A stretch of 64,000 nt of DNA from Candidatus Saccharimonadales bacterium. Its GTDB lineage: Bacteria > Patescibacteriota > Saccharimonadia > Saccharimonadales > Saccharimonadaceae. Positions 1-64,000 of the stretch are shown here, piece by piece (position 1 is the first letter of the stretch; each line of letters begins with the position of its first letter). The stretch lies in the NCBI GenBank assembly GCA_035317825.1, contig DATHGB010000009.1, positions 1 to 64,000 on the forward strand, in the 5' to 3' direction. The position numbers and the translations under genes were made by a program. The notes below the pieces were generated by a model, which saw only the letters and a program-made list of their open reading frames with translations, was not told the DNA's origin and ran no database searches.

Positions 1-359
1 CCGTCTTCAAGCGGAGCGTCGATATAGCCCGCTAGGATAATCGGCTGGTACATCTGTGTTGTCTGGTATCCCTTTGGAAGGTCTGGGTAGAAATAATGTT
101 TACGATCAAATCGGCTGATGTTCGCAATTTTAGCGTTCAATGCTTTTCCGGCTTTAATTGCTAGTGTGACTGCTTGACGGTTAAGGACCGGTAGCATTCC
201 AGGTAAACCAAAATCAATCGGACTAACGACGCTGTTTGGTGATTTATCGCGTGCGTCATTGTCAGCACCACTAAATAATTTTGTGGCCGTCGCAAGCTGA
301 ACATGACATTCAATACCAATTGTTATGTCATATTTTCGCAACGCTTCTTCGTTTGTCAT
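1..359 (-). CDS. gatB: Asp/Glu-tRNA amidotransferase subunit B, 5' part
   Basis: This is the N-terminal 119 codons of GatB; the gene runs off the left edge of the window. GatB binds misacylated Glu-tRNA(Gln) or Asp-tRNA(Asn) and performs the kinase and transamidation step of the GatCAB complex in the cytoplasm. The reverse strand reads MTNEEALRKYDITIGIECHV, followed by the typical LFSGADND, ISRFDRKHYFYPDLPKGYQ and YQPI segments of the cradle domain. The start ATG overlaps the stop of the upstream gene (TAATG), so translation is coupled. It is the last visible gene of a gatC-gatA-small gene-gatB run. Identification is secure; only the missing 3' part is unknown. Confidence 0.95.
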   Translation of the reverse strand, partial: MTNEEALRKYDITIGIECHVQLATATKLFSGADNDARDKSPNSVVSPIDFGLPGMLPVLNRQAVTLAIKAGKALNAKIANISRFDRKHYFYPDLPKGYQTTQMYQPIILAGYIDAPLED

Positions 360-778
360 TAGATTGCCCCTAAATCTTTAAGTGCTTGTTTAAATCCAGA
401 CAAAGCACGCCTAGCATCATCGTAACTTACGTTTACATCAGTTTCATGCGCAATTTGATTACGCAGCTTATGCGCGGTCCAAACGTTATTAGCATTCGAC
501 CATGTGTCTTTAATTGTTTTCATGCGCTCGCCCATTGTTGTACCCCGAACACCTTTTTCGCGCAACGCCTGATCCAGCAGCTTGTCAGCATTTAATACAG
601 TCAAGTGGTAGCTTGAAGGATTATCTTTTTTCAGTTGCTGTTCGATCTGCAGCCATTTTAGACGGTATTTATCAACGTTTAGGTTACGATTGCCTTTTTT
701 GCTTAGCGTAATAACCGCAAATAGCATACCGGCGACGATAAGAATTGCTGCAAAAAAGAATATGAGTGCCGTATCCAT
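359..778 (-). CDS. Membrane-anchored HEPN-like small protein between gatA and gatB
   Basis: This 139-residue protein has an N-terminal transmembrane helix at about residues 4-25 with a short outside N-terminus, followed by a basic, helical cytoplasmic domain. Near the C-terminus it carries the sequence RNQIAHE, which fits the R-x4-H signature of HEPN domains (found in many RNases and in DUF4145-like proteins). It sits exactly between gatA (1-nt gap) and gatB (TAATG overlap), so it is translated with the amidotransferase. Whether it is an active RNase, a tRNA-linked factor or a passenger cannot be decided from sequence; a single R-x4-H motif also occurs in non-catalytic HEPN folds. The gene itself is clearly real from its coupling on both sides. 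Confidence 0.8.
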   Translation of the reverse strand: MDTALIFFFAAILIVAGMLFAVITLSKKGNRNLNVDKYRLKWLQIEQQLKKDNPSSYHLTVLNADKLLDQALREKGVRGTTMGERMKTIKDTWSNANNVWTAHKLRNQIAHETDVNVSYDDARRALSGFKQALKDLGAI

Positions 779-779
779 A

Positions 780-2183
780 TTATTTAGTCTCCATTTCTCT
801 TGCTAAAGCCAGTATCTGCGCGTCGCTTTTGCGAGGACCGATAAGCTGAACTCCGATAGGGAGTCCGGCTTCACTTGTGCCGGCAGGAACACTGATCGCA
901 GGAAGCCCTGCAAGGCTAGACGGAACAGTCATAATGTCTGCGAGGTACATTTTTACTGGATCGTTAACATTTTCGCCTAGCCCGAATGCCGGAGTTGGCG
1001 TCACCGGCCCGACAAGCACATCGTATGTCTTGAACAGATCATTGTATGCATTAATTAACAGTGTTCGCGCCTTTTGAGCCTGCTGGTAGTAGGCGTCAAA
1101 ATAACCGCTGGAGAGCACATAGCTACCGATCATAATACGCCGTTTGTTTTCTGTCATAAAACCTTCGTCACGTGTTTGGCCGTATAATTCCGCAAGGGTT
1201 TTGACTCCCTCGGCGCGATGTCCGTAGCGAATACCGTCATAGCGAGCAAGGTTACTGCTCACTTCTGCAGGAACAATGATGTAATACATCGCCAGCGCAT
1301 ACTTTACAATCGGCATACTGACTTCTTCAACGGTGTGTCCTGCAGCCTTCAGTTTATCAATATACTCTAAAGTTCGCTTTAGAACCTCTGGGTCAACGTC
1401 TTCGCTCATAAATTCTTTGATAATACCAATTTTTTGAGAAGGTTTTGCAGTGCTTTCCGGAACGAAAAAATCAGGAAGCGTTGTCATATCGTGGTCGTCT
1501 TTTCCACTCATGATACTCATGACCAGTTCCGCATCTGCAACATCTTTCGTAAAACACCCGATCGTGTCGGTACTACTTGCCATAGCAACTACGCCGTAAC
1601 GGCTGACGGTACCATAGGTAGGCTTTACGCCCACTACTCCGTTAAACGCTGCTGGTTGACGGATTGACCCGCCAGTATCGGTGCCTAGCGCAAAAGGAAC
1701 GACATCGAGAGCCGTTACTACTGCTGAACCGCCGCTGCTCCCACCCGCAACTTTTGATTCGTCGAATGCATTTGTCGTAGGACCAAAATATGAATTTTCC
1801 GTACTTCCGCCATGCGCAAATGCGTCAAGGTTGGCTTTTGCAATACAGATTGCACCCTCAAGCTCTAGTTTTTCAATTGCCGTAGCCTGAAGAGGAGCGA
1901 CAAAATTTTCAAGCATTCTACTCGCAGCTGTTGTCTTGCTCTCGAATGTTAAAAAATTATCTTTTGCGATAAACGGTACGCCTGCTAGCCTACCGACATT
2001 TTCACCCTTCGCCAATCGTGCATCAATATCCTTGGCACGTTGCCGTGCTCGTTCGCTTGTCGTACTAAGAACTGCGTGATGAGAGTTAATTTGGTTAACT
2101 CGACCAAGCGCCGCTTCGACTTCGGAAGCAGCGGTACTTGTTCCATTTTTGATACGCTCTGTAATTTCGGAAATATGGCTCAT
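780..2183 (-). CDS. gatA: Asp/Glu-tRNA amidotransferase subunit A
   Basis: GatA is the glutaminase of the GatCAB complex, releasing ammonia from Gln for transamidation of mischarged tRNA. The 467-residue product has the amidase signature: catalytic Lys74 in AGVPFIAKDNF, Ser149 in the AGGSSGGSA block and nucleophile Ser173 in GTDTGGSIRQPA. The 75- and 24-residue spacings are those of characterised GatA proteins. The C-terminal part (GPVTPTPAF, LPAISVPAG, GLPIGVQLIG) is also canonical. The ATG overlaps the last base of the gatC stop, which indicates tight coupling. The presence of tRNA-Gln at 43155 is consistent with charging of Gln by this indirect route. Confidence 0.97.
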   Translation of the reverse strand: MSHISEITERIKNGTSTAASEVEAALGRVNQINSHHAVLSTTSERARQRAKDIDARLAKGENVGRLAGVPFIAKDNFLTFESKTTAASRMLENFVAPLQATAIEKLELEGAICIAKANLDAFAHGGSTENSYFGPTTNAFDESKVAGGSSGGSAVVTALDVVPFALGTDTGGSIRQPAAFNGVVGVKPTYGTVSRYGVVAMASSTDTIGCFTKDVADAELVMSIMSGKDDHDMTTLPDFFVPESTAKPSQKIGIIKEFMSEDVDPEVLKRTLEYIDKLKAAGHTVEEVSMPIVKYALAMYYIIVPAEVSSNLARYDGIRYGHRAEGVKTLAELYGQTRDEGFMTENKRRIMIGSYVLSSGYFDAYYQQAQKARTLLINAYNDLFKTYDVLVGPVTPTPAFGLGENVNDPVKMYLADIMTVPSSLAGLPAISVPAGTSEAGLPIGVQLIGPRKSDAQILALAREMETK

Positions 2184-2473
2184 TATAAAACTTTCGGCAC
2201 CTTTACTTGGTGTTTTTCGGATGCTGGCGAGCGTGCGAGCAACTCTTCGCGAGTAACGGTACTGGAAATCACCGTATCGTCACGCCAGACATTTTCAAGA
2301 TCAGTTACTTGGTAGGTTGGCTCAACACCAGATGTATCGAGCTCGCTTAGTTGTTCGACATACTTTAGAATACCTTCAATATCAGCCTGTAAGCCATCAA
2401 TTTCGTCAGGATTTAACTGCAGACTACTGAGCTGTGCAAGATGCTGCACATCGTCACGAGTTATTTGTGTCAT
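2183..2473 (-). CDS. gatC: Asp/Glu-tRNA amidotransferase subunit C
   Basis: GatC is the small belt-like subunit that holds GatA and GatB together. The 96 residues begin MTQITRDDVQHLAQLSSLQL and contain the typical ILKYVEQLSELDTSGVEPTYQV segment, ending in VKVPKVL, which matches the usual GatC C-terminal 'F.VP.vl'. It is the first gene of the gat operon. A TATAAT box ends 7 nt before the ATG and there is no Shine-Dalgarno sequence, so the message is probably leaderless. Confidence 0.95.
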   Translation of the reverse strand: MTQITRDDVQHLAQLSSLQLNPDEIDGLQADIEGILKYVEQLSELDTSGVEPTYQVTDLENVWRDDTVISSTVTREELLARSPASEKHQVKVPKVL

Positions 2474-2480
2474 ATGATCT

Positions 2481-2510
2481 ATTATAACCTAAAATCGTTA
2501 CCGAGGTAAA
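2481..2510 (-). promoter_or_regulatory. Leaderless promoter of the gat operon
   Basis: On the minus strand a TTTACC -35 (2505-2510) and a perfect TATAAT -10 (2481-2486) are separated by 18 bp. The -10 ends 7 nt before the gatC ATG, which places the transcription start at or next to the start codon. Confidence 0.75.
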
Positions 2511-2511
2511 A

Positions 2512-3621
2512 CTATTCCCAACGAAATACCTTAAAGGCGATGAAGTAAATAACGATCATCCACACACCAATTAGGCCGATTTGCGGCAGGATATCAATAA
2601 AGTGTTTGCCCTCTGTAGCAATCAAGCGAATACCATCGATAATCGGTGTTAGAGGCAAGAAAGCAGAGATGTTTTGTAGCCATTCTGGCATCAAGAATCT
2701 TGGGAAAAATGTACCCGACAAGAACATCATTGGAAATACGATGATGTTGGAAAGAGGCGCGGCTTGGCGTTCGTTTTTCGCCCATCCACCAAGTGCCAAA
2801 CCAATACCCAGGATAGTGATGATACCAAATATCAAGAATATCGCGAGCTCCAGATAATTCCCGACAACCTGCAGATGAAATACGCTAATAGCAACCACAA
2901 ACATCACACCAAGCGAGATAAGGCCTATAATCGCCTGTCCGATCATCGTCGCAAGGAAGTATTGCCATACCTTAAGGGGCGTTGTGCTCAGACGACGTAG
3001 TATTCCCATCTTCTTTAGTTCAGGAAATACGTTAACCGGTCCAAAGATGCCCATGCCAATGATGGCAAACCCGAGTAGGCCCGCGAAGGTGTAGTCAAAG
3101 GCCGAAAGGCTTCGTTCGTTCAACTGCTCGGTAGCAACGGTAAACGGCGTATCATTCTTTACGAACTTCGCATTAATTCCCTTGAATTCAGCATCAAGAA
3201 TGCTTCCGAGTGCTTGGCCAGACTGCTGGTTGTTCTGCGTATAGACAACTTTTGCCTGACCGCTTGGAAATTTGGCATCCTTTTGAACTGAACCAAAATC
3301 TTTTGGCAAGATAATGGCGGCATCAAGTTCAGAACGACTCATCTTGTCTTTTGCTTGATCAAGCGTCGTTACTTCCTTGTCGACTTTTAAGACTTTGCTG
3401 TCCTGAGTTTGTTTTGTAAAATCCTTAGCGAACGAACTGTTTGATTCGTTGATCAGTGCAACGTTAAATGATACGTCACCACTGCCGCTGTTTAGACCGC
3501 CGAAGACAAACAGGAAAATTAACGGGAAACCGATTGTAAAAAAGATTGCTAGTTTATCACGGAAAAACCTACGCGTATTAATCTTAACGAATGTCGCGAC
3601 GGTAAATAATGATCGTTTCAT
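2512..3621 (-). CDS. ABC-2 type transporter permease
   Basis: This is the membrane part of a two-gene ABC exporter. The protein has one N-terminal transmembrane helix (about residues 20-40, FFTIGFPLIFLFVFGG), a long extracytoplasmic domain of about 140 residues, then five more helices. The last part matches the ABC-2 family motif (FPMMFLSGTFFPRFLMPEWLQ). I place the start at ATG 3621 (MKRSLFTVATFV); the longer reading from GTG 3633 would overlap the ATPase gene. The stop of the ATPase is one base upstream, so the two are co-translated. The substrate cannot be told; drugs, lipids or peptides are usual for this family. Confidence 0.9.
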   Translation of the reverse strand: MKRSLFTVATFVKINTRRFFRDKLAIFFTIGFPLIFLFVFGGLNSGSGDVSFNVALINESNSSFAKDFTKQTQDSKVLKVDKEVTTLDQAKDKMSRSELDAAIILPKDFGSVQKDAKFPSGQAKVVYTQNNQQSGQALGSILDAEFKGINAKFVKNDTPFTVATEQLNERSLSAFDYTFAGLLGFAIIGMGIFGPVNVFPELKKMGILRRLSTTPLKVWQYFLATMIGQAIIGLISLGVMFVVAISVFHLQVVGNYLELAIFLIFGIITILGIGLALGGWAKNERQAAPLSNIIVFPMMFLSGTFFPRFLMPEWLQNISAFLPLTPIIDGIRLIATEGKHFIDILPQIGLIGVWMIVIYFIAFKVFRWE

Positions 3622-3622
3622 A

Positions 3623-4384
3623 TTACTTTTCACCCCTTAGGCCTTTACCAGTAAGATCAATAAATACATCTTCCAGATTAGCCTGTTCCACGTGTTGTTT
3701 CTTTGAAAAACCACGCTTCAGAAGTTGTTGAATAAGATTTTTGGGTGTATCAATCGCCACAATTTTACCGTTATCCATGACAGCAATCCTATCGCAAAGA
3801 ATTTCAGCCTCATCCATATAGTGTGTCGTCATAATGACGCTAATACCCTTTGCGCGAACCTTTTCGATTAATTCCCAAAGATGACGACGAGCCTGTGGAT
3901 CAAGACCTGTTGTTGGTTCGTCTAAAAAGAACACTTTTGGTCCGTGAACAAGCGCGGTCGTAATACTTAGGCGCTGCTTTTGACCTCCAGATAGGGCCTC
4001 GACAAAGCTATTTGCCTTTTCTTCCAGTTCAACATCACGAAGAAATTCCATAGGATCTACACGCTCACCATATGCGGCTGCAAACATTTCTACTATCTCA
4101 ACAAGTTTTGTTTTGTCCTGAAACGCAGGAGTTTGCGGCTGTACGCCAATCAGATACTTGATTTTGTTCGGATTCTCGGCAACATTAATGCCATCAATGA
4201 AGACCTCGCCGTCGTCAATCGGGCGCAGCGTTTCCATCATTTCTAGAGTTGTTGTTTTACCGGCGCCATTTGGTCCTAGGATACCAAATATCTCACCTTT
4301 TTTAACTGAAAAACTAACTCCGTCAACAGCTTGTTTATCGCCGTAGCGCTTCTTAAGATTTTTTACTTCTATCATTGCATTCAT
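3623..4384 (-). CDS. ABC transporter ATP-binding protein (ABC-2 exporter)
   Basis: This 253-residue ATPase powers the permease encoded directly downstream. It has a Walker A (GILGPNGAGKTTTLEMME, from about residue 34), the ABC signature LSGGQKQRL, a Walker B ending in FFLDEPTTGLDP and a switch His in IMTTHYMDEAE. The order and the DrrA-like C-terminus (LEDVFIDLTGKGL) are typical of drug or polyketide exporter ATPases. A TAAAAT box with an upstream TG (extended -10, 4391-4399) ends 6 nt before the ATG, so the mRNA is probably leaderless. The gene is divergent from the deaminase gene at 4456. Confidence 0.93.
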   Translation of the reverse strand: MNAMIEVKNLKKRYGDKQAVDGVSFSVKKGEIFGILGPNGAGKTTTLEMMETLRPIDDGEVFIDGINVAENPNKIKYLIGVQPQTPAFQDKTKLVEIVEMFAAAYGERVDPMEFLRDVELEEKANSFVEALSGGQKQRLSITTALVHGPKVFFLDEPTTGLDPQARRHLWELIEKVRAKGISVIMTTHYMDEAEILCDRIAVMDNGKIVAIDTPKNLIQQLLKRGFSKKQHVEQANLEDVFIDLTGKGLRGEK

Positions 4385-4455
4385 CGTATTATTTTAGCAT
4401 ATAACTCCTGTGAATTACTTTGCTTTTACAGCGATCAATACTACAATGATCATAT

Positions 4456-4914
4456 ATGCGTATAAAAGCTTTCGATGAACTTAGCCGAAGCGATCAGTCT
4501 TTGCTGCAAGAGGCCGTTGAGCGCTTGTCTCGCTCTCTTAATAAAGTTAGCAATCCTCAAACAAGTGCAATTGCAGTAACCAAGAATAGTCGTCACTATG
4601 GAAATAATATCTTTCTTTCAAACTGTACTTTGTTCTGTGCCGAAGCCGTTGCGCTCGCGGCATCCGTTGCAGCAAATGATCATAAAATTACAAAACTATA
4701 TCTTGCAGTGGGTAGAGCGGATAAAATACCTGCTATTATTTCGCCTTGTGGTAACTGCCGTCAAATGCTCCATGATTTTTCCCACTTGAACAATGACTCT
4801 ATTGAAATTTTTTCTACGACAAGTGAACTTAAAGACGTCATGATAACCAACTCAGCTGAGCTTTTACCCGAAGGATTTAAGTCTGCTAGCTTAGGTAAGA
4901 TGGCACAAAAATAA
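4456..4914 (+). CDS. Cytidine deaminase-like protein
   Basis: The 152-residue protein belongs to the cytidine deaminase fold. It carries a zinc and catalytic motif C61-A-E63 and the second motif P-C98-G-N-C101 (SPCGNCRQ), giving three Cys zinc ligands as in tetrameric cytidine deaminases and blasticidin deaminases. The likely reaction is hydrolytic deamination of cytidine/deoxycytidine or a related nucleoside, for salvage. The N-terminus is slightly longer than in classical Cdd. A TACAAT box (4442-4447) lies 8 nt before the ATG with TTGCTT at 4420-4425, so it too looks leaderless. A strong terminator follows the stop codon directly. Confidence 0.85.
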   Translation: MRIKAFDELSRSDQSLLQEAVERLSRSLNKVSNPQTSAIAVTKNSRHYGNNIFLSNCTLFCAEAVALAASVAANDHKITKLYLAVGRADKIPAIISPCGNCRQMLHDFSHLNNDSIEIFSTTSELKDVMITNSAELLPEGFKSASLGKMAQK

Positions 4915-4942
4915 AAAGCACTCCCGCGGGGAAGTGCTTTTT
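4913..4942. terminator. Bidirectional intrinsic terminator
   Basis: A 10-bp stem AAAAAGCACT/AGTGCTTTTT with a GC-rich inner part (CCCGCGGG) has an A-tract on one side and a T-tract on the other. It serves the deaminase gene on + and the helicase gene on -. Confidence 0.9.
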
Positions 4943-4958
4943 ATTATCTCAATGACGA

Positions 4959-6185
4959 TTAACGTCGTTCGATAAATGTGTGTGCGTGACCACCTGCACC
5001 AGCACGGCCAGTTCGGCCAATACGGTGAATGTAATCTTCGTACGTTTGTGGCGTGTCGAAGTTAATCACATGGCTCACATTTGGAATGTCCAGTCCACGA
5101 GCAGCAACATCGGTTGCGACCAATACTTTCACGCGGTTGTCTTTAAATTGCTTTAAAGCACGCTGACGTTGTGATTGGTTTTTGTTACCGTGAATTGCAG
5201 CGGATGGAATTCCGACATTATCAAGGTGGTCAGATAGGCGCTGTACACCAAACTTCGTTTCACCAAAGACAAGAACCTTGTCGTATTCTTTGTTACTAAG
5301 CATTTCAGTCAGTAATTCAACCTTGTGGTTTTTGTCACGGGCTTCAATAACGTCTTGTTCGACGTGGTCGCTTGTTTCGCTCGTACGAACAGAAACAGTC
5401 ACAGGGTTGTTCAGGAATGCATGAACAAGTGATTCAATTTCAGGGGTAATTGTCGCACTAAAGAATAGTGTCTGACGATCTTTAGGCATTTCGCCAACAA
5501 TTTGGCGAATGTCAGGCAAAAAGCCCATGTCAAGCATACGGTCAGCTTCATCAAGAACAAGAGTCGTCATGTTGTTAAGCTGCAATATACGGCGTTGCAT
5601 AAGGTCTTTTAGACGACCTGGCGTACCGATAATAAAGTGTGGGCGACGTTTTAGATCACGGATCTGGCGATCAACGCTCACACCACCAACAACAAGTGCT
5701 GAATAAAGGTTTAGGCCCTTTGCAAACTCACGGAATTGCTCGTCAATCTGCTGAGCAAGCTCACGTGTTGGAGCCATGATTAGCACGCTTGGGCGAAGTG
5801 TAATACCACTTTGGCGTTCGATAATTGGAAGCAAGAATGCTGCGGTTTTACCCGTACCGGTGTTAGCTAGGCCGATAACGTCCTTACCTTCAACGATATG
5901 TGGGATTGCCTGGTCCTGGATTGCGCTAGGTGTTATGTAACCCTTGCTTGCAACATTGTGGTGCAATTGAGCGCCAAAAGGAAAGTCCGCGAATTTATTT
6001 TTAGATTCGTAAACGTTTTCTTCGTATGCGCCGGCTTTGTTAATAAACTTAGCTGGATTAATATATTTTTTAGCTGGGCCGCGATTACCGCCGCCTCGGC
6101 GTCCGCCACCACCGCCACTGTGGAATCCTCCACCTTGTGGACGTGAATTGTTTGGACGACCTGTTCGTCTTTGTTGAAATGCCAT
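4959..6185 (-). CDS. DEAD-box ATP-dependent RNA helicase
   Basis: The 408-residue protein unwinds or remodels RNA. After an N-terminal Arg/Gly-rich tail (residues 1-40, GGG and RRGGG runs that would bind RNA) come the Q motif (TPSAIQDQAIP), motif I (ANTGTGKTAAF), Ia (PTRELAQQ), Ib (TPGRL), II (DEAD in LVLDEADRMLDMGF), III (FSAT), IV-V (ATDVAARGLDIP) and VI (HRIGRTGRAG). It ends soon after motif VI, so there is no C-terminal extension; the RNA-binding tail is N-terminal instead, which is unusual compared with RhlE/CsdA. A leader of roughly 170 nt precedes the gene, as is common for cold-regulated helicases; that link is inference. Confidence 0.95.
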   Translation of the reverse strand: MAFQQRRTGRPNNSRPQGGGFHSGGGGGRRGGGNRGPAKKYINPAKFINKAGAYEENVYESKNKFADFPFGAQLHHNVASKGYITPSAIQDQAIPHIVEGKDVIGLANTGTGKTAAFLLPIIERQSGITLRPSVLIMAPTRELAQQIDEQFREFAKGLNLYSALVVGGVSVDRQIRDLKRRPHFIIGTPGRLKDLMQRRILQLNNMTTLVLDEADRMLDMGFLPDIRQIVGEMPKDRQTLFFSATITPEIESLVHAFLNNPVTVSVRTSETSDHVEQDVIEARDKNHKVELLTEMLSNKEYDKVLVFGETKFGVQRLSDHLDNVGIPSAAIHGNKNQSQRQRALKQFKDNRVKVLVATDVAARGLDIPNVSHVINFDTPQTYEDYIHRIGRTGRAGAGGHAHTFIERR

Positions 6186-6389
6186 AGAAAAAATAACCCT
6201 TTCGTTATGTAGTTGATAGCTGTATATGCAGACTAAAGGATAGATATATCCTTGGAAGAACAGCGAGATGATGTTTCGGTGGCCGCGCAGGTTACTTATT
6301 TATCTTCAGGCGCTGGTCTTTGAAAGAGGCTCGACATTCAATGAATGCAATATGCTAATAATAGCACACTTATGTCAATTTGTCTAGTA
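6186..6389 (-). promoter_or_regulatory. Long 5' leader of the DEAD-box helicase gene
   Basis: No coding sequence is seen in these 204 bp. On the minus strand a perfect TTGACA (about 6374-6379) with a weak CATATT -10 18 bp downstream would give a leader of roughly 170 nt. Close to the gene there is a perfect 7-bp hairpin (6236-6253, AAGGATA/TATCCTT, 4-nt loop). An AAGGG 12 nt before the ATG is the only candidate ribosome binding site. This contrasts with the leaderless genes around it and suggests post-transcriptional control. Confidence 0.5.
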
Positions 6390-7220
6390 TCAGATAGATT
6401 TTATAGTAATATTTGCAGAAATAGCTCGGTGGTCAGAACCACCATCTTTAGATACTGAAAAACCTACAGCCTGGATCTCTGGTGATGCAAATATATGGTC
6501 AATCTGTGCCATGCGGATACTTGGCATCCATTCCATTTCCCGAAGTTTTGGTGTCGTCGTAGGTATATGCAATAGATCGATATCGCGCAGATTTGTTTCT
6601 GACTCTAAAAATCGTAAGGAAGTACCTGTTGCCATTTCAATTAACATTCCCGCACGTCCTTTTATGCGTTTATGAGGAATGAGAAAAGTCATACCTTTTA
6701 CTACCTTATTTTGGATAAACTGACTTTTTTGATCAAGGTGCATAGCGTTAAAATCACCGAGCATCACCGTGGGCATATTACTAGAATTTATAAATGATAC
6801 AGCATCTTTTAACTGCGCTAATCGTCGCGTTTCTGTCCGTTCGTCAAGATGAGTCGCGATAAAACGTATTTTTTGGCCAGATTTCGGATCTTCAATAACA
6901 ACAGCCAAAAGACCGCGCACATCGTTCCATCTTAATTGCTTATTTTCAAGAATTTTGAACCTGCTTAACACCCGAATATAAATATCATCTGGATGATCTT
7001 CGTCGTTACGCTCATCATACCTTGCATCTTGCCATTCATATCCCATTTTCTGCAGACGTTCATTAACTCCTGTGGCGGGTTGTCCCATATATGCTTCCGG
7101 CAGAATAAATACATCAGCATTAATTGTTTCGATCATATTTAAGATTTTCTCAGGTGTGCCACGACGCTTTTTTGTCATCAATGTCAACCGGCCTTCAACA
7201 TTCCAGGACGCAATCTTCAT
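6390..7220 (-). CDS. Endonuclease/exonuclease/phosphatase (EEP) family hydrolase
   Basis: This 276-residue protein shows the full metal-dependent EEP fold: SWNVEG at the start, the metal-binding Glu in FILPEAYM, THLD, the GDFNA motif with the catalytic Asp/Asn, IDHIFAS and the final SDHRAI pair. It would hydrolyse phosphodiester or phosphomonoester bonds with Mg2+; DNA repair nuclease, sphingomyelinase-like and inositol phosphatase members all share these motifs. It starts 2 nt after the uvrB stop, so it is co-transcribed with a repair gene. That favours a role on nucleic acid but does not prove it. No signal peptide is seen. Confidence 0.85.
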   Translation of the reverse strand: MKIASWNVEGRLTLMTKKRRGTPEKILNMIETINADVFILPEAYMGQPATGVNERLQKMGYEWQDARYDERNDEDHPDDIYIRVLSRFKILENKQLRWNDVRGLLAVVIEDPKSGQKIRFIATHLDERTETRRLAQLKDAVSFINSSNMPTVMLGDFNAMHLDQKSQFIQNKVVKGMTFLIPHKRIKGRAGMLIEMATGTSLRFLESETNLRDIDLLHIPTTTPKLREMEWMPSIRMAQIDHIFASPEIQAVGFSVSKDGGSDHRAISANITIKSI

Positions 7221-7222
7221 GG

Positions 7223-9196
7223 TTATAGCTTTTCTTTTATGTCAGCAATCTGATCACGGAGCTCCGCAGCTTTTTCAAACTCAAGATTGGCACTTGCAAG
7301 TTCCATTTGGCCTGTCAGGTCTTTAATCAGAGATTTATATTCATCTTTTGGAATCTTTCTAAGATCAAGTTTCGGTTTTTTGTCCTTATCTTTATCTGGA
7401 ATAATCGCACGCAGGCCTTCGTCAATTTCTTTGGCAATGCTCGTCGGCGTAATACCATGTTCCAGGTTGTATGCATTTTGAATTGCATGACGGCGTTTCG
7501 TTTCGTCGATTGCTGCTTGCATCGACCTCGTGATACGGTCGGCATACATAAATACTTTGCCTTCTTCGTGGCGAGCGGCACGTCCAATTGTTTGAATCAA
7601 GGCACTTTCACTACGTAAAAAGCCTTCTTTATCAGCATCCATAATCGCTACCATGCTTACCTCGGGAAGATCTAATCCTTCGCGGAGCAGGTTGATTCCG
7701 ACAAGCACATCGTACACACCCATACGAAGATCTTTTAGAATATCGCCACGTTCAAGCGTATCGACATCACTGTGAATATATGCCGTTTTAATACCAATCT
7801 CTAAAAGATAGGCCGATAAATCCTCAGCCATGCGCTTTGTGAGCGTGGTTACAAGAACACGCTGGTTTTTGGCTGTCCTATCGCGAATTTCGGCTATCAG
7901 GTCATCGATTTGGCCTTCAGTTGGGCGAATAATAATTTCCGGGTCTAATAGTCCGGTTGGGCGAATAATTTGCTCTGCGGGGGCTGGACTGTGTTCAAGT
8001 TCGTAGTCACCAGGTGTTGCCGATACATAGATTGCTTGGTTGATGTGATTATCAAATTCAGCAAAAGTAAGCGGGCGATTATCAAGAGCTGACGGCAGGC
8101 GGAATCCATGTTCAACCAACACTTCTTTTCGCGCACGGTCACCATTATACATACCTCGCACCTGAGGGAGTGACTGGTGGCTTTCATCAACGAGTAGCAA
8201 AAAGTCGTCTGGAAAATAATCCATAAGTGTCGCAGGCTGTTCACCTGGTTCACGATTGGTTAAATATCGGCTATAATTTTCGATTCCCTTTACGAAGCCT
8301 GTTTCTTCCAGCATCTCAATATCGTATTTGGTTCGCTGTGAAAGTCGCTGTGCCTCGAGCAGTTTGTCGTGTTTTTCATACCACTCCACACGCTCTTCGA
8401 ATTCGCGTTTGATGTTTTCAATAGCAACTGCAAGCTTTTGTTTAGGCGTAACATAGTGACTGCTCGGAAAGATTGTCGTGCTATCAGGCTCGCCCAAAAT
8501 CTCACCCGTCAATGGATCGATCCGTGTAATACGATCGATGTCATCGCCAAAAAATTCAATTCGGTAAGCCACATCATCGCCTGCTGGAAAAACGTCAACG
8601 ACATCGCCTTTTACTCGGAATGTCCCACGGTGAAAATCTATGTCATTTCGTTGATATTGAATGTCGGTCAGCAGGCGAACAAACTTGTCTTGTTGACGGC
8701 GTTCGCCCTTCGTGATGGTAATTGACATCTCAGCATAGTCGTCAGGTGATCCAATGCCATAGATGCAGCTGACACTTGCAACAATAATGGTATCGCGGCG
8801 GGTTAAAAGCGCACTTGTTGCGGCGTGACGCAAACGATCAATCTCGTCATTGATCTTGCTGTCTTTTTCGATGTATGTGTCACTGCTACTGATGTACGCT
8901 TCTGGCTGATAATAATCGAAGTAGCTAACAAAATAATGGACTTCGTTGTCGGGAAAATAGGCTTTAAATTCACTAAACAGCTGTGCGGCCAAGGTTTTGT
9001 TGTGCGCCAATACAAGCGTTGGCGCCTGGCGATTTTGAATAATATTCGCCATCGTGAATGTTTTACCTGATCCGGTAACCCCCAAAAGAGTTTGTTTACG
9101 TTCACCGCTTTCAAGACCAGCGATTAACTGGCTGATAGCACTCGGCTGATCACCAGTTGGCTGGTATTTGGTTTGAAGACGAAATTCTTGACTCAT
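7223..9196 (-). CDS. uvrB: Excinuclease ABC subunit B
   Basis: UvrB is the damage-verifying helicase-like subunit of nucleotide excision repair. The 657-residue protein has Walker A ([12 protein letters not shown]), the beta-hairpin region ([16 protein letters not shown]), DEAD-like DESH in [20 protein letters not shown], motif VI ([12 protein letters not shown]) and a C-terminal UVR domain ([17 protein letters not shown]) for UvrC contact. Length matches the family. The TATAAT box at 9204-9209 (minus strand) ends 7 nt before the ATG. The intervening AGAGGGA is too close to serve as a Shine-Dalgarno, so the mRNA is probably leaderless. Confidence 0.97.
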
Positions 9197-9220
9197 TCCC
9201 TCTATTATACGCTAAAACGA

Positions 9221-9829
9221 TTATCCCCAACCAGCACGCTTTGCGCTGATCTGGCTGTCAGTACCATCGTGGACGAAATCAGCGTACTTCTTGTCGAGCG
9301 CTTCGATTACTCGAGTCACGAGTTTTTTTGGATCGGTATCATAAATAATCTCTTTAGCGCCGGGTGCTTCAATATGTTCAAGAAGCGTCGGTGCATAGTC
9401 TGCTAGACCACCACTACCAAGTAACACGCCGCATACTTTGCGGCTTTCAAGCGCGGTTGATAGTTCATGTAAACTTCCCATTCGTCCACCGACAGTGATA
9501 ATCGCGTCACAGCTACGAACCAAGTGAACGTCCCGGCCAACGTACTCCATGCCTGTGAAATTAATATAATCAAACTCTTTCGTTGGTAAACGATAGGTTG
9601 CCACATGTTCTCGGAATGAACTAGCCGGCGAAAATCCAACAGAAAAACCACGTTTTCCCTTAACGCTGACAACGCCCATAGCGGCATAATGCGGCAAGCC
9701 AATTGTCGCGCCGGTTAGAAGTGTCTTCCCTGCTTCGGAAATGGCTTTTCCTAATTCAAAAGCTAATTGGTGAGAGGATTGAACCGTGTCACCCGACGCA
9801 GCTCCGGAGACGCAGATTTGATATCGCAT
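9221..9829 (-). CDS. LOG/SLOG-family nucleotide-binding protein
   Basis: The 202-residue protein starts with a Rossmann-like CVSGAASGD loop and has a GGRMGSLHELSTALESRK segment, a variant of the PGGxGTxxE motif of lysine-decarboxylase-like (LOG) and DprA-type SLOG proteins. These bind nucleotides or hydrolyse nucleoside monophosphates at the ribose. The glycine loop departs from the strict phosphoribohydrolase motif (Arg in place of Gly, Ser-Leu-His before Glu), so cytokinin-type LOG activity is doubtful. The ATG follows the TAA of the PfkB-fusion gene directly, indicating co-translation. Confidence 0.7.
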   Translation of the reverse strand: MRYQICVSGAASGDTVQSSHQLAFELGKAISEAGKTLLTGATIGLPHYAAMGVVSVKGKRGFSVGFSPASSFREHVATYRLPTKEFDYINFTGMEYVGRDVHLVRSCDAIITVGGRMGSLHELSTALESRKVCGVLLGSGGLADYAPTLLEHIEAPGAKEIIYDTDPKKLVTRVIEALDKKYADFVHDGTDSQISAKRAGWG

Positions 9830-11326
9830 TTATTGTAACTCCTGTGAATGATAGTCCTTTGGTGCGCCTTTAAGGTACTCGTCAAGCTCTTCTCGGTGTA
9901 AGAGTCCTGCTTGTGCGCCAAGTTTTTGTACGACGCTCATGCTATTGATAGGTGCCCATGTTAGTGCGGTTTCAAGCGACTCGCCTTGTGCAAGGGCTGC
10001 CACGATAGTTGAAGCAAACGCATCGCCCGCACCAGTTCGGTCGTATGGAGGTGCTGGATCTGGGTAATTCGGCATTTTAATAACCTTCTTTTTGTCAGAT
10101 GCGTAGGCGCCGTCTGGACCATCGGTAATAACAACAATTTCCGGTCCTAGCTCATGAAGCGCACCAGTTAGATCTGCAATTGATGATATATCTTTCCCGG
10201 TGACCAGCACTGCTTCTTCGCGGTTCATGACAACCATATGACTGCGTCGATACACCTCAGCCAACTTTTTAGGTCCCCATTCAAAATGGAATGTACCGGG
10301 CTGGAATGCTAGCTTGGTTGAAGGGTGCTGGTTAAGGTATTCAAGCATGTCCTCATGAAGCTGCCAAGACGATTCGCTAACGAGCGCAAGATATATCCAA
10401 TCGGGCACCTGGAGAGGTTCTTGCCATTTGTAATCATACGCTTCATTTTTTACAAGAATAGTGCGGTCTGCGCCATAGCGAAGAACGTAATAATAATTTG
10501 ACTTAGTATTCTCCTGCACGGATATCATGCTCGTATCTACTTCTTCTGAATGCAGATAAACGATTGACTCTTTGCCGGGGACGTCATCACCAAGAAAAGC
10601 CATTAGACTAGAGTTCAGCCCAAGTCGGCTAAAAGCAACTGCGGCGTTCGGGGAAGGTCCGACTGCTTGGACGATATCAACGCGCTCATATGGTGGTTTT
10701 GAACCAAATTCCATACTGAGTCGCTTGCTTCCATCAGGATCGGTATCTATTCGTGCTTTATCCTCACGTAACTTTATGAATGCATCTGTGAAGATATCAC
10801 CTATACTCAAAATAGACGGCGCAGGGGCTGTGTTGCTTTTTTCACGTTCTGCAATATGCTCCGGGTGATCACACATTTTAATATCGGCATCGTCAAGAAA
10901 TTGCTCAACGACTGCAACGTCAGTACCTGCAACACCCGTATAGCGATGGATGATTTCTTTGGATAACTCACATTGCAAATGCTCTAACGAACGCGTTCCA
11001 TGTCCGGCAGCATGTTTTGCGTTCTCGCGAATATCTGCTTGGTTGAATGAGATGGCCTCTCCATCAAGGATAAGACCCGCGTAGGCTGTTTTTTCGTATA
11101 GAACTTCACTGTCAGCATGAGCATTTAGTGCATTTTCAAGTTCTTCTTTAGTAGTATCTGCTGGATCGAGTCCTAATTTACGCATTACGGCGTGAGCATG
11201 ATGCCTGATATCGCCAATCAATTTAACATCAACGCCAGTCTGACCAGTCGCGCGTTCAAGCTTTTGCAAGGACGCGCTGAATAATGGATCTTTTGCACCA
11301 AGTAAATCTTGTAAAAATTTTGCCAC
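9830..11326 (-). CDS. PfkB-family kinase with long N-terminal extension
   Basis: The 498-residue protein has a C-terminal ribokinase/PfkB domain from about residue 170 (ILSIGDIFTDAF ... DRTGAGDAFASTIVAAL, which contains the anion hole and the catalytic Asp). The first 170 residues resemble nothing I recognise; they are acidic, helical and contain several His and a Cys-Asp-His cluster (DDADIKMCDHPEHIAE). The PfkB part is also divergent: the usual N-terminal GG motif is weak (VQAVGPSPNAAVAFSRLGL). It starts with GTG and has a GGAG 10 nt upstream. It is downstream of the sugar-phosphate operon and followed by the LOG-like gene, so a role in sugar phosphorylation or nucleoside handling is likely but the substrate is unknown. 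Confidence 0.75.
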   Translation of the reverse strand: MAKFLQDLLGAKDPLFSASLQKLERATGQTGVDVKLIGDIRHHAHAVMRKLGLDPADTTKEELENALNAHADSEVLYEKTAYAGLILDGEAISFNQADIRENAKHAAGHGTRSLEHLQCELSKEIIHRYTGVAGTDVAVVEQFLDDADIKMCDHPEHIAEREKSNTAPAPSILSIGDIFTDAFIKLREDKARIDTDPDGSKRLSMEFGSKPPYERVDIVQAVGPSPNAAVAFSRLGLNSSLMAFLGDDVPGKESIVYLHSEEVDTSMISVQENTKSNYYYVLRYGADRTILVKNEAYDYKWQEPLQVPDWIYLALVSESSWQLHEDMLEYLNQHPSTKLAFQPGTFHFEWGPKKLAEVYRRSHMVVMNREEAVLVTGKDISSIADLTGALHELGPEIVVITDGPDGAYASDKKKVIKMPNYPDPAPPYDRTGAGDAFASTIVAALAQGESLETALTWAPINSMSVVQKLGAQAGLLHREELDEYLKGAPKDYHSQELQ

Positions 11327-11401
11327 GTCTGTACTACTCCACTCTTGTTTTATTACCCGTAGTATATCACGCTCATGCTTATCACCGCTAGACGTTACAT
11401 A

Positions 11402-12373
11402 CTAGAAAGGTTTTTCGTGAAGTGGCATTTCATGAAGTCGAACATCGCCATGAAGAATGCCTACTTTCGCACCAATTTTCGTCACAACGGATGTAGAATT
11501 AGCGCTTGCAAAGATAATAGAATGTTTGAGGCTTTTACCCTTCACCCACTGACTCAAAAATCCAGAGGCAAACGCATCACCAGCGCCTGTTCGATCTATA
11601 ACAGGAACATCCTCATACATACCAGCTCGCACAATTGTCTTGCCGTCACTCGCAACGACACCGTTAGGTCCATCGCTCACAATAGCAACAGGTACGTAAT
11701 TAAGCGCATGGCGAACAAGCTCTTCAAGTGTTTCGCCTTCAACGATTTGTTGCATTTCCTCTTTGTTCATGCAGAGCACTTCGACACTTTCCAGAAGGCT
11801 CTTGAGCTTCGCAGGATCAGCTAATTCTGGCCCAGCCGGGTTTAGCATCACTTTTGTACCATGTTTTTCGGCATGATCAACGATATGCCGAAGAAGGTCT
11901 ATGCCACCATTGGCAAGTGAGGTAGGATATACCCAATCTGCTTCTTCAACGGCTTTAAAATCGATGTCCGTTCCTTTTTTATCTGTCGAAACACCCCGGT
12001 GATTTAAAATCGTTCGCTCTCCGTTTGTTGCGATAAGGATTGTCGAGTATCCAGCCTGGTAATGATCCTTGCGTACGACACGCGAAGTAGCGACTCCTTC
12101 TTGATCAAGGTCACGTAAGATCGTTTCAGATGCAGGATCGTGTCCTAGAGTCCACATATACTCGGCATGCAGCCCTTGCCTTGCGAATGTAACCGCGACA
12201 TTGCTAGCGTTACCGCCAGTTGCAAAGGTCACTTCGCTTACTTCCATTTTTACACCTAGCGGTAGATGCGTATAGGCGATTTTACCTTCCGTATGTGGGT
12301 CAAATTCATCACTCTTTAAAAAGACGTCTTGCGTCGCTTTACCGATTGCAAGAATACGAGGAACGGTTGCCAT
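11402..12373 (-). CDS. PfkB-family carbohydrate kinase
   Basis: This 323-residue ribokinase-fold enzyme phosphorylates a sugar or sugar phosphate with ATP. It has the N-terminal FATGGNASNVAVTFARQG substrate motif and the C-terminal VIDRTGAGDAFASGFLSQW signature with the catalytic Asp. It is the last gene of the rpiB-rpe-tkt-fba series, starting 2 nt after the fba stop. No classical 6-phosphofructokinase is visible in the window, so a fructose-6-phosphate kinase role beside fba is attractive. This is inference from position; ribokinase, fructokinase and nucleoside kinase activities are alternatives. Confidence 0.85.
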   Translation of the reverse strand: MATVPRILAIGKATQDVFLKSDEFDPHTEGKIAYTHLPLGVKMEVSEVTFATGGNASNVAVTFARQGLHAEYMWTLGHDPASETILRDLDQEGVATSRVVRKDHYQAGYSTILIATNGERTILNHRGVSTDKKGTDIDFKAVEEADWVYPTSLANGGIDLLRHIVDHAEKHGTKVMLNPAGPELADPAKLKSLLESVEVLCMNKEEMQQIVEGETLEELVRHALNYVPVAIVSDGPNGVVASDGKTIVRAGMYEDVPVIDRTGAGDAFASGFLSQWVKGKSLKHSIIFASANSTSVVTKIGAKVGILHGDVRLHEMPLHEKPF

Positions 12374-12375
12374 TA

Positions 12376-13287
12376 TTACACGACAGCCTTGCCGCTACTA
12401 CCGAAAGCTTTAATCTTTTCTTCAACAACAGTCTGCACCGCACCATATACTTCGGGCATTAATTTCACGACTGCATATTCGTCGGGATTGTCTGCAAGCA
12501 CCTTTTCGAGTGTTTTGCGGAATTCATAGCGCATGTCGCTGTTGATATTGATCTTACTTACGCCAATTCGTGCAGCTTCTTCAAAGTAATTAAGAGGTGT
12601 GCCGCTTCCACCATGAAGACTAATCTGACATTGAATACTGTCGCGAATTTTTTGAAGCAGCTCAAGATCAAGCTCTTTTGGTACGGGATATTTGCCATGT
12701 AGATTGCCTACTGCGGCAGCGAATGTATCTATACCTGTCGCCTCAACAAATTGCTTCGTACCTTCGGGTGTGGAGAATGTCTTTTTGATTTCTTCGTAGT
12801 CGATATTTTCAGTGTGCACATTAGATGAACCGCCAAAATAGTGGGGTTCGCTTTCAACAAGTGCACCAGTAAATTTAGCGTATTCGACCACTTCTTTGGT
12901 CTTCTCAATAATGTCTTCGGTTGAGGCATCATGATTGGCCTGTGAAATATCGATATGAATAAATTCAAATCCAGCGTCGATTGCACGTTTGCAATCTTCG
13001 ACTGTAGGGCTGTGGTCAAGATTGATGTACATTTCAATCCCATATTCAGCCTTGTAGTTATCTACCATGTCACGGATGTTTTCGAGGCCAAGTGCTTTCA
13101 CTTCGCCATCACTGACTTCAACAAGAACAGGAGAGTTTAGTTTTTGCGCCGCACGACAAACTGCAATAAGCGTTTCTTGGTTATCGACATTAAACGCACC
13201 GACTGCAAAATTCTGGCTGCGAGAACGCTGCATTAAATGGCGCGCTCTTAGCGTATTTTCACGAATTTCTTTGATTGATAAGCCCAT
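12376..13287 (-). CDS. fba: Class II fructose-bisphosphate aldolase
   Basis: The 303-residue zinc enzyme splits fructose 1,6-bisphosphate into GAP and DHAP, or runs in reverse. Recognisable parts are AVGAFNVDNQETLIA, INLDHSPTVEDC (zinc His and catalytic Asp), AVGNLHGKYP, LHGGSGTP (zinc His and phosphate loop) and INSDMR. The tagatose-bisphosphate aldolase family is closely related and cannot be fully excluded, but the glycolytic neighbourhood favours Fba. An AGGAG lies 4 nt before the ATG, downstream of the transketolase C-half. Confidence 0.93.
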   Translation of the reverse strand: MGLSIKEIRENTLRARHLMQRSRSQNFAVGAFNVDNQETLIAVCRAAQKLNSPVLVEVSDGEVKALGLENIRDMVDNYKAEYGIEMYINLDHSPTVEDCKRAIDAGFEFIHIDISQANHDASTEDIIEKTKEVVEYAKFTGALVESEPHYFGGSSNVHTENIDYEEIKKTFSTPEGTKQFVEATGIDTFAAAVGNLHGKYPVPKELDLELLQKIRDSIQCQISLHGGSGTPLNYFEEAARIGVSKININSDMRYEFRKTLEKVLADNPDEYAVVKLMPEVYGAVQTVVEEKIKAFGSSGKAVV

Positions 13288-13295
13288 ATTTCTCC

Positions 13296-14294
13296 TTAGA
13301 ATCCTTGATGGTATTTTGGTTGATCTGAAATAAATTGTTTAACGCGCTCAACGATTGATTTACTATCAAGCTTGAAATGCTCGATGAGTTCTGTCGGAGA
13401 ACCACTTTCGCCGAAACGATCCTGCATACCGACACGTATAAGTGGTGTTGGTAATTTTTCACTCAAGAGTTCTGCGATAGCTCCCCCGAAACCAGCTGCG
13501 GCTTGAGCCTCTTCGGCTGTTAATACGCGTCCTGTTTTACGAACGCTATTTAGGACAGTCTCTTCATCAAGCGGTTTAATCGTTGGGACGTGAACTACCT
13601 CGGCATGAATACCATGCTCTTCGAGCTTTTTAGCCGCCGCTAGAAGCTGGTAGGTCATCGTTCCGGTACCCAGCAGGCTAATATCGTGGCCTTCGCGTAG
13701 GACGTATGCCTTGCCAATTTCAAATGGTGATTCATCCGTACTGAAAATTGGTGTTTTTTCACGAGCCAATCGCAAATAGCTAGGTTTGCCGTTCGTCGCA
13801 ATCGCATGTGTCGCTTTTTCGGCCTCAATACTATCGCCTGGTGCAATGACAATCATGTTTGGAAGTACGCGCATAAGGGCAATATCTTCAAGCATTTGGT
13901 GCGTGGCACCGTCCGGCCCAACACTTACACCGGCATGTGATCCAATAATCTTAACTGGTTGGTCATTGAGTGCAATCGTGGTGCGGATTTGTTCCCAGTT
14001 TCGGCCAGGGCTAAATGCTGCATAGCTACTCGTAAATGGAATTTTGCCAGCCCGGGCTAGGCCGCTTGCGACGGTAACAAGGTTCTGTTCAGCCACGCCC
14101 ATTTCAATAAAACGATTCGGGAAAGCCTCTTTGAACAATGACATCTGGGTGCTGTCGGTAAGGTCTGCACATAGTGCTACGACGTTTTCATCAGCTTCAC
14201 CAGCTGCTTTTAGGCCACGGCCAAAACCTGCACGGGTCGGTTCTTGCTTGACATCGTCATTATAGATATCAGGATTGAGATGAAAATCGCTCAT
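13296..14294 (-). CDS. Transketolase, C-terminal subunit
   Basis: This 332-residue subunit carries the pyrimidine-binding and C-terminal domains of transketolase. Visible are ADLTDSTQMSLF, FIEMGVAEQNLVTVASGLA (the catalytic Glu that activates thiamine diphosphate), SHAGVSVGPDGATHQ and the C-terminal TAEEAQAAAGFGGAIAELL. Together with the N-half encoded directly upstream (ATGA overlap) it makes a two-subunit transketolase of the non-oxidative pentose phosphate route. Its length matches other split versions. Confidence 0.93.
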   Translation of the reverse strand: MSDFHLNPDIYNDDVKQEPTRAGFGRGLKAAGEADENVVALCADLTDSTQMSLFKEAFPNRFIEMGVAEQNLVTVASGLARAGKIPFTSSYAAFSPGRNWEQIRTTIALNDQPVKIIGSHAGVSVGPDGATHQMLEDIALMRVLPNMIVIAPGDSIEAEKATHAIATNGKPSYLRLAREKTPIFSTDESPFEIGKAYVLREGHDISLLGTGTMTYQLLAAAKKLEEHGIHAEVVHVPTIKPLDEETVLNSVRKTGRVLTAEEAQAAAGFGGAIAELLSEKLPTPLIRVGMQDRFGESGSPTELIEHFKLDSKSIVERVKQFISDQPKYHQGF

Positions 14295-15166
14295 TCGTGT
14301 TCTCCTGTAATCTTGCCGTCTAGTGTTCTGAGTTTCTTTAACGCTTTCTTACCATCATCTGAGTTCAAGAAATAGCCATGATAATGATAGTCATATTCCA
14401 TAAAATCAACGCCCTTTCCGGGAATAGTATGTGAAATGATAACACTCGGACGATTCGTAATTGCCCGAGCCATACTAGCGGCATCGATAATACTCTCCAT
14501 GCTGTGCCCATTAATCTCTTGTACGTGCCAACCAAAGCTTTCCCATTTGCCGCGAAGGTCTTCGAGCGGCATGACGTCTTCGGTTGATCCATCGATCTGA
14601 ATGTTGTTTCGGTCAATGAATACAACTAGTTGCGAAAGTTTGTATTTGCCAGCAAACATTGCTGCTTCCCAAATATTACCTTCATTTAATTCACCGTCAC
14701 CGGTAATCGCATACACCCAGCGATGCTTGGCGTTATCAAGGTACTGCAAGCTATACGCATATCCAGCTGCTTGGCTAAGCCCACTCCCCAGTGGTCCGCT
14801 TGTATTTTCAAGACCTGGTAATTTTGTACGTTCCGGATGCCCTTGCAGGCGACTGCCTAGTTTTCGAAGTGTTTTTAACTCTTCAACTGGAAAATAACCC
14901 CGTTCGGCCATTACTGCATACTGGACAGGAACCGTGTGTCCATTACTAAGGAAAAAGACATCGCGCTCAGACCAGTCCGGCCGGTCCGGATTAACGTTCA
15001 TAATATTAAAGTAAAGCGCTGTGACAATATCTGCCAAATCTAGCGGACCTGCACTGTGACCACTCCCTGCGGCCTCTAGCATACTAAGGATATCCTTACG
15101 GACCTCAGCTGCTTTTTTCTCAAGCTGTGTAATTGTTAATTGCCCACTCACGTTAAATAATCCCAT
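14291..15166 (-). CDS. Transketolase, N-terminal subunit
   Basis: This half holds the thiamine diphosphate pyrophosphate-binding domain. It shows AAGSGHSAGPLDLADIVTALYF, HPERTKLPGLENTSGPLGSGL and the GDGELNEGNIWEAAMFAGKYKL metal and diphosphate motif. I chose ATG 15166 (MGLFNVSGQLTITQLEKKA), which overlaps the 3' end of rpe by 14 nt. A GTG a few codons further in (VSGQL) is possible, and a start at GTG 15181 is unlikely. It precedes the C-terminal subunit with an ATGA overlap. Confidence 0.92.
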   Translation of the reverse strand: MGLFNVSGQLTITQLEKKAAEVRKDILSMLEAAGSGHSAGPLDLADIVTALYFNIMNVNPDRPDWSERDVFFLSNGHTVPVQYAVMAERGYFPVEELKTLRKLGSRLQGHPERTKLPGLENTSGPLGSGLSQAAGYAYSLQYLDNAKHRWVYAITGDGELNEGNIWEAAMFAGKYKLSQLVVFIDRNNIQIDGSTEDVMPLEDLRGKWESFGWHVQEINGHSMESIIDAASMARAITNRPSVIISHTIPGKGVDFMEYDYHYHGYFLNSDDGKKALKKLRTLDGKITGEHE

Positions 15167-15797
15167 GCTTATTAATTTCACTTACCAGTGTAGCATAAAC
15201 GCTTTGAGGATCTTCGGCCTTTGCAATGGCGCCTCCTACATTTAGCACGTCTACGCCGCCTTGCGCTATGCTAAAGGCGTTTAAAGGTGTAGCGCCTCCG
15301 TCCCAACCTATCTCTGCGTTCGGGTTGATCCCTTTCACTAAACGGATCTTCTCAAGCTGCATTAAATTAGCTGTTCCGCCGTACTTTCCAAGTTCGCCGC
15401 TGAAGATCATGACATGATCCGCCTCTTTAATTGCTGCGTCAACCGTGCTTGGAACGGTTGGGCGCAGCAAGGCAATACCCGCTTTAATACCAAACTTCTT
15501 GATGTGCTGCAAAACCGGCACGATGTCTTCACTCACTTCAACATGGAATATTATCATGTGAGGTTTTAGGCTAATAAGTGTTTCTAAGTGATCACTTGGC
15601 CTCGCTACCATTGCATGGATATCAACAATCCATTCTTGAGGCCACCAAACTTGAGCGGCATTAACCGTAAAGGTTGGGGCGAATTCACCGTCGGTAATAT
15701 CTATATGGACACGTTCTGCAAAGGGATGGATACGCTCCACTTGAGCTTTGTAGTCATCAGGACTTTCGGCAAGAACTGCAGGGGCGATCACACTCAT
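15153..15797 (-). CDS. rpe: Ribulose-phosphate 3-epimerase
   Basis: The 214-residue TIM-barrel enzyme interconverts ribulose 5-phosphate and xylulose 5-phosphate. It begins SVIAPAVLAE and shows HIDITDGEFAPTFTV (metal ligands), IVDIHAMVARP (a variant of the family's DVHLMV), and EIGWDGGATPLNA near the C-terminal phosphate site, ending in DVLNVGGAI. The ATG lies 2 nt after the rpiB stop. The position between rpiB and split transketolase completes the non-oxidative pentose phosphate path. Confidence 0.92.
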   Translation of the reverse strand: MSVIAPAVLAESPDDYKAQVERIHPFAERVHIDITDGEFAPTFTVNAAQVWWPQEWIVDIHAMVARPSDHLETLISLKPHMIIFHVEVSEDIVPVLQHIKKFGIKAGIALLRPTVPSTVDAAIKEADHVMIFSGELGKYGGTANLMQLEKIRLVKGINPNAEIGWDGGATPLNAFSIAQGGVDVLNVGGAIAKAEDPQSVYATLVSEINKHGII

Positions 15798-15799
15798 GT

Positions 15800-16243
15800 C
15801 TACAGCTCGTCAATCTCTGCATTACGGCGTTTATATCTTGGCGCGGAGGCAAACGGTGTTTTTAGCCATGTATCCACGATGTCTTTCCACGGGTCGTCAT
15901 CTTGATCAAGAATACGCGATGGTAGACACAGCACATTGCTGTCATTGTCGTTTCGCGTCATTTTTGCTTCATACGCATCCCAGATAACACTGGCGCGAAT
16001 ACCACGAAACCGGTTAGCCGCCATACACATCCCTTGGCCACCACCGCATATAAGGATAGCGCGCGAATCATCATCGCCAAGCACTTTCAGTGCTGCCATC
16101 TGGGCAAATTGTGGAAAATCGTCATTCGGGTCGAGTTCTTTATCACCCACATCTTCAATGTCATAACTTTGCTTCGCAAGGTACGCAAACACTTTTTCTT
16201 TCATAGCAAAACCTTGATGGTCCGCACCCAAGTAAATCTTCAT
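15800..16243 (-). CDS. rpiB: Ribose-5-phosphate isomerase B-type (RpiB/LacAB family)
   Basis: The 147-residue protein begins MKIYLGADHQGFAMKEKVFAYL, the classic RpiB start, with a catalytic-type cysteine region ILICGGGQGMCMAANRFRGIRAS. It should isomerise ribose 5-phosphate and ribulose 5-phosphate. It is the first gene of a six-gene sugar-phosphate operon. A TATACT box (16250-16255 on the minus strand) ends 6 nt before the ATG with TTTTGT 17 bp further up, so the operon mRNA looks leaderless. LacA/B-type isomerases are the main alternative. Confidence 0.92.
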   Translation of the reverse strand: MKIYLGADHQGFAMKEKVFAYLAKQSYDIEDVGDKELDPNDDFPQFAQMAALKVLGDDDSRAILICGGGQGMCMAANRFRGIRASVIWDAYEAKMTRNDNDSNVLCLPSRILDQDDDPWKDIVDTWLKTPFASAPRYKRRNAEIDEL

Positions 16244-16287
16244 AGTTTAAGTATAAGCACTTTCTGTCTAAAACAAAAGGTTAGCAG

Positions 16288-17307
16288 CTATTTTTTAAGA
16301 GCCCGACCAACATCGGCAACAAGTTCAACAAGTCGGTTACTGTAACCCCACTCGTTGTCATACCAAGCAACAACTTTCACTAGGTTACCACCGACAACGT
16401 TCGTAAGCGGCAAGTCAACAATCGCGCTGTGGCTGTTACCCTTGAAGTCGCTACTGACGAGTTCTTCTTCGGTCACATCCAAAATACCTTGATAAAAAGG
16501 CTGCTTCGCGGCTTCTTTGAAGACATTATTAAGCTCTTCGATCGTTGTATCTTTCTTTAGAAGGACCGAGAAGTCACTCATACTTACAACAGGGGTCGGT
16601 ACGCGAATACTCATCCCGCCGAAGATACCTTCAAGCGCTGGGAGTGCTTTTGCGGCAGCAATACTTGCACCGGTTGTTGTTGGAACAATATTCATAGCAG
16701 CCGACCGAGCTTCGCGAATGTCTTTTGCTGGAGCATCCAGAAGCTTTTGGCTAGCAGTATAACTGTGCACGGTGGTCATAAGTGCTTTTTCAACGCCGAA
16801 ATGCGTTTCAAGTACAGCCATCACCGGCGTAATACAGTTCGTCGTACAGCTAGCATTACTAATGACATCAGTTGCAGTTTCAATTTTATCTTCATTTACT
16901 CCAAGTACGATCGTATCAGCACCTTCACCCTTGGCAGGACCAGAGATGATAACTTTTTTTGCCCCTGCACTATCGATATGCGCTCTAGCTTTGGCTGGAT
17001 CGACAAAAAAGCCCGTGCTTTCAATCACCACGTCAATATCGTGTTGCTTCCACGGAAGAGCAGCTGGGTCCTTTTCGGCTAGAACAACGATATGTTTGCC
17101 ATCTACAATAATACCGGTGTCGTCAAAACCAACCTCATGCTGATATGTGCCGTATGATGAATCGTGTTTTAATAGGTGAGCCAATGTTTTTGTATCTGTT
17201 AGATCATTGACAGCAACGATATTAACGTCACTTCGTTCAAATGCAATTTTAAAGGCATTACGACCTATGCGGCCAAAGCCATTTATTGCGACATTCACTT
17301 GAGCCAT
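16288..17307 (-). CDS. gap: Glyceraldehyde-3-phosphate dehydrogenase
   Basis: The 339-residue enzyme oxidises GAP to 1,3-bisphosphoglycerate with NAD(P)+. It has the Rossmann start INGFGRIGRNAFK, catalytic Cys in ISNASCTTNCITP and the C-terminal VVAWYDNEWGYSNRLV. I place the start at MAQVNVAINGF (17307), which has an AGGGG 9-13 nt upstream; the longer frame to 17373 adds 22 unrelated residues that overlap the promoter. A TATAAT (17353-17358, minus strand) gives a leader of about 40 nt. Confidence 0.96.
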   Translation of the reverse strand: MAQVNVAINGFGRIGRNAFKIAFERSDVNIVAVNDLTDTKTLAHLLKHDSSYGTYQHEVGFDDTGIIVDGKHIVVLAEKDPAALPWKQHDIDVVIESTGFFVDPAKARAHIDSAGAKKVIISGPAKGEGADTIVLGVNEDKIETATDVISNASCTTNCITPVMAVLETHFGVEKALMTTVHSYTASQKLLDAPAKDIREARSAAMNIVPTTTGASIAAAKALPALEGIFGGMSIRVPTPVVSMSDFSVLLKKDTTIEELNNVFKEAAKQPFYQGILDVTEEELVSSDFKGNSHSAIVDLPLTNVVGGNLVKVVAWYDNEWGYSNRLVELVADVGRALKK

Positions 17308-17384
17308 GAATTTTCTACCCCTCTTATGATAAGCATTAACATTTCTTAAATCATTATATACTCTTTGCGTCATATTGTAGAGAA

Positions 17385-17413
17385 TTGACTATTTTTGTAT
17401 TAAATTATATAGT
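17385..17413 (+). promoter_or_regulatory. Consensus promoter of the GC-rich orphan cassette
   Basis: TTGACT (17385-17390) and TATAGT (17408-17413) are 17 bp apart. The predicted leader is about 28 nt and includes GGGAGAG before the ATG at 17449. Confidence 0.75.
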
Positions 17414-17448
17414 TTACTGGTTAGTCAACCTCGATTATGGGAGAGATT

Positions 17449-17862
17449 ATGTCGGACATCACGCCATTCCTTAACGGTACGAACGGGATCGAGGTTGGCA
17501 TCTTCGACCCGGAAGAAGTCGATGCGGTATACAAGGAGAGTGCAGTGGGACATGCTTCGGAGCTAGTCGCACGCACGCCTGACGAAACCAGAGAAGTCAC
17601 GGTCTTCGTCAACGAGACCTGCCTCCAAGCGCATCTCTATCCCTTGTGGTACAAAGGCGACATGGCCGTACTATCAACCAAGGATGGTATCGAAGATCGC
17701 CCGGGCCACTTCGTCTACTACTATTTCGTCATTTCTCGCATCGGGAAGTCGACGTGGGAGATACCGATGACGTCCAATGTAGTCAAGGTATCAGGAGAGT
17801 TGGACTGCAACGAAGCCTTCGACAACCTCCAGCTCCCAGAACAGCTGATTTATCTCTTCTGA
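17449..17862 (+). CDS. Orphan 137-residue protein with atypical base use
   Basis: I do not recognise this protein. It is acidic, without signal peptide or membrane helix, and its middle (HFVYYYFVISRIGKSTWEIP) looks like beta strands. The reading starts at ATG 17449, 3 nt after GGGAGAG; a start at 17437 adds four residues. Base use differs sharply from its neighbours: codons for Ile, Val, Asp and Phe nearly always end in C, and the gene is visibly GC-richer. It has its own promoter, a long GC-rich hairpin after the stop and its own terminator, so it stands as a self-contained unit. It could be a recent import or a highly expressed gene under strong codon selection. Confidence 0.75.
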   Translation: MSDITPFLNGTNGIEVGIFDPEEVDAVYKESAVGHASELVARTPDETREVTVFVNETCLQAHLYPLWYKGDMAVLSTKDGIEDRPGHFVYYYFVISRIGKSTWEIPMTSNVVKVSGELDCNEAFDNLQLPEQLIYLF

Positions 17863-17883
17863 CGCGAAGACTGACAACACACG

Positions 17884-17949
17884 GCGAGGCGATGAGATCT
17901 CCGGATTCCATCGCCTCGCTACGACCGCTCTTTATACGAGTGGTTTTTT
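17884..17949 (+). terminator. Double hairpin and terminator after the orphan cassette
   Basis: An 11-bp perfect stem GCGAGGCGATG (17884-17894) / CATCGCCTCGC (17909-17919) is followed by a second stem ACCGCTC (17924-17930) / GAGTGGT (17938-17944) and T5. The second is a proper intrinsic terminator; the first may protect the 3' end or carry a separate function. Confidence 0.8.
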
Positions 17950-17978
17950 ATTTCCCCCCTCTGTTCTATACTAATAAA

Positions 17979-19517
17979 GTGAAGAGGCACGATGTTTTAG
18001 ACCATGCTACGCCGCATTATGACGAGGATCAGCTCCTAGAGCTTGACCTTGCCATTGATTTTGCGTCGGAAGCACATTCAGGCCAAACTCGTAAAAGCGG
18101 CGAGCCGTACATTGTCCACCCGCTTGCCGTTGCCGACACGCTTATTGACTGGGGTATGGATATCGATTCAGTCCTTGCCGGTCTGCTGCATGATACCGTT
18201 GAAGATACCAACGCAACGCTTGAGCAGATAGAAACGCTTTTTGGCCGTGATGTTGCTTTTTTAGTTGACGGCGTCACAAAAGTCTCGCAGGCACGTGCAG
18301 GTATGCGCGACCTTGAAAGCTATTTGCCTCAGACGAAAGACAATTTATCAAAACTGCTAATTGCCGTAGGTCAGGATGTACGAGTTATTATCATTAAACT
18401 CGCCGACCGTCTGCATAACCTTGAAACGCTCCAATACATGAACCGCGATAAACAGATCAAAATTGCCAGGGAGAGTTTGGAAGTATTCGCCCCTATGGCT
18501 GACCGTCTAGGTATGGGACGCGTGCGAATGCAGATCGAAGAACTCGCCTTTAGCTATCTGGAACCCGATGAATTCAAGCGCTTGAACGTCGCTATGAAAA
18601 AACGCTTGGGCCGAAGTACGCGAAAACTTGGAGTTGTTCGTAAAGAAGTCGAGAAGACGCTTGTCGCCAATCATTTACAAGGTGAGATAGATGGGCGCGT
18701 CAAAAGTATCTATAGTTTGTATAAAAAGTTGAAAAAAGTTGATGGTAACATGGACGATATCTACGACCTTATGGCGCTTCGTGTAGTGGTCAAAACCAAG
18801 GAAGACTGTTATAAGGTTCTGGGTATTCTTCACTCTATGTACCAGCCAATGCTTAGCCGTATCAAAGATTACATCGCCATTCCAAAACCAAATGGCTATC
18901 AAAGTCTGCACACCACGGTTATTACGCCTAACGAACAAATTGTCGAATTCCAGATTAGGACATACGGCATGCACGAATACGCCGAACGCGGACTCGCGGC
19001 TAGTTTTCATTACCATGAACAAAAAGATACGAAAGATTATGCTAAAAAGAAACTAAAAAGCGCCAACCTGCCTGCTCACCTTCAGTGGATTGTCCAGCTG
19101 CAAGAGGTGGCTCAACGGTTACGGAGCGGAGCGGAAATCTCTCAGGACCAATTGGATGTTGATCTATTCGGGGATCGTATTTTCGTTTATTCACCAAAAG
19201 GCGACATCTACAATTTACCCGAGGGCGCATTGCCACTCGACTTTGCCTATCTTGTTCACAGTGACGTTGGTAATCACGCCTATAGTTTTAGGGTAAACGG
19301 CAACATTCATTCATTTGATAAGCCCCTTCATAACGGAGATGTCGTTGAAGTCGTGACACGTAAACTAGTTCAGCCAAAACGAGCGTGGTTAAGTATGGTC
19401 AAGACAAGCCATGCCCGCGAAAAACTACGATCTCACTTAAAAAAGATTGATGTGCTCGAAACTATCACAGGTGCGGCAGCTATTATTAGACAGAAGGCGA
19501 CTCGCCGAAAAAAATAA
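17979..19517 (+). CDS. rel: Bifunctional (p)ppGpp synthetase/hydrolase (Rel/SpoT type), truncated C-terminus
   Basis: This enzyme makes and degrades the stringent-response alarmone. The hydrolase HD motif is intact (HSGQTRKSGEPYIVHPLAVA, then LLHDTVEDT). The synthetase shows GRVKSIYSLYKKLKK, DIYDLMALRVVV, IKDYIAIPKPNGYQSLHTTVI and EFQIRT. A TGS domain follows (IFVYSPKGDIYNLPEGALPLDFAYLVHSDVG). At 512 residues it lacks the C-terminal ACT/RRM regulatory region of full-length Rel (over 700). The start is set at GTG 17979 because a TATACT box ends 6 nt upstream, right after the preceding terminator; the long upstream extension of the frame runs through the orphan cassette and is not coding. Confidence 0.9.
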   Translation: MKRHDVLDHATPHYDEDQLLELDLAIDFASEAHSGQTRKSGEPYIVHPLAVADTLIDWGMDIDSVLAGLLHDTVEDTNATLEQIETLFGRDVAFLVDGVTKVSQARAGMRDLESYLPQTKDNLSKLLIAVGQDVRVIIIKLADRLHNLETLQYMNRDKQIKIARESLEVFAPMADRLGMGRVRMQIEELAFSYLEPDEFKRLNVAMKKRLGRSTRKLGVVRKEVEKTLVANHLQGEIDGRVKSIYSLYKKLKKVDGNMDDIYDLMALRVVVKTKEDCYKVLGILHSMYQPMLSRIKDYIAIPKPNGYQSLHTTVITPNEQIVEFQIRTYGMHEYAERGLAASFHYHEQKDTKDYAKKKLKSANLPAHLQWIVQLQEVAQRLRSGAEISQDQLDVDLFGDRIFVYSPKGDIYNLPEGALPLDFAYLVHSDVGNHAYSFRVNGNIHSFDKPLHNGDVVEVVTRKLVQPKRAWLSMVKTSHAREKLRSHLKKIDVLETITGAAAIIRQKATRRKK

Positions 19518-19538
19518 CCCGTTCTACCGGGTTATTTT
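19511..19538 (+). terminator. Terminator of rel
   Basis: The stem AATAACCCG/CGGGTTATT with flanking A and T runs begins directly at the rel stop codon. It could also work on the minus strand for ppa. Confidence 0.85.
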
Positions 19539-19553
19539 AATCAGGTGGACGAT

Positions 19554-20087
19554 CTAGCCCTTGTTATTCCATCGTTCAATTGATTCGTGAATGATAGCTT
19601 TCGCTTCCTCGGCGTCACCCCAACCCTTTACGATAGTACTACCTGGTTTTTTAAGGTCTTTGTAGTGTGTAAAGTGAGATTCTATTTGGGCAATTAATTG
19701 TTTTGGGAGATCAGAAAGCGAATTAATCGCATTTCCCGTGTTTCGGTCATCGGCAGGAACGACGACGACTTTATCATCGACTTCACCGTCGTCTTCGAAC
19801 TTCATGACACCGATTACTTTTGCTTCGAGGAAGATACCCGTAGCAAGAGGATCGTCAGTAATGATAAGCGCATCAAGTTCGTCGCCGTCCTCATCAAGGG
19901 TTTGTGGAATAAATCCATAGTTTGTTGGTTTTGCAAAAATCTTAGGATCAACACGATCAAGTTGCATCACTGCAAGCTCGCGGTTCCATTCAATTTTGTG
20001 CGAACTGCCGGTCGGGATCTCGACAACAACGTTTACGACGCCGCCGTCAACATTACCGGGTGTAAGAATCTGGTTAAAATCAGCCAT
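19554..20087 (-). CDS. ppa: Inorganic pyrophosphatase (family I)
   Basis: The 177-residue enzyme hydrolyses pyrophosphate to drive biosynthesis. It contains VVEIPTGSSHKIEWNRE (substrate Lys and Glu), YGFIPQTLDEDGDELDALIITDDPL with the DGDELD metal-binding motif, and VVPADDRN. I set the start at MADFNQILTPG (20087), which has GGAGG 5 nt upstream; the longer frame adds ten residues over the promoter region. It faces rel tail to tail and is divergent from the GDPD gene. Confidence 0.96.
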   Translation of the reverse strand: MADFNQILTPGNVDGGVVNVVVEIPTGSSHKIEWNRELAVMQLDRVDPKIFAKPTNYGFIPQTLDEDGDELDALIITDDPLATGIFLEAKVIGVMKFEDDGEVDDKVVVVPADDRNTGNAINSLSDLPKQLIAQIESHFTHYKDLKKPGSTIVKGWGDAEEAKAIIHESIERWNNKG

Positions 20088-20147
20088 GTATGCCTCCGTT
20101 ATTTGACTACACTTCATTGTAACAAATTTGCTATACTAAGAGCAATT

Positions 20148-20855
20148 ATGTTAATAATCGGACACCGGGGTGCGGCAGGACTTGCGCGCGAAAACAGCCT
20201 TGAAGCTTTGCGGGCCGGGTTAGAGGCAGGCGCCGATATTTTAGAATTTGACGTTCGGCTCACCAAGGATAAAATACCTGTCGTCGTGCATGATTTTCAC
20301 ACGCTCCGAACACACCGCGACCCATCGATCATTAGCCGCCTGACCCTAGAAGAACTCGTAAAACGCACCGAAAAACTTCCGATTACTCCTTTATTTAAGG
20401 TGTTAGATGAGTTTTTTGGCGTTATTTTGCTTAATATTGAGCTTAAAGGCCGCGGTACGGGCAAAGTAGTCGCGGAACTGCTCGCAAAAAGCTACGCCAA
20501 GTCAGCAAAGCGATGGGACAATGTCCTTATTTCATCATTTCGAGGCAGCGAGTTACAAGCCGTCCGAAACATCAGTAAAGATGCAAGCTTAGCACTGCTC
20601 CATAGTGAGAATCCATTTTTATTCATTGCTTACCACCGAAGACTCCGGCTGACCGCCGTCGGCTTTCATCGCCTTTACATCAATGCCTTTGCGCTTGAAA
20701 TCGCAAAACGAGCAAAGCTATTTGTCTATGCCTACACCGTTAATAGGCCTCGGACGGCGCTCATGCTAGCCCAGCAAGGTATCGACGGTGTTGTTACCGA
20801 CCGACCTGGCGACATACTAAAAGAAGTTGAGCGAAATACCGACAAGCCTAAATAG
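20148..20855 (+). CDS. Glycerophosphodiester phosphodiesterase family protein
   Basis: The 235-residue protein has the GDPD-fold motifs GHRGAAGLARENSLEA, ILEFDVRLTKDKIPVVVHD (metal Glu and Asp, catalytic His) and YAYTVNRP ... GIDGVVTDRPG. It should hydrolyse glycerophosphodiesters from lipids to glycerol 3-phosphate and an alcohol. No signal peptide is present, so it is cytoplasmic. ATG 20148 is chosen because the family motif begins at residue 3; a TATACT (20132-20137) lies 10 nt upstream, leaving at most a very short leader. The last 8 nt overlap the convergent trxB gene. Confidence 0.88.
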   Translation: MLIIGHRGAAGLARENSLEALRAGLEAGADILEFDVRLTKDKIPVVVHDFHTLRTHRDPSIISRLTLEELVKRTEKLPITPLFKVLDEFFGVILLNIELKGRGTGKVVAELLAKSYAKSAKRWDNVLISSFRGSELQAVRNISKDASLALLHSENPFLFIAYHRRLRLTAVGFHRLYINAFALEIAKRAKLFVYAYTVNRPRTALMLAQQGIDGVVTDRPGDILKEVERNTDKPK

Positions 20856-21795
20856 CTTGTTGTTTTTGCTTATCAAGATATTCACGAATGCTAAGGGCTG
20901 CCGTAGCGCCTTCGCCAACCGCACTGGCAATTTGCATTGTTGCGCCGCTACGAACATCGCCGCTTGCGAAAACTCCTGGCATTGTCGTTTCTAGATGAGC
21001 ATTTGTTTTAATTAGTCCTTGCTCGTCTAGTTCGATATTACTGTCTTTTAAGAACTGCGTATTAGGTTTTAGACCCACAAAAACAAAGACTCCATCAGTC
21101 GCGAATGTCGTAGGCTTGCCTTCTTTGATACCTTCTACCTTTGTAATTATTTTTCCATCATCTGCAACAATCTCCGTTGCTGTAGTCTGAAGATGGATAG
21201 TGATCTTACCCTCGTCGGCAGCTTTTTTTAGTTCATGCTGCAACACTTCGCTTGCCTTTACCGTACTTCGGACTAAAAGGTCAATGTGACTGGTGTAGCG
21301 AGTTAGAAATAGAGCCTCCTGTACGCCTGAGTTGCCGCCGCCCACGACGACTAGTGGCCTGTCGCGATACAATGCGCCGTCACATGTCGCACAGTAGTGC
21401 ACGCCGCGGCCATAGTATTCTAATTCACCGGGAATTCCAAGCTTGTTATAATCGCTTCCTGTTGCAATTAGGACCGTTTTGGCTTTGACTTCGGCTCCGT
21501 CCACGACAACCGTTTTCACATCTCCATCGTCACGAACCTCTGACACGTCGCCAAATTCGATATTCGCGCCGAATCGTTCGGCTTGTTTTTCTAGCTGCTC
21601 AGCCAAAACCAAACCTTCAACGCCATCAGGAAAACCAGGGTAGTTATCTACCTTATCAGTGACCGCGGCAAGTCCACCGATAACCGCTTTTTCATATAAA
21701 ACCGTATCGATGTCTTCACGTGTCGTATAAATAGCAGCCGATAGCGCGCTTGGACCTGCACCAATCATAACTACATCTCTAATCTTATCGTCCAT
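20848..21795 (-). CDS. trxB: Thioredoxin reductase
   Basis: The 315-residue flavoprotein transfers electrons from NADPH to thioredoxin. It has the FAD-binding GAGPSALSAAIYTTR, the redox-active CATCDG, the NADPH-binding VVGGGNSGVQEALFL and the C-terminal GVFASGDVRSGATMQIASAVGEGATAAL. All parts are at family positions and length. An AAAGGA lies about 7 nt upstream and a TATACT about 20 nt upstream, so this gene has a conventional leader. Confidence 0.95.
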   Translation of the reverse strand: MDDKIRDVVMIGAGPSALSAAIYTTREDIDTVLYEKAVIGGLAAVTDKVDNYPGFPDGVEGLVLAEQLEKQAERFGANIEFGDVSEVRDDGDVKTVVVDGAEVKAKTVLIATGSDYNKLGIPGELEYYGRGVHYCATCDGALYRDRPLVVVGGGNSGVQEALFLTRYTSHIDLLVRSTVKASEVLQHELKKAADEGKITIHLQTTATEIVADDGKIITKVEGIKEGKPTTFATDGVFVFVGLKPNTQFLKDSNIELDEQGLIKTNAHLETTMPGVFASGDVRSGATMQIASAVGEGATAALSIREYLDKQKQQAI

Positions 21796-21825
21796 AGAAT
21801 TTCCTTTACTATACCTAGTATAGCA

Positions 21826-22488
21826 TTAGCTCGCATTCTTGCTGTAGTAATCTAGTAATGCTTGAGGCATTTCAGGTTGGGGAATGGTTTCCGGAGTAGG
21901 AATAACCATAATGATAAACTTCAACGGCGTATTTGGAGGAATGGAATCTCCATTGCCCTTTTCACCGTAAGCATCTTCTGACGGAATAGTTAGCTCGCGA
22001 ACACCTCCGATTTTCATACCTTCAACACCTTTGGTCCATCCTGCAATAACACCTCCGGCAGAAGCGGTAAATGGCGCTTTTAGTTTAGTACCGTCAATCG
22101 AACCGTCAAAAACCTTGCCGTTTGGTGTCCAGCCAAGATAATAGGCTGTAAACGTAGCATCTTTGCCAAGTACATCTCCATCGCCAACTTTCAAGTCGGT
22201 CGTTGTAAGCGTTTTTACGCTGTCTCTATCGAACACAGCCGGTTGCGTTGCATACTGGTTAAATTCGGTAAAATATTTAGCCGAAAGCTGCGTTGCTTGA
22301 TCATTCACCTTGGCTTGGTAAGCCGTATAGTCTTTTTGATATGCATCTGTTAATTGTTTGATGTTTGCTTGATCAGCACTATTATTGTTAGTCCCTAGGA
22401 TCATTACCGCAAAAGATCCGATTGTCCCGACTAGCATTACGATCGCAATAATCCAAATACCAATACGCTGACTTTTTGGTGTCGCCAT
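21826..22488 (-). CDS. Membrane-anchored FKBP-type peptidyl-prolyl isomerase
   Basis: The 220-residue protein has one N-terminal transmembrane helix (about residues 10-30, IGIWIIAIVMLVGTIGSFAVMIL), a coiled, Gln/Lys-rich linker and an FKBP domain (LGKDATFTAYYLGW ... GKVFDGSIDG ... VIAGWTKGVEGMKIGGVRELTIPSEDAYGEKGNG ... LKFIIMVI). It should catalyse prolyl isomerisation on secreted proteins at the outer face of the membrane. The leader contains GAGGGAAATGAG and a TATACT promoter box. Confidence 0.92.
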   Translation of the reverse strand: MATPKSQRIGIWIIAIVMLVGTIGSFAVMILGTNNNSADQANIKQLTDAYQKDYTAYQAKVNDQATQLSAKYFTEFNQYATQPAVFDRDSVKTLTTTDLKVGDGDVLGKDATFTAYYLGWTPNGKVFDGSIDGTKLKAPFTASAGGVIAGWTKGVEGMKIGGVRELTIPSEDAYGEKGNGDSIPPNTPLKFIIMVIPTPETIPQPEMPQALLDYYSKNAS

Positions 22489-22554
22489 ATAAACTCATTT
22501 CCCTCTTTGATTTACTCGCTTTAGTATATCAAAATAAGCTTTTTGTTTCGAGGG

Positions 22555-23742
22555 CTATTTTCCAGGTGAGGTTGGTGTAAAGTAATCGTCTTCCATAATA
22601 GTGGAAGCACGCCATACGCCCAATGCTTGACCCAAAGGTAACATGTCACTATAGCCAATAATGTCAGCTGCTCTACGCAGCAAAGATGCCATCCATCCAT
22701 ACAGTCTTAGCCCGTGCCATTCAAAGACAGCCCAATTTTCGCCGACAGGCACAACAACAGGCGGCATGACCGCCTTATACGTCCGTGGTTTCTTATGTTT
22801 TGCTTGGCGTTTTAAATTGCCAGACACAAACATCGCATCGTGAAGCGCCGTTTGCGCAAGACCCGTATATGGTGTGGCAGCATTATCACCAATAACATAA
22901 ATGTTTTTACCCGCCTGCATGTATTTGTCTACGACAATGCGACCATTTTTTGCAAATTCAAAATGTTCAGCATTGTTTTTGTAGAATGGGTGATTAGCTA
23001 CACCGGATGTCCAAATAATCGTACGGCTATTGATCGAGTTGCCGCTCACTGTCAGATCGTCAGCCGAGGCTGCTTCGACAGTCTTGCCTGTCTGAACATT
23101 CACCCCTAGTTTTTCAAGTCGTTTTTGTACCTTTTTGCTCGATTTTTCGCTCATTCTAGGTAAAATTCGTGGAGCCGCTTCAATTAAATCAATTTTAAGA
23201 TCAGGTTTTTCAATTCCGTAATGTTCACACATGCGCGCAAGATATGACCCAAGTGCTGCAGCAAGCTCAACACCTGTTGGCCCAGCGCCAACAATAATAT
23301 AATGCTTGTCCGTTGTATGGTTTTCCGCAATATCAACGTATACATGTTGCTTTAGTCTCTTAATTTCTGGAGCTGATTTAATTCCATACGCATAGGTTTC
23401 TAGGCCTTTAATACCAAAGTAAGTCGTTACCGTACCCAGTGCCAAAATGCAGCGCTCATAATCGTAAACAACGCCGGAATCACCCTTGAGGGTCTTTGCT
23501 TTTGGATCAATAGACTCAATTGAATCAATATGAACATGCACATTATGTTTTCCAGCAAAAATTGTCCCTAACGGTACCCAAGATTCAAGGTGGCTATGGC
23601 CCGTTGCGGCACTATAGAGCGCAGGATAATATTGAAAATCAGGCTTATCGGTAATAAGAGTGATCTGATTGGATTTATCCTCGGCAAGCTCTAGAGCAGT
23701 CTTTACTCCTCCAAACCCACCACCGACAATTGTAATATTCAT
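22555..23742 (-). CDS. ndh: Type II NADH:quinone oxidoreductase (NDH-2)
   Basis: The 395-residue peripheral flavoprotein passes electrons from NADH to quinone without pumping protons. It has two dinucleotide motifs: NITIVGGGFGGVKTALEL for FAD at the N-terminus and YIIVGAGPTGVELAAALGSY for NADH in the middle, then VIGDNAATPYTGLAQTALHDA. The C-terminal part (GLRLYGWMASLLRRAADII) is amphipathic and would attach to the membrane. It lies just downstream of the cyo cluster and would supply quinol to that oxidase. It follows the 87-residue membrane gene by 17 bp. Confidence 0.88.
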   Translation of the reverse strand: MNITIVGGGFGGVKTALELAEDKSNQITLITDKPDFQYYPALYSAATGHSHLESWVPLGTIFAGKHNVHVHIDSIESIDPKAKTLKGDSGVVYDYERCILALGTVTTYFGIKGLETYAYGIKSAPEIKRLKQHVYVDIAENHTTDKHYIIVGAGPTGVELAAALGSYLARMCEHYGIEKPDLKIDLIEAAPRILPRMSEKSSKKVQKRLEKLGVNVQTGKTVEAASADDLTVSGNSINSRTIIWTSGVANHPFYKNNAEHFEFAKNGRIVVDKYMQAGKNIYVIGDNAATPYTGLAQTALHDAMFVSGNLKRQAKHKKPRTYKAVMPPVVVPVGENWAVFEWHGLRLYGWMASLLRRAADIIGYSDMLPLGQALGVWRASTIMEDDYFTPTSPGK

Positions 23743-23759
23743 AGAACGAGCCTTTTTAT

Positions 23760-24023
23760 TTAGAAGTTAGTACTTTTTACTCGTGCTAGTTTAACGTTCG
23801 TAGCAACAATCCCAAGCGTCATAACCCCTAGGTATACAAGTCCGACCGTACATGCCTCAATCATATGCGATGGCGAAGCCACGACAAGGAAAATTCCACT
23901 TGAAAGCGTGAGGCCGACTAGCCCGTAACTTGCATACAGCTGTTTACGCGCGGGACGCGTATACGTATAGGTAATATGGGCAATGCTAGCAAGAGCAATT
24001 ATTACGTGAAGAATGACTATCAT
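23760..24023 (-). CDS. Small three-helix membrane protein in the respiratory cluster
   Basis: This 87-residue protein has about three hydrophobic helices (residues 1-20, 30-50 and 55-75) and few charges. I do not recognise the family. It lies between cyoE and ndh, is transcribed with ndh, and has its own leaderless promoter: TATACT (24030-24035 on the minus strand) ends 6 nt before the ATG. An accessory role for NDH-2 or the oxidase is suggested only by position. Confidence 0.75.
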   Translation of the reverse strand: MIVILHVIIALASIAHITYTYTRPARKQLYASYGLVGLTLSSGIFLVVASPSHMIEACTVGLVYLGVMTLGIVATNVKLARVKSTNF

Positions 24024-24039
24024 GTCAAAAGTATAACAC

Positions 24040-24909
24040 TTATGGTAACCAAGCGTCTACAGATATAAGCCCACAAAATACAAGTAGAATTATAAGTGAA
24101 AATCTAAACATTTTACGAGCCCAGGCATCACTATCGCGTGCTGATAATCCTTTTAGCCCTAACCATATCCAATAGACTCCCAGTACGCCCATTACTATCA
24201 GGTAAGGGTAACCCGTTATACCGAATACCGGCAGGAGAAGCGTTGCAATGACGAATAGGACCGTATAGATAAATATCTGTATTTTGGTGTTTTTAATACC
24301 TTTGACGACGGACATAACCGGCACACCTGCTGCCGCATATTCTTTTTGACGATATACAGCAATTGAATAAAATTCAGGCATCTGCCACAAGAAAAGAATC
24401 AAGAAAACTAGTATTGCTCCGACATCAACCGTACCTGTCACCGCGCAATATCCTGCAAGAATTGGCGCAGCACCCGAGACACTTCCTACTAATGTTCCGT
24501 GTATCGAGAGACGCTTCGATAACATTCCATACAGAACAACGTAAACGATAAAGCCACCGATGCCGATCAAAACAACAAGCAAATTCGTCCACGCAAGAAG
24601 TATAGCAACGCCGACCAAGCCAAGAACAATAGAGAATATAACCGCATTTCGACCCTTGATTTCACCTTGAACAAGCGCCCGTTTCTTTGTTCTCGCCATT
24701 TTACTGTCTATATCCTGGTCAAGATAGTTATTTAGCACACAGGCCGAGGCAATAATCAAAGTACTCCCTACGCATAGCGCGATAAAAAGCCAAAAATCAA
24801 TATTGCCCTTGCTTGCGAGTAAAAACCCAGCAGCAGCCGTTAAGGCATTACCATACAGTACTCCGGGCTTCGTTAACGAATAGTATGTCTTAATTACGGA
24901 ACGAGTCAT
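24040..24909 (-). CDS. cyoE: Protoheme IX farnesyltransferase (heme O synthase)
   Basis: The 289-residue membrane enzyme adds a farnesyl group to heme B to give heme O, the cofactor of the bo3 oxidase. It has the UbiA-family first Asp motif NNYLDQDIDSKMARTKKRA and a second polar loop around YRQKEYAAAGVPVMSVVKG, with about nine transmembrane helices. It is the last gene of cyoABCDE, seven bases after the cyoD stop. Confidence 0.94.
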   Translation of the reverse strand: MTRSVIKTYYSLTKPGVLYGNALTAAAGFLLASKGNIDFWLFIALCVGSTLIIASACVLNNYLDQDIDSKMARTKKRALVQGEIKGRNAVIFSIVLGLVGVAILLAWTNLLVVLIGIGGFIVYVVLYGMLSKRLSIHGTLVGSVSGAAPILAGYCAVTGTVDVGAILVFLILFLWQMPEFYSIAVYRQKEYAAAGVPVMSVVKGIKNTKIQIFIYTVLFVIATLLLPVFGITGYPYLIVMGVLGVYWIWLGLKGLSARDSDAWARKMFRFSLIILLVFCGLISVDAWLP

Positions 24910-24915
24910 GAATCC

Positions 24916-25266
24916 CTAGAAACCCTTCTGATCCTGTAAGTCTGTTTCGCTGTTCATATCAGTCATCATATTGTAGTTTAGATTATTCATAATCCAAAGC
25001 GAACCAAACACGACAATAACGACAACCATGGCTGCGAATAAAAGCGCCATTAAGTTCCAGCGAGGCTTTGCTTCGTTGCCCAGGTGAAGGAAGAAAAAGA
25101 GCTGGACAAAAAGTTGTATGATCGCCAGCCCAACGATTACCGCCACCAAACCAACACCGGACAGAACATGATTAACAACAAGGATATACGCTACAAAGGT
25201 GAGTACGATCGACGATACAAAACCTACGACATATGACATCACACGAGATTGGTTGGATCGTTCCAT
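24916..25266 (-). CDS. cyoD: Cytochrome bo3 quinol oxidase subunit IV
   Basis: The 116-residue protein has three transmembrane helices (LTFVAYILVVNHVLSG, VAVIVGLAIIQLFVQLFFFLHLG, LMALLFAAMVVVIVVFGSLWIMNNLNYNMM). The LFFFLHLG stretch and the C-terminal WIMxNLNYNMM are typical for CyoD. It assists assembly of subunit I and follows cyoC by one base. Confidence 0.92.
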   Translation of the reverse strand: MERSNQSRVMSYVVGFVSSIVLTFVAYILVVNHVLSGVGLVAVIVGLAIIQLFVQLFFFLHLGNEAKPRWNLMALLFAAMVVVIVVFGSLWIMNNLNYNMMTDMNSETDLQDQKGF

Positions 25267-25267
25267 A

Positions 25268-25864
25268 CTAAATCACTCCCATCAAATAAACGATTGTAAA
25301 GATAAAGATCCAAATAATATCCAGGAAGTGCCAAAACAGACTCAGTAGCGTCAGACGGCGTGAAATTGATTCCGTTAATCCGCGTGTCAGTATCTGATAG
25401 CCTGCGACTACCATCCATAATAATCCGGTGGCAATGTGGAGTCCGTGCGTACCTACCAGCGTAAAGAATGCTGATAAAAATCCACTCCGCGACCAGCTAT
25501 TACCTTCACCCGCTAGTGTCGCAAATTCGGTTAGTTCCATGACGAGGAAAGACACGCCAAGTACAAACGTAACCGCAAGCCAAACAAGTACTTGTTTGCG
25601 GCTGCGCTGATGCAATCCAAGCATTGCAAGACCAACCGTGAAACTACTTGTCAAAAGCAGAAGGGTTTCAATAAGGACAAACGGCAAGTCAAACAATTCT
25701 TTACCGGATGGTCCGCCAAAAGTGCTTCCCTGTAGCACCGCGTATGTTGCAAAAAGACTCGCGAATAACACGCAGTCTGTCATTAAGTATATCCAAAATC
25801 CCAGCATGGTTTTTGAATTCTGTTTTACGAGTGGTTCAGTTTGAGCTACTTCAGATTTTGTCAT
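25268..25864 (-). CDS. cyoC: Cytochrome bo3 quinol oxidase subunit III
   Basis: The 198-residue membrane protein has five transmembrane helices, starting [24 protein letters not shown] and including [37 protein letters not shown] and [25 protein letters not shown]. These match the heme-copper oxidase subunit III family in its quinol-oxidase form. The ATG overlaps the cyoB stop by 4 bp. Confidence 0.94.
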
Positions 25865-27819
25865 ACTAGATATCCTTTATCCTCTATTCTCGCTACTTCT
25901 GAAGCTGGTATCGTTCGTTCGGTGTCGTCAGTCGATAATCGTACGATAAGCGAAATAATAACACCGGCAAGCCCGACAATCGCTAGCCATGCCATATGCC
26001 ATATTGCGCCAAAGCCAATCATAAATGCAAACATTGCAATGAAAATTCCGATTGAAGTATTTTTAGGAACAATAATGTCTTGGTACGGCAGTTTCGCTCC
26101 TTGCGGACGATGCTGTTTGAATGCCCAGAATGCATCACGCTCAGTAGCGGCAGGTATCCTGGCGAAGTTATATTCAGGTGGAGGCGACGAAGTAGCCCAT
26201 TCAAGAGTTCGTCCGTTCCATGGGTCACCGGTTGTATCCAAGTTCTTTTTTCGTTGAATAACGCTGACGACAATCTGTAAAAGCTGGAAGGCAATTCCTA
26301 GACAAATAAGCATCACGCCAAGCCCTGCAACGACGAACAATCCCTGCCAACCCATCGATGCATCGTAATGATCAAGCCGGCGTGTCGCACCCATAAACCC
26401 AAGGATATAGAGCGGAACAAACGCCGTCAAAAAGCCAATTAGCCAGCACCAGAATGCATACTTGCCAAGCGTCTCGTTAAGTCTAAAGCCGGCAAATTTA
26501 GGAAACCAGTACGTAAACCCAGAAAATATACCGAATATAACTCCACCAATAATCATGGTATGGAAATGAGCAACGAGGAATAGGCTGTTATGGACCTGGA
26601 AGTCGATTGCAGGTACTGACATGAGTACGCCCGCAACGCCACCAAGCGTAAAGGTAACCACAAAACCCATAAACCACAGCATCGGCGTCGTAAACCTAAT
26701 TCGCCCCCGATACATCGTAAATATCCAGTTGAATACTTTTACTCCTGTCGGAATAGCAATAACCATCGTCATAATACCAAAGAACGCGTTTACGTTCGCT
26801 CCTGCCCCCATCGTAAAGAAGTGATGCAGCCATACGGTAAATGAAAGAAATACGATCGCCCAAATGGCCCATACCATTGATTTGTAACCAAATAATCTTT
26901 TGCCTGAGAATGCTGGTACGACTTCTGAAAAAATACCGAACGCTGGCAGTATTAAAATATATACTTCAGGATGACCCCATGCCCATATGAGGTTAATGTA
27001 CATCATTGGATTTCCTCCACCGTCCGATGTAAAGAAGTGCATGTCAAAAAGCCTATCCAGTGATAGCATACCGAGCGTAGCGGTCAAAATTGGAAACGCA
27101 AAAATCACAAGAGTCATGCTCCCCAGTACGCTCCAGATAAATATTGGCATTTTCATAAGTGTCATACCGGGAGCGCGCATCTTTAGGATAGTCACGATAA
27201 AGTTGATTCCTGATAACAAACTTCCGACACCGGCAATCTGTAAGGCCCATATCCAATAGTCGACCCCGACGCCCGGACTATATTCAACTTCCGAAAGCGG
27301 CGGGTACGCTAGCCACCCCGCGGCAGAGAACTCGCCCACTGCAAGCGATATATTAATCAAAATGAATCCGGCTGCAAAAAGCCAAAAACTTACTGAGTTA
27401 AGAAACGGAAACGCTACGTCGCGCGACCCTATCTGAAGCGGTACGATCAGGTTTAATAGACCAAATATAAATCCCATCGCTACAAAAAAGATCATGATCG
27501 TTCCATGGGCCGAGAATACTTGTTGGAAGAAATCCGACGACACAATTCCATGCGCGTCACCACTTGAAAGCGCCTGTTGTGTACGTATCATTAGAGCATC
27601 GGCAACACCTCGAAGAAGCATTAGTGCAGCAATGACAATATACATAATGCCGATCCGTTTAGGATCAAGTGATGTCAGCCATTCTTTCCATAGCCATGTC
27701 CAGCGTTTAAAATAAAAGAGTGCTGCGACAACCGTCAGGCCGCCGAGCGTCATCATGACAACTCCGCCAATTGTTATCGGATCGCTTGGTAATGCATCAA
27801 GGGTTAATCGTCCAAACAT
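25861..27819 (-). CDS. cyoB: Cytochrome bo3 quinol oxidase subunit I
   Basis: The 652-residue catalytic subunit reduces O2 to water and pumps protons. All heme and copper ligands are present: His105 and His420 (low-spin heme), His418 (heme O), His283, His332 and His333 (CuB), with the His283-Tyr287 pair. Proton-channel residues Asp134, Glu285 and Lys361 are kept. Positions are one lower than in E. coli CyoB as I recall it. Of the quinol-site residues, Arg70, Asp74 and Gln100 are kept but the position matching E. coli His98 is Phe97. The protein has about 15 transmembrane helices. Its ATG follows the cyoA stop directly. Confidence 0.97.
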
Positions 27820-28734
27820 TTAGTGCATCTCCATATTCATCTGTTCATGATCCATTGTCTCATTTCCACCCTCGGGAGTCATGTATTTCATGACTATCTT
27901 ATCATACAGGTCAGCCTGCTTTAGCGAATAGGTCGCTGCTGGGACGTCCTTGCTTGGCGTGGCCAACTTACTATATTCAGTCATACCTAAACCTGTTGAG
28001 CTGTTCTGGTTAGAGCGTACCCACGTGTCAAAATCAGCCTGCGAAGTAGCTTTGGCAATAAACCTCATACCAGCGAACCCTTCTCCGCTAATATTTGCCG
28101 AAGAGCCATTGTAACTTCCTATATTATCAGCTTGCAAATGCAACTTGGTTGTCATACCCGTCATCGCGTATACTTGCCCGCCAAGGCTTGGAATCCAAAA
28201 AGAATTCATTGGAGCGTCTGCTGTTATCTCAAAATTAACAGGTGTGTCTTCAGGGAACTGCACAAGGTTAACACTTGCTATCTTCTGCTCTGGGTAAATA
28301 AAAAGCCACTTCCACTGTAGGGCGACGACTTGTACTCGTATAGGTTTTACGTTCGACTCCAGCTTCTTATAGGGATCGAGCTCATGGCTAGATTGCCATA
28401 TGACAACTCCCAAGACAAGCATAATCACACATGGCACACCCCACCAAATTGTTTCGTAAAGACGACTACCATCCCAGTCCGGTGAATATTTTGTGTTTGC
28501 TTTGGTATTGCTTTCACGATATTTCCATGCAATCCCAAACAGCATAATAAAAACAGGAATGACTACAGCAAGACCTAGAACGGTTGTAAAAATAATCAAA
28601 TCTCGTTCTTTGTTCGCAATCGTTCCTTGGGGATTTAGAACGGCAATATTATGACCCTGCAATACAACGGTAATGATACCTACAAGTCCCGCTATCGCCA
28701 CTAATAGCAGCAAGACTTGTATTTTTTTATTCAC
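27820..28734 (-). CDS. cyoA: Cytochrome bo3 quinol oxidase subunit II
   Basis: The 304-residue subunit has two N-terminal helices and a periplasm-side cupredoxin domain. The region SFWIPSLGGQVYAMTGMTTKLHLQADNIGSYNGSSANISGEGFAGMRF is clearly CyoA-like and lacks the Cys and His ligands of a CuA centre, so it belongs to a quinol oxidase and not a cytochrome c oxidase. Unlike E. coli CyoA there is no lipobox cysteine. The C-terminus ends in a Met/His-rich tail (ETMDHEQMNMEMH). It is the first gene of the operon, with AGGGTGA before the ATG. Confidence 0.95.
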   Translation of the reverse strand: MNKKIQVLLLLVAIAGLVGIITVVLQGHNIAVLNPQGTIANKERDLIIFTTVLGLAVVIPVFIMLFGIAWKYRESNTKANTKYSPDWDGSRLYETIWWGVPCVIMLVLGVVIWQSSHELDPYKKLESNVKPIRVQVVALQWKWLFIYPEQKIASVNLVQFPEDTPVNFEITADAPMNSFWIPSLGGQVYAMTGMTTKLHLQADNIGSYNGSSANISGEGFAGMRFIAKATSQADFDTWVRSNQNSSTGLGMTEYSKLATPSKDVPAATYSLKQADLYDKIVMKYMTPEGGNETMDHEQMNMEMH

Positions 28735-28806
28735 CCTAGATTTCTTTCAGACATAAGCATAACCACTTGCCCTCATAATACACGTTTTACGGTGTTTGAT
28801 AAATGG

Positions 28807-31305
28807 TTAAATAACGGTTGCGTCGGTTGCTTGGGTAGTAACCGTTATAACTTTATCAATTACCGCAGTAACTTCATCACCCGTCAGTGTTTTAGCGTGC
28901 GACGTAAGACCGATACGAATGGTGATATTTTTAGTCTCGCCAGTATCCGGAGTGTAGATATCTACCGGTGAAACATTAAATTCCAGACCACTTTCCGTAA
29001 GACTTTTTTGAACTGCTGTGACTATCTGGCTATAGGTAATTTCTTTTTTAACTTGGAAACATATATCGCGTTCCGTTGACGGGTAGCGGCTTAGCGGCGT
29101 ATACGATCGGCCATTTTTCTGAATTGCAGTAAGCAACGCCTCTGTTTCGATTTCAAAACCACCCGTATATTCAGGGAGCTTAAAATTCTTAGTAACAGTC
29201 CGTTTATATTCGCCCGCAACGCCTAAAAATACACCGGATGCTGCGTCGCGTACAGTAGCCGAACGACGATGTTCAAATGGAGCAGTGACCGGATAGCCAG
29301 GATTGTTGACTATCGTTTCATATATAAGTTCCAGCCCTAACGAATGAGCGAGAAAGTCCAGCATTTTTTTAGCTGCGTAAAACGGTGCGCCTTGACTTGC
29401 TTTTTTATGCGAAATGACAAGCGACAACATATTAAGCTCACCTGGAACGCCTTCGTCATTCAATCCATGGACTTTATTATGTGTTTTATTCAGTTCGAAT
29501 ACGGCAAGTTCATTATAGCCACCCTTAATGTTTGAATGTACTAATCCTAATAAGCTTGGTGTTAATGTTTGACGATAATACTGCAGTTCAGGACTTATAG
29601 AGTTGGTAAGCCGATATGAGTCCTCTGTTTTTTGCCCGGCGTTTGTTAAAACTTTGCCATGCACGAAACTATATGTCAGCACTTCGTTAGCACCTGCCCG
29701 TACTAATACTTTACGAACTTGCGAGCGAAGCTCGTCAAAGTCAGTTGGCATAATGGCAGTAAAGTCACGCTCTGCAAGCGTAGGAGTAATCGAGTCAAAC
29801 CCATTGAGCCGGCCAATTTCTTCGATAACATCCTCGTCAATATGTATATCCGCGCGCCAATAAGGCGCTTCGATATGAAGAGTTCCGTCGTTCTCATCGG
29901 TCATTGTTATATTAAACTCAACGTTCTTTAGGCTGTCCGCCATATCTTCGATCGTATAGTTTGTACCTAGAACGGCATTCACTTTCGCTGCAGTTATGTC
30001 GATAGTTTGAGGTTCAACCTTACCCGGATATGCCTCGAAGACGCCGCTCGCTAATTTAGCACTGGTGTATTCGCCCATTAATTCAACTGCTCTTGCGAGG
30101 ACTGGTGCGGTAAGTTCGGCTGGTTGGCCTTTCGTAAAACGCGTAATAGCTTCACTAAAAATGCCGTGGCGCATTTGCGTTGCACGCAGGTTATACAAGT
30201 TGAACGTTGCACTCTCTAAAATAATTGTTTTCGTATTTTCATCGATTTCTGTTGATTTACCACCCATCGCACCAGCTAGGCCAATAGCCGTTTCACCTGC
30301 AGCAATAACAATATCTTCTGGCGCAAGCTCAATAACCCGTCCATCTAACAGTTCCAGTGTTTCCTTGTGGTGTCCTGCACGCACATGAATATCTGCCTTG
30401 CCGCCAGACACTGCAACAACTTTATCGTAGTCAAACGCATGGAGTGGTTGTCCGGTAAGCATCATCAGGTAATTCGTTACGTCTACTACAGCATTTATAG
30501 GTCGTACGCCGACGCGCGTAAGATAAGACTGAACTTCAAGTGGTGACTGTTTTTTCGCGTCAGCACCCGTTAGTAATATTGCTTGATAACGAGCAGACAA
30601 TTCTGGATTATCTATAGCAACTGACAGATCGTATGTATTTTCTTGGTCGGCATTCAGTTCGGGTTTTGTATTCGCTAGCCAGTCGGGCGTTTCGAACGGC
30701 AGGCCGGTAATTCCGGCAACTTCGCGGGCAAACCCAATAATACCGAATGTATCCGGACGATGTGTGAGTGATTTATTTTCAATATCTAAAAGACTGTCAT
30801 TAAGTTCGTATACATCCGCAAACTTGCTACCCGGTTGGGCATCAACGGTTATTTCTAGAATACCTTCGTGATCATCAGAGAGGCCTAGTTCTTTACTACT
30901 TGCGACCATTCCATTACTCATCACTCCCCGGAGGTTACGACTGCCTAAAACAAAAGGGTCTTTCGTGCCGAACGTATCGGGAACGACCGAGTTAGGCGGA
31001 AGCCACGCAACCAAAAGACCTGATCGAATATTCGGCGCACCGCAAACAACCTGAACTAGTCCGTTTTCATCGCGCTCAACATCCTTAGCCGCACCGCCAT
31101 CATCAAGTTTTGTCACATTTAGATGGTCAGATCCTTCTAATTTTACACACTCAGCAACACGCGCAATCACTATGTCTTTGTATTTTTCTTCAAGATCAAT
31201 GATCTCTTCGATTTCAACTAAACGCGCACCGATTAACGTCGCAAGTTCGTCATTCGGCATGTTAATTTCAGTAAATTTTTTCAGCCAATTAATTGAAACT
31301 ATCAT
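28807..31305 (-). CDS. pheT: Phenylalanyl-tRNA synthetase beta subunit
   Basis: The 832-residue subunit binds and edits tRNA(Phe). It contains the N-terminal tRNA-binding/OB part (VIARVAECVKLEGSDHLNVTKLDDG), the B3/B4 editing core (RPINAVVDVTNYLMMLTGQPLHAFDYDKV), the B5 domain, and the C-terminal ferredoxin-like anticodon-binding fold (SRYPSTERDICFQVKKE ... RIGLTSHAKTLTGDEV). It is cotranscribed with pheS but separated from it by a PPOX-like gene, with which it overlaps by ATGA. Confidence 0.97.
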   Translation of the reverse strand: MIVSINWLKKFTEINMPNDELATLIGARLVEIEEIIDLEEKYKDIVIARVAECVKLEGSDHLNVTKLDDGGAAKDVERDENGLVQVVCGAPNIRSGLLVAWLPPNSVVPDTFGTKDPFVLGSRNLRGVMSNGMVASSKELGLSDDHEGILEITVDAQPGSKFADVYELNDSLLDIENKSLTHRPDTFGIIGFAREVAGITGLPFETPDWLANTKPELNADQENTYDLSVAIDNPELSARYQAILLTGADAKKQSPLEVQSYLTRVGVRPINAVVDVTNYLMMLTGQPLHAFDYDKVVAVSGGKADIHVRAGHHKETLELLDGRVIELAPEDIVIAAGETAIGLAGAMGGKSTEIDENTKTIILESATFNLYNLRATQMRHGIFSEAITRFTKGQPAELTAPVLARAVELMGEYTSAKLASGVFEAYPGKVEPQTIDITAAKVNAVLGTNYTIEDMADSLKNVEFNITMTDENDGTLHIEAPYWRADIHIDEDVIEEIGRLNGFDSITPTLAERDFTAIMPTDFDELRSQVRKVLVRAGANEVLTYSFVHGKVLTNAGQKTEDSYRLTNSISPELQYYRQTLTPSLLGLVHSNIKGGYNELAVFELNKTHNKVHGLNDEGVPGELNMLSLVISHKKASQGAPFYAAKKMLDFLAHSLGLELIYETIVNNPGYPVTAPFEHRRSATVRDAASGVFLGVAGEYKRTVTKNFKLPEYTGGFEIETEALLTAIQKNGRSYTPLSRYPSTERDICFQVKKEITYSQIVTAVQKSLTESGLEFNVSPVDIYTPDTGETKNITIRIGLTSHAKTLTGDEVTAVIDKVITVTTQATDATVI

Positions 31306-31775
31306 GATTGCTCCTCGCTATGCCATGGAAGATGATGTTTGGCCCGGCCTTCGCCGTAACTATCAAAAAGATAAAAATCTTTCACACTGATCTTAAAGAA
31401 TCGTGCGTCGCCATCTTTTCGAATTTCGTTTAACAGGCCTTCTGACTCACCATACCTTTTAACGTACGCGGGGTATGCGATTTGTTCCGCATCCGCGCTA
31501 CTTAGTATTTCCGCTATGCCCTCAAAATCTACACAGCGAACTTTTTGGTTTTTGTGATGCTGCGTAACAATATTTCCAGCAACGTGTGGATTTTTCGCAA
31601 TTTCCTGTGCGTGGCGGGTTTTTGTACTCGACATGAAATATAAATTAAGTTCATCGTCATATGAAAAATGTACTTCACAAACCCATGGCTTATTGTCTTC
31701 AACCGTTGCAAGCGACATATGAATAATCTGAGGAATATACTCACGAATAATCGCTTCTATCTGTTCATTGTTCAT
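31302..31775 (-). CDS. Pyridoxamine 5'-phosphate oxidase-like protein inserted between pheS and pheT
   Basis: The 157-residue protein has the split-barrel flavin-binding look of the PNPOx-like family (IHMSLATVEDNKPWVCEVHFSYDDELNLYFMSSTKTRHAQEIAKNPHVAGNIV). It probably binds FMN or F420/heme-type cofactors; the specific substrate is unknown. It overlaps pheS upstream and pheT downstream by 4 bp each (ATGA), so all three must be translated together. A direct link to tRNA charging is not known to me. Confidence 0.85.
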   Translation of the reverse strand: MNNEQIEAIIREYIPQIIHMSLATVEDNKPWVCEVHFSYDDELNLYFMSSTKTRHAQEIAKNPHVAGNIVTQHHKNQKVRCVDFEGIAEILSSADAEQIAYPAYVKRYGESEGLLNEIRKDGDARFFKISVKDFYLFDSYGEGRAKHHLPWHSEEQS

Positions 31776-32782
31776 ACGAATTTCCTTAGGAATGCCAATT
31801 TTCCTGATTCAAAATGACGGACGTCTTCTATGCCGTATTTCAGCATGACTAGACGATCAATGCCGCCGCCCCATGCAAAACCACGATATTTCTGCGGGTC
31901 AATATCTGCCATTTTTAGAACATTCGGGTGAATCATGCCACATCCAAGCATTTCTAGCCATTCGCCAGGTTTGCCGCCAAGCGCTGCTGGTCGTTCGATT
32001 AAAAATTCAAGCCCGGGTTCGACGAACGGAAAATAACCTGGCTGAGTTTTAATCTTCAACTTTTGTCCGTAATATACCTCGAAGAAACTTCGAAGTGTTC
32101 CGAGCATTTGTCCAAGCGTTGCATCGTCGCTCACAAACACGCCTTCGCATTGGTAGAACGTATGTTCATGTGTCGCGTCGACATCTTCGTTACGAAATAC
32201 ACGGCCATAACTAATTGCCGCAATGTTACCGCCAGCCTCTAATTTTTCGCGACCCTCTTTTAGAATTCGATTTTGCATAGTACTGGTGTGTGCTGGTGGA
32301 ATGAAACCCTCTTCAGTACGGAATGTATCGTAGCCGTCGCGTGCCGGGTGGTTTTCGGGGAAGTTAAGCGATTCGAACATATGATAATCATCGTCAAGCT
32401 GGCGGGATTCAACCGCCTCAAATCCCATACGCGTAAAAATATTAATAACATTTTCTAGTTCCCGGGTAAGGGGATGCTGCGTTCCTGTTTCTGTCGGTAA
32501 AAGCTTGGGTGTTTTTGTGTTCACATCCCATGGTGCGGTTACGTCAAGTGTCTCAACCTCTTCATCTTGACTCTCATATTCTTGGAGTTTTGCTTCAATT
32601 TCGAGTCGCAATTGGTTGACTGCTTGTCCAAATTCAGCACGGGTTTCAGCTGACTGGTCTCTGATTGCTCCAAAAAGCTTCTTGAGTTCTGGCCCGCGTA
32701 AAACATTCGCCCTTAGTTCGGGTGTTTGCATTCGTTCAAGAAGTAAATCTCGCGCAGCGGTAATTTCAGCAAATGTTGTCAT
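31772..32782 (-). CDS. pheS: Phenylalanyl-tRNA synthetase alpha subunit
   Basis: The 336-residue catalytic subunit activates Phe and attaches it to tRNA. It has the N-terminal coiled coil, class II motif 2 (HTSTMQNRILKEG, SYGRVFRNEDVDATHEHTFYQCEGV), the Phe pocket (GYFPFVEPGLEF) and motif 3 (WGGGIDRLVMLKYGI). A TATACT box (32792-32797 on the minus strand) lies 9 nt before the ATG, so any leader is only a few bases. Confidence 0.97.
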   Translation of the reverse strand: MTTFAEITAARDLLLERMQTPELRANVLRGPELKKLFGAIRDQSAETRAEFGQAVNQLRLEIEAKLQEYESQDEEVETLDVTAPWDVNTKTPKLLPTETGTQHPLTRELENVINIFTRMGFEAVESRQLDDDYHMFESLNFPENHPARDGYDTFRTEEGFIPPAHTSTMQNRILKEGREKLEAGGNIAAISYGRVFRNEDVDATHEHTFYQCEGVFVSDDATLGQMLGTLRSFFEVYYGQKLKIKTQPGYFPFVEPGLEFLIERPAALGGKPGEWLEMLGCGMIHPNVLKMADIDPQKYRGFAWGGGIDRLVMLKYGIEDVRHFESGKLAFLRKFV

Positions 32783-32825
32783 CTGTTCCTAAGTATAGCT
32801 TTTGGCCGTTAGATTTTCTACTGGT

Positions 32826-33593
32826 TTATTTTGTCGCTTTTTGAACGGCAGTCATAAAGTTAGCTTGAGTAGTTGTTTTTAATGTATTTAATTGATTCTG
32901 AAGCGTTGCAAATTGTTCAGAAAAATCAAATGAGAACGACTCATGCGCATCTAGCTTTTTAGCTGCATCGTTTGCCGCTACAATAAAATTCGTATAGGTT
33001 GTAGTCGTGTTCTTAGCAAGCTCTTCTTGTCCCTTTGGCACCTGGACATTTTTAAATTTATCAAGAGCAGCTTGATAAGCCGGGATAAGCTTTTCACGTA
33101 CTGGCGAACCGTCCATGACAGCCCCACCACCGATATAGTCATTGACTTTCATATTCAATAAGCCCTGAACTGAGTCGGCAAATGCATAGGTTATAGCTAG
33201 CTCTCCACCGGCATATTTGGCTAAATCCTGATATAAAGCTGTTAATTGATCTTTCGATGCAGCCGCTTTTTTATATGCTTCAGAATGCTCAGCACCATAT
33301 ACATTAACTGAATCTAATGCTGGTATTGCTTTTATTTTTGCGGTTACGACGTTAGCAAATTCCTTTGCAGTTTGCTCAGAATTAACTTTTGCTATCTGCG
33401 TCTTAATTTCTTCATTTGCTAATTTACTATAGTCCGTTATGTCAGGTTGGTAAGTGGCTGCAATTTCATCAGCCTTCTTGACACTAGCCTGGTCATTAGC
33501 ATTTTTGACACTTAATGTTACGCCTAAAATAATGACAATTACTATAATGCCAGCGGATATTAAATAAAGTGGTTTTGATAAAAATTGTTTCAT
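32826..33593 (-). CDS. Membrane-anchored extracytoplasmic protein of unknown function
   Basis: This 255-residue protein has one N-terminal helix (about residues 8-30, YLISAGIIVIVIILGVTLSV) and a helical, Lys/Ala-rich outside domain with no Cys. I do not recognise the family; the pattern resembles surface-anchored helical proteins. The start is set at MKQFLSKPLYL because TTGAAC and CATAAT boxes 17 bp apart (33601-33629) end 7 nt upstream; the longer frame from 33629 would run through that promoter. Confidence 0.7.
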   Translation of the reverse strand: MKQFLSKPLYLISAGIIVIVIILGVTLSVKNANDQASVKKADEIAATYQPDITDYSKLANEEIKTQIAKVNSEQTAKEFANVVTAKIKAIPALDSVNVYGAEHSEAYKKAAASKDQLTALYQDLAKYAGGELAITYAFADSVQGLLNMKVNDYIGGGAVMDGSPVREKLIPAYQAALDKFKNVQVPKGQEELAKNTTTTYTNFIVAANDAAKKLDAHESFSFDFSEQFATLQNQLNTLKTTTQANFMTAVQKATK

Positions 33594-33600
33594 ATTATCT

Positions 33601-33629
33601 ATTATGTCAAAGTCCTTATGAGAGTTCAA
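33601..33629 (-). promoter_or_regulatory. Leaderless promoter upstream of the 255-residue surface protein
   Basis: On the minus strand TTGAAC (33624-33629), a 17-bp spacer and CATAAT (33601-33606) are followed after 7 nt by the ATG at 33593. Confidence 0.6.
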
Positions 33630-33630
33630 A

Positions 33631-33870
33631 TTAGTTGGGTCTAGTCATTAACCAGACCATCAGACCTACGACAATAATGACAATAACGATCCAAACCCAT
33701 GCAAGGCTTGTGGTTGTTTTAGTATCTTTTAAATAGTTAGAGTCGGACACGCCATCAGGTCGATCAACAGCTTCCATTTTAGCTTTTTGCTTTGCTTTTT
33801 CCGTTAGCTCAGCCGCTAACCGTTCCTGTAATTTAGTGCGATTGCTATTTTGATTTACAAATAATGCCAT
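33631..33870 (-). CDS. Small tail-anchored membrane protein
   Basis: The 79-residue protein has a basic, coiled-coil-prone N-terminal half (KLQERLAAELTEKAKQKAKMEAVDRP) and one C-terminal transmembrane helix (WVWIVIVIIVVGLMVWLM), so it would sit in the membrane with its body in the cytoplasm. I do not recognise it. The start is set at MALFVNQNSN because a TATAAT (33877-33882, minus strand) ends 6 nt upstream. It is divergent from the aquaporin gene. Confidence 0.7.
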   Translation of the reverse strand: MALFVNQNSNRTKLQERLAAELTEKAKQKAKMEAVDRPDGVSDSNYLKDTKTTTSLAWVWIVIVIIVVGLMVWLMTRPN

Positions 33871-33951
33871 GCTCTCATTATAGCACTCGTGTTTATTGTC
33901 AGTAGAATATGTTATACTAACCCCATATTTCACTATAAGGAGGGAAATAAC

Positions 33952-34788
33952 ATGGCTACTAAATCCGCTGCGTCGTCAGCAAAGAAAAAGTCGGCTGCAA
34001 ACAAGTCGTCTGCAGCGACAAAAGTAACAACCGTAAAAGCTGTTGAATCACGTCCAACAACTAGTTCTACGGCTAATAAGCGTGCGCGTTTCAACGTGCC
34101 TCTAGCAGCAGCAATGATTGCCGAATTCATCGGCACGTTCCTACTAGCAAGTGTCGCATTACTAACACAAGGCAACCCACTATACGTTGGTTTCGCCCTA
34201 ATTGGTATTGTACTTGCCGTTGGTGCGATGTCAGGTGCACACGTTAACCCTCTTGTCACCGTAGGTGCATGGGCAACACGTCGTATCACAGGCATGCGAG
34301 CCGCGGCTTACCTTGTTGCGCAGGTCCTCGGTGGTCTTGCTGCACTTGGTATCATTAGCGCCTTCATTGGTGGTGCTCCAAAGCTATCAGCAGACGCAGC
34401 CGCATATGGCCAACAAGCAGCAACACTATTCGAGGTTGCAAAACTCGTAGACGGAAAAGAATGGTTCTTGTTCTTTGCAGAACTACTTGGTGCTAGCGTT
34501 CTTGGATTTGCTGTTGCAAGTGCACTACGCGAAAACAAAGAACGTATCGCAGCCGCATTTACTGTTGGTCTAGGCCTATTTAGCGCCCTAGTTATCGCCA
34601 GTGTTGCTGCAGGATATGTTGGTGGAAACGCTGTTGTTAACCCAGCAGTTGCCTTTACACTAAGTGCCTTTGACTGGTCTGATTTTAAATGGTGGTCAGT
34701 TGCTATTTATATCGTTGCCCCACTCATCGGTGGTGTTGCTGGATTCTTCCTGCAGGACGTCCTAAAGACAAGTACCGAAGAAGCTTAA
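33952..34788 (+). CDS. Aquaporin/glycerol facilitator family (MIP) channel
   Basis: The 278-residue membrane protein belongs to the MIP family, moving water or small solutes. It has six helices and two half-helix loops: SGAHVNPLVTVG (residues 99-101 are NPL in place of NPA) and GGNAVVNPAVAFTLS (normal NPA). A 46-residue Ala/Lys/Ser/Thr-rich tail precedes the first helix and is much longer than usual. I chose MATKSAASS as start: a strong AAGGAGGG lies 7-14 nt upstream. A long perfect palindromic terminator follows. Confidence 0.9.
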   Translation: MATKSAASSAKKKSAANKSSAATKVTTVKAVESRPTTSSTANKRARFNVPLAAAMIAEFIGTFLLASVALLTQGNPLYVGFALIGIVLAVGAMSGAHVNPLVTVGAWATRRITGMRAAAYLVAQVLGGLAALGIISAFIGGAPKLSADAAAYGQQAATLFEVAKLVDGKEWFLFFAELLGASVLGFAVASALRENKERIAAAFTVGLGLFSALVIASVAAGYVGGNAVVNPAVAFTLSAFDWSDFKWWSVAIYIVAPLIGGVAGFFLQDVLKTSTEEA

Positions 34789-34802
34789 GTTTCTCGTTAC
34801 GC

Positions 34803-34835
34803 AAAAACACCCCGCTAGCTAGCGGGGTGTTTTTT
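34803..34835. terminator. Strong bidirectional terminator between aquaporin and rmuC
   Basis: The DNA is a perfect 30-bp palindrome (AAAACACCCCGCTAG and its complement) followed by a T-run on + and an A-run on the other side. It reaches the stop codon of rmuC, so it serves both convergent genes. Confidence 0.92.
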
Positions 34836-35913
34836 AGTATTCGTCGTCTTTGTGCGGGCGGTCTAATAAAAGCGCGTCGACATTCGAATCATTGCCTGCG
34901 ATCTTAACGACATCTTTATCTATCTTGCCTAGCTCTTTATGGGCGCTATTGTAGTGATTAACCGTTGTGCCTAGTGATGCGCCAAGCTTTTGCATATACT
35001 CTTCAAACTTACCGATATGCAGCCCCAGCTTACCTACGCGTATCTGAATATCTTTGGCTTGTTCTTCAATCTGCAAACTACGAAGTCCTTGCAAAACTGT
35101 CTGCAGATACGCCATAAAACTCGTAGGGCTGACAATGATGACTTTCTTATCCCGAAAGGCATATTCAATCAAATTGCGAGAACTCCCGCCAACACCTACA
35201 TTGCTGATGAGTAGATCATAATACAGCGATTCGCTGGGAATAAACATGAATGAAAAATCCATCGTTTTCTCACTCGGACGAATATATTTGCTCGTCTCGT
35301 CAATGCGCGCTTTTAGGTCTGCTTTTACTTTTAGCAACAAACGCTCACGTTCAAGCTTGTCGGTTGCTTCAATCATACGATTGTAATTCTCAAGGCTGAA
35401 TTTACTGTCGATTGGAAGAATTTGGCCTTTTTCTAGAAAAATTACCGCGTCGACAATCTCGCCGTCATTAAACTTATACTGCATCTGAAACTGCGCCGGA
35501 GACATGACGTTTTCCAAAACGGACTGCAAATAATATTCACCAAACACACCGCGCTGTTTTGGGTTTTGCAAAACATTTTGCAAAGTTCTTAACTCGTCAG
35601 CCACATCAACAACCCGGCGATTAGTTTCATCGAGTTTTGCAAGTCTATGCGTTACATCGGCGACCAGCTTTGCACTTTCACCCAGTTGTTTTTGGACAGA
35701 TGTCTGGACGGCCATATTACTGCGTTCAAGCGTAGCGCCCATGTTCTGCTGTAAGTTAGCAATTGTACGCGTAAGTTCGGTTACATCGGTCTTCATGAGC
35801 TCAACCGCACTACTGTTTTTGATTTCGCGAAGCCGTTGATTTAGCGTAAATGCAAAAGCCGCGATTGCGATAATAATAACGACAAGTAAAATAATCAGAA
35901 TTGTTTGTTCCAT
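34834..35913 (-). CDS. rmuC: DNA recombination protein RmuC
   Basis: The 359-residue protein has an N-terminal membrane helix (ILIILLVVIIIAIAAFAF), a long coiled coil and the RmuC nuclease-like domain (NPKQRGVFGEYYLQSVLENV ... DAVIFLEKGQILPIDSKFSLENYNRM ... DFSFMFIPSESLYYDLL ... KKVIIVSPTSFMAYLQTVLQGLR). The family limits DNA rearrangements. A TATACT (35921-35926, minus strand) ends 7 nt before the ATG; the mRNA is probably leaderless. Confidence 0.92.
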   Translation of the reverse strand: MEQTILIILLVVIIIAIAAFAFTLNQRLREIKNSSAVELMKTDVTELTRTIANLQQNMGATLERSNMAVQTSVQKQLGESAKLVADVTHRLAKLDETNRRVVDVADELRTLQNVLQNPKQRGVFGEYYLQSVLENVMSPAQFQMQYKFNDGEIVDAVIFLEKGQILPIDSKFSLENYNRMIEATDKLERERLLLKVKADLKARIDETSKYIRPSEKTMDFSFMFIPSESLYYDLLISNVGVGGSSRNLIEYAFRDKKVIIVSPTSFMAYLQTVLQGLRSLQIEEQAKDIQIRVGKLGLHIGKFEEYMQKLGASLGTTVNHYNSAHKELGKIDKDVVKIAGNDSNVDALLLDRPHKDDEY

Positions 35914-35929
35914 ATGCTTTAGTATAGCA

Positions 35930-36415
35930 TTAGCTTGTCATGAGAAATCGCATCACAAGGAGTAGCCCGAAAGATATAATGACCGCCAGCCAAAACATTC
36001 GAACCCGTGAAATCCAAGTGAATACAGCATATGCAAGTGCATATAAAAGTATCGTCCAAAGTGCACTGACATACCATGTCGCGTCCAAAAGGAATTCCGT
36101 CAAGCCCCAAAGGCTGATTGTCACCGCAAGCACCACCAGAAGCGGACGGTACACGCCCAAACGAACCAGTCCTAACAGCATCAAGATAGCCGTCACGATT
36201 GAAGCGGTAGCAGCACCGTATTGAGGAGCGGCACTACACTGAACCGTCACGTCACCTTTACAAAAGATCGCCTGAAAAACGTATACGTCCAAAAGATATG
36301 ACAACCCCCATACCAGCAGTCCAGCCCCAGCACCCAGCAGCAATACCCAAATAAAATCTCGCATCGCCATCGATGTAAATGTCGATGGTGTTTCGTCAAC
36401 TGGTGTTTCGTTCAT
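35930..36415 (-). CDS. Multi-pass membrane protein of unknown function
   Basis: The 161-residue protein has about five transmembrane helices and a short polar N-terminus (MNETPVDETPSTFTS). A short extracytoplasmic loop with two Cys (IFCKGDVTVQCSAAP) could form a disulfide. I do not recognise the family. A GGGAG 8 nt upstream supports the start. It precedes rmuC by a short gap, and its end overlaps the rmuC promoter. Confidence 0.7.
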   Translation of the reverse strand: MNETPVDETPSTFTSMAMRDFIWVLLLGAGAGLLVWGLSYLLDVYVFQAIFCKGDVTVQCSAAPQYGAATASIVTAILMLLGLVRLGVYRPLLVVLAVTISLWGLTEFLLDATWYVSALWTILLYALAYAVFTWISRVRMFWLAVIISFGLLLVMRFLMTS

Positions 36416-36438
36416 CTTAGTACTCCCTTAATATAAGG

Positions 36439-36951
36439 TTATTGTACTAGCTTTTTGCTTTTAGCGCGAGTTTCTGCGCCGGATTTGCCCCTATCGGCTT
36501 GCAAATACCAAAGTGCACCGACACTAGCAACCAACAACCCCCCGATAACATCTAGTGGAGTGTGTACGAGTGCAAGTACCCTGCCAACACAAACGAGAAG
36601 TGTTAGGACGACGAGTATGACACTAAGGATTTTTTGACGCGTCTCAAACCAAACAGCCAGTGTCAGGAATGCTGTAAAAAGTGCATGGTCCGAGGGAAAG
36701 CCAGGGTTATTCAAATACGACGCACCAGGCGCAACACCTAATATCTCGAATGGACGCTCGCCACTTGGCTGGTAAATGGACCCGAGTAGTTTTGCGAAAA
36801 GATACGACGTAAGCCCCGCCATTAAAATCCGAACATACGCTTCATATCGATGACCTTTTGGTACGCGAAATAGTAATGCGTATCCTGCAATGACAATAAT
36901 AGGAATAACTGCACCATCAGCAAGTAGCTTAATAATAGTCTGGATTGTCAT
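36439..36951 (-). CDS. PAP2-family membrane phosphatase
   Basis: The 170-residue protein is a phosphatidic-acid phosphatase type 2 enzyme, probably acting on undecaprenyl pyrophosphate or phospholipid phosphates at the outer face of the membrane. It has the three motifs: K54 with SGERP (an extended K-xn-RP), PSDHA at 86-90 (a PSGH variant) and GRVLALVHTPLDV (Arg124, His130, Asp134). The leaderless TATACT box (36958-36963, minus strand) ends 6 nt before the ATG. Confidence 0.87.
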   Translation of the reverse strand: MTIQTIIKLLADGAVIPIIVIAGYALLFRVPKGHRYEAYVRILMAGLTSYLFAKLLGSIYQPSGERPFEILGVAPGASYLNNPGFPSDHALFTAFLTLAVWFETRQKILSVILVVLTLLVCVGRVLALVHTPLDVIGGLLVASVGALWYLQADRGKSGAETRAKSKKLVQ

Positions 36952-36986
36952 AGTACCAGTATACAGCTAGTCTGCCATAAGCGGGT

Positions 36987-37352
36987 TTAACTTACGCGGT
37001 TACGTCTAGCTATGACAAACTTGTCAATCCGTCCAGACGACCAACCCTTTTGATGAAGTTCTTCTTTTAACTTCCCTAACAGCGCTAAACGAAAAGCGCG
37101 AGGGCTAGAGAAACCACTCGCACGTGTAATCTCATCAAATGAATGCTTTTTTTGCTTAGCCCTAAAATCCGCTGCACTAATTCCTAGAATCTCAGCGCGC
37201 AAGTCGCCTTTTCGATCGTGACGTTGTAGAAGCCGGTCAAACTGCGATCCATGCCGACGCTTCCTTCCCGGTATTTTAGTGATACCCGGCACTGTCGCCG
37301 CGACTGCCGTCACAAGTAGAAGTGATGCCAGTGTTTTGGTTGATAACCGCAT
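36987..37352 (-). CDS. Secreted basic protein with helical repeat-like module
   Basis: The 121-residue protein has an N-terminal signal peptide (MRLSTKTLASLLLVTAVAAT) followed by a very basic, Arg/His/Lys-rich domain. The part LGISAADFRAKQKKHSFDEI followed by a second helix pair resembles a small helical module found in many exported hypothetical proteins of Gram-positive-type envelopes. No enzyme motif is seen. It has AGGAGG 6 nt before the ATG and TATACT farther upstream. Confidence 0.7.
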   Translation of the reverse strand: MRLSTKTLASLLLVTAVAATVPGITKIPGRKRRHGSQFDRLLQRHDRKGDLRAEILGISAADFRAKQKKHSFDEITRASGFSSPRAFRLALLGKLKEELHQKGWSSGRIDKFVIARRNRVS

Positions 37353-37439
37353 AGATTAACCTCCTTATAAACGCTAAAGTTCTTACGTTTTTAGTATAAG
37401 ACGTGAAAATATGTGAAAAGAATGTATTTTTTACAATGA

Positions 37440-38120
37440 TTATGAGTCAAGGATACCAATAGCTCGAGTAGCAACGAGAACAACGGTCACGACAGATACA
37501 AGCGCCTGAACCATCATCAAAAGCTTAGCCTTGTGTGAAATTGGGATAGTGTCCGCAGACGCAAAGTTCGTTACGTTTGTTGTTGAGAGATAAAGATAAT
37601 CCGTAAAACCCGGTAGCCACATAGGGCCACTAATATTAGGGTGGATCATCTGAGGAAATACAAAATCTCGTTCCTTTTCTTCGGTAACGCGTTTATCCGG
37701 TCCGCCACCATCGATTTCCCAATACAGCAAAGCAAACATAAAAATATTCGTTACATAGATCGTAAAACCACTTAATAATAACGTATGGCCATCGGTACTA
37801 CTTGTTTGCTGAAACGTCAGTGCATCTACAAGTAAAATAAGTGAAAAAATATTGATTGTGGCAACGATACCAATTAAAGCAAGCGCGAGCAATCGCCGAG
37901 CTCTAGACACCCGGTTATAACCTTCGCTTGTCACAATAGCTAGGGCAACTAATAACACCGCCTCGAACCCAATAATAATGAATTTGTTATACGGTAAGAA
38001 CGCATCGCCTGTCAAAAACTGAAGAGCCATAATAACAATTACCCCAAATTGCAGCTGCCAAATCGGGTCATGCGTACGGCGAAAAACCTTGCTGACATTT
38101 AGTTTTGGTGTTGGCTTCAT
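37440..38120 (-). CDS. Multi-pass membrane protein, possible ion-channel relative
   Basis: The 226-residue protein has about five or six helices. Its last part (DYLYLSTTNVTNFASADTIPISHKAKLLMMVQALVSVVTVVLVATRA) looks like the pore-loop and last-helix region of two-helix K+ channels or DUF1345-like proteins, but the TVGYG selectivity filter is absent. It may be a degenerate channel or a transporter. A TATAAT box (38130-38135, minus strand) lies 9 nt before the ATG. Confidence 0.65.
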   Translation of the reverse strand: MKPTPKLNVSKVFRRTHDPIWQLQFGVIVIMALQFLTGDAFLPYNKFIIIGFEAVLLVALAIVTSEGYNRVSRARRLLALALIGIVATINIFSLILLVDALTFQQTSSTDGHTLLLSGFTIYVTNIFMFALLYWEIDGGGPDKRVTEEKERDFVFPQMIHPNISGPMWLPGFTDYLYLSTTNVTNFASADTIPISHKAKLLMMVQALVSVVTVVLVATRAIGILDS

Positions 38121-38145
38121 ATCACTTGAATTATAGCATAAGAGG

Positions 38146-38865
38146 TTAGCTGACGCTTACGCCGAATAAGTATCCAACACCATACGTGACTACCGATGCC
38201 AAAACAATGATTCCTAATTGCCTCAGAGCTCCGTATACGACAGACTTGCCGCTTGAAGTACTAATATAACCCCCTACAATAAGCCCTCCTATGCAGGTGA
38301 GAATGATCGATATCCATATCGCAACTGATCCTTCAAGAAAGAACCACGGAGCAAGTGGCGCAAGCGCGCCTAGCGTAAAAAGTGCGAACGAAGAGATTGC
38401 GGCAACCCAGGGTGAACCAAGCTCGTCGGGATTAAAACCCATGACCTGCCTAGCATAGACTTCCGTCAAATGACGATCATCTTCGGCGATTTCATTTGCC
38501 GCAGTTTCGGCAGTTTTGTCGCCGTGCCCACTTTTAGACAGACCGTCTTCGACTTGCTTAACTAACAGTTCTCGATCTTCGAGGATCAACTTTCTGATAT
38601 CTTTTAGGATACCTCCGAATAACTCTGCCTGTGCTTTAACGGAAATCCACTCGCCTGCAGCCATGCTTACTGCACCGGCAATTAAACCTGCGAATCCAGC
38701 CAAAAGTACGTTATGAGCAGCCGACCCGGCACCCGCGACAGCAAGTACGATGCACAGAACACTCACTAGTCCATCGTTAACTCCTAAAACAGCCGCTCTT
38801 GCTGCCCCCCGCTGCACTTGAAGTGCGCGCTTTGCAAGCAATTGACTATCTTCTTCTTGATTCAT
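38146..38865 (-). CDS. VIT1/CCC1-family metal transporter
   Basis: The 239-residue membrane protein shows the VIT-family start (RGAARAAVLGVNDGLVSVLCIVLAVAG) and AGAVSMAAGEWISVKAQ with conserved Gly, Met and Glu residues. A Glu-rich cytoplasmic metal-binding region follows (LILEDRELLVKQVEDGL ... IAEDDRHLTEVYARQVMGF), then three more helices. These proteins export or store Fe2+ or Mn2+. An AAAGGATGAGA lies before the ATG. Confidence 0.88.
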   Translation of the reverse strand: MNQEEDSQLLAKRALQVQRGAARAAVLGVNDGLVSVLCIVLAVAGAGSAAHNVLLAGFAGLIAGAVSMAAGEWISVKAQAELFGGILKDIRKLILEDRELLVKQVEDGLSKSGHGDKTAETAANEIAEDDRHLTEVYARQVMGFNPDELGSPWVAAISSFALFTLGALAPLAPWFFLEGSVAIWISIILTCIGGLIVGGYISTSSGKSVVYGALRQLGIIVLASVVTYGVGYLFGVSVS

Positions 38866-38902
38866 TTATCTCATCCTTTTTGTGTTTGCGTAGGTTATAT
38901 AT

Positions 38903-39523
38903 TTAGTTTACCATAACTCCTGATCTCATTTCTTCCCACTTCTCTCGAGGACACAGTACGGACCAGTCTCTCCAGTTTTTTCTGTATTCTTCAAACTCAC
39001 TCGGTTTTACTAAGTGAAGCCGCCCTGGCTGGTCTAGGGGGATACGATCCGGGAAACGAATTCCGTGCAAGTGATCTACTTCATGTTGGGCAATCCTAGC
39101 TACAAAACCCATCAGGTGTAATGTGATCGGTTTTCCTGTTTGATCTAGGCCTTCCAGGACAACGTCCTTAGAACGCATAACAGCGCCACAGATGTCCCCA
39201 CAAGACCAACAGCCTTCACGTCCATTTACCTTTTCATCAGAATAAGACGTAATTTTAGGATTGATAATGGCTTGTAACTTTTGCTCTTTATTTGAGCCGT
39301 CAGCTGAAAGATCAATTGTTATGATTTGCTTGTTGATACCCAGTTGAACTGCCGCTAGCCCTACCATTTGACGCGTGTCCTCATCGTCATGGCCCTTTCC
39401 TGCTGAAAGCTGGATCATACGCCGTATGGTATCTTGAACATCAGGTAAAGTAATGTCGTCAACAAGCACTATGTTGGCTTTTTGATTTAAAAGCTGGTTG
39501 GTAGGTTCAACTAGGTCAATCAT
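38903..39523 (-). CDS. def: Peptide deformylase
   Basis: The 206-residue metalloenzyme removes the N-formyl group from new proteins. It has all three motifs: GLAAVQLG (residues 55-62, an Ala for the second Gly), EGCWSCG with metal ligand Cys105, and QHEVDHLHG with His147, catalytic Glu148 and His151. The C-terminus is longer than in E. coli Def, ending in an unusual Trp/Arg/Glu-rich tail. A TACTAT box lies about 10 nt before the ATG. Confidence 0.94.
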   Translation of the reverse strand: MIDLVEPTNQLLNQKANIVLVDDITLPDVQDTIRRMIQLSAGKGHDDEDTRQMVGLAAVQLGINKQIITIDLSADGSNKEQKLQAIINPKITSYSDEKVNGREGCWSCGDICGAVMRSKDVVLEGLDQTGKPITLHLMGFVARIAQHEVDHLHGIRFPDRIPLDQPGRLHLVKPSEFEEYRKNWRDWSVLCPREKWEEMRSGVMVN

Positions 39524-39583
39524 TTCTGGTCTAATAGTACCACTGATACATAACGTAAAAGATGTTATTGCGGTATATTTTTC

Positions 39584-39612
39584 TTGACACGGTATTCACT
39601 ATGCTCTATCAT
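39584..39612 (+). promoter_or_regulatory. Leaderless promoter of the ArsR operon
   Basis: A perfect TTGACA (39584-39589), 17-bp spacer and TATCAT (39607-39612) end 8 nt before the ATG at 39621. There is no room for a ribosome binding site. Confidence 0.8.
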
Positions 39613-39620
39613 TAAACCAA

Positions 39621-39950
39621 ATGGTTGAATATAGATTACAGTTAGACACAATCTTTGGATCACTTGCCGATCCTACTCGTCGTGATATTCTGCAACGCGT
39701 CGCCACCACGCCATTAACAGTTGGAGAAATAGCAAAATCCTACAACCTTACCTTCGCAGCTATCTCGAAACACCTTAAAGTTTTAGAAAACGCCCACCTG
39801 ATAACGAAACGTAAGCGTGGAAAGGAGCGGATCGTGGATATATCACCCAGTGCGTTTCAAGATGCTTCGCAGTATTTAAAACACTACGAAGCCTTATGGA
39901 GCCAGCGTTTCGACGCATTAGAAGAATTAATAATGGAGGACACCAAATGA
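39621..39950 (+). CDS. ArsR-family transcriptional regulator
   Basis: The 109-residue winged-helix protein (LFGSLADPTRRDILQRVATTPLTVGEIAKSYNLTFAAISKHLKVLENAHLI) lacks the Cys metal box, like ArsR members that pair with AHSA1 proteins. It overlaps the next gene by ATGA and sits at the head of a four-gene operon, which it probably controls. Confidence 0.92.
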   Translation: MVEYRLQLDTIFGSLADPTRRDILQRVATTPLTVGEIAKSYNLTFAAISKHLKVLENAHLITKRKRGKERIVDISPSAFQDASQYLKHYEALWSQRFDALEELIMEDTK

Positions 39951-40459
39951 ACAAGAACAATATCAGCGTAAACAAAGAAACAAACGAATTTATTGCAGAA
40001 CGCGTCTTTGATGCGCCTCGCACGCGGCTATGGGAGGCATTTGCAAATCCAGAACAACTTGCTAAATGGTGGGGTCCAAATGGCTGGGAAACGACTATTA
40101 AAACGTTCGAGTTCCGACCACAGGGTGTTTGGCTCTACGGCATGAAATGTGTCGACGAAAATCAAGGTGAATTTTATAACCAGGAATCTTGGGGCAAAGC
40201 GATATTCGAAGAAATCAATGAACCTGAAAAGATCGTGTATCGTGATTCATTCTCGGATGCCGATGGTAATATTAACGATTCGATGCCCACCGGCGTATCC
40301 ACGCTCGAGTTCCACGATGAAGACGGCAAAGCACGTCTCGTTAGTCGTACAAAGTATGACAAGCCAGAAGAGCTACAGGCTGTCACGGATATGGGTATGG
40401 AACAAGGCTTCTCCGAAACCTGGGATCGCCTAGCAGAATTTGTTGAAAACGACCAATAG
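39947..40459 (+). CDS. SRPBCC/AHSA1-domain protein
   Basis: The 170-residue protein has the START-like AHSA1 fold (AERVFDAPRTRLWEAFANPEQLAKWWGPNGW ... TWDRLAEFVEN), which forms a hydrophobic ligand pocket. Pairing with an ArsR regulator is common in bacteria; the ligand is not known. It starts at MNKNNISVNKE inside the ArsR stop (ATGA) with GGAGGA 9 nt upstream. Confidence 0.88.
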   Translation: MNKNNISVNKETNEFIAERVFDAPRTRLWEAFANPEQLAKWWGPNGWETTIKTFEFRPQGVWLYGMKCVDENQGEFYNQESWGKAIFEEINEPEKIVYRDSFSDADGNINDSMPTGVSTLEFHDEDGKARLVSRTKYDKPEELQAVTDMGMEQGFSETWDRLAEFVENDQ

Positions 40460-40473
40460 CCCAAGGAGGTAAT

Positions 40474-40746
40474 ATGTGCCGGAATATCAAACCGTTATTT
40501 AATTTTGAACCCAACGCAACCGAAGACGAAGTGCGCGGTGCAGCCCTTCAATTTGTGCGCAAGATTTCCGGCTACAATACCCCATCGCAGGTTAACGAAC
40601 ATGCGTTCAATCATGCAGTTGAAGACGTTATGATGGCTGCACAAAAGCTGTTAGATTCACTCGTCACAAATGCAGACCCAAAAAACCGCGAGGAAGAATC
40701 TGCAAAAGCTCACGAACGAGCACTTAAACGTTTCGGAAATGTATAA
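40474..40746 (+). CDS. DUF2277 family protein
   Basis: The 90-residue protein begins MCRNIKPLFNFEPNATEDEV and has the LQFVRKISGYNTPSQVNEHAF core of DUF2277, a family of small helical proteins that often neighbours AHSA1 genes. The Cys-Arg-Asn start is almost invariant in the family. Its function is unknown. A perfect AAGGAGG lies 5 nt upstream. Confidence 0.9.
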   Translation: MCRNIKPLFNFEPNATEDEVRGAALQFVRKISGYNTPSQVNEHAFNHAVEDVMMAAQKLLDSLVTNADPKNREEESAKAHERALKRFGNV

Positions 40747-40757
40747 TAAGGCTATTG

Positions 40758-42143
40758 ATGAAAAAATCTAAAACTGAAAAAAAGAATTCAACCGAACTTG
40801 ACATTCATGAACCTCGGGTGAAAACATTCTTTCAACTACTTGGTAATACCCTTTTTGTGTCTGTTATTGACTACACCGTATGGTTTGCAATTACGTTCTA
40901 TACCTTCTTACAAACAAACTCCGTAGCCGCTACTGCTATTATTGCCGGAATATTTTTAGTTATGACCGCACTTACAGGAATCTGGTTTGGCAGTCTAGTG
41001 GATCATCATAAAAAGAAAACGATGATGCTACTTTCTACCGCCGCTTCTTTTGTTTTATATCTTATCTGTTTTGCTATTTATCAGACAACACCTCATGATG
41101 TTTTCAAAGATCCGTCTAGCGTTATGTTATGGGTATTCGTGACACTATTAATGGTGGGCGTTATTGCGGGAAACATTCGCAATATCGCCATGCCAACCCT
41201 GGTAACAATTTTAATCCCCGAAGATCGTCGCGACAAAGCTAATGGGCTAGTTGGGACGATATCCGGAGTAGGCTTTTTAGTAACGTCGGTAATTAGCGGA
41301 GTGTTGGTTGCTATAAACGGAATGTTCTATGTATTACTACTTGCAGCCGCAATTCAAATATTGGCCATCATTCACCTTTGGTTTATAAAGGTACCAGAAA
41401 AAGGCGTGGTTCATGTAGAGGGTGCTCCTGCCCCATCAAAAAAAGTAGATCTAAAAGGCACGTTCAAGCTTGTTCGTGGCGTCCCCGGTCTCATGGCGCT
41501 CATCCTATTTACAACGTTCAATAACTTCCTAGGTGGAGTATTTATGGCACTTATGGACGCCTATGGACTATCGCTTGTTCCAGTTCAAGTATGGGGATTC
41601 TTGTGGGGGCTACTCAGCACTGGCTTTATTATCGGGGGCTTGATTATTGCTAAAACAGGACTTGGTAAAAACCCCGTGCGTGCCATGCTTCTTGCTAATG
41701 TTGTTCTATGGATTATCAGCAGCCTATTTACGATCCAAGCGTCAATTATTCTTCTAGCCGTTGGCATGTATATTTACATGCTTCTTATGCCTTATATCGA
41801 AGCATCTGAACAAACAATTCTGCAGCGGGTAGTGCCCTACGAACGCCAGGGTCGGGTATTCGGCTTTGCTCAGAGTGTTGAGCAATCTGCTTCCCCGTTA
41901 ACAGCTTTCGTAATTGGACCAATCGCTCAATTCATCTTTATTCCATTTATGACAACTGGGGCAGGTGTTGATCTTATAGGTGACTGGTTCGGCACAGGTA
42001 TGAACCGCGGTTTGGCACTCGTATTTACCCTTACCGGAATTATTGGGTTGGTTATCACCCTGATTGCGCTTAGCTCAAAATATTATCGGCAACTCTCCAA
42101 ACAATACCTGCAGTCACACGTTAATCAAAAGATTGCAGAGTAA
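40758..42143 (+). CDS. Major facilitator superfamily transporter
   Basis: The 461-residue membrane protein has 12 helices and the MFS loop 2-3 motif (GIWFGSLVDHHKKKTMMLLS). Later parts (IEASEQTILQRVVPYERQGRVFGFAQSVEQSASPLTAF) resemble enterobactin/macrolide exporters of the MFS. It is the last gene of the ArsR operon, so export of a compound sensed with the AHSA1 protein is plausible. I take ATG 40758; a TTG one codon earlier is possible. Confidence 0.88.
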   Translation: MKKSKTEKKNSTELDIHEPRVKTFFQLLGNTLFVSVIDYTVWFAITFYTFLQTNSVAATAIIAGIFLVMTALTGIWFGSLVDHHKKKTMMLLSTAASFVLYLICFAIYQTTPHDVFKDPSSVMLWVFVTLLMVGVIAGNIRNIAMPTLVTILIPEDRRDKANGLVGTISGVGFLVTSVISGVLVAINGMFYVLLLAAAIQILAIIHLWFIKVPEKGVVHVEGAPAPSKKVDLKGTFKLVRGVPGLMALILFTTFNNFLGGVFMALMDAYGLSLVPVQVWGFLWGLLSTGFIIGGLIIAKTGLGKNPVRAMLLANVVLWIISSLFTIQASIILLAVGMYIYMLLMPYIEASEQTILQRVVPYERQGRVFGFAQSVEQSASPLTAFVIGPIAQFIFIPFMTTGAGVDLIGDWFGTGMNRGLALVFTLTGIIGLVITLIALSSKYYRQLSKQYLQSHVNQKIAE

Positions 42144-42148
42144 AATCT

Positions 42149-42538
42149 CTACTTTTTAGCAGCGCTATAATCAGGCAGTTCCTGAAGAGCCCATGTGTTA
42201 CCGTCAGGATCGCTAAAATAGACAAAACGTCCCCAATCCATGTCCTCCACGTCACTCACTTCCACACCACGCGATGCTAATTCATCGTGGGCAACGTCTG
42301 CATTCTCGATAACCATCTGTAGGCCTTTTTGTGATCCAGGGGTCATTTCAGTGAGCCCCTCGCCAATACAAATCGAGCACGCAGATCCAGGGGGAGTCAG
42401 TTGCACAAAACGAAGATTTTCATTAACTCGTTGGTCGTGATCAGCGTTAAAACCAATCTTATTAACATAAAAATCTTTTGCACGGTCTACATCGGTCACC
42501 GAAACCGGTATAAGTTCTAGTTTCATATCAAATGCCAT
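42149..42538 (-). CDS. Glyoxalase/VOC-family protein
   Basis: The 129-residue protein has the paired beta-alpha-beta-beta-beta modules of the VOC superfamily (LIPVSVTDVDRAKDFYVNKIGFN ... WGRFVYFSDPDGNTWALQEL). It may be a dioxygenase, epimerase or resistance protein; the metal ligands are not fully clear. An AGGAGG lies 5 nt before the ATG. Confidence 0.88.
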   Translation of the reverse strand: MAFDMKLELIPVSVTDVDRAKDFYVNKIGFNADHDQRVNENLRFVQLTPPGSACSICIGEGLTEMTPGSQKGLQMVIENADVAHDELASRGVEVSDVEDMDWGRFVYFSDPDGNTWALQELPDYSAAKK

Positions 42539-42620
42539 ATCACCCTCCTTATGGTTATATTTGTATTATAACTTCTAGAGAATATTCTGAACAATGGGAC
42601 TTAGTATTACGCCATATTTA

Positions 42621-42649
42621 TTGACTTTTCTTATAAATAGTACTATAGT
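42621..42649 (+). promoter_or_regulatory. Promoter of the 147-residue membrane protein
   Basis: TTGACT (42621-42626) and TATAGT (42644-42649) are separated by 17 bp; the -10 ends 9 nt before the ATG at 42659. Confidence 0.75.
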
Positions 42650-42658
42650 ATATGTCAC

Positions 42659-43102
42659 ATGACAGAGAAAAATCCTGGTTTTATAGAGAAACATAAAAAA
42701 GGCATAGCTGCCACCATAGCTCTAGGAGCTACTGCTGTTATGTTTGGCCCGAAAGCTATTTCCGAGCTTGATGAAGCGATATATCCAAAAAGTGAAATTG
42801 TGCGAGGAGTCCCAGCACAAGTAGAATCTCATTCTTATAAACATGTATGTAGAGCTTACGGTAAGAATGCTATCTGCCTAGCATGGGGTTACAATTATTA
42901 TCTTGGGCTTGAACAAAACCATAAGGATATTGAAGCCGCCAAAGAAGGCATCCAAACTCAGTCTTTCGACCCAAAAGTTGGCGAAGTCTATAACGACTCC
43001 AATTACGATACAGTTCGGGTAGCTCCAGAGATCTGGCAAGCATATCCAGATGGAAGCGTTATTTCTTTTGACGGCCCCGTATCTGAGCCTCTAGAAAGAT
43101 AG
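42659..43102 (+). CDS. Single-pass membrane protein of unknown function
   Basis: The 147-residue protein has one helix near the N-terminus (about residues 14-32, GIAATIALGATAVMFGP) and an outside domain with two Cys (HVCRAYGKNAICLAWGYNYYLG) that could form a disulfide. I do not recognise it. It has a near-leaderless promoter. Confidence 0.7.
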   Translation: MTEKNPGFIEKHKKGIAATIALGATAVMFGPKAISELDEAIYPKSEIVRGVPAQVESHSYKHVCRAYGKNAICLAWGYNYYLGLEQNHKDIEAAKEGIQTQSFDPKVGEVYNDSNYDTVRVAPEIWQAYPDGSVISFDGPVSEPLER

Positions 43103-43112
43103 CCGCTCACCC

Positions 43113-43141
43113 TTGAGCATCGCAGCGTAAAGTGTTACAAT
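43113..43141 (+). promoter_or_regulatory. Promoter of the tRNA-Gln gene
   Basis: TTGAGC (43113-43118), 17-bp spacer and TACAAT (43136-43141) lie 13 nt before the mature tRNA 5' end. Confidence 0.7.
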
Positions 43142-43154
43142 TTCTAGGCATCGA

Positions 43155-43229
43155 TGGGATGTCGCCAAGTGGTAAGGCACTGGTTTCTGGTACCAGCATT
43201 CGGGGGTTCGAATCCCTCCATCCCAGCCA
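43155..43229 (+). tRNA. tRNA-Gln (anticodon CUG), CCA encoded
   Basis: A full cloverleaf is visible: acceptor stem TGGGATG/CATCCCA, D-arm GCC...GGC, anticodon stem CTGGT/ACCAG with loop TTCTGGT (anticodon CTG) and T-arm GGGGGTTCGAATCCCTC. Discriminator G and an encoded CCA end the gene. A terminator follows at 43244. Confidence 0.96.
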
Positions 43230-43243
43230 AGATGATTATGCTT

Positions 43244-43270
43244 AAAGAACTCCGCGGAGGAGTTCTTTTT
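43244..43270 (+). terminator. Terminator of tRNA-Gln
   Basis: A 9-10 bp stem AAGAACTCC/GGAGTTCTT is followed by T5. Confidence 0.9.
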
Positions 43271-43310
43271 GTTTTACATTACAAAATAGTCGTTGTTATA
43301 TAATAGACCC

Positions 43311-43937
43311 ATGATTAAAGAAATTTGGTTCGACCTTAACGGCACACTCACGCTCCAATCAGCCGAATTCCTAAATGCCTTAGACGCACTATGCTTTGAA
43401 GCCTATGCAGAAGCAACCCGTCAGCCTACAGGGGATAAAGTTAAGGACGAATATCGTCGTGCATACAAAAAATATGGAAGTAAATCGGCCGTTTTTAAAT
43501 CACTCGGTATGCCCAAAGATTTTTGGCCAAACTACTTTAGTCAGCTTGACGAATCTGAATATTACCAGCCAGATGAGCGAATCTACAGGACAGTTGACGC
43601 GATCCGCAAAGTACTGCCGATTGGTTTGCTTAGCAACTCCAGGCCAGAGCGAGTAGAGCGTACATTACGTACGGTGAACATCGACCCTTCATGGTTTACT
43701 CACATCCTCACAAGTGATGATATTTCCGAACCGAAACCAAACCCGCAAGGTTTCGAGCTGATGATTAATCGCAGTAATGCCAATTCTAATGAATTAGTTT
43801 TCGTGGGTGACCGGGAAGATGTCGATATTATTCCCGCGAAGCGACTTGGGCTCGTTACAGTTATGGTGTGGGGTCAGTCTCAAGAAGCCGATTACTCTTT
43901 TGATGACTTTACTGAATTGTTACAGCTACTCCCTTAA
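43311..43937 (+). CDS. HAD-superfamily hydrolase
   Basis: The 208-residue protein has the HAD core: motif I FDLNGTLT, motif II LLSNSRPER, motif III Lys in SEPKPNPQGF and motif IV FVGDREDVD. Motif I has Asn where most phosphatases have the second Asp (DxDGT), which would affect the acid/base step and hints at an unusual reaction or a weak phosphatase. ATG 43311 is chosen: a perfect TATAAT ends 6 nt before it, and the upstream TTG at 43293 would lie upstream of the -10. Confidence 0.85.
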   Translation: MIKEIWFDLNGTLTLQSAEFLNALDALCFEAYAEATRQPTGDKVKDEYRRAYKKYGSKSAVFKSLGMPKDFWPNYFSQLDESEYYQPDERIYRTVDAIRKVLPIGLLSNSRPERVERTLRTVNIDPSWFTHILTSDDISEPKPNPQGFELMINRSNANSNELVFVGDREDVDIIPAKRLGLVTVMVWGQSQEADYSFDDFTELLQLLP

Positions 43938-44117
43938 GGGGCTACGGATAGCTATCGAGCTGTTCACAGATCTCATTGATGTCGACATTTCCTCCGGCAT
44001 AAAAGTTCTATTCCAGGACCTTAACCCCAGCCATGTAGAACGGATCTCATTTTCGAGGTCCTTTTTACTTTGCTTACCACTGTTATTTTCGTCGTTTTCA
44101 GAAGTTTGGTTAACCAT
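43926..44117 (-). CDS. Possible small protein downstream of the recombinase
   Basis: This 63-codon frame begins 2 nt after the recombinase stop with GGAGAA 7 nt upstream, so translation is plausible. The first 30 residues are polar and look natural (MVNQTSENDENNSGKQSKKD); the remainder overlaps the HAD terminator and the last HAD codons, which makes it doubtful. It may be an element gene whose true 3' end was lost on integration. It has no recognisable domain. Confidence 0.35.
   Translation of the reverse strand: MVNQTSENDENNSGKQSKKDLENEIRSTWLGLRSWNRTFMPEEMSTSMRSVNSSIAIRSPLRE
44042..44066 (+). terminator. Terminator of the HAD gene
   Basis: The stem GGATCTC (44042-44048) / GAGGTCC (44055-44061) with one G-T pair is followed by T5 on the + strand. 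Confidence 0.65.
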
Positions 44118-44119
44118 TT

Positions 44120-45604
44120 TTATTCTCCTAGTAAATTACGGGTTAATTGAACATTTTCGGCTATAGCATGAGCGAATTTTGTGTATTTAACAGATATGCC
44201 TCCATCACTGAATGTTAAATTGGTAAAAAGTTTGGTTATAATGAGCCGTTTCTGGCCCGGTGTCTTTTTCGCGTATATAAAACCTGCTTTCTGCGTTAGT
44301 TCTAGCACCACAAGGCTGTATTCCAACCTATGAGCTGAGGCGACGTCTACCTTGCTTAGTTGATGCGCTAATTCTGCCTTTTGGCTCACGAACTGTTCAT
44401 GTTTTTCCTTGTATCTTTCTGGCGTTATATCGCCTGATAGCTTGTCGTCATATAAGCCGTCGTCCATTCGTTGAATACGGTCAATCTGCATTTGTATTGA
44501 TGCTACAAGCTTCTCTTTGTTTTCCATCGTATCCGTGTATTCTTTTTTCATAGCATCAGCGACCCACTCGATTATTTCAGGGGATGGACATATGAGCTTC
44601 GAGAGCTTGTCTGCGATGATGGCTTCAATCTTATCCTCGCGTATGAACTTTCTTTGCTTACACGCGTCGCTTTTTCTTTGACATGCACCGTAGTAGCGGC
44701 CTTTTTGCTTTTGCCATGTGACCACACCGCCACATCCGTCGCAGGTGATCATATTTTTAAAAACAGGATTGTGTCGCTTAAGAACAGTTGGTCTGCCTTT
44801 ATGCATCTTGGCTTGTACGCTATCGAACAAGTCCTTACTGATTAGCTTTTCTTGAGCTCCCGGATAATCCTTGCCGTTATGGCGATTAATTCCTATGTAG
44901 AAAGGATTATTGAGTATGCGCTGTACCTGGCTTTTGTAGTAAGGTCTGCCTTTACGAGTTCTAAGACCCATCAATTTCATCTCATCAGCAACCGAAGCGA
45001 TTGAGTGGTTCGGTTCTGTGTAAAGCTTAAATGCTTTCTGTATTAAGCTCTTAGTGTCGGGATCGGGAACATGGATTCTTTTGCTGCCAACTACAACAGT
45101 CTTATAGCCGGGAGGTGGAGGGGCTGGAAGCCACCCTTGAGCGAGTTTTTCAGCCCACCCTTTCATAGCTTCTTCTCGTAGATTATCTGTATATTTTTTA
45201 GCAACCGAAACGTGGATACTCCACATGAATTTTACGTCTGAGGACGCGTGCTTATGAAGCTGCAAGCCTTCTTTGACTGCGTGTAGTCTGCGATTTTCGT
45301 TTTGTTCAAGCCATTCATCAATAGCAACTGAATCACGAAAGTTACGTGTAAACCTATCAGTCTTTTCTACAGCAAGGTGAAAGACGTTATTCTTTTCAAT
45401 ATATTCGAGCATTTCATGGAATGTTTTCCGACCTTGCTCTTTGGATGCAGTTTCGGCAATCTTAAATACTTTGACAATAGTAAGGCCTTTTTTCTCACAA
45501 TATCCACTGAGGAGTTTGAGTTGAGAGTCTAGGGAATAGCCCTCGTCCTCCTGTGCTTTACTCGACACCCTTGCAAGTATCACTGCGTTTGATTGCTGCG
45601 CCAT
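44120..45604 (-). CDS. Large serine recombinase (site-specific integrase)
   Basis: The 494-residue enzyme cuts and rejoins DNA for integration and excision. It has the resolvase domain (NAVILARVSSKAQEDEGYSLDSQ, Arg12 and nucleophile Ser14; EKTDRFTRNFRD), the recombinase domain (PDPDTKSLIQKAFKLY ... GLRTRKGRPYYKSQVQRILNNPFYIG), a zinc ribbon (CDGCGG with two more Cys near CQRKSDACKQ) and a coiled coil (about 360-420). Serine integrases use short att sites, usually beside their own gene. It overlaps nothing and is read with the small gene upstream at 45616. Confidence 0.95.
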   Translation of the reverse strand: MAQQSNAVILARVSSKAQEDEGYSLDSQLKLLSGYCEKKGLTIVKVFKIAETASKEQGRKTFHEMLEYIEKNNVFHLAVEKTDRFTRNFRDSVAIDEWLEQNENRRLHAVKEGLQLHKHASSDVKFMWSIHVSVAKKYTDNLREEAMKGWAEKLAQGWLPAPPPPGYKTVVVGSKRIHVPDPDTKSLIQKAFKLYTEPNHSIASVADEMKLMGLRTRKGRPYYKSQVQRILNNPFYIGINRHNGKDYPGAQEKLISKDLFDSVQAKMHKGRPTVLKRHNPVFKNMITCDGCGGVVTWQKQKGRYYGACQRKSDACKQRKFIREDKIEAIIADKLSKLICPSPEIIEWVADAMKKEYTDTMENKEKLVASIQMQIDRIQRMDDGLYDDKLSGDITPERYKEKHEQFVSQKAELAHQLSKVDVASAHRLEYSLVVLELTQKAGFIYAKKTPGQKRLIITKLFTNLTFSDGGISVKYTKFAHAIAENVQLTRNLLGE

Positions 45605-45615
45605 ACCCCTAGCTC

Positions 45616-45801
45616 CTATTCGTTTGTATCTTCTGCGAGAATTTCAAAAAGGCCAATCAGATCTTCGCCGATCTCTTTTGCCTCGTCATATGATATTGCC
45701 CTATTCTGTTCACGTCCTAATATGAGCTGAAGTGATTTCACTCTGTCTTCTGCGACAGGTTGACCTACTATTTCATATACCATGCTATTTCTACTATCCA
45801 T
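45616..45801 (-). CDS. Small acidic protein upstream of the recombinase
   Basis: The 61-residue protein is acidic and helical (LQLILGREQNRAISYDEAKEIGEDLIGLFEIL). It lies 11 bp upstream of the recombinase in the same direction, directly behind a TATAAT promoter with palindromes. A recombination directionality factor or a small regulator would fit this place, but no domain is recognisable; it lacks the basic character usual for directionality factors. Confidence 0.65.
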   Translation of the reverse strand: MDSRNSMVYEIVGQPVAEDRVKSLQLILGREQNRAISYDEAKEIGEDLIGLFEILAEDTNE

Positions 45802-45805
45802 CTAC

Positions 45806-45834
45806 GTATAATTATACTATACGTCCTCGTATAG
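45806..45834. promoter_or_regulatory. Operator-like palindromes over the recombinase promoter
   Basis: Two symmetric sites share one base: GTATAATTATAC (45806-45817, perfect 12-bp palindrome that contains the minus-strand TATAAT) and CTATACGTCCTCGTATAG (45817-45834, 7-bp arms, 4-bp centre). Binding of a repressor here would block the promoter of the recombinase operon and could affect the divergent gene at 45908. Confidence 0.65.
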
Positions 45835-45907
45835 TTGCAATATATAATATGCCTCAATTCGTTGTACTATCAACCCCCATAGACGCATCTAAGTTATACT
45901 GGATTAT

Positions 45908-46312
45908 GTGAGATCATATACAGAAGACGAGATTAGAGAAATTATTCTAAACCCATATTATGCGATTAATTTTAGAAACACTTTATTTGTAAATAGCAGC
46001 CCTCAATTTGCTAAAGAGGATTGGGTTTTAAAGAATGCTGACCTTATGAATAAGATAGGTATAAAGACATGGCTGGAAAAATTACTGGCTGTATTGTCAG
46101 AGGATGCGCCATTAGGAGAAATTGATTCTGTCATGAATCCTGTATCTGCAATAACTATCGCAGATACGTATAGAGGCGTTCACGAGCCTATTGTTACTCC
46201 TAGCATGTGGGTTGAAGCAAACCAAAAATCGATCGAAGATTCTGGTAGTGAATCATGGCTATCGAGATTCTTAGATGCCCTACAAACTCGCTCTGAAAAC
46301 GACAAGAACTAA
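45908..46312 (+). CDS. Two-repeat protein of unknown function
   Basis: The 134-residue protein consists of two similar units of about 50 residues. Unit 1 (about 15-64) and unit 2 (about 76-125) share the pattern N-P-x-x-A-I, then P, W, N, a Gly, W-L and an (L/F)-L-x-x-L end (NPYYAINF ... KTWLEKLLAVL; NPVSAITI ... ESWLSRFLDAL). The start is GTG 45908, 7 nt behind TATACT, so it is probably leaderless. It is divergent from the recombinase operon across the palindromes. Confidence 0.75.
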   Translation: MRSYTEDEIREIILNPYYAINFRNTLFVNSSPQFAKEDWVLKNADLMNKIGIKTWLEKLLAVLSEDAPLGEIDSVMNPVSAITIADTYRGVHEPIVTPSMWVEANQKSIEDSGSESWLSRFLDALQTRSENDKN

Positions 46313-46461
46313 GAAACATTTACTCTAAACTTAGTTTATTATCGTAATTAAACCTACTTTATCTCTTTTACCTCTATATATTACCTTTTCTTTTCTCCCT
46401 TCTTAATATATAAATATATAGAAGATGATATTAATAATTTGCTTATAGCTCCTACCTTGTC
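46313..46461. other. AT-rich intergenic stretch
   Basis: These 149 bp are strongly AT- and pyrimidine-rich. No promoter, repeat or RNA that I can defend is seen. Confidence 0.5.
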
Positions 46462-47277
46462 ATGAATACTAATACCGCAAAATACAGACTGCCTTTAAAT
46501 AACAACCAAACACAAGTTCTAGAATTACTATATAAGTTTAGATTTGGTAGTAGTGATATTATTGCTCGTTATTTTGACAAGCCGAGCGGAGCTTTTGTTT
46601 TTAAACGTATGAAGATATTGGAAGAGCAAGGCTATGTTGCTAAGCGCTATGATGGAAGCTATCGAATTCAAGGCAAGCCCGCAGCGTACTATTTATTACC
46701 CGAAGGCGCACGCAAACTACAAGAAGATAAAAAAGTCCAAGAGTCCACAGCCCGCATCAAAGCAATTTATAAAGACAAAACCGTGTCCGAGCAATTCATA
46801 CAGGAATGTCTAGATATTTTCGATATTTATATCACGCTGCGATCACACAACTCTGGCATTAAGTTTTTTACCAAGGCATACTTAGGTCACGAAGATTATG
46901 ACTACTTTCCGCATCCACTTCCTGATGCATACATGAAGCTCCAAGATGGAAAGCATTACTTCTTGCAAGTACATCATGAGCATCAACCATTCTTCGTAGC
47001 AACACGAGCTGTCAAACGTTATTTGGATTATTTTGAGAACGGTGCGTGGGATGATACGGGCACAGATTTTCCAGTGCTTTTATTCATTGTGGATAGTAGC
47101 TTGGTTCAAAATAGAGTTCATAAACTGCTGCGCAAGCAAACGAACGGCTTAAAAGCCTACACAGCTCTGAAAGACGATATCATGAATAACGCAGACGGTC
47201 GCGTGTGGCGTGATGCCGACGAGCCTGATGATGTTTACTCGTTAGATCAGCTAAAAAGCCTAGAAGCTGTAGAATAG
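46462..47277 (+). CDS. Replication-relaxation family protein
   Basis: The 271-residue protein has an N-terminal winged helix (NNNQTQVLELLYKFRFGSSDIIARYF ... RMKILEEQGYVAKR) and a C-terminal alpha/beta domain (DAYMKLQDGKHYFLQVHHEHQPFFVATRAVKRYLDYF), the layout of the Replic_Relax family on plasmids and conjugative elements. The C-terminal D...x-HEH residues recall nuclease folds. It may serve as DNA-processing factor in place of a classical relaxase, which I cannot find. Four bases separate it from the next gene. Confidence 0.8.
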   Translation: MNTNTAKYRLPLNNNQTQVLELLYKFRFGSSDIIARYFDKPSGAFVFKRMKILEEQGYVAKRYDGSYRIQGKPAAYYLLPEGARKLQEDKKVQESTARIKAIYKDKTVSEQFIQECLDIFDIYITLRSHNSGIKFFTKAYLGHEDYDYFPHPLPDAYMKLQDGKHYFLQVHHEHQPFFVATRAVKRYLDYFENGAWDDTGTDFPVLLFIVDSSLVQNRVHKLLRKQTNGLKAYTALKDDIMNNADGRVWRDADEPDDVYSLDQLKSLEAVE

Positions 47278-47281
47278 GCAT

Positions 47282-48109
47282 ATGGAGACTTTCACTAATA
47301 TCGTTAACTGGTACGCTCAACAGAAGAACTATTCTGATTTCATAAAAGACGTTCTTTTTGCGGTAGGAATAATTGCGACATTATATGGATACTTCAAATT
47401 TTTAAAATTCCTCACACAACGAGGAGCATTAAACAAACGCTTAGAAATGGAAAACGATGCCAAGATGTATAAAGAAGTACAAGGCGGCCTAAAGGCTTTT
47501 GTCGATAGCTACAAAGACGCCACTTCGAAAAATCGTCGAGATATAGCAATTAAGCTACTATATATCAAAAACTATCCTTATAAGCTCGAAAACGATGGTT
47601 ATAGTCAGATGCTCTATTATTACTTTCTATCCGAAGGCCACCAAGCAAGTGGCTATATATCGACTACAGGCTTATACGTAATGGGGTATTTAGGGCACTT
47701 TAGCAATGCAATCTACTATAACTCCAAAAGCGAAAAATGGTTTATTGATAAAGAGGGTCTCAAATTCAGGAAGTATAAACAGCTCAAGCATAAGCAACTC
47801 GTAAAACGCATACCTTTTGCAAACATACTAGGCTATGACTTTAATTCAGATTGGGCAGACTACAACGAACCTGTTTTCTACACCAAGTACAAATACTACA
47901 AATGGAAATTATATGCCGATGACTTTGAAGCCGTTACTGTCGAAGAGGAATATCACCTTGCAAATAAAGTACACTTAAAAAAGAACAAACGCAAAAAGCG
48001 AGTTATCAAAACTCTGCTCCGCAGGATAAAGCATAAATTTACGATGCTATCAGTGTACAGAAAACGTCGCAAACACCTTAAGACTTTACGAACAAACAGT
48101 AAAAAGTAG
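47282..48109 (+). CDS. Single-pass membrane protein with very basic tail (element cargo)
   Basis: This 275-residue protein has one transmembrane helix near the N-terminus (about 20-42), a Tyr-rich globular part and a strongly basic C-terminus (KKNKRKKRVIKTLLRRIKHK ... RKRRKHLKTLR). I do not recognise the family. The basic tail may bind nucleic acid or acidic lipids. It is read with the Replic_Relax gene and is followed by the TIR-like gene, so it could belong to the mobile element's DNA handling or to a defence unit. Confidence 0.7.
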   Translation: METFTNIVNWYAQQKNYSDFIKDVLFAVGIIATLYGYFKFLKFLTQRGALNKRLEMENDAKMYKEVQGGLKAFVDSYKDATSKNRRDIAIKLLYIKNYPYKLENDGYSQMLYYYFLSEGHQASGYISTTGLYVMGYLGHFSNAIYYNSKSEKWFIDKEGLKFRKYKQLKHKQLVKRIPFANILGYDFNSDWADYNEPVFYTKYKYYKWKLYADDFEAVTVEEEYHLANKVHLKKNKRKKRVIKTLLRRIKHKFTMLSVYRKRRKHLKTLRTNSKK

Positions 48110-48165
48110 CTAGTATTAGTTTGATATGATAGAGATAGCAAGTAGCGTGAGAGGTAATAAAGAAA

Positions 48166-49590
48166 ATGAAAAATGAAAATCCGACAATCTTTTATTCATG
48201 GCAATCCGACCATACTAAAACACGATACTTTATCGAAGCGGCACTTCGAGCTGCTATTAAGAATCTCGCTGAGAATCCGGATATTGAACTAGCGCCGCGC
48301 TTTGACAAAGACACTCAAGGTAAAGTTGGGTCAATTAATATACCTACAACTATACGAAAAAAGATTGACCTAGCTGATGTCTTTGTTGCTGATATGACCT
48401 TAGTTGATGAAGGCAAATCAGGTCGAGCAATGGTAAATCAAAACGTCATGTACGAACTTGGATACGCCGCCGGGAAACTATCTGATGAGGCGACGGTCGT
48501 CCTGCTCAATTCGGACTTAGGTGGTAAAAAATTACTGCCATTTGATATCGCACAAAACCGTGTCGTGGACTTCTCACTTGAAAATGACAAAAAGGGTGAA
48601 AAACTAACAAAAACACTCGAAGGTATACTCAAGGAGCATTTACAAGATATCAAAGCAAAATTAGAGTCCGTTCAAGCTGAGTCTATTCAAGATAAATTGG
48701 TAGATGCGATCGAAAACAGCAAGCCAGCACGACGTTTGGCCGAGACATACTTCACCAATCTTTATGGAGACATAAATAAAATTTATCCGGGGAGATATAA
48801 ATATGGAGAAGATAGCGGCGAGTACTACGCTAAAATCGTAGAAGCCTATGAAAAGACCTTACCTGTCATTCAAGAGTTCTACCAGATCATTAGTATGGCA
48901 ACGGAATATAAGAAGGAAGATGTTTTACTCGCTGCATACAAGAAGCTAGAGAATTTATCAAAATACTTCGATGTCCTCCTTGACGATATAGGGGGATTGA
49001 GTGAGGCATCGAAAGAGTATCATGGTCTTGTCGTGTATGAGCTTGCTTCGATAATAGTCGGTAGCGCTGCTAAGGAGGATTGGTGGTCTGTTTTGCCAAC
49101 ACTTACCTCCCAGAAGTTTAAGCGGGGCAATAAACTAGACAAGCCGATTAGGCTAGAACGATTACGTCACTTTCCGCAAGGAGTTGAGGGCTTTATAAAG
49201 AAGCAAAATATTCGCTCAATTAGTATCCTGATCGAGAAACGCCATTCTTCTGACGATGACTTACTCCAAGCGTATATAGATGGTTCTTTATTAATGTGGT
49301 TCTTGGTAGATAGTACATCTTGGATGGTCTACCTTTTAGTTGACGATGATTATAGTCAACATTATCAACCACAATTTATTAAGCTATTCAAGAAGCCTTC
49401 ATTTGTAAAAACCCTATTCCAAGCAAGCGACTGTACCACGTTAGATGAATTTAAGGACAGGGTTTGGGCATATATACAGAAAAGTGTAACTGGTTGGCCT
49501 GATGGTAATATGGCCACTATGTTTGCATCTGAAGATATAAAAACAAGAGAAGATATCGGTTTTCAAAATCAAAAGGTGGAATTACTCTGA
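48166..49590 (+). CDS. TIR-like 'SWQSD' protein, probable defence effector
   Basis: The 474-residue protein has an N-terminal TIR/nucleotide-binding-like domain (about 1-160): IFYSWQSD at the first strand, IDLADVFVADMTLVDEGKSG, then NVMYELGYAAGKLS, where Glu in YELGYA is at the place of the catalytic Glu of NAD-cleaving TIR domains, then ATVVLLNSD and LPFDIAQNRVVDF. The remaining 300 residues are helical with no known motif and would be the sensor part. An AGAGG lies about 13 nt before the ATG. Its end overlaps the convergent gene at 49582 by 9 bp. NADase activity is inference. Confidence 0.75.
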   Translation: MKNENPTIFYSWQSDHTKTRYFIEAALRAAIKNLAENPDIELAPRFDKDTQGKVGSINIPTTIRKKIDLADVFVADMTLVDEGKSGRAMVNQNVMYELGYAAGKLSDEATVVLLNSDLGGKKLLPFDIAQNRVVDFSLENDKKGEKLTKTLEGILKEHLQDIKAKLESVQAESIQDKLVDAIENSKPARRLAETYFTNLYGDINKIYPGRYKYGEDSGEYYAKIVEAYEKTLPVIQEFYQIISMATEYKKEDVLLAAYKKLENLSKYFDVLLDDIGGLSEASKEYHGLVVYELASIIVGSAAKEDWWSVLPTLTSQKFKRGNKLDKPIRLERLRHFPQGVEGFIKKQNIRSISILIEKRHSSDDDLLQAYIDGSLLMWFLVDSTSWMVYLLVDDDYSQHYQPQFIKLFKKPSFVKTLFQASDCTTLDEFKDRVWAYIQKSVTGWPDGNMATMFASEDIKTREDIGFQNQKVELL

Positions 49591-50280
49591 AAACATGGTA
49601 AGATCTGTTGTCTCCCCAGATTGAACACCTAAACCTAATTTCTTTCGCACCATCACGACATCGAGGGTTGGTATATTGATTGCCCTAAGCAGTTCAAACT
49701 CTTCACCTTCAACAAATGCATCCTCACTTTGACCCATCCACACAACCTTGAAGCTAGTTGGCATCTCTTTAGTTCTACATAGAAAAGACATGTCTAGTCC
49801 ATCCATGTGCGGTAATAATTTGCGGTGTAAATCTTTCCAGCTCGTTAAGTGCATATCTCTGTCTAAGCGGCAAAGAATCGAAGAATCTTTTGGGTAGGCT
49901 TTTTTAGGACTAAGCTTGGTGTGCTTCAGAAACTCTACCACATCATCATCAGAGTATTCTCCTAATGTAACAATTTCAAGATCATGCTCGCCAATAATTC
50001 TATTTTTACCGTCTTTTGCTAATACAAGCTGCATGATGTATGCGTCAGGGGTATTGTCATTAATGTGTGGGTTTTTGATCCATCGCTCCTTGTGGTCTTG
50101 TATCGTACATGCTAAAGCAAAAACTCCAGCACAGAATATCTCTGTTACTTGTTTTGTTGATTCATTGCTAAGTTCGTCTTTTCTTTCCATCAGATAGTAC
50201 AAGGTTTCCCGTATGGCCTTTTGGGGAGAAAAGTATATGTTCGGATCTCTTGTAGAATTTAATTTGATCTTAGGTTTCAT
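49582..50280 (-). CDS. Unknown cargo protein convergent to the TIR-like gene
   Basis: The 232-residue soluble protein has no membrane helix or recognisable domain. The middle (NTPDAYIMQLVLAKDGKNRIIGEHDLEIVTLGEY) has a D-x8 spaced acidic series that recalls nuclease-like strands, but no proven motif. It overlaps the 3' end of the TIR-like gene tail to tail, so the pair is physically linked. It could be an immunity or regulatory partner or an unrelated gene. Confidence 0.6.
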   Translation of the reverse strand: MKPKIKLNSTRDPNIYFSPQKAIRETLYYLMERKDELSNESTKQVTEIFCAGVFALACTIQDHKERWIKNPHINDNTPDAYIMQLVLAKDGKNRIIGEHDLEIVTLGEYSDDDVVEFLKHTKLSPKKAYPKDSSILCRLDRDMHLTSWKDLHRKLLPHMDGLDMSFLCRTKEMPTSFKVVWMGQSEDAFVEGEEFELLRAINIPTLDVVMVRKKLGLGVQSGETTDLTMFSE

Positions 50281-50337
50281 ACTTTAATAGACTAACATTA
50301 TTGAGATAGACATAGTGGGTTGGCTATACTATCTAAG

Positions 50338-50390
50338 AACTTGCATCTTGCTTGCAAGTGCAAGTTGATCCGTTTTCAAGGAAAACGGAT
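50338..50390. repeat. Two adjacent perfect hairpins, possible oriT
   Basis: Hairpin 1 pairs AACTTGCA (50338-50345) with TGCAAGTT (50359-50366), with an inner CTTGC/GCAAG. Hairpin 2 pairs ATCCGTTTTC (50368-50377) with GAAAACGGAT (50381-50390) around a 3-nt loop. They abut the stop codon of the coupling protein and have no T-run, so they are not ordinary terminators. Inverted repeats beside a coupling protein are typical of transfer origins. Confidence 0.5.
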
Positions 50391-52751
50391 TTAGTTGGGG
50401 ATTTTGCGAGTCTTTTTACGACCTGGCTCTTGAACGACTGCTTTAGGCTCCTTTGATTTCGGCACATTATCGTTAGTATTAAACTTGGTTGCATAGTTAT
50501 GCCGCGAAGCCTTGATGATATTTTTTGCCATACTAATATCGGGGTCTTGTTCAACTAATAAGGTTTCTCCGGAGAATGCTTCTTGTATCTTTGTTGCGGA
50601 TATGCGAATGTAAAAGTTAAATTGAGGAAGACTGATAATATCACCCTCTTCTAAGTAAGGTTGAAAGTATGGTAGCAGTTTTTTCTCATCCGTGGGATTG
50701 CCAGATCGGAAACTAATCACGGTACCGACATTGGCAAGAATAATATCGACCATTCGGTAATCGTCCTGCTGTGAAGTGCTTTGCTCTGCCATTGTAAGGT
50801 AGAGCCTGTATTTACGCGCTTCAGATAGCATTTGGACAAATGAGGATGTTGCAAAGTTTTGGAATTCGTCAACATACAGATAGAACGGAATACGACTTTT
50901 TTGCGACAGCCGCGCACGTCTCAGTGCTGCAAGCTGTAATTTAGCAAGTACAGCAATACCAAATAGCTCCGATGTATCCTCGCCAAGTAAGCCTTTTGAG
51001 AAATTACAAATGAGAATCTTACCGTTAAGAATTTCGTCGAAGTTGATCGTAGATTTTGGCTGCTCTAAAATACGCTTTGCCGACGCAGAGAATAAGAAGC
51101 GTCCAATCTTGGAGGTGATACCGGCAACCATTTTGACCTGTTGCATACCACCCGCTTTGCCCATCTCGTTTCGCCAGAAGTTCTTAAGGTCTTTATTATC
51201 AAGCTTGCTGACGACCTTCTTTCGATAAGCTGGATCATTGAGTACATCGTAAATAGTAAACAATGTCGCATCTTCTACGTTAAGCGCCGTATGTATGGCA
51301 TTACGAAGGACGTATTCGATACGATGGCCGCCACTGTCATCTTCGGAAAATATCTTACGGAATATCGATATAACGGATTCGGTCACAAGATCTCGTTCAC
51401 GTAGTGCATTCTCCTCGTCAAGTCCCGAAGTCAGTTCAAGTAAGTTGACACCAACCGGGTACGATAGATCATCAGGATTAAAGTAAATAACATCCTTTTC
51501 ACGCTCTTTTGGAATAGAATGAAGCAATGATTCGGCTAGATCACCATGAGGATCGACGATCGCAACGCCTTTGCCGTTTCGGATGTCCTGAATTAATCCA
51601 TACTCAAGCATGGTGGTTTTACCATTTCCTGTACCACCAATAATGAAGATGTGCTTCTCCCGCTCTTTTGCAGTCAAGCCAATGTCGGTATAGATGCCAC
51701 GATGGAAATTACGACCGAGAACTATGTCATAGTCAGTATTGTTAACTATAGACAAAGGAGGTGCTAGTGTGCGGCTCAACGACACGACAAGATTATCTGC
51801 CGTGGTGTGACTTGCTGGAAAATGATAAAGGTTGGCCAGCTCTAGAGACGAGAATACGTTGGAGTTACGCACTATCAGTGATGGCATACGATGAGTAAAC
51901 GCCCACTCACGATAACGACCACGTAAGGCTTGCGGAAAGTTATAGCGAGTTGTAAGACTTTGTACCTTTGGAATACTGAATGATGCAATGGCGGATTCGA
52001 CACCGTGCAGACGTTCCTCTTTATCTTTTGAGCTGGTAGCGACAACGCGAACCCTTAGTTCGGAGCGGAAGAGGTGGCCGTAGCCTTTATTGTGTGTTGC
52101 ATCAGATACCTTATAGAATTCGTGATAGCGGTCAACAATTGCCGCCATATTGCGAACACGTGCGGGTGAGATAACGAGTTGCAATGTTACCTGTTCATCA
52201 TCGGAAAGTCTATTCATAGCGCCTGCAATATAGGCAATCGGGTCATGTTGCTCAAATGTAGCGAGTGTCCGAATCGGTAGCGCAAAGTGTTTTGTTTGCT
52301 TAAATTCTTTTACTTTTGTAAAAGCATTCCTTTTCAGTAGCGGATCATCGATTCTTTTAACACGCGAGCCACTCAAGAAGGCGGCTATACTCCGCTCGAT
52401 TGCATCAGCTTCTCGTTCACTTGTCCCGATGACATACCGCACTCCCTCTCTGCGAGTTGAGATTACCTCCAGCGAAAATATATTATTACGACGCAAAAGT
52501 TTGTACTTAAACTTCTGGGTTGCGCCTGCACCATGGAGAATGTGAAATAGTTGTTCTGTTGCCTCAGGCGTTTTACTTGCCTCATGCGATGGAGTAACTT
52601 CAATAAAGATCTTCTTCTGTTTGTAGATTCGTTTAAGATCAACAAAACGGATATACGCCATAAAGAGAAGGAGTATCAGGAGTACGATAGCACCAATTAC
52701 TAAATAAGTAATCAATGCTTCATTACTGCCTAATCGTAAAATATGTTCCAT
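50391..52751 (-). CDS. VirD4/TraD-like type IV coupling ATPase
   Basis: The 786-residue protein couples DNA or protein substrate to the secretion channel. An N-terminal helix (about 15-36) anchors it; a mixed region of about 300 residues follows; then the motor domain has Walker A (FIIGGTGNGKTTMLEYG), VAIVDPHGDLAESLLHSIP, Walker B (FYLYVDEFQNFATSSF) and a C-terminal SLPQFNFYIRI segment. This architecture (DUF87/TraM-recognition ATPase) is typical of conjugation systems in Gram-positive bacteria and CPR. It ends with a basic tail (PGRKKTRKIPN). The gene starts 4 nt after the M23 gene. Confidence 0.88.
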   Translation of the reverse strand: MEHILRLGSNEALITYLVIGAIVLLILLLFMAYIRFVDLKRIYKQKKIFIEVTPSHEASKTPEATEQLFHILHGAGATQKFKYKLLRRNNIFSLEVISTRREGVRYVIGTSEREADAIERSIAAFLSGSRVKRIDDPLLKRNAFTKVKEFKQTKHFALPIRTLATFEQHDPIAYIAGAMNRLSDDEQVTLQLVISPARVRNMAAIVDRYHEFYKVSDATHNKGYGHLFRSELRVRVVATSSKDKEERLHGVESAIASFSIPKVQSLTTRYNFPQALRGRYREWAFTHRMPSLIVRNSNVFSSLELANLYHFPASHTTADNLVVSLSRTLAPPLSIVNNTDYDIVLGRNFHRGIYTDIGLTAKEREKHIFIIGGTGNGKTTMLEYGLIQDIRNGKGVAIVDPHGDLAESLLHSIPKEREKDVIYFNPDDLSYPVGVNLLELTSGLDEENALRERDLVTESVISIFRKIFSEDDSGGHRIEYVLRNAIHTALNVEDATLFTIYDVLNDPAYRKKVVSKLDNKDLKNFWRNEMGKAGGMQQVKMVAGITSKIGRFLFSASAKRILEQPKSTINFDEILNGKILICNFSKGLLGEDTSELFGIAVLAKLQLAALRRARLSQKSRIPFYLYVDEFQNFATSSFVQMLSEARKYRLYLTMAEQSTSQQDDYRMVDIILANVGTVISFRSGNPTDEKKLLPYFQPYLEEGDIISLPQFNFYIRISATKIQEAFSGETLLVEQDPDISMAKNIIKASRHNYATKFNTNDNVPKSKEPKAVVQEPGRKKTRKIPN

Positions 52752-52755
52752 AAAA

Positions 52756-53382
52756 TTAAGTCCTTGGTGGTGGGTTACCGATCATAAATACGCGCGGGTT
52801 AACAGGAATGTTCGCAATCTTAATCTCGAAGTGTAGATGGGCACCATGAGCCCAGCCTTCTTCTCCCTCAAGTCCTATGATGTCACCGGGTTTTACAGGC
52901 TGTCCAACTTGTACCTTATGAGAAGACATATGCGCATAAATTGAAGTAATCCCGAAGCCATGATCAACAATAATGCAGTGCGAGCCGCAACCTGCAAGAA
53001 CATTATCGCCAGCCTTAATAACCTTACCTTGCATGAAAACTGTTACAGCAGAGCCAAAACCACCATCAATATCAATACCACTGTGGGCTACCTGGTATGG
53101 TGGATTAGGATCTCCAAACTCTTGTGTTACCACTCCTCGGATTGGCCATGTCGTTGTCGCGTCCATGGTCGTTATAAGCGTTCCCTTAGCGTCGCGAACC
53201 TCGACTTTGTGCGTTACGGGATCAACAGAAACCAATGCATCTGACGCGCCCTGAACACCGTTGTTAAGCAGTCCGATGGTAGCAAATATAGGTAGGAGAA
53301 TTATTGCCACAATTACACCAATAACAATACCGATCTCCTGACGGAATGAGTATACGGTCATTGCTACGCGGATGTATTGCAT
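52756..53382 (-). CDS. Membrane-anchored M23 peptidoglycan hydrolase of the transfer operon
   Basis: The 208-residue protein has an N-terminal transmembrane helix (about 16-45) and a LytM/M23 zinc peptidase domain with VAHSGIDIDGG (HxxxD), SIYAHMS and AHGAHLHFEI (HxH). It would cut peptide bridges in the cell wall to let the secretion channel through. I start at MQYIRVAMTVYS, 1 nt after the VirB4 stop; a longer reading would lie inside virB4. Confidence 0.9.
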   Translation of the reverse strand: MQYIRVAMTVYSFRQEIGIVIGVIVAIILLPIFATIGLLNNGVQGASDALVSVDPVTHKVEVRDAKGTLITTMDATTTWPIRGVVTQEFGDPNPPYQVAHSGIDIDGGFGSAVTVFMQGKVIKAGDNVLAGCGSHCIIVDHGFGITSIYAHMSSHKVQVGQPVKPGDIIGLEGEEGWAHGAHLHFEIKIANIPVNPRVFMIGNPPPRT

Positions 53383-53383
53383 A

Positions 53384-55129
53384 TTAGTCGTCTCGCTTAG
53401 CGAGTGTCTCCAATGGATTAGTCGTAATAAGTGGGTGTTCTTCTTCCGAAGCGGTGACATGAAGTGAGACATGTTGCTGGTCGGCAATAATTAGTGCATC
53501 ACCTCTATCACTTGTGAGAAGATACGACTTTTCATAATCACTAAGTCGGAATTCACGGGTGACTTGTTCAATGGTAGTCGTATCTTGCCGCATAAGAATA
53601 CGAAGTGAGCTTTGCGATGCAATAGCCCGGCCGTATTTGTCGGATAAGAAATCATTTGCTTGTTGGGTAATGATCGAGACACCAAGTCCGTACTTACGTG
53701 CACGGCGTACCAGTCCAGCAACAAAGCGAGCTGTTTCCTCATGCTCAAGAAGCATCCAGCCTTCATCAATAACAAGCATTCGCCGTTGAGGATCTTGTTT
53801 AACGGTATTTTGTACGAAATTTGCGACGATCATCATCATGATTTGGCGAATTGAATCAGGTAAATCTTTGATATCAAAAACCACAAGTCGGTTTGTGAGA
53901 TCAATATTTGTCTGGTAGTTCAGTACATCCGCCATCGTACCAGTGAGATACTTCTCAAGACGCTCACACAGATCCGCCTCTTTCATTTTCTTCAGCTGCT
54001 TGTAGAGATCCTCAAGAATAGGAGACTTCTTCGCTTTATAAACGGCAAGGATAGCCTTATCAAGAGCTGCTTTTTCCGGAGCACTTAGACCGTCAACCAT
54101 TAAGGCGATGACATCAGTTAAATCTTGAGCGTGTGCAGATACCTGTTCGGAGCTGCGAGAGGTAGTGGCCATATCAAATGGGTTGATCTTTTGTTCTGAT
54201 TGAGCCGACAACTTAATGTAAGAACCACCGACTGAACTTGCAAGATTCTGGTATTCCCGTTCCGGGTCAATAACAATCACTTTTGTACCTTGCATGAGCT
54301 GACGAAGGATCTCTACTTTAGTCGTATAGCTTTTACCGCTACCGGACTGAGCAAACGTGATGCTGTTCGCATTATGCAAACTAAAACGATCAATAATGAC
54401 CAGTGAGTTGTTTGAGTTATTAACTCCGTAAAGAATACCGCCTGGTTGGACAAGCTCCGATGACACAAAAGGAAAGGTTAATGCTGCTGTTTCGCTATCC
54501 AGATTACGGCGCTGCGCAAGAACGTTCTCACCACGCGGAAGAGTAGATTGCAGACCTTCGATTTGTTGATATTGAGCGGTTTTAATATAAAACAAACGAG
54601 CGCTCAATGAAGATTTTAAGCTATTCGTAATATCGTTCAACTCTTCTAATGAGCTACCGATAAGTGTTGCATAAATAGAAACATGAAAGAGCTTTTGCTG
54701 ACCACGACGAATAGCATCGCGCAGTTCCATAGCTGAATCGAGAGGATCAGTAAGTTCGGAGCCGATGATACCGCCATCTCGTAACTTGGAACGTTTCATA
54801 GACTCTAATTGCGTAATCTTTTTCTCGAGCTTTTTAAGAGCTTCATTTGAATCTGCTTGCTCAACATGATATGACACGTCAATATCGTGGTTTAAATGTG
54901 TAAGTGAATCAAGCCAACCTACTTCAGCGGTAAATGGATAGCCCGATAGAAAGATAGTGCGGCGAAATTGACCATCAATAATGAGGTGATCAGGCTGTTC
55001 TTCCATTCCGGCATACGAAATAATATCCATTGGATCTTGTTCGCCAAACGAGAGCGTGTGCTGCTTTGGCTTTGCATCGCGTTCGCGCTGAATTTCTTTG
55101 AATTTAGTGATAGGATTTGCTAATTTCAT
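53384..55129 (-). CDS. virB4: VirB4/TraE-like secretion ATPase
   Basis: The 581-residue ATPase energises pilus assembly and substrate transfer. It has the VirB4 N-terminal part (DHLIIDGQFRRTIFLSGYP), Walker A (FAQSGSGKSYTTKVEILR, about residue 265), VIVIDPEREYQNLA, Walker B (RMLVIDEGWMLLEHEETA) and SIITQQANDFLS. Length is shorter than in Agrobacterium VirB4 (789) and matches Gram-positive TraE-type. It has TAAGGAG before the ATG. Confidence 0.93.
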   Translation of the reverse strand: MKLANPITKFKEIQRERDAKPKQHTLSFGEQDPMDIISYAGMEEQPDHLIIDGQFRRTIFLSGYPFTAEVGWLDSLTHLNHDIDVSYHVEQADSNEALKKLEKKITQLESMKRSKLRDGGIIGSELTDPLDSAMELRDAIRRGQQKLFHVSIYATLIGSSLEELNDITNSLKSSLSARLFYIKTAQYQQIEGLQSTLPRGENVLAQRRNLDSETAALTFPFVSSELVQPGGILYGVNNSNNSLVIIDRFSLHNANSITFAQSGSGKSYTTKVEILRQLMQGTKVIVIDPEREYQNLASSVGGSYIKLSAQSEQKINPFDMATTSRSSEQVSAHAQDLTDVIALMVDGLSAPEKAALDKAILAVYKAKKSPILEDLYKQLKKMKEADLCERLEKYLTGTMADVLNYQTNIDLTNRLVVFDIKDLPDSIRQIMMMIVANFVQNTVKQDPQRRMLVIDEGWMLLEHEETARFVAGLVRRARKYGLGVSIITQQANDFLSDKYGRAIASQSSLRILMRQDTTTIEQVTREFRLSDYEKSYLLTSDRGDALIIADQQHVSLHVTASEEEHPLITTNPLETLAKRDD

Positions 55130-55137
55130 AATGCTCC

Positions 55138-55752
55138 TTAAAGGTAATTCCTTTGTAGCAAGTCAATGGTTTGTTGTGTGAGAGGCTGCTGTTTCGCGTC
55201 GGCTGCATTATACGAGTTATAGAATAAATCCAACAGTTCAAGGCTATTCAGCAGACGGGTCTTAATCCCTACATTTCCGAGCCCCTTTTCTGCGATAGCA
55301 AGTCTGTTGGCTAATTGCTCGCGAGCAACTTCGATATTTTCCTTACTTTTAGTCTGATATGGAATGATGATGTAAAACTGTCTAGACAGAATTTTATTTG
55401 TCTTCACGAGGGACTTTACATATTTCGTGTAGCCATCGATTTGATTCTTATATACATCGACTTTCTCTTTATCTTTTTTGTCTTCAAAACTTTGGAGATA
55501 ATCATCAAGGTCAAGTGCACGAACTTTCTGGACGATCTGAATTGGAAATGAAAGCGAATTAAGAAAAGCTTTGTAGATATCTACTACCGCATCTTGCTCA
55601 TCTTCACTCATCAAATGAAAGTTAATGGATGAGGTTTCTATAATAATTCGGTATTCATTATTCGGGAGGATTAAGACACTGTCTTCAACACCTTTTATGG
55701 CTATTTGATGACGCGATGAACCCTTCTTATTTAACTTCGGTAATGTGAACAT
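55138..55752 (-). CDS. TraC-like conjugation protein
   Basis: The 204-residue soluble protein (KGVEDSVLILPNNEYRIIIETSSINFHLMSEDEQDAVVDIYKAFLNSL) resembles the TraC-like domain that in many Gram-positive systems precedes VirB4 and corresponds to its detached N-terminal part. I start at MFTLPKLNKKG with GAGAG upstream; the longer frame overlaps the PrgI gene. Confidence 0.8.
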   Translation of the reverse strand: MFTLPKLNKKGSSRHQIAIKGVEDSVLILPNNEYRIIIETSSINFHLMSEDEQDAVVDIYKAFLNSLSFPIQIVQKVRALDLDDYLQSFEDKKDKEKVDVYKNQIDGYTKYVKSLVKTNKILSRQFYIIIPYQTKSKENIEVAREQLANRLAIAEKGLGNVGIKTRLLNSLELLDLFYNSYNAADAKQQPLTQQTIDLLQRNYL

Positions 55753-56233
55753 TGAGCTCTCCTTTCTTTCCAATCTCAAATTTCATTCCAGCCCTCGTAT
55801 CAGTTGCAAATTGTTCCAATCGAACGAACTCTTTAGGTGAAATATTGCTTGTGGTGATAATTTGCTTTTTAGTTGACTGAACCTCTACGACCGTCTCTGA
55901 AATTACTTCTGTTGTATCTGTGTCACGTAAATAAGTTGAGTTCTTGTCATAGACATAGTAGAGCGGACGAGCACTGTAGATGACAAATAATTTAAGCCAC
56001 TGAGCAACGATTCGATCTTTAATACGGATTGCCAGTGAGCCACAAATAATGAATAGGCTGATGACAATAACTATTTTGTATGTAACAAACTGTCCTGATG
56101 GTGGAAAAACGAGAGCAATAATAAATCCAATAAGGATAGGAATACCGAGAAGCATCGCCTGTTGAACAGAAACATTTCCGGCAATTTTATCTTCAACCGT
56201 AGTGATTTGAGCAGGAACAATAGATATTCTCAT
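55727..56233 (-). CDS. PrgI-like (VirB3-type) membrane protein
   Basis: The 168-residue protein starts MRISIVPAQITTVEDKIAGN and has two close transmembrane helices (about 27-70), the layout of PrgI proteins in enterococcal and other Gram-positive conjugation operons. A soluble C-terminal tail of 80 residues is added. The gene overlaps both neighbours. Confidence 0.85.
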   Translation of the reverse strand: MRISIVPAQITTVEDKIAGNVSVQQAMLLGIPILIGFIIALVFPPSGQFVTYKIVIVISLFIICGSLAIRIKDRIVAQWLKLFVIYSARPLYYVYDKNSTYLRDTDTTEVISETVVEVQSTKKQIITTSNISPKEFVRLEQFATDTRAGMKFEIGKKGELNVHITEVK

Positions 56234-57681
56234 TATTTTTTACCTTTCGATTTTCTAATAGGTTTTTCGGTCATATTAACATTCGGTTTTGTAGCCCCGC
56301 CCGATACGATAACTTCACGTTGAGAGGCTTTCTTATCCGTTAAAGCGGCGGCGGCTTTTCGTGGAGATACTTGACGCGTCTCACCCGTAGCTAACGCAGT
56401 ACTCGCAGACATAGTAGGCCGAGCACTAGAAACGGCTGGGCTACTCGTTCGGGTTGCTGACACACCTGGCTTTACGGCATCTGCCTTTTTAACAGAGCTT
56501 GCAACATGGCTTACGCCTCGTACAAATGTATTGCCAAGTTTTCGCATTCCTTGACCGCCAGCACTCATCATAGTTAGCTGATTCATTGTTCGGTTTGTAG
56601 AGAGTAGGACAGAAAGCGTAGCAATGACGAGTAATGACGTCATCATGGGATCACCCTCTCCCTTCATTAAGCCAGAGAAGAGAGAGACCGCGAGCATGAG
56701 GACGACTACTTGTACGAACAATACGAATATTGTTGTTATGTACATTTTTGCCGCAGACACCGCGAAATCTCTAAAACTTGGAAGTAGCCAGAGCAGCGCT
56801 ATGAGTGGCGATAGCACGGCACCAATATAGAGAATAATGATACGTTTAAGGTAATAGATAAGGAGCATTATTGCAAAGATAATAGCAACGACTATTAATA
56901 GAAGAACGCCAATGTTAGTGCTGGCTAGTGCCGCAGTTGCAATAAGACCACCTAACGCTGCCCATATGATATCGTTGGACATTCCAATTAACAAAGCTTG
57001 AATCATTGCATTTGAAACAGTGATGATGGCATCAATCGCAAATATTGAGACATTTGCGATTATAAAGACAAGAACGATCTGAGGGATGATTGAGCGAATA
57101 TCGACGTCTTCAAATCCCACTACCGACGAACTCATTATTCTAAATCCGATAAGCCCAATAACGAGCAAAAACAAGACATCTGCAATAGCTACTATCACCA
57201 CCCATAAATTAAAGACGGCTCCATTTTGCGCCATAAGAGGGGTAGCTGTCGTAAACTGCTTCAGAGCACCTACAATCGGCTTGCCAATTGACTGAACAAT
57301 GCCGCTCATAAACCCAGCAATACTTTGATTCATTACCTCACACAATGGACAGTTACTTTTTACTTCCTGGACTTGAGTTTGCACAATTGGTGTAGGCTGT
57401 GAGGTCTTCTCGTTATAGGCACCCTGCATAATCGCTACGAGTGCCCCTGCACCTAAAACAACTACGAAACCAATGAATGCATTTCGTAATGTTTTCTTTG
57501 CTCGTTCAAGCTTTTCGGGATTACCCGCACTTGTCATGTAATAATAGCCGCCAAATACGACGAACAAAATACACAAAACAGCTGCTACGGTAATCATAGT
57601 AGAGAATAGAGGTGAAATACTTGATTTCAACGCTTCAGATGCGGCCTGTGCGTCCGCGAAAAATAGCAGAGATGTCGTCAC
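56233..57681 (-). CDS. VirB6/TrbL-like channel protein with pilin-like N-terminal module
   Basis: The 482-residue membrane protein has a signal-like start, a first module with two helices (LFVVFGGYYYMTSAGNPEKL then ERAKKTLRNAFIGFVVVLGAGAL) and then about six helices typical of VirB6/TrbL (SSSVVGFEDVDIRSIIPQIV ... IIILYIGAVLSPLIALLWLLPSFRDFAVSAAKMYITTIF). A basic, Ser/Lys-rich cytoplasmic tail follows. The first module is very close to the separate VirB2-like pilin encoded 3 nt upstream, so the protein looks like a pilin-VirB6 fusion. Confidence 0.82.
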   Translation of the reverse strand: MTTSLLFFADAQAASEALKSSISPLFSTMITVAAVLCILFVVFGGYYYMTSAGNPEKLERAKKTLRNAFIGFVVVLGAGALVAIMQGAYNEKTSQPTPIVQTQVQEVKSNCPLCEVMNQSIAGFMSGIVQSIGKPIVGALKQFTTATPLMAQNGAVFNLWVVIVAIADVLFLLVIGLIGFRIMSSSVVGFEDVDIRSIIPQIVLVFIIANVSIFAIDAIITVSNAMIQALLIGMSNDIIWAALGGLIATAALASTNIGVLLLIVVAIIFAIMLLIYYLKRIIILYIGAVLSPLIALLWLLPSFRDFAVSAAKMYITTIFVLFVQVVVLMLAVSLFSGLMKGEGDPMMTSLLVIATLSVLLSTNRTMNQLTMMSAGGQGMRKLGNTFVRGVSHVASSVKKADAVKPGVSATRTSSPAVSSARPTMSASTALATGETRQVSPRKAAAALTDKKASQREVIVSGGATKPNVNMTEKPIRKSKGKK

Positions 57682-57684
57682 TTT

Positions 57685-58023
57685 TTAGCTTCCGAATGAA
57701 GATTTTGCTATACCCGCAACGAAGTCAACAATAACATACGCTGCTAGAACTATTACAAGACCGACTCCTGAATACAGAAGAGTCTTCTTCGCTTTATCTA
57801 GTTTCTCTGGATGGCCAGAGCTTGTAATGTAGTGGAAGCCACCAATTACCATAAAAACAACCGCTACCGCACCGGCAAGACCGACAAGTGTCTTAACAAT
57901 ATTTTTAATAAAGTTTTCTGTTTGCGTTGCACCGTCTATGGCCAATACTGCATCCGCATTAAATAGCGCCGCTACGATACCAATAACCCCAACAATTAGG
58001 ATGAAGTTCCTAATATTCTTCAT
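57685..58023 (-). CDS. VirB2-like pilin/channel subunit
   Basis: The 112-residue protein has a signal-like N-terminal helix ending near NADAVLA, an extracytoplasmic part and two further helices around VFMVIGGFHYITSSGHPEKL and KTLLYSGVGLVIVLAAYVIVDF. This is the pattern of TrbC/VirB2-type pilins in CPR and Gram-positive systems. A leader with AAAGGGAGAG precedes the ATG, with TATAAT-type boxes farther up. Confidence 0.82.
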   Translation of the reverse strand: MKNIRNFILIVGVIGIVAALFNADAVLAIDGATQTENFIKNIVKTLVGLAGAVAVVFMVIGGFHYITSSGHPEKLDKAKKTLLYSGVGLVIVLAAYVIVDFVAGIAKSSFGS

Positions 58024-58129
58024 TTCTTATACTCTCCCTTTAAATAAATCTATTATATATATCGTAACAGATTATACGTTAAAGGAAATATATATTTTAA
58101 TATGGTTATGCTAATTGGCCGATAGCTTA

Positions 58130-58528
58130 CTAGTAGTAATCGGGACAGTTTTTAGTGATATAGTCACTAACGCGCACCTGCGAACCGCTGATTCCAAGTT
58201 CTGTCGAAGTCGCTTTTGAGGGATCATTTATAATCGTCTCATAGCCCTTAATGATTAGAGATGTGTCTGAATGTATTTCGCTCGGCGCTACATCATCCAT
58301 TTTTTTCACCGAACTTAAAAGCTGCTCCATACCAGTATCAGGATCAAAACTACCTTTCTGTTCTTTCGCCACACGACAGAAACTAGCTACTGATCGTTCG
58401 GGTTTAGTGAGAAAGAAGATACTGACAATTGCAATTAAAACTAACACCCCGGCACCTGCAATAAGCATCAATTTTTTCTTGTCTGATAAAAGTGACGAAT
58501 TCTTATGAGTATTTTGTTTGTTCTCCAT
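58130..58528 (-). CDS. Single-pass membrane protein of the transfer operon
   Basis: The 132-residue protein has a cytoplasmic N-terminal tail, one helix (LMLIAGAGVLVLIAIVSIFFL, about 20-40) and an outside domain with two Cys (SFCRVAKEQ ... ITKNCPDYY) likely to form a disulfide. No family is recognised. It is in line with the secretion genes. Confidence 0.7.
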   Translation of the reverse strand: MENKQNTHKNSSLLSDKKKLMLIAGAGVLVLIAIVSIFFLTKPERSVASFCRVAKEQKGSFDPDTGMEQLLSSVKKMDDVAPSEIHSDTSLIIKGYETIINDPSKATSTELGISGSQVRVSDYITKNCPDYY

Positions 58529-58551
58529 ATTAGCTCCCGAGTATGATTCTA

Positions 58552-58800
58552 TTAATGTTTCGTTTCGTGTAGTTTCAGATAGTAGGCCAGTGGATCGTCA
58601 ACTTTATGGCCTAGACCTACCCAATTCGGAAATACTTCACGTTGAATAAGACTGTCGTTGAGTATGGTTCGTACCTTTCCTTCGATCGTTACTTCACGAT
58701 CTATAAGTCCTCGTAAATATGTGCGTGTAGGATATTTCTTGAAGTAGTCGATATCTTCTATCAACTTAAGTAATTTAAAATAAACTTCAACTATCATCAT
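58552..58800 (-). CDS. Small basic/aromatic protein, first gene of the transfer operon
   Basis: The 82-residue protein is soluble, rich in Tyr and Leu, with no recognisable domain. Two possible ATGs lie at its start (MMIVEVY). It is the outermost gene at the right end of the element, 18 bp from the putative end repeat. Confidence 0.6.
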   Translation of the reverse strand: MMIVEVYFKLLKLIEDIDYFKKYPTRTYLRGLIDREVTIEGKVRTILNDSLIQREVFPNWVGLGHKVDDPLAYYLKLHETKH

Positions 58801-58847
58801 TCTATAAATATCTTATCAGTTTGGTTTGTATAAAGACAAAGATGAAA

Positions 58848-58957
58848 TAAAAAGACACTATTAGTGTCATCTCGGCGGTAGAGCGAGGAAAGTATTTCCA
58901 TAACTACGATTGTCCACCACAACAACTCCCGTTCGGTAAGATCCTCACTCGTACCTA
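58848..58957 (-). ncRNA. Candidate structured small RNA (about 110 nt)
   Basis: On the minus strand an extended -10 (TG at 58970-58971, TATTAT at 58963-58968) is followed after about 6 nt by GGTAC-GAGTGAGGA, which pairs with TCCTCGCTC-TACC 52 nt downstream: 13 bp with one bulge (58942-58955 with 58877-58889). Inside lies a 5-bp hairpin (GGAAA/TTTCC) and a weaker GTTGT/ACAAT stem. A terminator with GACAC/GTGTC and T5 (58849-58868) ends the unit. There is no open frame of note. I do not recognise the family; it is not 4.5S, 6S or tmRNA by motif. Confidence 0.55.
58849..58868 (-). terminator. Terminator of the candidate small RNA
   Basis: GACACTA/TAGTGTC form a perfect 7-bp inverted repeat, followed on the minus strand by T5. 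No protein gene on that strand precedes it. Confidence 0.7.
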
Positions 58958-59009
58958 GGGTGATAATAGCATAAGTATCATGAAGTTTGTAGCTATAAGT
59001 GTCTCAAAA

Positions 59010-59038
59010 TTGACCAATGCTCATTTTCCTTATATTCT
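59010..59038 (+). promoter_or_regulatory. Promoter upstream of the methyltransferase
   Basis: TTGACC (59010-59015), 17-bp spacer and TATTCT (59033-59038). Initiation near 59045 favours translation from ATG 59077 over the in-frame ATG at 59041. Confidence 0.65.
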
Positions 59039-59076
59039 ACATGCAAGAAAGAAGGGTGATAAAAACCCCTACCAAT

Positions 59077-59745
59077 ATGAAGACACCCATCTACGACCCG
59101 AAGCCTGCCGAAAAGCTTATCGACAAACACCAAGCACTATCTTATCCCTATGAGTGCACTTTTGGTGGTGCAGATCTCATCATTACCGAAGGCGTCTTTT
59201 GCCCCACACTGACTAATGCCTCTCCGCTATTACTAAAAGCAATCGATTTCAAGTCGGACGAACGAGTGCTTGATGTGTTTGCCGGAAGCGGGGTCTTTGG
59301 TATTATCGCGGCCTTGCACGGTGCAGATGTAGTAACAGTGGATATAGCGGCCGAAGCTGTCGCTTGCACTACTGTCAATGCATCCCTTAATGGCGTGAGT
59401 GACAAGGTCGATGCTCGTTTGGGTACGATGCAAGATTGCATTGACGGAAATGAGACGTTTGATCTCATTATCGCAAATCCACCGCTTTTACCAGGTGAAC
59501 CTTCGGATGCACTCTCGGCAGCACTTTTCGATCCGGGCTTGCAGGCCACGATTGATTTTATAAGGTCGCTTCCTGCCCACCTTGCTAAAAACGGGCGTTG
59601 CTATTTGACTATCTCGGATGTGTTAAGTCGTTACGGGTATGATATCGAAAGTCTTTGTACTAAAATTGATATGACAGCCTCTCCCACCGTTGAGACAGAT
59701 CTAGGCTATGAGAGTTATGTGGTGTATAAAATAACTCACCGTTAA
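59077..59745 (+). CDS. Class I SAM-dependent methyltransferase (NPP-type)
   Basis: The 222-residue enzyme has SAM motif I (VLDVFAGSGVFGIIAALHGA), the acidic loop (VVTVDIAAEAV) and the N-P-P-L motif (FDLIIANPPLLPGEP) seen in enzymes that methylate N atoms of Gln, Ade or Gua (HemK/PrmC, RsmC and others). The front part (YPYECTFGGADLIITEGVFCP) matches the substrate-side lid of this class. rRNA, tRNA or release factor are possible targets. Start at MKTPIYDPKPA; ATG 59041 is an alternative. Confidence 0.85.
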   Translation: MKTPIYDPKPAEKLIDKHQALSYPYECTFGGADLIITEGVFCPTLTNASPLLLKAIDFKSDERVLDVFAGSGVFGIIAALHGADVVTVDIAAEAVACTTVNASLNGVSDKVDARLGTMQDCIDGNETFDLIIANPPLLPGEPSDALSAALFDPGLQATIDFIRSLPAHLAKNGRCYLTISDVLSRYGYDIESLCTKIDMTASPTVETDLGYESYVVYKITHR

Positions 59746-60059
59746 TCTTTTAACTCAACTTGAACAGTCTCGACAATAGTATCTCCAATATTCTTAACCT
59801 CATGGGAACTTTCGACAGACGACGTGACTTGACCTTCCGACAAGTCAATATCTACAGAACTACCATCAGGCTTTGTGAAGCCGAGCTTACCCGCAGACAA
59901 TACATAGTTAATATTTCGGGGATGCCAGTGCATTTTAGCCTCATCTCCGGGCTTCACAGATACTTTCAGCACGCGTAGCTTGTCATCTTCAAATAAAATA
60001 GCGTGCAGATGAGGTGCAATATTTACTGCATCATCCGGGTGTTCGTCTTGTATATTCAT
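59742..60059 (-). CDS. Small cupin-domain protein
   Basis: The 105-residue protein has the single-barrel cupin signature (LRVLKVSVKPGDEAKMHWHPRNINYVLSAGKLGF ... GQVTSSVESSHEVKNIG), with His residues for a metal site. The function is unknown. Start ATG 60059 is set by a TATACT (60066-60071, minus strand) 6 nt upstream; the two-codon longer TTG start is not needed. A decayed copy of its 3' end lies at 61310. Confidence 0.85.
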   Translation of the reverse strand: MNIQDEHPDDAVNIAPHLHAILFEDDKLRVLKVSVKPGDEAKMHWHPRNINYVLSAGKLGFTKPDGSSVDIDLSEGQVTSSVESSHEVKNIGDTIVETVQVELKD

Positions 60060-60145
60060 ATACAAAGTATAGCGTAATGAAGATGTCCGCTCAATGGCAT
60101 GAACTAACGATTACTCAATTAAATAATCCGTGTAACCCAAGTTAA

Positions 60146-60625
60146 TTAGTGGTTAATGTAAACATTAGGGTCCACACCCATTTCCTTAGATCGGTAATCT
60201 TCAATCGTACCATTTTCAGTAGCATTAATGACTTCATCGACAACTTGCTTGCGCTCTTCATCTAAGCGATGTAGGAATTGCTCGCTCACAGGTGCCTGCT
60301 CGTCGTTGCGTAGACCCCATGCCATCATTTCGGCAAGTACAGGCAGTAGCTCATGTCCTTTGTCGGTAATATGGTATACATTTTGATTCTTGAGTACTTT
60401 ATCTTGTTCCTTGGTGATGAGTCCGGCGTTTTCTAAACGATTCAGCCGGTCCGCAAGTATGTTGGGGGCTATTTTTTCTCGTACTGCAAAATCACTAAAG
60501 CGGGTGACATTGTAGAACAATAGGTCACGTAAAATAAGCAGCGTCCATTTATCACCAAATAAATCTAGCCCGAAAGCAATCGGGCATTCAGAACGGCGAA
60601 GAGTAAGTTTGGTTGACTTTGACAT
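60146..60625 (-). CDS. HxlR-family transcriptional regulator
   Basis: The 159-residue winged-helix regulator has the HxlR start (CPIAFGLDLFGDKWTLLILRDLLFYNVTRFSDF) and wing (ENAGLITKEQDKVLKNQNVYHITDKGHELLPVLAEM). The Cys in SECPIA is the conserved redox- or electrophile-sensing Cys of many members. It is divergent from the DUF1761 gene, its likely target. TATAAT lies 10 nt before the ATG. Confidence 0.92.
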   Translation of the reverse strand: MSKSTKLTLRRSECPIAFGLDLFGDKWTLLILRDLLFYNVTRFSDFAVREKIAPNILADRLNRLENAGLITKEQDKVLKNQNVYHITDKGHELLPVLAEMMAWGLRNDEQAPVSEQFLHRLDEERKQVVDEVINATENGTIEDYRSKEMGVDPNVYINH

Positions 60626-60651
60626 TACATAGTTTATTATAACAATCTTGC

Positions 60652-60680
60652 TTGCAAAATAATAGTAAGATATTTATACT
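60652..60680 (+). promoter_or_regulatory. Promoter of the DUF1761 gene
   Basis: TTGCAA (60652-60657) and TATACT (60675-60680) are 17 bp apart. It lies back to back with the hxlR-like gene promoter, fitting regulation by that protein. Confidence 0.7.
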
Positions 60681-60716
60681 TATGCCAAGACAGAATAATT
60701 AAAAAAGGAGTACGTC

Positions 60717-61121
60717 ATGGAATTAACGATTAACTGGTTGGCGGTTGCAGCCGCAACAATTATTAGCATAGCCACTGCTTATGTATGGTATAGCCCAAAA
60801 GGATTTAATGATCCTTGGACTAAGATCACAAAGGTTACAAAGGGGGGAACTACTCCATTTGTACTCCTTTTTGTGACAAATTTCATTACGGCACTTGCTC
60901 TTACTGCGAGCATCTCTATTGCGGCGGCTTACTTCAAGAATGATTCAGTCTGGCTTGCTCTAGGAGTTGGTGTTGTATTGTGGCTATCATTTGCAGCCGC
61001 AACGTTACTGCAACATAATGCTTTTGAGCACAAGCCATACAAGCTCACACTGATCAATACTGGATATGAATTCACCATATTTATTGGAATGGCGCTGGCT
61101 ATTGGATTAATAGGTAGCTAA
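60717..61121 (+). CDS. DUF1761 membrane protein
   Basis: The 134-residue protein has four transmembrane helices and the DUF1761 features (INWLAVAAATIISIATAYVWYSPKGFNDPW near the start and the helix 3-4 part FAAATLLQHNAFEHKPYKLTLINTGYEFTIF). Its function is unknown. It has AAGGAG 6 nt before the ATG and is probably controlled by the divergent HxlR regulator. Confidence 0.88.
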   Translation: MELTINWLAVAAATIISIATAYVWYSPKGFNDPWTKITKVTKGGTTPFVLLFVTNFITALALTASISIAAAYFKNDSVWLALGVGVVLWLSFAAATLLQHNAFEHKPYKLTLINTGYEFTIFIGMALAIGLIGS

Positions 61122-61148
61122 GAAACGCCTGGATCATAATAAAGATTT

Positions 61149-61229
61149 CCAAAGAACTCGCTCGGAAAACTACACTTGGTGCTACGTATGAAATTAGAAC
61201 TAAATTGTTTTCTCGACACTAGTCCGTAG
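61149..61229 (+). pseudogene. Fragment similar to the 61395 fragment
   Basis: The frame reads PKNSLGKLHLVLRMKLELN and then stops. It shares P-K, S/D-L-L-G-K-L and L-R-(M/I) with the fragment at 61395-61511 and at DNA level the CTACGTAT word. Too short for family assignment. Confidence 0.35.
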
Positions 61230-61309
61230 AATCTAAAGTCTGGTTGAGGTTTGTTCTTTTGTTTTCATCTCTATTATTTTAAGCACTGTAGAGTTTACAG
61301 ATACTTTGA

Positions 61310-61390
61310 TTAGTTTTTCAACTCAACCTGAATTGTTTTAACAGTAATATCGCCGGTATTTTTAACACCGTGTGAACTTTCGACAGATGA
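61310..61390 (-). pseudogene. Decayed 3' end of a second cupin gene
   Basis: The frame reads SSVESSHGVKNTGDITVKTI and onward to VQVELKN-like residues and a stop. It matches the last 26 residues of the intact cupin (SSVESSHEVKNIGDTIVETV) at most positions, and the DNA is clearly related. Upstream sequence is unrelated and interrupted by stops, so only the tail survives. Confidence 0.8.
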
Positions 61391-61394
61391 TTAG

Positions 61395-61511
61395 AACAGA
61401 GATGGCGGTGGCTTTTACCTCATTTGCAAACAAGGCGAAGCACATGTTCCGCCAAAGTCACGAGATTTGCTTGGAAAGTTAGCTACGGCGCTACGTATAG
61501 AGCGTAAATAG
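61395..61511 (+). pseudogene. C-terminal gene fragment of unknown family
   Basis: A 38-codon frame (NRDGGGFYLICKQGEAHVPP, then KSRDLLGKLATALRIERK) starts right after a stop and ends with TAG. It has no start codon or ribosome binding site, so it looks like the end of a lost gene. Confidence 0.4.
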
Positions 61512-61542
61512 CATATGCCTAGCCATGATATAATTAAACCTA

Positions 61543-61899
61543 ATGTTTAAGAAATACGCAGCTATTGTCGGGGTACTTCTAATAGGGTCTACTTTTAGTT
61601 TTTCTCACATATACACGCCCCTAGCTACGCAACAATCCATACATCATTCATCCTCTGAACAACATCCAAAAGGCATAGACTGCAAGACAAGTTGTCAGGG
61701 TGTTTTAAAAGATAAGAAAAATAAACTTAGTCATATAGATCAGAATGATGATAAATTTCCTGATTTTGCCTGGCCGTCAGGTATCACTCTCGCGACGATC
61801 GGAGTAGGGATTCTTAACCCTGATACACTCCTTCAGCAAAGCAGCTGGAAACCGCCAGATATTATCCTTCTGAGTGGTCAATATTCTACGAGTCTATAA
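61543..61899 (+). CDS. Secreted small Cys/His-containing protein
   Basis: The 118-residue protein has a signal peptide (MFKKYAAIVGVLLIGSTFSF), a His-rich part (IHHSSSEQHPKGIDC) and C-x3-C (DCKTSC). A hydrophobic stretch follows. Metal binding or thiol exchange outside the membrane is plausible. A perfect TATAAT (61529-61534) lies 8 nt before the ATG. It is the first gene of a set of five secreted or membrane genes ending with DsbA. Confidence 0.65.
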   Translation: MFKKYAAIVGVLLIGSTFSFSHIYTPLATQQSIHHSSSEQHPKGIDCKTSCQGVLKDKKNKLSHIDQNDDKFPDFAWPSGITLATIGVGILNPDTLLQQSSWKPPDIILLSGQYSTSL

Positions 61900-61945
61900 C
61901 TCACCATCTTTTAAGTAATTAACATTTATTAAAAGGGGTCTTTAG

Positions 61946-62122
61946 GTGAAACGTAAATATATTATTGGAATTATTCTGGCCATTCTTGTTATCGGTATTG
62001 GTGCTTGGTATGTCATTACAGATATTCAATCATCACAGAAAAACAAGCAGGAAACAGTTACCGAGGAATCATCGACAGGAACTGAAGATATGCCGTCATC
62101 AATGCCTGGAATGGATCACTAG
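61946..62122 (+). CDS. Small membrane protein with Met-rich tail
   Basis: This 58-residue frame starts at GTG 61946, 8 nt after AGGGG. It has one helix (YIIGIILAILVIGIGAWYVI), a polar Gln/Glu/Thr-rich stalk and an end MPSSMPGMDH, similar in style to copper-binding Met motifs. It lies 8 bp before the next gene, and spacing and ribosome binding site favour a real gene. Confidence 0.65.
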   Translation: MKRKYIIGIILAILVIGIGAWYVITDIQSSQKNKQETVTEESSTGTEDMPSSMPGMDH

Positions 62123-62130
62123 GATACATT

Positions 62131-62976
62131 ATGGAAAAGCATAGTGAAGCAGAATCGAATCAACAGCGAAAGCGGAGTAGCCTTACTCGGAATGTAAAGG
62201 TTGCACTCGTTGTAGTCGCAGCAATCGTGGCTATCCTGCTATCTTACGTAGCCTACATCTACTTCGCTTCACCTGCCGTTGTACGTTCTCCTAGATTAGA
62301 ACACTACCACTTCCGTATGCAGATAGTAGTAAATGGCAAGGCAGAAAACTTCGCGGACAAGAAGTACCAGACGGGTTACATCAAAGACCAATGTAACGCC
62401 AACTTGCCCGAGCAACCTATTCACTTTCACGATAATAAAGACCAATTCACGCATATCCACTGGGAAGGCATGACTGGTGGCATGGTTTTGAAGTACTATG
62501 GTTGGAATTTTATTGGCGGTATGAATAACGCACTAGGATATAAGCTTGATGATCTAAGTGACATTCAAGAAGTAACAACGCACGGAAGCTACTTACCTGA
62601 TAGACCTAAAGATGCCAAGTTCTATATCTATACAGGTGATGAAAATAAATACGAAGAAAAGAATTTTGATGATTTTACCTCACAAGATCTTGAAAAGTTT
62701 TTCGGTAAAACAAGCAATTTACCCGCCCACGAGATCAATCAGAAGCAAGCCAGCCTGTTAGATAAAATGTTTCCCACGGTATCAGCACATGGCGGCGTCG
62801 AAGACGGAAACGACGGTGAAGCAGGCGAAGAAACTGAGCAAGAAAAGCTAACTCGTATCAACAATCTGATCGGTAACGTCGTACTCTTTGTGCAGAAAGG
62901 CAAACCAACCGATCAGCAGATTAAAGATCGCTTTAATAACCTAGAACCACTGAGTGATAGCACATGTGGAGGATAA
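62131..62976 (+). CDS. Membrane-anchored His-rich extracytoplasmic protein
   Basis: The 281-residue protein has one N-terminal helix (about 24-46) and an outside domain with many His (LEHYHFRMQIVVNGKAENF ... PEQPIHFHDNKDQFTHIHWEG) and two or three Cys (QCNANLP, STCGG). A late Gly/Glu/Asp-rich stretch follows SAHGG. The H-F-H-D and H-I-H-W strands suggest a metal site. I do not recognise a named family. It is in one transcription unit with the Met-rich small protein upstream and the HXXEE-type and DsbA-like genes downstream. Confidence 0.7.
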   Translation: MEKHSEAESNQQRKRSSLTRNVKVALVVVAAIVAILLSYVAYIYFASPAVVRSPRLEHYHFRMQIVVNGKAENFADKKYQTGYIKDQCNANLPEQPIHFHDNKDQFTHIHWEGMTGGMVLKYYGWNFIGGMNNALGYKLDDLSDIQEVTTHGSYLPDRPKDAKFYIYTGDENKYEEKNFDDFTSQDLEKFFGKTSNLPAHEINQKQASLLDKMFPTVSAHGGVEDGNDGEAGEETEQEKLTRINNLIGNVVLFVQKGKPTDQQIKDRFNNLEPLSDSTCGG

Positions 62977-62980
62977 AGGA

Positions 62981-63475
62981 ATGAAAGATCAAAGCAACCA
63001 TCTGAGGATTTTTTGGCTACCCCTCATCCTTTTGATCATACACAGTATTGACGAAGTAGTAACAGGATTTCCTAATTGGGCAACGGAATATTTTGGAACG
63101 ACAACACTTCCATTCTTTATCTATACCCACATACCAGTACTGGTACTCGTCTTCCTGTCGTCCTTCTTTGCTGCAAGGAATAAAGGTGGTGAGTTTTGGC
63201 GCATATTGGCAACAGCATGGGCTGTGCAGTTTGTGGCGAATGGCTTATTTCATATTGGGACAAGCATCATATCGAAAGAATTTACCCCTGGTATTCTTAC
63301 AGCGGTATTACTGCTTCTGCCTTTGTCTTTTCTATTCATTCGCAGAGTTCTCAGTAGCAAATTATTATCTAAAAAACAATTCTACCTATCTTCCGCTATA
63401 GGCATAGTACTTTATACTCTTGCAGCTATAAGTCTTTCGTTTGAAGGTTCAATTGACTGGATGTTAAAGACATGA
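62981..63475 (+). CDS. HXXEE-like membrane protein
   Basis: The 164-residue protein has about five helices and begins with a H-S-I-D-E-x3-G-F-P-x-W motif (IHSIDEVVTGFPNWATEYFG), a variant of the HXXEE family signature. The family is of unknown function. I start at MKDQSNHLRIFW, 4 nt after AGGATAAAGG; a longer reading overlaps the previous gene. Confidence 0.75.
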   Translation: MKDQSNHLRIFWLPLILLIIHSIDEVVTGFPNWATEYFGTTTLPFFIYTHIPVLVLVFLSSFFAARNKGGEFWRILATAWAVQFVANGLFHIGTSIISKEFTPGILTAVLLLLPLSFLFIRRVLSSKLLSKKQFYLSSAIGIVLYTLAAISLSFEGSIDWMLKT

Positions 63476-63529
63476 AATGAGAGAAATTGCACATGTGGAA
63501 TAACCTATTAAATTTACAAGGAGAAAAAT

Positions 63530-64000
63530 ATGGAAAATAAACGTTTACTAATTATCATAGGTGTTATCATAGTGGGTTTTGGAGGCTTGGTTGCACTAAC
63601 TAAATTGAACGCGACTGAAACGAAAAGTAATGGCTCTGATAATCTTTACGGCAAACTAGATAGTCCAGTGCAGTTGACTGAGTTCGTCGACTTTCAATGT
63701 GAGGCGTGTTACGCGTTCTATCCAACTGTTAAAGCAGTTAAAGAGAAATACAAAGACCAGGTGAAATTTCAGGTGAAGAACTTCCCGATCTCTTCAGCTC
63801 ATGCTAACTCACTTGCTGCGGCAGCCTCGGCTCAAGCGGCGGCAAAGCAGGGTAAGTTCTGGGAGATGCATAACCTACTTTTTGAACGTCAAAAGATGTG
63901 GGAAAATGACACAAACCGCGATGAAGTCTTTGCTTCTTTTGCGAATGAGTTGAGTCTAAATCCAGACCAATTTAAGAGTGATGTCGCCAGTAGCGAAACT
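63530..64000 (+). CDS. DsbA-family thiol oxidoreductase, 5' part
   Basis: The first 157 codons are visible; the gene runs off the right edge. An N-terminal anchor helix (about 5-24) is followed by a thioredoxin-fold domain with the C57-E-A-C60 active site in EFVDFQCEACYAFYP, VKFQVKNFPIS, and an Ala-rich helix (AAAASAQAAAKQGKFWEMHNLLF), as in DsbA/BdbD proteins. It should form disulfides in exported proteins, such as the Cys-containing products of the same cluster. GGAG lies 6 nt before the ATG. Confidence 0.9.
   Translation, partial: MENKRLLIIIGVIIVGFGGLVALTKLNATETKSNGSDNLYGKLDSPVQLTEFVDFQCEACYAFYPTVKAVKEKYKDQVKFQVKNFPISSAHANSLAAAASAQAAAKQGKFWEMHNLLFERQKMWENDTNRDEVFASFANELSLNPDQFKSDVASSET

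Follow-up and report, generated by a model that had tools for sequence, protein, structure and literature searches.

The window, the whole 64,000-nucleotide stretch of DNA analyzed here, carries on its minus strand a T4SS gene cluster and, adjoining it, a free-standing predicted gene for a small RNA. The features of this region are as follows.

58963..58971, minus strand: extended −10 promoter TG-C-TATTAT, TGCTATTAT (from the sequence)
58849..58956, minus strand: predicted small RNA of about 108 nt (start inferred from the −10 spacing; end at the last T of the terminator)
58942..58955, minus strand: closing stem P1, 5' arm GGTACGAGTGAGGA, with one bulged C (fold; covariation in homologues)
58877..58889, minus strand: closing stem P1, 3' arm TCCTCGCTCTACC (fold; covariation in homologues)
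58895..58929, minus strand: near-invariant core GGAGTTGTTGTGGTGGACAATCGTAGTTATGGAAA (homologue comparison)
58909..58926, minus strand: inner hairpin P2, GUUGUU-GUGGUG-GACAAU (compensatory variants in L053 and L065)
58849..58868, minus strand: intrinsic terminator, a 6-bp stem (hairpin 58854-58868) followed by T5 (58849-58853)
58552..58800, minus strand: 82-aa ORF downstream of the RNA, first gene of the T4SS-linked operon, with orthologous order in G121
50391..58528, minus strand: T4SS cluster encoding a VirB2-like pilin, a membrane protein with a T4SS_pilin domain, a TraG/VirB4 ATPase and a coupling protein

Predicted RNA gene in the window

A first-pass annotation had described an extended −10 sequence on the minus strand, a 13-bp closing stem (58942-58955/58877-58889) beginning at the predicted transcript start, internal hairpins and a T5 terminator, all within a stretch free of protein genes. 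Each of these elements was indeed found, with the extended −10 at 58971-58963, the inner hairpin at 58909-58926 and the terminator hairpin at 58854-58868, and no protein gene overlaps the RNA region. P1 of the window copy has 13 pairs, one of them G-U, and one bulged C, and the predicted start at about 58956, 7 nt past the −10 sequence, is the foot of this stem. The G-U pair had been taken as compensatory, but a lone G-U pair in the window stem does not count as compensation. The fold of the window RNA differed only moderately from that of shuffled sequences (z = -2.1 to -2.3), and since there is no −35 match, the site was not listed by the promoter scan.

The region with homologues elsewhere comprises 58845-58976 on the minus strand. 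The window copy scored 81.4 bits with the covariance model (E 2.5e-17), the window sequence itself being in the training set of that model. No Rfam family matched the 301-base region searched with E values up to 5, and the homologous loci gave only tRNAs and one sub-threshold tmRNA, in agreement with the earlier remark that the RNA resembles no familiar class. Further T4SS loci of the same kind, L112-L115 and L124, do not have the RNA. L124 (G000:C30:16919-17263), a second locus in the window's own genome (G000), encodes a paralogue of the 132-aa protein of the T4SS operon and has no RNA copy upstream.

Homologues at the 3' end of rsmD

The same genome contains a second copy (C8:32400-32536), which is 80% identical and extends exactly from the −10 sequence through the terminator. 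Its host gene (L002:1076-1621) belongs to the RsmD family (Pfam PF03602) and is an intact rsmD on a contig other than the window's. Homologues were present in 50 of the 101 relatives examined, and the covariance model matched in 64 of 295 Saccharimonadales genomes, that is, in about 60, with one copy each except for G000 and G121, which have two. The match in G088 (3.0e-4) falls in a glycosyltransferase gene and is probably a chance match. Nearly all copies form the 3' end of rsmD, the gene for a 16S rRNA methyltransferase. The setting outside any protein gene, as first described, therefore holds for the free-standing copy in the window but not for the family, whose usual home is coding sequence. 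Likewise, the claim that chance was unlikely had a modest basis in the single sequence, whereas the covariance model score, the second copy and the homologues among the relatives are far beyond chance.

Outside Saccharimonadales, the RNA was not found in 380 sampled genomes of the phylum. An exact search of GTDB genomes for the core gave 77 loci, almost all in Saccharibacteria; by a rough motif test, 72 of these are in an rsmD frame, and the cultured strain TM7i (CP075337) is among the carriers, with an rsmD-embedded copy. Phage and plasmid collections gave no match, and viral contigs did not contain the core. When 26 rsmD loci without the RNA were searched with model R2, unfiltered, only L065 was found. 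Of the rsmD-embedded forms found, L065 (the rsmD of G004), whose inner hairpin is rewritten, diverges most and offers a good starting point for more distant relatives. At L130 (2627-3028; JAUPWL010000001.1), a fusion joins a fragment of the downstream FAD-oxidase gene to another 3' portion of rsmD, which follows it and has a degraded core.

In a codon alignment of the 47 rsmD genes carrying the core, synonymous conservation was at or near expectation in codons 1-126, and three segments were nearly invariant at synonymous sites: CAG-TTW-TCC-ACA (codons 127-130), CTT-ATG-GTA-TTA-TCA (codons 143-147), which is the extended −10 sequence, and GGA-GTT-GTT-GTG-GTG-GAC-AAT-CGT-AGT-TAY-GGA (codons 159-169). 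The extended −10 sequence, TATGNTANTATC, is present in 47/47 rsmD-embedded homologues and in the free-standing copies as well. The DnaA-box-like sequence TTWTCCACA is found in 47/47 RNA-bearing rsmD genes, its distance upstream of the −10 hexamer being 43 nt in every case, and in 3/27 rsmD genes lacking the RNA. Of the RNA-bearing genes, 41/47 are followed by a terminator (4/27 of those lacking the RNA).

Stem covariation, free-standing copies and a mobile-element link

Covariation of the 12-pair closing stem was measured on an alignment of 45 sequences (A1). The stem was paired in 92.2% of cells, compared with 47 to 57% in slid controls, and contained 40 two-sided changes (13.2 ± 3.3 in shuffles; 0/500 shuffles reached the observed value) with a covariation score of 0.332 (0.196 in shuffles; 0/500). 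G-U pairs occur as well, for example, GU in 19 and UG in 10 sequences. Pair 11-91 joins the synonymous third base of Gly150 to the second base of codon 176 and is T-A, A-T or C-G in 45/45 sequences (GGT/TAC, GGA/TTC and GGC/TGT). The best tree of codons 1-126 requires 9 changes of the pair and likewise 9 of the left or the right base alone; this tree is weakly supported, and its strongly supported branches force a single change of the pair. Some of the covariation is thus shared by descent. Variation in the inner hairpin is rare and affects both sides together. In L053, V160D occurs with N165I, and in L065, UUGUU/GACAA is replaced by ACGUU/GACGU; both are double substitutions that change amino acids and keep the hairpin.

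Copies with a broken reading frame that have promoter, stem, core and terminator are those of the window and G121, those of L174 and L195, and that of G026. No rsmD precedes the window copy. This copy and that of G121 (L101), which are from different families, both lie just upstream of the same T4SS-linked operon, and their stems are both 13 bp long but differently paired. In L174, a metagenome assembly, an rsmD of a different type (PF03602) lies on the opposite strand and is followed by the solitary RNA; the locus is flanked by a phospholipase-like gene and by tRNA and translation genes, and the RNA carries TTTTCCAC, the −10 sequence, a restructured stem and the terminator. The L195 copy, at a contig edge, resembles it. 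In G026 (L105), an intact RsmD of another type is followed by the free RNA. All free-standing copies fold with P1 and the terminator (z, -2.3 to -4.2); the minimum-energy fold of L174 has P1 and lacks P2. In the simplest reading, rsmD would have been replaced in the L174/L195 and G026 contexts while the RNA stayed. Since the RNA was retained where rsmD is of another type, we regard it as a functional unit in its own right.

A tyrosine recombinase gene (PF00589) in G038 ends about 100 nt before an RNA copy that is cut at the inner hairpin (GATTGTC-TAGGTG-GACAATC). What follows the cut copy is the former rsmD tail, terminator included, then an ORF of 199 aa and the FAD-oxidase gene that natively lies downstream. 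The recombinase element (G038:C54; L098 1205-2101 and L108 9005-9931) thus sits in the rsmD/RNA hairpin, and the attachment repeat restores both gene and RNA. Since a tyrosine recombinase element lies in the inner hairpin of G038, the RNA appears to serve also as an attachment site. The pattern is clear in G038 alone and was not seen for the window copy: the single tyrosine recombinase of the window's own genome lies on another contig. A 27-bp, core-only copy, GGAGTTTTTGTGGTAGACAATCGTAGTT, the second copy in the G014 genome (L109, about 6713-6757; G014:C1:447716), adjoins an island that encodes a DNA methylase and a Panacea-type antitoxin and is probably an old attachment end.

Interpretation and comparison with known systems

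Taken together, the comparative data make it very probable that the window contains a free-standing member of a new family of structured, presumably trans-acting small RNAs of Saccharimonadales that is usually nested in rsmD. The first-pass annotation was largely right in proposing a new structured small RNA: the homologues, conserved pairing, compensatory changes and lack of an Rfam match have all been confirmed. The usual or ancestral form would be a gene within a gene, in which the final ~55 codons of rsmD, together with its 3' end, hold promoter, body and terminator of the RNA; the same bases would thus encode the C terminus of RsmD and an independent RNA of about 110 nt. Several lineages have the RNA free of rsmD, and the window copy is one such derivative.

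What else could the locus be? A cis-acting structure could stabilize the rsmD mRNA from its 3' end or, in the case of the window copy, serve the T4SS operon as attenuator or leader, and the terminator does stand about 50 nt ahead of the first ORF of this operon, in the window and in G121. However, no single gene regularly follows the RNA and its terminator, which occur after rsmD, after a replaced rsmD in either orientation and ahead of T4SS genes, and most T4SS loci of this kind lack the RNA. A cis-acting role is therefore improbable. Homology of the window copy to the 3' end of rsmD, its broken frame and the intact rsmD on another contig of G000 would also be expected of a functionless, decaying rsmD remnant left by recombination, but this copy has kept stem, core, −10 sequence and terminator despite the lost frame. 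Moreover, its 13-bp stem was re-formed after a loss of 2 nt from one arm, and the syntenic ortholog in another family (G121) has the same parts with a differently paired stem. Constraint thus did not end with the frame, the stem being re-formed and the core invariant in the free-standing copies, and decay is very improbable.

An attachment-site palindrome had been named at the outset as a finding that would speak against an RNA. The recombinase gene close to the cut copy in G038 and the core-only copy beside the island in G014 would fit a DNA element of integrative elements that is conserved for recombination rather than as RNA, and the inner hairpin of G038 is indeed used by an integrase. This leaves promoter, covarying outer stem, G-U pairs and terminator unexplained, none of which an attachment site needs; most copies have no integrase nearby, and the window copy retains both flanks. 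We consider it highly unlikely that the family is nothing but such a site.

As a trans-acting RNA, the primary transcript would start near 58956 and fold, closed by P1, such that the invariant 35-nt core is presented: P2 with its GUGGUG loop, then AGUUAYGGA. It would act through one conserved cellular partner. Apart from the RNA gene itself, there are essentially no sites with the 11-nt complement of the loop (anti-loop), and pairing with 16S rRNA was marginal compared to shuffles (17/400). For these reasons a protein, to which we give an even chance, is slightly favored over a short-seed mRNA, a possible but less probable partner. No long antisense target shared by all carriers was found, and the anti-loop search speaks against one. 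Mimicry of 16S rRNA was no better than in shuffles (162/200).

In the rsmD context, TTWTCCACA lies at about -64 to -56. The site was found in the rsmD copies and in L174; the window copy, G121 and G026 do not have it where it would be expected. The window's own genome encodes a DnaA with domain IV, and the site might put the RNA under DnaA control, although this is doubtful. An order-wide regulatory RNA with a DnaA box at a fixed distance could even couple replication initiation to a trans-acting RNA that left rsmD more than once and whose hairpin doubles as an integration site, but we consider this unlikely.

Evidence for the family comes from covariation visible through a coding sequence and from natural experiments, that is, loci at which the protein gene is of another type and the RNA remains; the family shows that an RNA gene can live inside a protein gene or stand free of it. 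Little work seems to exist on structured RNAs of Saccharibacteria, which are ultra-small parasites, and in the literature outside subscription journals we found none described. A covariance model is now available, and the cultured carrier TM7i allows a direct test of expression.

Like 6S RNA (RF00013), the RNA is small and structured, with a closing stem and an internal unpaired region, but RF00013 does not match the window region, and weak candidates in relatives lie elsewhere. Full-length, sub-threshold 6S matches of ~150 nt were observed in three Saccharimonadales genomes (L094, L095 and L096); they are possibly a divergent 6S RNA of the phylum. Genes for tRNA, tmRNA and small RNAs serve as integrase attachment sites, and the G038 element resembles these cases in that it sits in the RNA hairpin and carries a 3' part that restores gene and RNA. 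Unlike them, this RNA has its place inside a protein gene, and the role is clear only in G038. By its anatomy, the closest known kind is the small RNAs with ORF-embedded promoters at mRNA 3' ends, such as DapZ in dapB, MicL in cutC, and MicX (reviewed in PMC9438474). As in MicL and DapZ, the rsmD copies (not the free-standing window copy) have their own promoter inside the coding sequence, the RNA ends at the intrinsic terminator of the gene, and an independent RNA product is predicted. Phylum, host gene, sequence and fold are different; in addition, covariation of the present structure runs through codons of the host gene across an order, and several lineages have copies free of that gene.
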